Virus record (IMG/VR): IMGVR_UViG_3300022169_000034
Span: 1-23,064 of that record
DNA: 23,064 nt
Direction: 5' to 3' (one strand)
DNA from: a virus
Shown one piece after another: positions 1 through 23,064 of this stretch. Position 1 is the first letter of the stretch. The number at the start of each line of letters is the position of its first letter. A program made the translations under genes and the position numbers. The notes below the pieces were generated by a model. That model saw nothing but the letters and a program-made list of their open reading frames with translations, had not been told where the DNA came from and made no database searches.

Positions 1-1
1 T

Positions 2-238
2 ACAGCTAGATGGGTTGCCGATGTTGGGAGTGACAACAAGCTTGCAAAAACCGCAAGACCATTAACATTACATTTCATTAGCTTATTATTACTATCATAT
101 TTTGTAACAGCATATTTCGGGATTCATTTACCTAGTGAATACACAAGCCTGTTAATCGTTATAGTACCAACAGTATATGGGGGTTACTTTGCGTTAAGGG
201 AGTTTGGTAAACATTCACAAAGAAAAAATGTTAAATGA
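2..238 (+). CDS. Holin-like membrane protein, 3' part only
   Basis: The frame is open from the window edge to a TGA at 236-238, giving 78 residues with no start visible. The protein begins with a charged stretch (RWVADVGSDNKLAKTARP) that resembles the amphipathic lead-in of Bacteroidota phage holins. Two hydrophobic segments follow, roughly residues 22-43 and 50-70, then a short basic tail ending KHSQRKNVK. Two membrane segments, small size and position directly before an endolysin support a holin or related lysis membrane protein. The stop overlaps the amidase start (ATGA at 235-238), so the two are probably translationally coupled. It could instead be another small phage membrane protein; the missing N-terminus prevents a firm call. 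Confidence 0.6.
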   Translation, partial: TARWVADVGSDNKLAKTARPLTLHFISLLLLSYFVTAYFGIHLPSEYTSLLIVIVPTVYGGYFALREFGKHSQRKNVK

Positions 239-648
239 GAGACATAGAATACATTGTAATCCATTGTTCCGCTACTATGCCATCTATGGATGTGCCAATC
301 GAACGGGTAAAGAAGTGGCATTTACAAAGAGGTTGGTCTGATATTGGATACCATTACTATATAACGAGAGACGGCAAGATTCACAAAGGGAGAAATCTAT
401 CTACCATTGGAGCACACGTTAGGGGTTATAATAAAACCAGCATTGGCATCTGCTATGAGGGCGGTATAGATGAAAGTGGAGAGCCTGAAGATAACAGAAC
501 AATAGCACAAAAGAAGTCTTTATTAAAGGTAGTTGAGATTTTAAAGTTTGTGTTTTCAGGTGCAATAACTCAAGGTCATAGAGACTTTCCAAATGTCAAA
601 AAGGCTTGCCCCTCATTTGATGCGAAGTCCGAATATAAGGATATATAG
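235..648 (+). CDS. N-acetylmuramoyl-L-alanine amidase (T7 lysozyme type endolysin)
   Basis: This 137-residue protein is a compact type-2 amidase that should cut the bond between MurNAc and L-alanine in peptidoglycan at lysis. The Zn ligands expected from T7 lysozyme are visible: H10 in the first strand (YIVIHCSA), H115 in TQGHRDF and C125 in KKACPSFD. Catalytic Tyr (Y39 in GYHYYI) and Lys (K123) are also in place. The conserved block around residues 61-77 (HVRGYNKTSIGICYEGG) matches the family well. There is no signal peptide, so exit depends on the holin-like protein encoded just upstream. Length is close to the roughly 150 residues of T7 lysozyme. T7 lysozyme also inhibits T7 RNA polymerase; nothing here shows that second role. 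Confidence 0.93.
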   Translation: MRDIEYIVIHCSATMPSMDVPIERVKKWHLQRGWSDIGYHYYITRDGKIHKGRNLSTIGAHVRGYNKTSIGICYEGGIDESGEPEDNRTIAQKKSLLKVVEILKFVFSGAITQGHRDFPNVKKACPSFDAKSEYKDI

Positions 649-668
649 ATTGTTTGATTTTTTTCTTG

Positions 669-676
669 TATATTTG
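669..676 (+). promoter_or_regulatory. Bacteroidota-type -7 promoter element (TATATTTG)
   Basis: The octamer matches TAnnTTTG, the -7 consensus of Bacteroidota sigma-A promoters. A TTG at 650-652 lies 16 bases upstream and could be the -33 element, slightly closer than usual. It sits in the only sizeable gap between the amidase and the next gene, 16 bases before the ATG at 693, which predicts a very short leader. It would start a transcript covering the small coiled-coil gene, the fibre gene and possibly more downstream. Confidence 0.55.
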
Positions 677-692
677 TAAAAAATATAATACA

Positions 693-920
693 ATGAAAAA
701 GGTAACAAACGCAGAATTAGAAAAGCTGCAAACATTGAACACTGAATTTTCTAAAACTAGATTATCAATAGGTGACTTAGAGTTATCAAAGATGGATTTA
801 GTAAAAAAGATTGAAGTAATCAAGACTCAGTTTACTGAGATTGAGAAAAAGTTAATCAAAAAGTATGGGGAAGATTCAGTTATTAATATGCAAACAGGAG
901 AATTAACAAACAAAAAATAA
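693..920 (+). CDS. Small coiled-coil protein, conserved unknown
   Basis: I chose the ATG at 693 over the in-frame ATG at 654 because the longer version would read through the predicted promoter and begin with a low-complexity F/Y/K stretch. The result is a 75-residue, highly charged protein that looks helical over about residues 5-60, with heptad-like spacing of L and I, and ends in a short polar tail (GEDSVINMQTGELTNKK). I recall similar small proteins with a KYGxDSVINxQTGE ending in Bacteroidota phages but know no assigned function. It is the first gene after the promoter at 669 and is followed six bases later by the fibre gene. A virion-assembly or small structural helper role would be a guess. 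Confidence 0.75.
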   Translation: MKKVTNAELEKLQTLNTEFSKTRLSIGDLELSKMDLVKKIEVIKTQFTEIEKKLIKKYGEDSVINMQTGELTNKK

Positions 921-926
921 ACCGTA

Positions 927-1754
927 ATGGGAAAGATAAGCACGTATGCAATAGATGGAACACCTACAATTACAGATAAAGTTATAGGGACAGACGTTAG
1001 TGATAGCAATATCACAAAAAACTACACGATTGGTGATATACTAGGGTTGTCAACTGCTAACACACTTCAGGCTGTTTTAGATACAGGAAACACATCTACG
1101 ACACCATTTAATATGACTACGGGTTCATCTTACTCTGAAGCTGATAACTTAAAGCTTAAGACAGGAGGCGACCTAACATTGAACGGGACTCTTACTGACT
1201 CAGTGGGAGCAACAAATGACAGCACAAAAATTTTAGGCTCAGACGCTTTAGGGCTTCCGCTATGGGTTACAGCATCCTCACCATCAATAGCCCAAGTTCT
1301 TCATGCCTCTTCCTCTTCAAATCAAGCCCCAGGTGGTCTTGACACTGTGCTTCAGGTAAACTTTGGCTCAGGCACAGGAACAGGCTCAGACCCTGTTATG
1401 GTATCGGGACTTGGTGATATAACTTTTAATGATGCAGGGGTTTATTTCGTAAACGCAGTAGGCTTCCTATCACGAGTAGGTTCATCAGGCGGTATGTCAA
1501 CTATGCTATTCAGGTATTTAATAGACGGCTCACAGGTTAATTCTGTAGGTGCTATATCTTTATCAACAGTAGGGATTACAACACCTGAGACATTATCATT
1601 CCCTATAAGAATATCTACTCCAGGGACGGTGTTAACGTTTGAGATTCTAAGAGATAGTTCAGGTGTGGATCAAGGAGGTCTTTACCCTACAACCACACTA
1701 AGTACTTGGGATGACGCTCCGTCATCTGCTCTTACTATTTGGAAGTTAGGGTAA
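927..1754 (+). CDS. Fibre-like virion protein with C1q-like C-terminal domain
   Basis: This 275-residue protein has three parts. Residues 1-40 (MGKISTYAIDGTPTITDKVI onward) form a motif I recall at the N-terminus of Bacteroidota phage fibre or appendage proteins, probably a virion attachment segment. Residues 41-140 are rich in T, S, G, N and D, as in a beta-rich shaft or linker. Residues 141-275 read as a jelly roll of the C1q/TNF type: a strand ending AGVYFVNAVGF, alternating strands, a late segment GTVLTFEILRDSSG, and a closing SSALTIWKL strand. C1q-like ends often trimerise and bind receptors, so receptor binding or capsid decoration is a reasonable inference. The nearby small genes give no extra evidence. 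Exact placement in the virion is unknown. Confidence 0.7.
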   Translation: MGKISTYAIDGTPTITDKVIGTDVSDSNITKNYTIGDILGLSTANTLQAVLDTGNTSTTPFNMTTGSSYSEADNLKLKTGGDLTLNGTLTDSVGATNDSTKILGSDALGLPLWVTASSPSIAQVLHASSSSNQAPGGLDTVLQVNFGSGTGTGSDPVMVSGLGDITFNDAGVYFVNAVGFLSRVGSSGGMSTMLFRYLIDGSQVNSVGAISLSTVGITTPETLSFPIRISTPGTVLTFEILRDSSGVDQGGLYPTTTLSTWDDAPSSALTIWKLG

Positions 1755-1769
1755 ATAAAAATAAATATA

Positions 1770-1994
1770 ATGGACATAAGAAAGGTATCTATTGGTTCAG
1801 ACTACAAGGCTTCTATGCACTACATAGTTGGACAACCTGTTCTTGGTAATTCTCACAGGATTCATTTAATATTAAGTGATATCGATACTAATAGTGTTAA
1901 GATTTGGATAGAGAATGAAAAACAAGAGGTTGTTTTATGGAAAAAATTTAACCATACAATACCTATGTCTATTGAGTACAACATTAATTTTTAA
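1770..1994 (+). CDS. Small conserved phage protein, unknown function
   Basis: This 74-residue protein begins MDIRKVSIGSDYKASMHYIV and contains a strand-like central segment with conserved-looking aromatics (VKIWIENEKQEVVLWKKF) and a C-terminus MSIEYNINF. It looks like a compact all-beta domain. I recall close relatives as short hypothetical proteins in Bacteroidota phages, usually near structural genes, but no function. The ATG at 1770 is preceded by an A/T-rich leader without a Shine-Dalgarno sequence; the 12-mer spanning the start (TAAATATAATGG) is identical to that at the scaffold gene. It lies 15 bases after the fibre gene and 5 before the next gene, so it is probably co-transcribed. Confidence 0.75.
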   Translation: MDIRKVSIGSDYKASMHYIVGQPVLGNSHRIHLILSDIDTNSVKIWIENEKQEVVLWKKFNHTIPMSIEYNINF

Positions 1995-1999
1995 AGGTA

Positions 2000-2182
2000 A
2001 TGACTGAACAGGAGAGAGAAGTATTAATTAAGGAGGTTGAGTTATTAAAAGTTAGAAAAAAAGATGTTAAAGATTTTATTGAGTCTATAGATTTAGCGGA
2101 TAAGATACATAATATTGAAATGAAATTAAATGGTGTCAGACCTACCGACTCTTATGTTGAGTGTATTGGTTGTGGCGCATAA
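2000..2182 (+). CDS. Small helical protein with C-terminal CxxC, unknown
   Basis: This 60-residue protein is strongly charged and helical over residues 1-45, then ends in a short tail VECIGCGA. The two cysteines in CIGC could bind a metal or form a redox pair, but two ligands alone do not make a complete zinc site unless the protein oligomerises. The start follows the previous stop by five bases, and the next gene begins eight bases after its stop, fitting an operon. Size and lack of homology evidence keep the call modest. The clean spacing on both sides and a protein-like composition argue that it is real. Confidence 0.65.
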   Translation: MTEQEREVLIKEVELLKVRKKDVKDFIESIDLADKIHNIEMKLNGVRPTDSYVECIGCGA

Positions 2183-2189
2183 ATAAAAT

Positions 2190-2759
2190 ATGAGATCACC
2201 ATACAGCTTTATAGTTAAACCTGTAGGCGGTAGGCGGTATTCTAATGTGAAAGATTTTGGGGGGATTGATTTTATAATCAGCTCTTCAAAAGAAGATCAT
2301 AAGGTATCAAACCGTTTAGCAGAGGTAATAGAGGTTCCGTTAACATATGACGGCCCAATAATTCAAGGAGACATAATACTTGTACATCACAATGTGTTTA
2401 AGTTTTACAATGATATTCATGGTGTTGAAAGAAGCGGTAAGAGTTATTTTATTGATGACCTGTTCTTTATAGATGAGGGTCAGTACTATATGTACAAGCG
2501 TGATGGTAAATGGAATGCTTGTAATAATTTTTGTTTTGTTAAACCTATTAAGTACCAGCAAGGATACCTACTAGAAAATAAATCCGAACAGGAATTAACT
2601 GGCGAGGTGGTTCACTCAAATGATAGACTTAGAAGCGTTGGTATTAATGACGGGGACATTGTTGGTTTTAGGCCAGATACAGAGTATGAGTTTGAAGTCG
2701 ATGGGGAGAAGCTTTATAGAATGTTTGATAAACACATAACTATTAAGATTAATGGATAA
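2190..2759 (+). CDS. Putative tandem Cpn10 (GroES-like) co-chaperonin
   Basis: This 189-residue protein appears to hold two Cpn10-like domains. Domain 1 (about residues 5-109) has an opening strand FIVKPV (7-12), a GGI-containing segment (24-30) where GroES carries its mobile loop, an AEV strand (44-46) and GDIILVHH (60-67). Domain 2 (about 113-189) repeats the order with FVKPI (116-120), GEV (138-140), DGDIVGF (154-160) and a closing strand VDGEKLYRM (170-178). In Cpn10 proteins the order is an opening VxP strand, mobile loop, GEV strand and GD(I/V) strand. If correct, it would cap the host GroEL and help fold virion proteins, as T4 gp31 does for its capsid protein. It lies just before the terminase genes and overlaps the next gene by eight bases. 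The fold assignment comes from pattern matching only. Confidence 0.5.
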   Translation: MRSPYSFIVKPVGGRRYSNVKDFGGIDFIISSSKEDHKVSNRLAEVIEVPLTYDGPIIQGDIILVHHNVFKFYNDIHGVERSGKSYFIDDLFFIDEGQYYMYKRDGKWNACNNFCFVKPIKYQQGYLLENKSEQELTGEVVHSNDRLRSVGINDGDIVGFRPDTEYEFEVDGEKLYRMFDKHITIKING

Positions 2760-3030
2760 TACTGTAGAACTAAAGAGGAGAATAATAAACGCTGGAAGGA
2801 AAGCTGTTGAGCAATTGATAAAAGTCGCTGAAGAGGATATTATAAAGCATGACCCAGAGGATGACTTGGCAGCTGACAGATTAAAGAATGCGGCAGCCAC
2901 TAAGAAGTTAGCTATATTTGATGCGTTAGAGATACTTAGTAGAATGCAGTCTGAGGAAGAGTTAATGGATAATTCAAACGAGAATAAAAAACACACTGGA
3001 GGGTTTGCAGAGCGAAGGGCAAATAAATAG
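2752..3030 (+). CDS. Probable terminase small subunit
   Basis: This 92-residue protein is charged and mainly helical, with a central stretch (DPEDDLAADRLKNAAATKKL, about residues 35-54) followed by a helix IFDALEILSRMQ and a polar, lysine-rich tail. There is no clear helix-turn-helix that I can assert. The main argument is position: it directly precedes, and overlaps by 26 bases, the terminase large subunit. Its start overlaps the end of the Cpn10-like gene, so it is coupled on both sides. Terminase small subunits recognise the packaging site and stimulate the large subunit. An alternative is another small packaging or head-assembly factor. I recall similar small proteins before terminases in uncultured marine phages. 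Confidence 0.5.
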   Translation: MDNTVELKRRIINAGRKAVEQLIKVAEEDIIKHDPEDDLAADRLKNAAATKKLAIFDALEILSRMQSEEELMDNSNENKKHTGGFAERRANK

Positions 3031-5254
3031 TTTACACACTGTAGTTTACGATATAATACCTAGCAGCGTTTTAAATAGGAAAAACTCTGCTAAGAGTTGG
3101 GTCTGTGGATACAATGAGAAGTACGATATAGTTATAATTTCTAAGGATGGAACCCTTGGAGATATATATAACATACAAGGGCTTTATATAGGACTACCTA
3201 AGAAACCAAAGTCAATCAAGAAGACAAGCTCAAAGAAGTCTGAGCAACATTGGAAAAGAGAAGATTTACCAGAACAATTAAAAAGGATACAGTCTATATT
3301 CCATTGGAATGAAAGACCGTCTGAATTTAAGACCAAGTGGGTTGATTATATTGAGAACGAGTTTGACAACAGGGAGTATGGGTACTGGTTCATGAACAAT
3401 GGGGAGCCTACCTATATAACAGGGGCACACTATATGTACCTACAGTGGTCATCTATAGATGTAGGATACCCAGACTACCGTGAAGCTAACAGGATATTAT
3501 ATTTATATTGGGAAGCATGTAGGGTTGACAACAGGAGTTTCGGAATGATATACCTTAAGATAAGGCGTTCTGGGTTTTCATTTATGGGATCATCCGAGTG
3601 TGTTAATGTGGGAAGCTTGGCTAACGATTCAAGGGTGGGTATACTATCAAAGACTGGGCCAGATGCAAAGAAGATGTTCACAAACAAGGTTGTTCCTATA
3701 GCTAATAAACTACCATTCTTTTTTAAACCTATACAAGACGGTATGGACAAGCCTAAGACTGAGCTTGCGTTCAGAATACCTGCCTCTAAAATAACTAAAA
3801 AGAATATGTCTATTATCAGGAATGATGATATACGGGGTCTAGACACAACAATAGATTGGAAGAATACGGATGACAATTCTTATGATGGTGAGAAGCTATT
3901 ACTTCTTGTTCATGATGAAAGTGGAAAATGGACTAAGCCAAATGACATACAGAATAATTGGAGGGTAACTAAGACCTGCCTTAGATTGGGTAGTAAAATA
4001 ATAGGTAAGTGTCTTATGGGGTCTACTTGTAATGCATTAGCTAAGGGAGGTGAGCAGTACAAAAGACTTTACAACGATTCTAGGGTTACCTCAAGAAATA
4101 GGAACGGGCAAACCAAGAGTGGTATGTATTCACTTTTTATTCCTATGGAGTTTAATATGGAGGGGTTTATAGACCTATATGGCATGCCTGTCCTTAGAAC
4201 TCCAGAAAAACCTGTAATGGGTGTTGATGGCGAAATGATATCTGGTGGAGCGATAGACTACTGGGAAGGGGAGGTGGACTCTCTAAAGGGTGATGCCGAT
4301 GCTTTGAATGAATTCTACAGACAATTCCCTAGAACTGAGTCACATGCATTTAGAGACGAGAGTAAGGAATCTATATTTAATCTTACAAAGATATATCAGC
4401 AGATAGATTACAATGACTCTTTGATTAAGAAACATGTTCTAACTAGGGGATCCTTTCATTGGAAGGACGGTGCAAAGGACTCTAAAGTAATATGGACACC
4501 TGACGACAGGGGGAGATTTCTTATATCTTGGATACCTTCAGTTGCATTACAAAATAATGTTATTACAAAGAACGGAGTTAAACACCCAGGAAATGAACAT
4601 ATAGGTTCCTTTGGATGTGACAGCTACGACATAAGTGGCACTGTTGGTGGAAGGGGATCTAATGGTGCACTTCACGGATGCACCAAGTTCAATATGGATG
4701 AGGCTCCAAGCAATGAGTTTTTTCTTCAGTATGTCGCAAGACCTCAGACTGCTGAGATATTTTTTGAAGAGGTTCTTATGGCTATCGTATTTTACGGTAT
4801 GCCTATACTTGCAGAGAATAACAAGCCTAGACTATTATATCATTTAAAGAATAGGGGGTACAGGGGATTCAGCTTGAATAGACCTGACAAAGCGTATAAC
4901 AAGCTATCTAAGACAGAGAGAGAGCTTGGGGGTATACCTAACACCAGTGAAGATGTAAAACAGTCTCATGCGTCTTCTATTGAGTCTTATATAGAGAAGT
5001 ATGTTGGGATAGACATGGAGTCTACATACAGACCTTCTGACGAGATGGGGCAGATGTTATTCACTAGAACCCTTGAAGACTGGGCAAAGTTTGATATAAA
5101 TAACAGGACTAAGTTTGATGCATCAATTAGTTCTGGTCTATCTATAATGGCTAATCAAAAGCACAATTATACTCCGCAAAAAGATAATTCAAAAATAAAG
5201 ATTAACTTTGCAAGATACAACAACTCAGGATCAGTTAGCGAAATATTAAAATGA
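3005..5254 (+). CDS. terL: Terminase large subunit (packaging ATPase and nuclease)
   Basis: This 749-residue enzyme should pump DNA into the prohead and cut it. A deviant Walker A at residues 185-192 (KIRRSGFS) has its lysine at the front, as in the lambda gpA P-loop, rather than in GKS/T. Walker B is at 298-305 (LLLLVHDE) and a coupling-motif candidate MGST at 338-341. The RNase H-like nuclease follows, with acidic candidates D539 (GCDSYD), E604 (AENNK) and D705 (KFDASISSG). The start is uncertain: the frame opens after a stop at 2963-2965 and the first conventional start is TTG at 3005, inside the upstream gene. No ATG occurs until codon 130, after sequence that looks conserved, so the TTG or an upstream non-ATG codon is likely. 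The stop overlaps the portal ATG. Confidence 0.93.
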   Translation: MQSEGQINSLHTVVYDIIPSSVLNRKNSAKSWVCGYNEKYDIVIISKDGTLGDIYNIQGLYIGLPKKPKSIKKTSSKKSEQHWKREDLPEQLKRIQSIFHWNERPSEFKTKWVDYIENEFDNREYGYWFMNNGEPTYITGAHYMYLQWSSIDVGYPDYREANRILYLYWEACRVDNRSFGMIYLKIRRSGFSFMGSSECVNVGSLANDSRVGILSKTGPDAKKMFTNKVVPIANKLPFFFKPIQDGMDKPKTELAFRIPASKITKKNMSIIRNDDIRGLDTTIDWKNTDDNSYDGEKLLLLVHDESGKWTKPNDIQNNWRVTKTCLRLGSKIIGKCLMGSTCNALAKGGEQYKRLYNDSRVTSRNRNGQTKSGMYSLFIPMEFNMEGFIDLYGMPVLRTPEKPVMGVDGEMISGGAIDYWEGEVDSLKGDADALNEFYRQFPRTESHAFRDESKESIFNLTKIYQQIDYNDSLIKKHVLTRGSFHWKDGAKDSKVIWTPDDRGRFLISWIPSVALQNNVITKNGVKHPGNEHIGSFGCDSYDISGTVGGRGSNGALHGCTKFNMDEAPSNEFFLQYVARPQTAEIFFEEVLMAIVFYGMPILAENNKPRLLYHLKNRGYRGFSLNRPDKAYNKLSKTERELGGIPNTSEDVKQSHASSIESYIEKYVGIDMESTYRPSDEMGQMLFTRTLEDWAKFDINNRTKFDASISSGLSIMANQKHNYTPQKDNSKIKINFARYNNSGSVSEILK

Positions 5255-7689
5255 AAGACGATTTAAGCATAGATATACCGTACCTCGGTTTCCCTAATCA
5301 GTTTGTTTCTGATAGGGAGAAAGCAACAAAAGAATTTGGATTACAGATTGGGCAGTCTATTCAATATGAATGGTTCCGTAAGGACGGTGGGGCCTGTAAG
5401 TATTACGATAGGTTTAACGAGTTCCATAGGCGTAGATTATACGCAAGGGCAGAGCAACCAGTTGGTAAATACAAGAATGAATTAGCTGTAGACGGTGACC
5501 TGTCATACCTAAACCTTGACTGGACTCCAATTGCTGTTGTTCCTAAGTTTGTTGATATTGTTGTAAATGGTATGTCTGACAGATTGTTTGAGGTTAAGGC
5601 ATATGCACAGGACGCTCTTTCGCTAAGAGATAAGTCAAAATTTAGAGATGACATACAAGGACAGATGGTTGCTAAACCAATCCTTCAACAAATACAAAAG
5701 GATTTTGATGTTAAGACATTTATGCAGAATCCTGAGGAACTGCCTAAGGATGATTCCGAGCTTAACCTATATATGGAACTTAACTATAAGCCAGAGATAG
5801 AGATAGCAGAAGAGGTTGCCATATCCACAATAATGGCAGAGAATCATTTTAACGATAGTAGAAAAAGAATAGATTACGATATTACGGTATTAGGAATGGG
5901 TGTTGCTAAACATCAGTTCTTAAAAGGAAATGGCATTCAGGTAGATTATGTAGACCCTGCTTATGTTGTACACAGCTACACAGAAGATCCATACTTTAAG
6001 GATGTGTTCTATTGGGGAGAGGTTAAGACTCAATCAATAACAGACATTGTAAAGATAGATCCAGACATAACTGATAAGAAACTAGAAGAGATAGCTCAGT
6101 ACAGTCAGAGTTGGTACGACACATATAATGTTCCTAACACTCAGAGCAATGATATATTCCGTCAAGACACTTGTACTCTTTTATATTTTTCATACAAGAC
6201 AACAAAGTCATTTGTATATAAGAAGAAGATTAGCGATGGAGGATCTTCAAAAGTTATAGAGAAGGATGATGAGTTCAATCCACCAGAAGAAATGATGGAG
6301 GAGAATAACTTCAAGAAGGTATCTAAGAAGATTGATGTTTGGTACGAGGGTGTTATGGTTATGGGGACTAATATAGTCCTTAAGTGGGAGATGGCTAAGA
6401 ATATGGCACGACCTAAGTCTGCAAGTCAGAACGTTATGTGCAACTATGCTGCCGTAGCACCAAGAATGTATAAAGGTAGGATTGAATCTCTTGTTGAAAG
6501 AGTTATACCTTTTGCTGACATGATTCAAATAACCCACCTAAAGCTTCAGCAGGTAATATCTAAGGTTGTCCCTGACGGTGTGTTTATAGATGCGGATGGT
6601 TTAAACGAGGTTGATCTTGGAACGGGGGCTGCTTACAATCCTGAGGATGCCTTAAGATTATACTTCCAAACAGGTAGTGTTATCGGTAGAAGCTACACTC
6701 AGGATGGAGACTTTAATAATGCTAGGGTTCCGATACAAGAACTTAACAGCAGTTCTGGACAGGCTAAGATGTCTTCCTTAATTAGCACATACAATCATTA
6801 TCTAAATATGATAAGAACAGCAACTGGTCTTAATGAGGCTAGGGATGGTTCTACTCCAGATCCTGACGCATTAGTTGGTGTTCAGAAATTAGCTGCATTA
6901 AATTCTAATACAGCTACAAGGCATATATTGCAAGGATCATTATACATAACAAGAACAATAGCCGAAGGTCTTTCTTCTAGAGTGGCTGATATGTTAGAGT
7001 ACTCAGACTTCAGGGAAGAGTTTGCTATGCAGATTGGTAAGCATAATATATCTATACTTGAAAGGATAAAAGACTTATATCTTTTTGACTTCGGTATATT
7101 TATTGAGGTTGCTCCAGATGAGGAAGAAAAGAGAATGCTTGAGCAAACTATTCAGATTGCATTATCTAAAGGAGACATAAACCTTGAGGACGTTATTGAT
7201 ATTAGAGAGATTAAGAATATTAAATTAGCTAACCAATTACTTAAGGTTAAACGTAAACAGAAATTTGATAGAGACCAGAAAGCAGCTCAACAAGCAGCTC
7301 AACAACAGCAACAAGGTCAGATACAGTCTCAACAGGTTGCTGCTCAGTCAGCACTCCAAAGAATTCAGGCTGAGACTCAATCTAAGATTCAGATAAAACA
7401 AGCAGAAATTCAGCTTGAATCACAGAAGATGCAACAGGAGGCAAATCTAAAACTATCATTAATGCAGGAGGAGTTTAGGATTAATATGCAAATAAGAGGT
7501 ATTGATGAAAACGCTAAGGTTAGTACTATAAAAATGAAGGAGGATGCTAAGGATAGTCGTATAGACAGACAGAACACACAACAATCAAAGCTAATAAGCC
7601 AACGTAAGTTCGACCTTCCTCCAATAAACTTTGAGTCTAATGAGGATAGTTTAGATGGGTTTGACCTTGCTGAGTTTAACCCAAGATAA
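5251..7689 (+). CDS. Portal protein
   Basis: This 812-residue protein follows the terminase with an ATGA overlap, the usual place of a portal. The portal forms the ring at the unique vertex through which DNA enters and leaves. The N-terminal part (residues about 50-130: YYDRF, then a GDLSYLNLDW segment and PKFVDIVVNG) matches portals I recall from crAss-like and marine flavophages. The central region (about 195-590) carries the typical mixed alpha/beta core. Residues about 675-745 are very rich in glutamine and alanine and look like a long coiled coil, fitting a barrel or crown extension into the capsid. A perfect 12-base tandem duplication lies in this tract at 7280-7303. The acidic tail ends NPR. 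It is followed by an inverted repeat and a promoter element. Confidence 0.88.
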   Translation: MKDDLSIDIPYLGFPNQFVSDREKATKEFGLQIGQSIQYEWFRKDGGACKYYDRFNEFHRRRLYARAEQPVGKYKNELAVDGDLSYLNLDWTPIAVVPKFVDIVVNGMSDRLFEVKAYAQDALSLRDKSKFRDDIQGQMVAKPILQQIQKDFDVKTFMQNPEELPKDDSELNLYMELNYKPEIEIAEEVAISTIMAENHFNDSRKRIDYDITVLGMGVAKHQFLKGNGIQVDYVDPAYVVHSYTEDPYFKDVFYWGEVKTQSITDIVKIDPDITDKKLEEIAQYSQSWYDTYNVPNTQSNDIFRQDTCTLLYFSYKTTKSFVYKKKISDGGSSKVIEKDDEFNPPEEMMEENNFKKVSKKIDVWYEGVMVMGTNIVLKWEMAKNMARPKSASQNVMCNYAAVAPRMYKGRIESLVERVIPFADMIQITHLKLQQVISKVVPDGVFIDADGLNEVDLGTGAAYNPEDALRLYFQTGSVIGRSYTQDGDFNNARVPIQELNSSSGQAKMSSLISTYNHYLNMIRTATGLNEARDGSTPDPDALVGVQKLAALNSNTATRHILQGSLYITRTIAEGLSSRVADMLEYSDFREEFAMQIGKHNISILERIKDLYLFDFGIFIEVAPDEEEKRMLEQTIQIALSKGDINLEDVIDIREIKNIKLANQLLKVKRKQKFDRDQKAAQQAAQQQQQGQIQSQQVAAQSALQRIQAETQSKIQIKQAEIQLESQKMQQEANLKLSLMQEEFRINMQIRGIDENAKVSTIKMKEDAKDSRIDRQNTQQSKLISQRKFDLPPINFESNEDSLDGFDLAEFNPR
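7280..7303 (+). repeat. 12-base tandem duplication in the portal Gln-rich tract
   Basis: AAGCAGCTCAAC occurs twice back to back (7280-7291 and 7292-7303), in frame, followed by further CAA/CAG codons. It lengthens the Ala/Gln-rich coiled-coil tract of the portal by four residues. Replication slippage is the simplest origin. Confidence 0.85.
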
Positions 7690-7692
7690 TAC

Positions 7693-7717
7693 GCTTAATT
7701 AAATAAGTAAATTAAGC
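7693..7717. repeat. 8-base inverted repeat between portal and scaffold genes
   Basis: GCTTAATT (7693-7700) and AATTAAGC (7710-7717) are perfect reverse complements separated by nine bases. The repeat starts just after the portal stop codon and ends three bases before the -7 element at 7720. No T-run follows, so it is a poor intrinsic terminator. Its position overlaps where a -33 element would lie, suggesting an operator for a DNA-binding regulator or an RNA hairpin at the end of the portal message. Both roles are inferred. Confidence 0.5.
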
Positions 7718-7719
7718 AT

Positions 7720-7727
7720 TAACTTTG
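7720..7727 (+). promoter_or_regulatory. Bacteroidota-type -7 promoter element (TAACTTTG)
   Basis: The octamer matches TAnnTTTG and sits 22 bases before the scaffold ATG at 7750. No TTG is visible at the usual -33 distance, where the inverted repeat lies instead. This could mean an activator-dependent or phage-modified promoter. It would drive scaffold and major capsid protein as a unit that ends at the terminator at 10352-10379. Confidence 0.5.
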
Positions 7728-7749
7728 TAAACAATTAAAATTAAATATA

Positions 7750-8895
7750 ATGGAAATTAAAGTAAGAGCGGTAGAAGGTGGTGAAGAAAAATCTGTACAA
7801 GAGGTAGAGCAAGAGTTGCTGGATAAGGTTGAACAAAAAGAAGACAACCCTGTCATTAAGGATGTGGACAACAACCATGTCAGCGAAAAGGGTACAGAAG
7901 TAAATAACACTGATACAAGTGTAGAAGAATCTAAACCTATTGAGAATGAAGAGGCTAAGGCTTCAGAGTTAAGAGAGGAGGATATTCTTTCATTTGTTAA
8001 GAATAAATATGGTAGGGAGATTGATTCGTTTGAAGATATCTTTTCGGATGAGCCTAAAGAGGATCTTCCAGAAGATGTTGCTACCTACTTAAAATTTAAA
8101 AATGATACAGGAAGAGGTATCAATGATTTTGTTAAATATAGTGAAGACATTGATAGCCTTAACCCTGAAGAAATTTTAGCGAGATACTACTCTGATATAG
8201 AGTCTGATTTAGATGCTGATGAGATTGAGTATATACTTAATGATAAGTTCGGCTATGATGAAGACTTAGATGATGAGTCAGATATTAAGAAAAAGAATAT
8301 CGCTAAAAAGAAAGAGCTTGCAAAAGCAAAGAAGCACTTAGGTGAACTTAAGGAGAAATATTCTGCCCCATTAGAGTCTAATGGGATTACAGGTTCTTCT
8401 GAATCATCTGAAGAGTTGAAGGCTTACAAGAAATATATAGAAGAGTCAAAGACGTATCAAGAAGAGGCAGGGCGAAAGTCCGATTGGTTTAAGAAGAAGA
8501 CTGAGGAAGTGTTCAATGATGAGTTCAAAGGTTTTGAATTTAAAATGGATGACAAGCAAGTTTACTTCAACCCCTCAGACAGAACTGAGTTAAAGAATTC
8601 TCAATTAGACGTTTCGAATTTCATATCGAAATTTGTAGATAGTGAGAGTGGCATGATGAAGGATGCAGTCGGATACCACAGGGCTTTATCTATGGCAATG
8701 AATCCTGACAAGTATGCTAAGTTCTTTTATGAGCAAGGCAAGTCTGATGCAGTTGAGAACTCTGCTCGTGCTTCCAAGAATATCGATATGGAAATGCGAT
8801 CAGTGCCACAGTCATCAGGTACTCAAGGGACACAAGTTAGGTCTGTAGGCGATACCTCTGGTAAAGGTCTACGGATTAGAAGTAACAAAAAATAA
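7750..8895 (+). CDS. Putative head scaffolding protein
   Basis: This 381-residue protein is very acidic and low in hydrophobics. Residues 1-75 are dominated by E, D, V, N and K and look disordered. Residues about 75-190 hold short helices with acidic clusters (LDADEIEYILNDKFGYDEDL region). Residues about 185-235 form a Lys/Glu-rich coiled coil (IAKKKELAKAKKHLGELKEK), and a more ordered part leads to a basic tail ending LRIRSNKK. Acidic, coiled-coil proteins encoded directly before the capsid gene are the usual scaffolds that shape the prohead and are then removed. The basic C-terminal tail may dock on the capsid protein. I saw no protease motif. It begins 22 bases after a promoter element and ends 26 bases before the capsid gene. 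Confidence 0.75.
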   Translation: MEIKVRAVEGGEEKSVQEVEQELLDKVEQKEDNPVIKDVDNNHVSEKGTEVNNTDTSVEESKPIENEEAKASELREEDILSFVKNKYGREIDSFEDIFSDEPKEDLPEDVATYLKFKNDTGRGINDFVKYSEDIDSLNPEEILARYYSDIESDLDADEIEYILNDKFGYDEDLDDESDIKKKNIAKKKELAKAKKHLGELKEKYSAPLESNGITGSSESSEELKAYKKYIEESKTYQEEAGRKSDWFKKKTEEVFNDEFKGFEFKMDDKQVYFNPSDRTELKNSQLDVSNFISKFVDSESGMMKDAVGYHRALSMAMNPDKYAKFFYEQGKSDAVENSARASKNIDMEMRSVPQSSGTQGTQVRSVGDTSGKGLRIRSNKK

Positions 8896-8921
8896 TTATT
8901 AACAGTTTAAAAAATTAAAAA

Positions 8922-10337
8922 ATGGCTGGATCTTTAGTGGCTGGTGGAGTTGCATTACAACCCTCAGCAGAACAAGTGGCATTGTCCACAAATTATATTA
9001 CGAACTTTGATTTCTTAAATCAGTATCTTCCTGATACTTATGAGAAAGAGTTTGAGAGATATGGTAACCGTACCTTATCTGGATTTTTACGAATGGTTGG
9101 AGCAGAGATGCCTTCTAACTCAGACCTTATCAAATGGGCAGAGCAAGGACGTTTACATACGAAGTATGAAAACTGTAGTACTACATCAGCAGCTGGTGTT
9201 AATACAGCTACATTTACTGTAAACGATACTCTTGTGCCAGGCACAGGCGGTATAGCTATTCGTGTGGGTCAAACAATTCATATCTCCGATAATGCAGGTA
9301 CTGGGGCTAATAAAGCAATTGTTACCGCTGTCAACACGACTCTTGGAACAATTGATGTTGCTTTCTATGAGGGGGCAGGTTTAACCGCTGATGGAGCTGC
9401 TGGTGCGACAGTATACACTATATTCATCTATGGTTCTGAGTTCAAGAAAGGAACTAACGGAATGCAAGGTTCTTTAGAGGCTGATGACATCTTCTTGGAA
9501 AACAACCCTATCATCTTAAAAGACACTTATGCTGTTTCTGGTTCTGACATGGCTCAGATTGGATGGGTAGAAGTGACTACTGAGAATGGAGCTTCAGGAT
9601 ACCTTTGGTATATGAAGTCTGAGCATGAGACTCGTCTACGTTTCGATGACTATCTTGAGACTGCAATGATTGAGGCTAAACCTGCTGAGGCTGGTTCTGG
9701 AGCTACTACTGCTGGTTTCGTTGGATCTGAAGGTGTATTCCACGCTGTAGAGAACAGAGGAAATGTTTGGAGTGGTGGTTACCCAGTAAACTTAGGTGAT
9801 TGGGATACAGTTATCGCTCGTCTTGATAAGCAAGGTGCTATCGAGGAGAACGTTATCTTCAATGATCGTGACTTCGGTTTCGCTATTGACGATATGTTAG
9901 CTGCTCAAAACTCTTATGGAGCTGGTGGAACATCTTATGGATTGTTCGACAATGACAAAGAGATGGCATTGAACTTAGGATTCACAGGATTCCGTAGAGG
10001 ATATGACTTCTATAAGTCTGACTGGAAATACTTGAATGACCCTACAATGCGTGGTGGTCTTCCAATAGGAGTAGGTTCAGGTAACGTGAGCGGATTATTA
10101 GTTCCTGCTGGATCTACATCTGTGTATGACCAAATCTTAGGAAAGAACGCAAAGCGTCCATTCTTGCATGTTCGTTATAGAGCTTCACAAACTGAAGATC
10201 GACGATACAAGACTTGGATCACAGGTTCTGCTGGCGGTGCAACTACTAGCGACTTAGATGCTATGGAAGTTAACTTCCTATCTGAGAGAGCTGTATGTGT
10301 TATGGGAGCGAACAACTTCGTTATCTTCCAAGGATAA
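8922..10337 (+). CDS. Major capsid protein (HK97-fold type)
   Basis: This 471-residue protein lies after the scaffold, where the main shell protein belongs. The N-terminal part (residues 20-85) includes an LRMVGAEMPSNSDLIKWAEQ segment I recall from capsid proteins of marine flavophages. A small beta domain seems to be inserted at about 90-168. The core resumes at IFIYGSEFKKGTNGMQ, and the protein ends with ERAVCVMGANNFVIFQ, a hydrophobic closing strand typical of this group. Codon choice differs from the neighbours: by eye CGT is the main Arg codon and TTC and GGA are frequent, while terminase and portal favour AGA/AGG. That fits selection for high expression. A strong hairpin terminator follows 14 bases after the stop. 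The HK97 fold is inferred from context and remembered relatives. Confidence 0.88.
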   Translation: MAGSLVAGGVALQPSAEQVALSTNYITNFDFLNQYLPDTYEKEFERYGNRTLSGFLRMVGAEMPSNSDLIKWAEQGRLHTKYENCSTTSAAGVNTATFTVNDTLVPGTGGIAIRVGQTIHISDNAGTGANKAIVTAVNTTLGTIDVAFYEGAGLTADGAAGATVYTIFIYGSEFKKGTNGMQGSLEADDIFLENNPIILKDTYAVSGSDMAQIGWVEVTTENGASGYLWYMKSEHETRLRFDDYLETAMIEAKPAEAGSGATTAGFVGSEGVFHAVENRGNVWSGGYPVNLGDWDTVIARLDKQGAIEENVIFNDRDFGFAIDDMLAAQNSYGAGGTSYGLFDNDKEMALNLGFTGFRRGYDFYKSDWKYLNDPTMRGGLPIGVGSGNVSGLLVPAGSTSVYDQILGKNAKRPFLHVRYRASQTEDRRYKTWITGSAGGATTSDLDAMEVNFLSERAVCVMGANNFVIFQG

Positions 10338-10351
10338 TAATAACTCTTACG

Positions 10352-10379
10352 GGGAGGGGGTAAAACTCCTCCCTTTTTT
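10352..10379 (+). terminator. Rho-independent terminator after the major capsid gene
   Basis: GGGAGG (10352-10357) pairs with CCTCCC (10368-10373) around a ten-base loop, followed directly by six T (10374-10379). A wobble pair can extend the stem on the inner side. It lies 14 bases after the capsid stop and should end or thin out the scaffold-capsid message. Confidence 0.88.
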
Positions 10380-10386
10380 AACTTTA
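10379..10386 (+). promoter_or_regulatory. Near-match -7 promoter element (TAACTTTA)
   Basis: TAACTTTA differs from TAnnTTTG at the last base only. It overlaps the end of the terminator T-run and sits 15 bases before the ATG at 10402, the same layout as the other predicted promoters here. The mismatch makes it weaker evidence. Confidence 0.3.
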
Positions 10387-10401
10387 ATTAAATTTTATAA
10401 A

Positions 10402-11151
10402 ATGAAAAACAAAGTACAACACAAGGACATGGTGTTCATCCTTAATTCACAAACAACACCATTGAGCTTTATGCTCAATTCAAGAAACACTAAAGCTAAC
10501 CCTTTATTCTATTGGGATGAAGACAAAGGCATTAACAGACCGTTAAGGTATGCGAAGAACCAAAAGACTCCTTTCGAGGATGATCAAGATGGTAACGCTA
10601 TCTTAGAGCCTATTATTTTTGAAGATGGTGCATTGGTCGCACCAAAAACAAATCCAGTTTTACAGGAGTTCTTATTGCATCACCCAGGATTTGGAACTAC
10701 ATACAGTTTATTAGATAATGAAAAGGACGCAGCTGTAGAGGTTGAGAACATAAACATGCAGGCAGACGCATTAATTGAAGCCAAGTCATTAGAGTTAGAG
10801 ACACTACTTTCAATAGCTCGTGTACAGCTTGGAATGAATACGGATAAGTTTAGCGTTGCAGAAATCAGAAGAGATGTTATGATGTTCGCTAAGAATTATC
10901 CTAGCGACTTCTTAGAGGCTGTAAGCGACCCTGAGTTATCAGTTAATGATATTGTAGCAAGAGCATTTAATGACGGCATACTGAGGTTTAGAAACGGGAA
11001 TAAGGATGTATATATGAATCTCCCTGGGAATAAGACAAAGTTAATGACGCTTCCAATTGGATCAGATCATATTGATTCGGTTACATCTTTACTTAAGAGC
11101 GATGACGGATTGCCTACATTAAAATTAATCGAAGACAACTTGACAGAGTAA
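10402..11151 (+). CDS. Conserved virion protein after the capsid gene, role unassigned
   Basis: I place the start at ATG 10402, giving 249 residues; an in-frame ATG at 10258 would lie inside the capsid gene and read through the terminator. Residues 1-95 look beta-rich, with motifs such as EPIIFEDGALVAPK and LQEFLLHHPGFG. Residues about 110-240 look helical (DALIEAKSLELETLLSIARV). I recall this architecture as an unnamed structural protein next to the capsid gene in Bacteroidota phages. Strong terminators stand both before and after the gene, with a near-match promoter in front, so it may be expressed separately from the capsid protein. A head-associated or decoration role is possible but unproven. 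Confidence 0.7.
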   Translation: MKNKVQHKDMVFILNSQTTPLSFMLNSRNTKANPLFYWDEDKGINRPLRYAKNQKTPFEDDQDGNAILEPIIFEDGALVAPKTNPVLQEFLLHHPGFGTTYSLLDNEKDAAVEVENINMQADALIEAKSLELETLLSIARVQLGMNTDKFSVAEIRRDVMMFAKNYPSDFLEAVSDPELSVNDIVARAFNDGILRFRNGNKDVYMNLPGNKTKLMTLPIGSDHIDSVTSLLKSDDGLPTLKLIEDNLTE

Positions 11152-11176
11152 TAAACATAAGTGCATGATAATCAAG

Positions 11177-11204
11177 AGAGGGTCTAGTAAACCCTCTTTT
11201 TTTT
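11177..11204 (+). terminator. Rho-independent terminator
   Basis: AGAGGGT (11177-11183) pairs with ACCCTCT (11191-11197) around a seven-base loop, and a run of eight T (11197-11204) follows, one shared with the stem. It lies 25 bases after the stop at 11151 and directly before the promoter element at 11212, so it separates the 249-aa gene from the tail-module transcript. Confidence 0.92.
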
Positions 11205-11211
11205 ATTTTAC

Positions 11212-11219
11212 TATCTTTG
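11212..11219 (+). promoter_or_regulatory. Bacteroidota-type -7 promoter element (TATCTTTG)
   Basis: TATCTTTG matches TAnnTTTG and follows the terminator at 11177-11204, with 15 bases to the ATG at 11235. The upstream -33 region is occupied by the T-run of the terminator and no clear TTG is present. It would drive the connector and tail genes up to about 20048. Confidence 0.6.
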
Positions 11220-11234
11220 TAAAAAAGTGTTTAG

Positions 11235-12200
11235 ATGATAAACTCAGTTAGAAACACAGTACTATCTGTGTTGAATAAAAATAATTACGGTTATATATCT
11301 CCATCGGATTTTAACTTATTTGCGAAACAGGCCCAACTGGATGTGTTCGAGGATTACTTCTATAGTTATAACTACTATATAAATAAAGAGAACGCAAGAC
11401 AGTCTGGTACAGAGAATGCAGATATATCTAAATCTTATGCTGAGGTAATAGAAAGTTTTTCAAACACCTTTGGGTTAATACCAGGGGTTTATGGTTATGT
11501 TAGCAACTTCATGTCGCTACCTCAGAACTATTACTTGATAAACAAGATTAACTATTACCCAACTAAAGTATCTGATGGAACTGTGACTACCGTAACAGCG
11601 AATAGATTAATTGATGCAGCCGCTACATTCTCTACGGATGGAGTTGTCGCTGGTAACATTGTTGTAAATAACGATACTGGAGCCGTGGCTTATGTCATAG
11701 CTGTTGTTAGTGAGACAGAGCTAGTAATAACGGTAGATGTTTTTAAGACTATTACGGAGGCTTATTCTGTTTCAAGTACTATTGGTATAAGAGAAGTTGA
11801 AAAGGTTAGTCAGAATAAGATATTCTTGCTTAACAGTTCAAACCTTACAGCACCAAACACTACATACCCAGCGTATGTAATAGGAGGGGCTACAGACGAT
11901 GCGATAGGGAATACAGCTACAATATACCCACAAACAATAACGCAACCAGGATCTGTTATCGCTGAATACATAAGATACCCAAAGGATCCTAAATGGACAT
12001 ATGCTGATGTCCCAACAGCAAGTGGCGAACCTTTATACGATCCTACTCAGGTAGATTTTCAAGATTTCGAATTACCTAGTACAGACGAGCCTAGTATAGT
12101 TAATAAGATTCTTGAGTATGCTGGCTTATCGATAAGAGAGATTGAAGTTGTTAAAGTTGCTTCATCAATGGAGACTAGAGAAAACGCATCAGAGAAATAA
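11235..12200 (+). CDS. Connector/ring virion protein with inserted beta domain
   Basis: This 321-residue protein begins with a helical part (MINSVRNTVLSVLNKNNYGY, then SPSDFNLFAKQAQLDVFEDYF) that I recall from neck or ring proteins of crAss-like phages and flavophages. Residues about 113-183 appear to be an inserted beta domain (DGVVAGNIVVNNDTGAVAYV), splitting the strand pair YYPTKVSDG and GIREVEKVSQNKIFLL. The C-terminal part returns to the base fold (VIAEYIRYPKDPKW) and ends in a helix region and a polar tail. Position between head genes and the next adaptor-like gene supports a portal-to-tail connector. Six bases separate it from the next gene. The exact ring it forms cannot be told from sequence alone. 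Confidence 0.65.
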   Translation: MINSVRNTVLSVLNKNNYGYISPSDFNLFAKQAQLDVFEDYFYSYNYYINKENARQSGTENADISKSYAEVIESFSNTFGLIPGVYGYVSNFMSLPQNYYLINKINYYPTKVSDGTVTTVTANRLIDAAATFSTDGVVAGNIVVNNDTGAVAYVIAVVSETELVITVDVFKTITEAYSVSSTIGIREVEKVSQNKIFLLNSSNLTAPNTTYPAYVIGGATDDAIGNTATIYPQTITQPGSVIAEYIRYPKDPKWTYADVPTASGEPLYDPTQVDFQDFELPSTDEPSIVNKILEYAGLSIREIEVVKVASSMETRENASEK

Positions 12201-12205
12201 TTATT

Positions 12206-13129
12206 ATGGCTTATATAACAGATTATCAATATTACGAAAACGGTGGAGCGGCTCCAGAGGATGCTAACTGGGGTTCGTACCAATATATATCCTTACAAGA
12301 TATTGTTAACAATTATTTGTTAATGTATTCTGGTAACCATTCATTAGTTAATAACGAGGAGAGATTTAAGATTCTATTCCACGCAAAGAGAGCTATCCAA
12401 GAACTTAACTATGACGCATTCAAAGAGATCAAGATACTTGAGCTTAATGTTTGTGATAACCTTAGGTTCGTTCTACCTCCTGATTATGTGAACTGGGTTA
12501 GAATGTCTATGTACAAGGACGGCGTATTAATGCCTCTAACAGAAAATATTCAAACTAACTACAGCGGTGCGTATCTTCAGGATAATGATTGTAGAATATT
12601 GTTTGATGAGGACGGTAATGTTTTAAGACCTGAGAGATCATCAATAGATCACGACAGGATTACCAATCAAAAGAAGAGTATATACCTTAACGGTAACTCT
12701 ATGTTTGATGGTACAGAGGGATGGTGCTACGAAGGTAGTTGGTATTTTGAGTATAATGTTGGGGCTAGGTATGGTTTAAATACAGAGACAGCTAACGTTA
12801 ATCCTACATTTAAGATTGACAACAAGGGTGGAGTAATAAACTTTAGCTCAGGAATGGCGAATGAGCTTTGCATACTTGAATATGTCAGTGATGGAATGGA
12901 GGGCGGTATTGATAGCTTAATCACGGTTAATAAACTTTTTGAGAAATACGTCTATTCTTATATTCAGTATGAAATACTTAACGCTAAGTTGGGTGTTCAG
13001 GAGTATATTGTTTCTAGAGCAAGAAAGGAGAAAGGAGCATTACTTAGAAATGCAAAAATTAGAATGAGTAATATACATCCTGGTAGACTATTGATGAATA
13101 TGAGAGGTAGAGATAAGTGGATAAAATAG
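12206..13129 (+). CDS. Head-tail connector / tail tubular A-like protein
   Basis: This 307-residue protein opens with an aromatic-rich segment (MAYITDYQYYENGG) and then a helical block (SLQDIVNNYLLMY, ERFKILFHAKRAIQELNYDA) followed by LPPDYVNWVRMSMYKDG. The C-terminal helix-rich part (about 235-305) includes VNKLFEKYVYSYIQYEIL and a basic tail. I recall this arrangement, especially the RAxQELNYDAF and DYVNWVR motifs, from ring or tubular proteins of crAss-like phages. It directly precedes the stabilization protein, mirroring the tail tubular A then B order of podoviruses. The TAG stop is followed after a single base by the next ATG. It most likely forms a dodecameric ring below the portal. 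Confidence 0.7.
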   Translation: MAYITDYQYYENGGAAPEDANWGSYQYISLQDIVNNYLLMYSGNHSLVNNEERFKILFHAKRAIQELNYDAFKEIKILELNVCDNLRFVLPPDYVNWVRMSMYKDGVLMPLTENIQTNYSGAYLQDNDCRILFDEDGNVLRPERSSIDHDRITNQKKSIYLNGNSMFDGTEGWCYEGSWYFEYNVGARYGLNTETANVNPTFKIDNKGGVINFSSGMANELCILEYVSDGMEGGIDSLITVNKLFEKYVYSYIQYEILNAKLGVQEYIVSRARKEKGALLRNAKIRMSNIHPGRLLMNMRGRDKWIK

Positions 13130-13130
13130 T

Positions 13131-16100
13131 ATGAAAGTAAAAAGAAGTTTTATTGCAGGTAGAATGAACAAGAGTTTCGATGAGAGACTTGTTCCAAAAG
13201 GTGAGTACATAGATGCTATGAACATTCGTTTAGGCTCTACCGAAGAAAGCGAGATAGGTGCTATAGAAAACACTAAGGGTAATGAGAAGCTAACTAGCTT
13301 AATATCTCCTAGAGGAATCTACGGTGGTTATCTAGACAACCTTCCTCTGTCTGCTGATGCTGTTTGTTTAGGTTCTGTAGAGGATTCAAAGAACGAAACT
13401 ATATATTGGTTTGTTCATGACCCTAGTAATCCGTCTTCTCCTTTAACGGGGAAGTTGGACATGATAGTATCATATGATGTTGTTAATGAAACATTGGTGT
13501 ATCACGTAGTGAGTTACAATGATGGAGATGGTGTAAACACTGCTTTAAATTTGAACCCAACATACCTTGTTAATGGGATAGATTTAATTGATAATCTTTT
13601 ATTCTTCACTGATAATTATAATCCACCTAGAAGGATCAACGTTGATTCAACATATATAGATCCGATACCAGAAGCTCTTAACGTTATTGTTAAGCCACCT
13701 TCAGAATCTCCAGGGGTAGTACTTGTAAATTTACCAGGACAGGAAAATTATTTAGACACAAGATTCTTAGCTTTCGCATACAGGTATAAGTATTTAGATG
13801 GAGAGTATTCGGCACTTTCTCAGTTCTCTGAGATAGCGTTCTTGCCTAAACCTTTTTCTTTAAGCCCTGAAACCTTTGATAATGAAGGTATGACTAACCA
13901 GTACAATAGCGCACAGGTTACATTTAACACAGGGACATCTAGGGTTGTTGGCATAGACTTAGTATTTAAGTTTGCTAATGGTACTATACTTAACGTTGTT
14001 GAAAAATATATAAAAGAAGATGAGGGGTGGATAGATAACACTAACGTTACCACTACATTCACAAACAGAAAGGTTTACACAACATTAACAACGTCAGAGC
14101 TTTTAAGACTTTTTGATAATGTCCCTCACAAAGCTCAAGCCCAAACTATAATGAGTAACAGGCTTATGTATGGAAACTATATTGATGGATATAACTTAAC
14201 AGATAGCTTAGGTGAGGATTGTTTACTTAATTATAATACAGAGCTTGTTTCTACTCCAGTAGACCAATCTGATGTAAGTAAATCTCTTTCAAACACAACA
14301 TATGATATAGATCCATCTTCAACAGAGATAATACCTAATTCAACATTGTCTATAGATATGTCTGATTTTTCTTCAGAATTAAATGATGGAGGATTATTAT
14401 CTATAACACTAAGGCTATCCAGTTACAAATTCTCTGGAACAGGCACTCTACCTACAGATACTCAAGCTCCTCTTACTATAACTATTATTTTTAATTTGCA
14501 AGAAAATTATTCATCTGTTTATGACATGGTTTCTAGCACACTTTTTCTTCAGTCGATAGGACAATTTACATTTACACCCATAACTGATTGCGGTACAGAC
14601 TCGGCTGGAACATCTCTTACAGATAGATTCAATTGCCAATTAACAGATTTATACTTACCATCTCCAGGGTATGATTTTAATAATAGTGGTATTACAGGCA
14701 TAAACCAAGGGATTAGAATTGTTGCTACTCCTGAAAGTGATATTTTTAATTTAAGTATGTTGTCTGCTAGATATGAAGTGGTAGGAACTCCTGGTGCTTA
14801 TATTTATGAGTATTTTGAAATATTATCTAGTTCTGTAACATTCTCAAAATCTGGTATAGTGAAAAGCCTTCATAGCGATAGGGATTTTGAGGTGGGTATT
14901 GTTTATATGGATGAATATAATAGGTCTACAACTGCTTTAGTTAGTTCCAACAATACGATATTTGTTCCACCATCTGGATCAACTCAAAAGAATATTATTA
15001 GAACTACAATACCAACAACACAAAAACCTCCATATTGGGCTGCTAGATATAAGTTTGTAGTTAAGCCATCATCTATAGATTATGAGACTATATACTCAAA
15101 CATTTTCTTTACTGATCCATTAGACAATATAACTTATTTTCTTTTAGAAGGAGATAATCAAATAAAGGCTGTTGAAGGTCAAAGACTAAGAGTTAAGAAA
15201 GATGTTGGTGGGCCTTTATCTTCTAGAGTAGAAACAGTTATACTAGATATATCAGCAAAGAGTAGAAACTTTTTGTCAGATGAAGATGAAGATGAAGATA
15301 TAATTGAACCTTCAGGACTTTACATGTCTCTAAAAGCTAACAATTTTAATCTTAATACTCAAGGTTTAGCCTATTTAACAAGTGGGAGGAGAGATCAATT
15401 ACATAGGTTATTATATCCAGTTTACTCTAATAATTTAAATTATGATGATGCATTACCTATAAGTCCTACAAACGTACCTTACAAAGCGTGGGAGATACCT
15501 AGTGGGAGTTTAGTTACAATTTCTTTTACAATGGCTGCTAAGTCTCTAGAGGATCCTGATTATGGGGAAACTACATATACTTTTGAAAAAACATTTACAG
15601 CTTCTATTGACTATGATAATATGTACAACTTCATAGTTGGCGATAACATAGTTTTAAATAATGGTGCTCTTACTTCAACAGAATTAGAGCCAGATGTATA
15701 TCAGTTTGATAATCTTTACGACTTTACCACAGAAACAGGGGGCGAGGATTACATTACTTTTGGAACTGTATTTCCTGGTATAGAGTCTGAATCTTTCAGA
15801 GTACAACTTTTATGGAGAAATCCGTTAGAGGCGACAGCAGATGATGACTTGGCAGGACAAATGTATTTTGGTTTAAGGAATTTAAATGACAGTCCAACAT
15901 ATCCTGGAACAATTGTTAGTTGTGAAATAATAGTTGTTTCAGGTGGTAATAATATTGTTTTTGAGACACTCCCAATAGACTCTGATTCAGACATATACTA
16001 TGAGGGTAGTGATAGCTACCCAATAACGGGCGGCTTCCATACTGGTAATGTCCAGACACAGACTGCTGTCCTTCCAGCAATAGTTGACCTATCATTCTTC

Positions 16101-17855
16101 AACTGCTTTACATTTGGTAATGGGGTTGAGAGTTATAAAATAAGAGATAGATTATCTACACCTAAATTCAGACTAGGAGAGAGAGTCACGGCTGTTTCTC
16201 AGGAGGACTATAAAGAGGCTCACCGATTTGCAGACATCACATATAGTGGTATATACAATGAGGACACAAATATAAATAAACTGAACGAGTTCAACTTAGC
16301 CCTTGCTAACTTTAAGACTTTAGAAAAAACTTTCGGGCCTATAAGACTTATGTCTGGTAGAGCTGGAGATATACTCACATTACAAGAGGATAAGGTGTCT
16401 TATGTGATGGCAGGTAAAGATTTATTGACTGATGCGTCAGGTGGAGGTGTTCTAACTTCAGTGCCATTGGTATTAGGTCAAGCCATAGTCAGAATAGAAA
16501 ACTACGGAATAAGCAACAACCCTGAAAGCTATACAGAGTGGGGATTCGATAAATTCTTTACGGACTCTAAAAGGGGTGCTGTAATAAAACTATCTGGCTC
16601 AGGCAGGCAAGAGGAGCTTAGTGTTGTGTCTAAATCAGGGATGAGAGGATGGTTTAGGGATTACTTTAATCTTACACCTAACACACAAAAGATAGGCGGT
16701 TATGACCCTTACATGGGTGAGTATGTTCTTTCAGGGAACTTAAATGCATTACCTGTTGACCCTGTCTCAGTTCAATGTGGTACAACTCAAACTGTGACAA
16801 TGTCAGAAAGCCTTAGAACTTGGGAGATAGTATTCCCTCCGTCTGCTGGAGAAGTTACCGTTAATTATGTGGTTGGGGTATTACCTATTGGTGAGGACAT
16901 GGTGTTTGAAGTTACATATAATGGAGTCACCTATAGTTCTGGGCCTGTTACTAGTAGCGGATCATTCACATTCTCTAAGGACTCTATTTTTAACAATACA
17001 GCTACAGTTGAGGTCACGCTATCAAGCGATTATGAAACAACATATAGTGTTGAAGTTAGCTGTCCAGTGTCAAATCAATTACAGGTTACACAGGTAGGTC
17101 TTAATAGCGATGATGTATCTGGTCAGTTTATACATAATCAATTCTATTGGACTCAAGGTTCTTATGTTAGTCCTACAAGAAGCGATATGGTTATGTTGCT
17201 TTCTAGTGATGACACAATAAATGTATCTCAGTTTAGTTCTATATCTGGAGATGAAGGATCAGGATCTATACCATCATCTATTGGAGACCCGACAACAATA
17301 AGAATACAGTCAGCTAAGATAGGATCAGATGATTTTGTATTTAATCCTGCTATTCATAAGCTAAAGTATTTCTTATCTAGCACTGAGTTTCAGAACAACC
17401 CTAGTAGTATTCAGTCATTACTTACTCAGTCTACTGACTTAACACCGATATTGAACCCACAAGCAGGTGTATATTATTATGATATACCTTACTCTCAAAC
17501 ATTAGTGTTTAGTCCTTACTTGTATTTAATATACGACTATCAGAACATTGAGTCTGAAGTATTGTGTTACTCAAACACATCAGCTCTAGAGGCTTGTTGT
17601 TCTTGCGTTACTTGTGCAGGCAACACACCATATAATAGTTCTCTAACGCCTCAAGTAGATTCTACTACGGCTTGCGGTCAGACGCTTACAGAGACGTTCT
17701 ATCATAGTGGATCTGATGTTTGCCCAAGCACAGGGGATAATGTGTATCAAGAGAGTACAATGACAACTCCTTTATCTACAGGGTATTACAAGACAAGCTG
17801 TGGATGGATTGAGGTAACTCCTGCTGGAGTAGTAAATAATGAAGGAACTTGTTAA
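13131..17855 (+). CDS. Very large tail stabilization (muzzle / tubular B-like) protein
   Basis: At 1574 residues this is the largest gene here. The N-terminus (FIAGRMNKSFDERL at 7-20, GEYIDAMNIRLGS at 24-36, AIENTKGN at 44-51) is the signature I recall from stabilization proteins of crAss-like and marine phages, equivalent to T7 gp12 or P22 gp10, which form the tail nozzle. The body is all-beta and probably propeller-like. An acidic run sits at 717-723, encoded by three GATGAA repeats (15279-15296). A beta-sandwich-like segment at 1214-1311 and a Cys-rich end (nine Cys in 1478-1574) resemble parts of the next protein. Sampled 60-base blocks between about 14340 and 15480 are poorer in G+C (27-38%) than blocks at either end (up to 45-48%), hinting at a variable middle. 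Confidence 0.82.
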   Translation: MKVKRSFIAGRMNKSFDERLVPKGEYIDAMNIRLGSTEESEIGAIENTKGNEKLTSLISPRGIYGGYLDNLPLSADAVCLGSVEDSKNETIYWFVHDPSNPSSPLTGKLDMIVSYDVVNETLVYHVVSYNDGDGVNTALNLNPTYLVNGIDLIDNLLFFTDNYNPPRRINVDSTYIDPIPEALNVIVKPPSESPGVVLVNLPGQENYLDTRFLAFAYRYKYLDGEYSALSQFSEIAFLPKPFSLSPETFDNEGMTNQYNSAQVTFNTGTSRVVGIDLVFKFANGTILNVVEKYIKEDEGWIDNTNVTTTFTNRKVYTTLTTSELLRLFDNVPHKAQAQTIMSNRLMYGNYIDGYNLTDSLGEDCLLNYNTELVSTPVDQSDVSKSLSNTTYDIDPSSTEIIPNSTLSIDMSDFSSELNDGGLLSITLRLSSYKFSGTGTLPTDTQAPLTITIIFNLQENYSSVYDMVSSTLFLQSIGQFTFTPITDCGTDSAGTSLTDRFNCQLTDLYLPSPGYDFNNSGITGINQGIRIVATPESDIFNLSMLSARYEVVGTPGAYIYEYFEILSSSVTFSKSGIVKSLHSDRDFEVGIVYMDEYNRSTTALVSSNNTIFVPPSGSTQKNIIRTTIPTTQKPPYWAARYKFVVKPSSIDYETIYSNIFFTDPLDNITYFLLEGDNQIKAVEGQRLRVKKDVGGPLSSRVETVILDISAKSRNFLSDEDEDEDIIEPSGLYMSLKANNFNLNTQGLAYLTSGRRDQLHRLLYPVYSNNLNYDDALPISPTNVPYKAWEIPSGSLVTISFTMAAKSLEDPDYGETTYTFEKTFTASIDYDNMYNFIVGDNIVLNNGALTSTELEPDVYQFDNLYDFTTETGGEDYITFGTVFPGIESESFRVQLLWRNPLEATADDDLAGQMYFGLRNLNDSPTYPGTIVSCEIIVVSGGNNIVFETLPIDSDSDIYYEGSDSYPITGGFHTGNVQTQTAVLPAIVDLSFFNCFTFGNGVESYKIRDRLSTPKFRLGERVTAVSQEDYKEAHRFADITYSGIYNEDTNINKLNEFNLALANFKTLEKTFGPIRLMSGRAGDILTLQEDKVSYVMAGKDLLTDASGGGVLTSVPLVLGQAIVRIENYGISNNPESYTEWGFDKFFTDSKRGAVIKLSGSGRQEELSVVSKSGMRGWFRDYFNLTPNTQKIGGYDPYMGEYVLSGNLNALPVDPVSVQCGTTQTVTMSESLRTWEIVFPPSAGEVTVNYVVGVLPIGEDMVFEVTYNGVTYSSGPVTSSGSFTFSKDSIFNNTATVEVTLSSDYETTYSVEVSCPVSNQLQVTQVGLNSDDVSGQFIHNQFYWTQGSYVSPTRSDMVMLLSSDDTINVSQFSSISGDEGSGSIPSSIGDPTTIRIQSAKIGSDDFVFNPAIHKLKYFLSSTEFQNNPSSIQSLLTQSTDLTPILNPQAGVYYYDIPYSQTLVFSPYLYLIYDYQNIESEVLCYSNTSALEACCSCVTCAGNTPYNSSLTPQVDSTTACGQTLTETFYHSGSDVCPSTGDNVYQESTMTTPLSTGYYKTSCGWIEVTPAGVVNNEGTC
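17742..17852 (+). repeat. Cys-ended YTD/DGW module, copy 1 (end of stabilization protein)
   Basis: Residues 1538-1574 of the stabilization protein contain VYQESTMTTPLSTGYYKTSC and end GVVNNEGTC. The order acidic/polar turn, TT, (D/T)G(W/Y), aromatic-hydrophobic strand, GV(V/L/I), then Cys recurs twice in the next protein (17931-18038 and 18678-18800). The similarity is at protein level only. Confidence 0.65.
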
Positions 17856-17870
17856 TAAAATAAATATATA

Positions 17871-19202
17871 ATGGCAGTATCGTTTGGAACATATTATATG
17901 AACAGTAACAGCTTCAGCACTACTAGTGGATTGTGGACTGATGATGGTTTAACCACTGTAGCTCCTGACGGTTGGTATCAAAGCTGTGGGGTTTACAGAG
18001 AAATGACTGGAGGAGTTTTAAACGAGTCTGTCACCTGCCCTAGCTGTGTTGCTGATTGTGGAGATATTGTGACGTTATCTTCTACACAAGGGGTTTACAA
18101 TGTAGAGGCTAATGTCGGGACTAACACGGGTGCTATATTAGTTAAGTTCAATCCTCAAACTGTAGGAGATGGCATACTTGTAACATACAATGGAGCCACA
18201 TATAATAAGTTAAGTTCTCCAGTTGATGGTGTTCATCAATCAAACACATTAGGTAACACTACTTATATTGGCGATTCAGGGACTGCCTGTGCAGCCTTAA
18301 CAGCCTTACCTTCAAGTACGGCTGGAGTTAGCGACTTCACATATAGAGCTGGATCATTTAATTCTGATGGAACAACAAGCACAGTTGATATAGTCGTTGG
18401 AGATGTTAGCCTATCTACAGGAAGCCCAGGCGAGTGCGTTATGGTTATACCAAAACCACTAGGGACTCCATCAAGTATAGACCTACAGATAACTAGCATA
18501 TGTAGCACGGGTGATTTTGATGTCACTGTTGAATGCCCAGAATTTCTTTTCGCATTCCCTGCATGCACTGGCCCTTTTGGTAATCAGACACAAGCTTGTG
18601 CTTGTCATGTTTACGACTCTACATATTATCACGCACCAGTAACGGGGACTATTGGATCCCCTGGTCTTTATGATTACGTGTTTACTGACACTACTGGTCA
18701 GACACCTGTGGCTGATGGTTGGCATAAGTTGTATGATGGCACACCTGAGGGGAAAGTATTTAGAGTTCTTGATGGTGTTATTACAAGTATTTCATCTTGT
18801 CCTTCAGGTTCATCAGTTTGGGAAGTAGAAAGATGTAGAGCTGATGGTGTTTCTGAAACCATAATAGCAAGCTGGACTGGCCCAACATTAACTGTTGGAA
18901 CTAAGGTGTTCTTAACTGGAGAGCCTGGATGCTTGTTCGATGTTCTAGGGACATCCTTAGGTGTTGCGACAGATGTTATAAGTGCAACATCCACATTAAC
19001 TTGTGCCGACTTCTGTAGTACTTACTTAGTTACAAATATAGACACAACTAATATACTTACTCTTGAGTACGTGAGTTGCAGTGGTGTTAACACATCCATA
19101 TCTCTAACCCCAGGAGGCTCATCTAATGTGTGTCTAAGATCAATAATAACACAACCTGCAAACATAACAGTCGGATGGCTAAGTTGTGGTTGTACAATAT
19201 AA
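17871..19202 (+). CDS. Cys-rich modular virion surface protein
   Basis: This 443-residue protein contains 20 cysteines and is otherwise rich in T, S, G, V and D, as expected for exposed beta modules. Residues 21-56 (LWTDDGLTTVAPDGWYQSCG...) and 270-310 (VFTDTTGQTPVADGWHK...) repeat the module at the end of the stabilization protein. Residues 61-223 look like a beta-sandwich with VTYNGATY, comparable to VTYNGVTY in the stabilization protein. The C-terminal part has a third motif type (DTTNILTLEYVSCSGVNTSI, ending LSCGCTI) that I recall from many flavobacterial and flavophage surface proteins. No signal peptide is visible. It lies 15 bases after the stabilization gene. A tail-tip adhesin or decoration is the best inference; no enzyme motif is seen. 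Confidence 0.65.
   Translation: MAVSFGTYYMNSNSFSTTSGLWTDDGLTTVAPDGWYQSCGVYREMTGGVLNESVTCPSCVADCGDIVTLSSTQGVYNVEANVGTNTGAILVKFNPQTVGDGILVTYNGATYNKLSSPVDGVHQSNTLGNTTYIGDSGTACAALTALPSSTAGVSDFTYRAGSFNSDGTTSTVDIVVGDVSLSTGSPGECVMVIPKPLGTPSSIDLQITSICSTGDFDVTVECPEFLFAFPACTGPFGNQTQACACHVYDSTYYHAPVTGTIGSPGLYDYVFTDTTGQTPVADGWHKLYDGTPEGKVFRVLDGVITSISSCPSGSSVWEVERCRADGVSETIIASWTGPTLTVGTKVFLTGEPGCLFDVLGTSLGVATDVISATSTLTCADFCSTYLVTNIDTTNILTLEYVSCSGVNTSISLTPGGSSNVCLRSIITQPANITVGWLSCGCTI
17931..18038 (+). repeat. Cys-ended YTD/DGW module, copy 2
   Basis: Residues 21-56 of the 443-aa protein: LWTDDGLTTVAPDGWYQSCG, then a YRE strand, GVL and a Cys. It is the cleanest copy and lines up with copy 1 with almost no gaps. 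Confidence 0.65.
18678..18800 (+). repeat. Cys-ended YTD/DGW module, copy 3
   Basis: Residues 270-310 of the 443-aa protein: VFTDTTGQTPVADGWHKLYD, then a VFRVLDGVI strand and SSC. It is a few residues longer than copies 1 and 2 in the middle loop. Confidence 0.6.
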
Positions 19203-19208
19203 AAATAT

Positions 19209-20048
19209 ATGTCTATACCTATATTACCAGCAGACACTAGCCCAATCAGACAAGCGTACACTTTAACATATAGTTCGTCTGTCGAGGGCTTCCCGTCTTT
19301 CTACTCATACATACCTGAGCAGATACAAGGCATGAACCAATACCTGTATACATTTAGTAATGCAGAGTTGTATGTTCATAACTCAAATAATACTGACAGG
19401 TGTACATTCTATGATGTATTCACCCCAATGTCTGTATGGAGTGTGTTTAATCCTGAGCCTACTATGACAAAGGTTTTTAAAACAATAGTGTTGGATTCTA
19501 ATGATAATTGGGGATTTGCAGCAAGAGCCGATCTTGAGTCTGGGAATATAGACTCAGAATATTTTGAACTAAAGGAGGGAGATTACTTTGCATTTATAAG
19601 AGGCATAGACAGTGTCCCAGTATTAGAGACCGAACTTCCTTTAAGATCTTCTCAAGGTGTGGGAGCTGTATCAACTGTAGATATAGCAGACCCAGCAAAT
19701 GTCATCCTTACTTACCCAGCGAATACATTGAGTAGTATGATAAGCATTGGAGACTTAATATACTTCCTCTCAGGAGGCGTGTACACATTGTGTGGTGTTA
19801 TAACATCAATAAGCAAAAAAGTTCTTACAGCAGGTGTAGAAACAAGTCGTCTAACTATAGACACAACAACTGGTCTTGGTGGTAGTACAGCAGTAGTTGC
19901 AACCGACTATACATTCTTTATTAAGAACGCTATAGCGGAATCTCATGGACTAAGAGGTTACTACATGGACTTTATAATAGAGAACGATAATACTGATAAG
20001 GTAGAGATATTTGTTGTGGAGAGCGATATATTTAAAAGTTATCCATAA
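19209..20048 (+). CDS. Conserved virion protein (tail/neck associated)
   Basis: This 279-residue protein has a conserved-looking N-terminal half: FPSFYSYIPEQIQGMNQYLY at 28-47, then TFSNAELYVHN, a Pro/aromatic stretch VFNPEPTMTKVFKTI, and EYFELKEGDYFAFIRG. Residues about 148-241 look like a separate beta domain (SIGDLIYFLSGG, then an ITSISKK turn) comparable to inserts in the capsid and 321-aa proteins. The end (LRGYYMDFIIENDN to VVESDIFKSYP) is a motif I recall closing tail-associated proteins in crAss-like and marine phages. It starts six bases after the previous stop and is followed by a promoter element, so it may be the last gene of the tail transcript. Its place in the virion is not known to me. 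Confidence 0.7.
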   Translation: MSIPILPADTSPIRQAYTLTYSSSVEGFPSFYSYIPEQIQGMNQYLYTFSNAELYVHNSNNTDRCTFYDVFTPMSVWSVFNPEPTMTKVFKTIVLDSNDNWGFAARADLESGNIDSEYFELKEGDYFAFIRGIDSVPVLETELPLRSSQGVGAVSTVDIADPANVILTYPANTLSSMISIGDLIYFLSGGVYTLCGVITSISKKVLTAGVETSRLTIDTTTGLGGSTAVVATDYTFFIKNAIAESHGLRGYYMDFIIENDNTDKVEIFVVESDIFKSYP

Positions 20049-20055
20049 TTTTCAT

Positions 20056-20063
20056 TATCTTTG
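20056..20063 (+). promoter_or_regulatory. Bacteroidota-type -7 promoter element (TATCTTTG), nearly leaderless
   Basis: TATCTTTG matches TAnnTTTG and is the same octamer as at 11212. It lies in the 22-base gap after the 279-aa gene and only seven bases before the GTG at 20071. With transcription starting about seven bases downstream of the -7 element, the message would begin at or next to the start codon. No convincing -33 TTG is present at normal spacing. Confidence 0.55.
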
Positions 20064-20070
20064 CAGTATA

Positions 20071-20481
20071 GTGAGTCTTCAAATTAGAAAATTAAATTCA
20101 GTAGATTATGATACTATCCTCACCAAATGGTGGAAGGACTGGAGGTGGACAGCACCATCGAAGGAGTTATTACCAGATAATGGGGAGGGCGGTTTTATTG
20201 TTTATGATGGCGATGTTCCAGTGTGTGCTGGTTTTATATACAACACTAATTCTGGTATTGCTTGGTGTGAGTTTGTGGTTTCTAATTTTGATTACAAAGA
20301 TAAAAAAAAGAAAAAGGAGTGCCTACAATTACTCATATCTTCGATATCTAATATGGCAAAGTCGATGGGTAAAAAGTTTATGTATTCTCTTTTAAAAAGC
20401 AAAACACTTATAGATATATATGAGGAAGATGGTTATGTAGCTAATCCTCAAAGTTTAACAGAAATGATAAAAATAATATAA
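20071..20481 (+). CDS. GNAT-like acetyltransferase domain protein
   Basis: I choose the GTG at 20071, giving 136 residues, because the only upstream ATG in frame (20011) would lie inside the preceding gene. The protein has a short GNAT-like layout: an N-terminal strand (LQIRKLNSVDYD), a helix, a strand pair (GGFIVYDGDVPVCAGFIY and GIAWCEFVVSNFD), a long helix (CLQLLISSISNMAKSMGKKF) and a late strand/helix. In place of the usual R/Q-x-x-G-x-G/A acetyl-CoA loop is a lysine cluster (KDKKKKKE, residues 76-83), so acetyl-CoA binding is doubtful. GNAT-like proteins in phages may acetylate host or phage targets, but a structural role is also possible here among virion genes. It carries its own promoter element. 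Confidence 0.6.
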   Translation: MSLQIRKLNSVDYDTILTKWWKDWRWTAPSKELLPDNGEGGFIVYDGDVPVCAGFIYNTNSGIAWCEFVVSNFDYKDKKKKKECLQLLISSISNMAKSMGKKFMYSLLKSKTLIDIYEEDGYVANPQSLTEMIKII

Positions 20482-20482
20482 A

Positions 20483-21247
20483 ATGCCAGCAACAACAGCA
20501 ATGATAATAGGAGCAGCAGTATCAGGAGCACAAGCGATTGGTAGTATAGCTCAAGCACAGAAGCAAAAAAAACTACAAGAAGAGGCTGAAGTGGAAACAG
20601 CTAAGGCTTTGGCTAAGGCAGAGGATCTTATAGTGACAGAGTTTCAGGAGGGTGTTCAATTACCTTTAGAGGCTTATGAGCTTGAGGCTCAAACAAACAT
20701 AGCTAATCAGAGGCAAGAAGTAGAGTCTTTAGGCGGTGCAGGTCAGAGAGCTTTGATTGGCGGCGTGGGTCGGGTTGGTGCTACAGGAGCCGTGGCTTCA
20801 GAAAATGCCAGGTTAAGGATGCAAAAAGAACAGTACTTAAGAGACAAAGCTATAGCAAAAGAAAGAGCTGGTATAAACGATAAGTTGGTTGGAGTAGAGG
20901 AACGTAAAATAGCTGGTGCACAACAAGCTGCTGCTGATGCAGAGTACAGACAAATGATGGCTCAACAACAGGCGATGCAAGCTATTGGCAAGGGCGTACA
21001 GTATGGATTCGGAGCTGCTGATTTATATACAGGCATGAGAGATAAGAGTCCTTCGTCTGGTGGGTACAGCCAAATCACAGCTGGAGAGTATACAGGATCA
21101 TTAACAGATGGGCGACCAACCCCTACTATCACTAATACCAACAGTCAAGGGACAGAAGCTGATTGGGGGACTACAAATAACTATGAAGATTTGTTTACCT
21201 TAGGGAATTATTCTGATGAAATTATCTACCCAACAATTACTGATTAA
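20483..21247 (+). CDS. Putative internal (ejected) virion protein
   Basis: This 254-residue protein starts with an Ala/Gly-rich hydrophobic stretch (MIIGAAVSGAQAIGSIAQAQ, residues 7-26) followed by long helices rich in Ala, Gln, Glu and Lys (about 26-75 and 95-165). A Gly-rich break (LGGAGQRALIGGVGRVGATG) lies between them. The last 75 residues are polar and probably flexible. Such hydrophobic-then-coiled-coil proteins encoded after the tail genes are typical internal virion proteins, the T7 gp14-like class that enters the host membrane when DNA is ejected. The start follows the GNAT-like stop by one base, and the next gene begins nine bases after its stop. Assignment is by architecture and position, not by a recognised motif. 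Confidence 0.6.
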   Translation: MPATTAMIIGAAVSGAQAIGSIAQAQKQKKLQEEAEVETAKALAKAEDLIVTEFQEGVQLPLEAYELEAQTNIANQRQEVESLGGAGQRALIGGVGRVGATGAVASENARLRMQKEQYLRDKAIAKERAGINDKLVGVEERKIAGAQQAAADAEYRQMMAQQQAMQAIGKGVQYGFGAADLYTGMRDKSPSSGGYSQITAGEYTGSLTDGRPTPTITNTNSQGTEADWGTTNNYEDLFTLGNYSDEIIYPTITD

Positions 21248-21256
21248 AAAAATAAT

Positions 21257-22996
21257 ATGTCAAAAACATTTTACGGATACGTCAAGAGAGACTTAACTAA
21301 GGATCCAGATTGGGCTGCTGTGACTAGCAAGATAACTGATGATCTTGTTGATATCTCCAAAGAAAGACAGGCCACTAGGGATGATATACAAAAGAAAACT
21401 TTAGCCACTCAAGACATTCTTAACACATATGACCAAGGGGCTAATCAAACTTTTAATTCAGCAATTCAAAATGGATCTGGGCAAGCGGTAGATTATACGC
21501 TACAGCAATATAAGATGCTTAAGAATGGAGAAATAAACTATAGAGACTACTTATCCTCTATTCAGGTTCAACAGGATGATTGGAAAAACTTAAATAAAGT
21601 TTCTAAAGGTTGGAATGAAAAATATGATGAGTACCTTAGAAGAGTTAAGGATGGCGAGTCATCTATACTAGAGCAGGATTCAGCAAAATATATTGAGTCA
21701 TTTGGTAATATATCAGATAAAACATTCATAACTAATAAGTCGAATGGGCGTTTATATATGGCTACAGTAAACCCTGATGGGAGTATAAATCAAGACCCTA
21801 ATACTATGACTACTGTTGCGGCTGTAGGAAATATTCTTAACGACAAGATAGACAAGGTTGATGTTATTGGTGAAGTTAATAGACAGGTTCAAACCCTTGG
21901 TAAGGTTATTACCTCTATGGGAGGTAAGGATGGTATTGCCACAATTGAGGATATAAGAGAACAAGCTGATTATAAGAAAGCTGAAAAAGCAATAGTTGAG
22001 GGAATACTTACAACTGATAGAGATAAGGCGAGTGTGCTATTAGATTACCTTAAGGAGTACAAAACCACAAGAGACCCTAGTAAAGCAGACGAAACAACTA
22101 TTCTTTTAGTTAAGGATGATAATGGTTTATTTCAACCTAAGTTAACTGACACACAGGAAAAAAGTGCTTATGCTGCTGTCAAGGATCAGTTACGATCTCA
22201 ATTAGATTATATAGAAACTGCTGCCGCACCGAAGCGTACAGGGGGTTATAATTCTAGTTATGCAAAAGACAAAGCTGATAAAAGATTAATAGCTGATAAG
22301 TACAAGCCAGCTATGGATATCGCCTTAGGAGGTGAGGATTTTGACGATGCTGTTACAGCTGTGACGACCGACATTAATAGTGGAGTGAGGAATATACTCA
22401 CCCGTGGAAATAATATAGTTATCCAATTTACAGACAATAGGGGTAACCAAATAATTCCTAAAGGTGAAGATGTTGCAGAAACATCTAAGCTACTATACAA
22501 ATACATAAACCCAAGTGTGACGGATGCAGGTGGAGCTTCACAAGCTTATTCAATGTGGAAGCAATTCTATAGTCCTGGGGCTGAAGGAACAGGTGGTGGA
22601 TCATATATGGACATAGAAGCAATGCCAGTATCAAAAGTAGTATTAGATGACGGTTCGAAGTTAACGGAAAAACTTTCTGGAATATTCAATGCTGCTACAC
22701 GAGCGGAGCAGAAATTTATTGACATTACTAACGTATTGACTAGGGTCGAATTACCAGGGGGTAGAAATTTAAAAGACTTAACGATTAGTGGTGATGGCGT
22801 TATAAGTGTCCCATCTTTACCAGTGAGAGATACTGAAGGAAATATTATTGAAGGTGAAACATATAAGTCTGATCCTATACCTATAGGTGCTAGAAGCCCT
22901 ATTGTACTAAATAATATATTACAAGATATTGTTGATCAAATAATTATAGAAGAAAATACAGCTGCTGAAGCTGCTGGAGTAATGGCAGGATTTTAA
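21257..22996 (+). CDS. Putative virion protein, unrecognised
   Basis: I do not recognise this 579-residue protein. It begins MSKTFYGYVKRDLTKDPDWA, is mainly helical and charged through about residue 330, and contains repeated Asp/Lys-rich helices (for example YKKAEKAIVEGILTTDRDKA). The remainder mixes strands and helices, including NIVIQFTDNRGNQI and a segment KVVLDDGSKLTEKLSG, and ends with a helical, Ala-rich tail. No signal peptide, membrane segment or catalytic motif stands out. Its place between a probable internal virion protein and another gene of this block suggests cargo or an ejection protein, as in podoviruses with several such genes in a row. The start lies nine bases after the previous stop without a Shine-Dalgarno sequence. 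Confidence 0.65.
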   Translation: MSKTFYGYVKRDLTKDPDWAAVTSKITDDLVDISKERQATRDDIQKKTLATQDILNTYDQGANQTFNSAIQNGSGQAVDYTLQQYKMLKNGEINYRDYLSSIQVQQDDWKNLNKVSKGWNEKYDEYLRRVKDGESSILEQDSAKYIESFGNISDKTFITNKSNGRLYMATVNPDGSINQDPNTMTTVAAVGNILNDKIDKVDVIGEVNRQVQTLGKVITSMGGKDGIATIEDIREQADYKKAEKAIVEGILTTDRDKASVLLDYLKEYKTTRDPSKADETTILLVKDDNGLFQPKLTDTQEKSAYAAVKDQLRSQLDYIETAAAPKRTGGYNSSYAKDKADKRLIADKYKPAMDIALGGEDFDDAVTAVTTDINSGVRNILTRGNNIVIQFTDNRGNQIIPKGEDVAETSKLLYKYINPSVTDAGGASQAYSMWKQFYSPGAEGTGGGSYMDIEAMPVSKVVLDDGSKLTEKLSGIFNAATRAEQKFIDITNVLTRVELPGGRNLKDLTISGDGVISVPSLPVRDTEGNIIEGETYKSDPIPIGARSPIVLNNILQDIVDQIIIEENTAAEAAGVMAGF

Positions 22997-23018
22997 TAAT
23001 GATTAAAAAAAAATAATA

Positions 23019-23064
23019 AATGGACGAAGAGGCATTAGATATATTATTTTCCCTTGCAAAGGGT
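23019..23064 (+). CDS. Start of another gene, cut by the window end
   Basis: An ATG at 23019 opens a frame running to the window edge, giving 15 residues (MDEEALDILFSLAKG). It follows the previous stop after 22 A/T-rich bases, the same leader style as other genes here. A short helix of the form EEALDxxxxLAK at the N-terminus is something I recall from very large internal virion proteins of marine phages, so a large cargo protein is possible. Fifteen residues cannot prove it. Confidence 0.55.

Follow-up and report, generated by a model that had tools for sequence, protein, structure and literature searches.

A crAss-type tail muzzle gene apparently split in two, with shared small modules between its parts

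Two neighbouring viral genes that carry similar small modules at their adjoining ends raise the question of which structure they build and why the modules lie on both sides of a gene boundary. The window analyzed here is the whole 23,064-nucleotide stretch of IMG/VR record IMGVR_UViG_3300022169_000034 (positions 1 to 23,064). An initial annotation had read the two genes, P1 and P2, as a tail nozzle with exchangeable surface domains. It did not include a third gene, P3, in which the muzzle resumes. The features are located as follows.

13131-17855, + strand: P1, 1574 aa, putative first part of a crAss-type tail muzzle
13131-16733, + strand: P1 muzzle body, aa 1-1201, with gp44-like N-terminus and phrog_14478 similarity; the elemo phage match stops at aa 1201
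14223-16010, + strand: block of P1 (aa 365-960) diverged from the near-identical contig L006, by codon differences
16758-17069, + strand: P1 beta-sandwich B', predicted PPC/collagen-binding-like fold (profile and model)
17070-17561, + strand: second beta domain of the P1 arm, from the model of aa 1195-1574 (mean pLDDT 82.0)
17562-17606, + strand: Cys motif E, LCYSNTSALEACCSC, last piece of conserved P1
17682-17852, + strand: A2-type Cys-ended module at the P1 C-terminus (profiles; model confidence is low upstream of the module)
17871-19202, + strand: P2, 443 aa, cassette gene A1-B-A2-D-C in the slot between P1 and P3
17877-18038, + strand: P2 module A1 (module profiles)
18051-18542, + strand: P2 module B, beta-sandwich whose middle is longer than that of P1 B'
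18609-18800, + strand: P2 module A2 (iterated profile)
18810-19022, + strand: P2 module D (module annotation)
19017-19199, + strand: P2 module C (module annotation)
19209-20048, + strand: P3, separate gene for the putative C-terminal part of the muzzle, with crAss_MUZ_C at aa 64-131

P3 matches the Pfam family crAss_MUZ_C (PF25729) with an E-value of 8.3e-12, over the curated cut-off. The relatives of P1 comprise phrog_14478 and structural proteins of a Manatee Spring phage, Cellulophaga phages and Flavobacterium elemo phages. Profile alignments to gp44 of phiCrAss001 place the P1 core on residues 7-154 (E 7.9e-6, significant at the N-terminus only) and P3 on residues 1200-1284 (E 6.9e-13), and the P3 domain together with the P1 match bears out the nozzle identity proposed initially. 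Pfam crAss_MUZ had no match in P1, sequence searches of the PDB with P1, P2 and P3 returned nothing useful, and gp44 was absent from the matches of a PDB-wide search with the P3 profile though it is in the PDB. In the single chain of an elemo phage, the P1 core match runs to residue 1217 and the P3 match from 1237 to 1469. The elemo and gp44 matches therefore demonstrate a split of the muzzle relative to these two proteins, with P1 beyond about aa 1201 and the whole of P2 sitting in the split. On sequence evidence, P1 is a crAss-type tail muzzle whose C-terminal part is encoded by P3; since gp44 and the elemo protein are single chains, we infer that the split state is derived. The stretch between the two muzzle parts comprises an arm of two domains, Cys motif E and P2, the gene that carries the modules. 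In most relatives having A modules, the P1 core stops with motif E. Viruses with the P1-P2-P3 arrangement are a group related to phages of Bacteroidota bacteria. A terminator search over the three genes yielded 6 candidates, where shuffled sequence gave 4.1 on average, and 0 of them lie in the two intergenic gaps. A small gene at 20011-20481 overlaps the end of P3 and matches phrog_17252; the gene at the corresponding position of MW202828 is annotated as an N-terminal acetyltransferase complex subunit.

Cys-ended segments were found where the initial annotation had placed them, one at the end of P1 and two in P2, but the last one is longer than stated and extends over about 18609-18800. Pairwise alignment of the P1 tail with the first P2 copy scored 62 (shuffles 25.6 +/- 5.3; none of 5000 as high), and with the last P2 copy 53 (3 of 5000 as high). 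The two P2 copies, aligned with each other, scored 33 (shuffles 23.5 +/- 4.7; 221 of 5000 as high), which alone is unconvincing, so pairwise comparison with shuffled sequence holds for the P1 tail against either P2 copy and not between the P2 copies. A profile seeded with the P1 tail module only and iterated over the fetched relatives recovered the P2 modules with i-E 1e-16 and 6e-16, and at i-E 0.01 the final profile had 102 matches in real ORFs, one in reversed and none in shuffled sequences. Judged by these profiles, which show kinship better than pairwise alignment, the three segments are homologous members of one module family, A. The family has two types, A1 (first) and A2 (last), and the copy in the P1 tail fits A2 better (26.1 bits versus 17.5 for A1).

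The beta-sandwich region that had been claimed for both proteins was recovered as well. Pairwise alignment of the P1 and P2 sandwiches scored 57 against shuffles of 34.3 +/- 6.0 (16 of 5000 as high), with the signal coming from the VTYNG stretch. Profile-profile comparison of P1 B' and P2 B gave E 6.7e-7 and a score of 41.9, reached by none of 200 column-shuffled controls (maximum 20.3). When 8 segment profiles were compared all against all (28 pairs), P1 B' with P2 B gave E 3.9e-6 and the two A profiles E 9e-4, while the remaining pairs had E of 0.077 or more, bar those of the P1-tail profile with A and with C; that profile blends A and C modules from different phages. AlphaFold models of P2 and of P1 aa 1195-1574 had mean pLDDT of 88.1 and 82.0, respectively. 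The models of both sandwiches retrieve the same solved folds and not different ones: P1 B' superposes on the collagen-binding domain 1nqj_A with Z 12.1 (93 residues, 2.2 A), and P2 B with Z 8.2 (90 residues, 2.4 A), which is barely above the level of common folds. P1 B' and P2 B are accordingly predicted to have one PPC/collagen-binding-like fold, for which the profiles and models speak more clearly than the pairwise comparison. Note that this fold is common to collagen-binding, CUB and SIDT domains and by itself says nothing on function. A Foldseek search with the entire P2 model had no match at E 0.001. P2 of the window had no match to known families in Pfam, PHROGs or NCBIfam, and 26 P2 proteins compared with Pfam at E 0.05 gave just two weak matches, each in a single member.

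A survey of gene fusion and fission among relatives kept 80 of 107 IMG/VR relatives of P1, with additions of 10 loci found via P2 (two on contigs already included) and three named phages; survey loci carry L numbers. A total of 55 complete P1 genes were obtained, of which 54 were placed on a tree, L005 being identical to the window and left out. Among the 52 slots of known content, 38 hold an A-led gene, seven hold nothing and seven hold something else. Five of the 54 (L017, L027, L042, L074 and L078) lack a slot gene and have A modules fused to P1 itself. On this quick P1 tree, with some weak branches and with ORFs called mechanically on metagenome contigs, the fused or split state changed at least four times and the slot content (A-led gene, amidase, unrelated 144-aa protein or nothing) at least twelve times. 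The survey demonstrates that the genes fused and separated repeatedly and that the slot gene was replaced from one lineage to another; together with the shared A and B modules, these changes support the initial proposal of module sharing or shuffling across the P1/P2 boundary.

The order A-B-A ends P1 in L027 and in L068/L069, is extended to A-B-A-C at the end of P1 in L074 and L078, forms a section of a longer array in L042 P1, and stands on its own slot gene in many other relatives. The P1 of L042 (2794 aa) is one fused muzzle tail with twelve A/B modules. L069 has A-B-A in P1 plus an amidase gene in the slot; this gene (L069:13871-14749), between P1 and P3, encodes peptidoglycan-binding and amidase parts. 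One supported clade (L009, L014, L016, L017, L082) mixes slot and tail types: an A gene that follows eight TSP1 repeats, the 144-aa protein, a fused A, and A-C. The end of the 144-aa protein resembles phrog_5194, as tested for L014. In L009 the phage muzzle protein ends in eight thrombospondin type 1 repeats (PF19028, E 4e-100).

The distribution of A1 was followed with a degenerate DNA pattern of its core (DGFYSDG and the following R-E/Q-E/Q). The pattern misses the more diverged copy of the window and therefore samples only one A1 variety. At least 120 stretches were found in IMG/VR, of which 80 loci were taken, and one stretch in 84,980 prokaryote genomes. Among the A1 matches listed, 80 of 81 loci lie in an ORF and one outside any ORF; 72 of these 80 ORFs come directly after a P1 homologue, one is fused to P1, four are at contig edges and three are other cases. 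A begins within 7 residues of the start in 37 of 38 slot genes, and the A1 motif lies 26-45 residues from the gene start in 71 of 72 (among the matches listed). The number of residues that follow the last C.C in a chain mixes motif E with the ends of C modules, and E-ended chains were therefore taken from the module annotation. Of 53 relatives, 45 have both A modules and E, seven have neither and one has E alone; corrected for kinship, the association has three pairs for, none against and one tie (p 0.25, not significant). That E and A1 form a dedicated plug-and-socket joint, by which P2 would be docked and exchanged as a unit and the two-chain muzzle would fold around the arm, is a tentative idea that we hold possible while leaning against it. 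Seven loci (L097, L115, L118, L122, L128, L133, L157) have an extra gene of 80-81 aa before P2 with A1 and LCYS...CCxC, that is, A1 plus motif E. In L096 (CP070801.1, 8000 b), a phage region of P1 fragment, P2 and P3 is part of a MAG chromosome that carries the label Candidatus Aenigmatarchaeota; P1 there appears as short ORFs, and the assembly is possibly chimeric or error-rich.

The window and L006 are the sole near-identical but differing pair found. Inside about 14231-16030 they are 54-90% alike, and outside it 94-100% per 200 bases apart from the first, edge step (71%). Differing codons amount to 336 of 600 in aa 361-970 and 16 of 964 elsewhere, although L006 could be a chimeric assembly. 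The P2 of L006 is cut short at 252 aa and is nearly identical to that of the window over those 252 aa. L074 and L078 show 79-88% in the same region and 94-100% elsewhere. Judged by the order of parts, P1 aa 365-960 is probably the IG2/crass region. Because the diverged part is in P1 and the compared modules are steady, the modules are probably not the surface that changes fast. The emphasis placed initially on changing modules thus fits the exchange of slot content between lineages but not the near-identical pair, which keeps its compared modules (in P2, 252 aa).

We consider it rather probable that P1 and P3 constitute an opened crAss-type muzzle, the gap of which holds an arm and swappable surface modules for host contact. 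A single muzzle chain would have been opened at one point to give P1 and P3, and the gap would hold the arm (two beta domains and motif E) and the cassette of small modules on the P1 end and P2. In PMC10172136, the muzzle of gut crassvirus is a hexamer with a gate, the tail-tip gate resides in gp44, and the crass domain is the likely cell contact. A hexameric muzzle would display about six arms at the tail tip, and P2 may join near motif E via its N-terminal A1. The modules, which probably touch the host cell, would bind host-surface polymers and keep the tail in place, and the gate would open on a specific contact made by the IG2/crass region. With a gene of their own, the outer modules could change while the gate stays undisturbed.

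An unlikely alternative takes the modules as spacers or tail decoration with weak binding to host glycans, specificity residing in other fibres and the crass region. The divergence of the near-identical pair at P1 aa 365-960 would suit it, as would the separate tail fibres of a human gut crassvirus (PMC10172136); however, the changes of module content between lineages are large and repeated. P2 could also act as a chaperone during assembly or cap the muzzle tip temporarily, with modules serving stability or protein-protein contacts. The conserved A1 at the P2 start adjoins the P1 end and the compared P2 part is almost constant between the window and L006, yet the slot can be lost or hold unrelated proteins (144-aa tip-like, amidase), which would be unusual for a required chaperone, and the same modules are covalent in P1 of five of 54 relatives and in L068/L069. 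We regard this role as distinctly improbable.

It is very improbable that read-through of the P1 stop or a frameshift yields part of P1 and P2 as one fusion, with two forms of the tail tip as the result. The P1 stop and P2 start of the window do share one frame with 15 bases between them, and relatives with fused genes exist. Nevertheless, the relative phases of P1 and P2 spread as 13, 9 and 12 (n=34), and as 24, 32 and 16 among the A1 matches listed (n=72); with all three phases used without preference, this mechanism was rejected.

If the opened-muzzle reading is true, crAss-related phages keep a constrained gate yet vary the display at the tail tip, the gene being opened at a single tolerated position and the modules placed on a gene of their own. 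Two candidate surfaces are thereby named, the modules and P1 aa 365-960. Descriptions of a split muzzle or of the modules were not found in the accessible parts of the literature searched, including PMC10172136, PMC12386605, PMC8776804 and PMC10136315. The BACON tandem repeats of crAssphage (PMC6949934) resemble the modules in being repeated domains of a crAss-like phage protein, but the domain differs. In phiCrAss001, gp44 (PF25731 and PF25729; PDB 7qok) resembles P1 at the N-terminus and P3 in its first part by profile, with the same order of parts, no sequence alignment being obtained for the middle of P1. It differs in having crAss_MUZ and crAss_MUZ_C in one chain, followed by gp45 with no module gene. 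The structural protein of a Flavobacterium elemo phage (MT497111, 1470 aa) has the P1 core (34% identity to the P1 part by profile alignment) and the P3 parts, but in a fused chain with 19 residues in place of arm and cassette and without E motif or modules. In Cellulophaga phage phi13:2 (Pachyviridae), the muzzle is likewise split over gp120 and gp121, both annotated as structural through similarity to phi8:3, with MUZ_C on the next gene; its P1 has the B module as in the window, but P2 is missing and P1 carries a cadherin-like/Big_9 domain.
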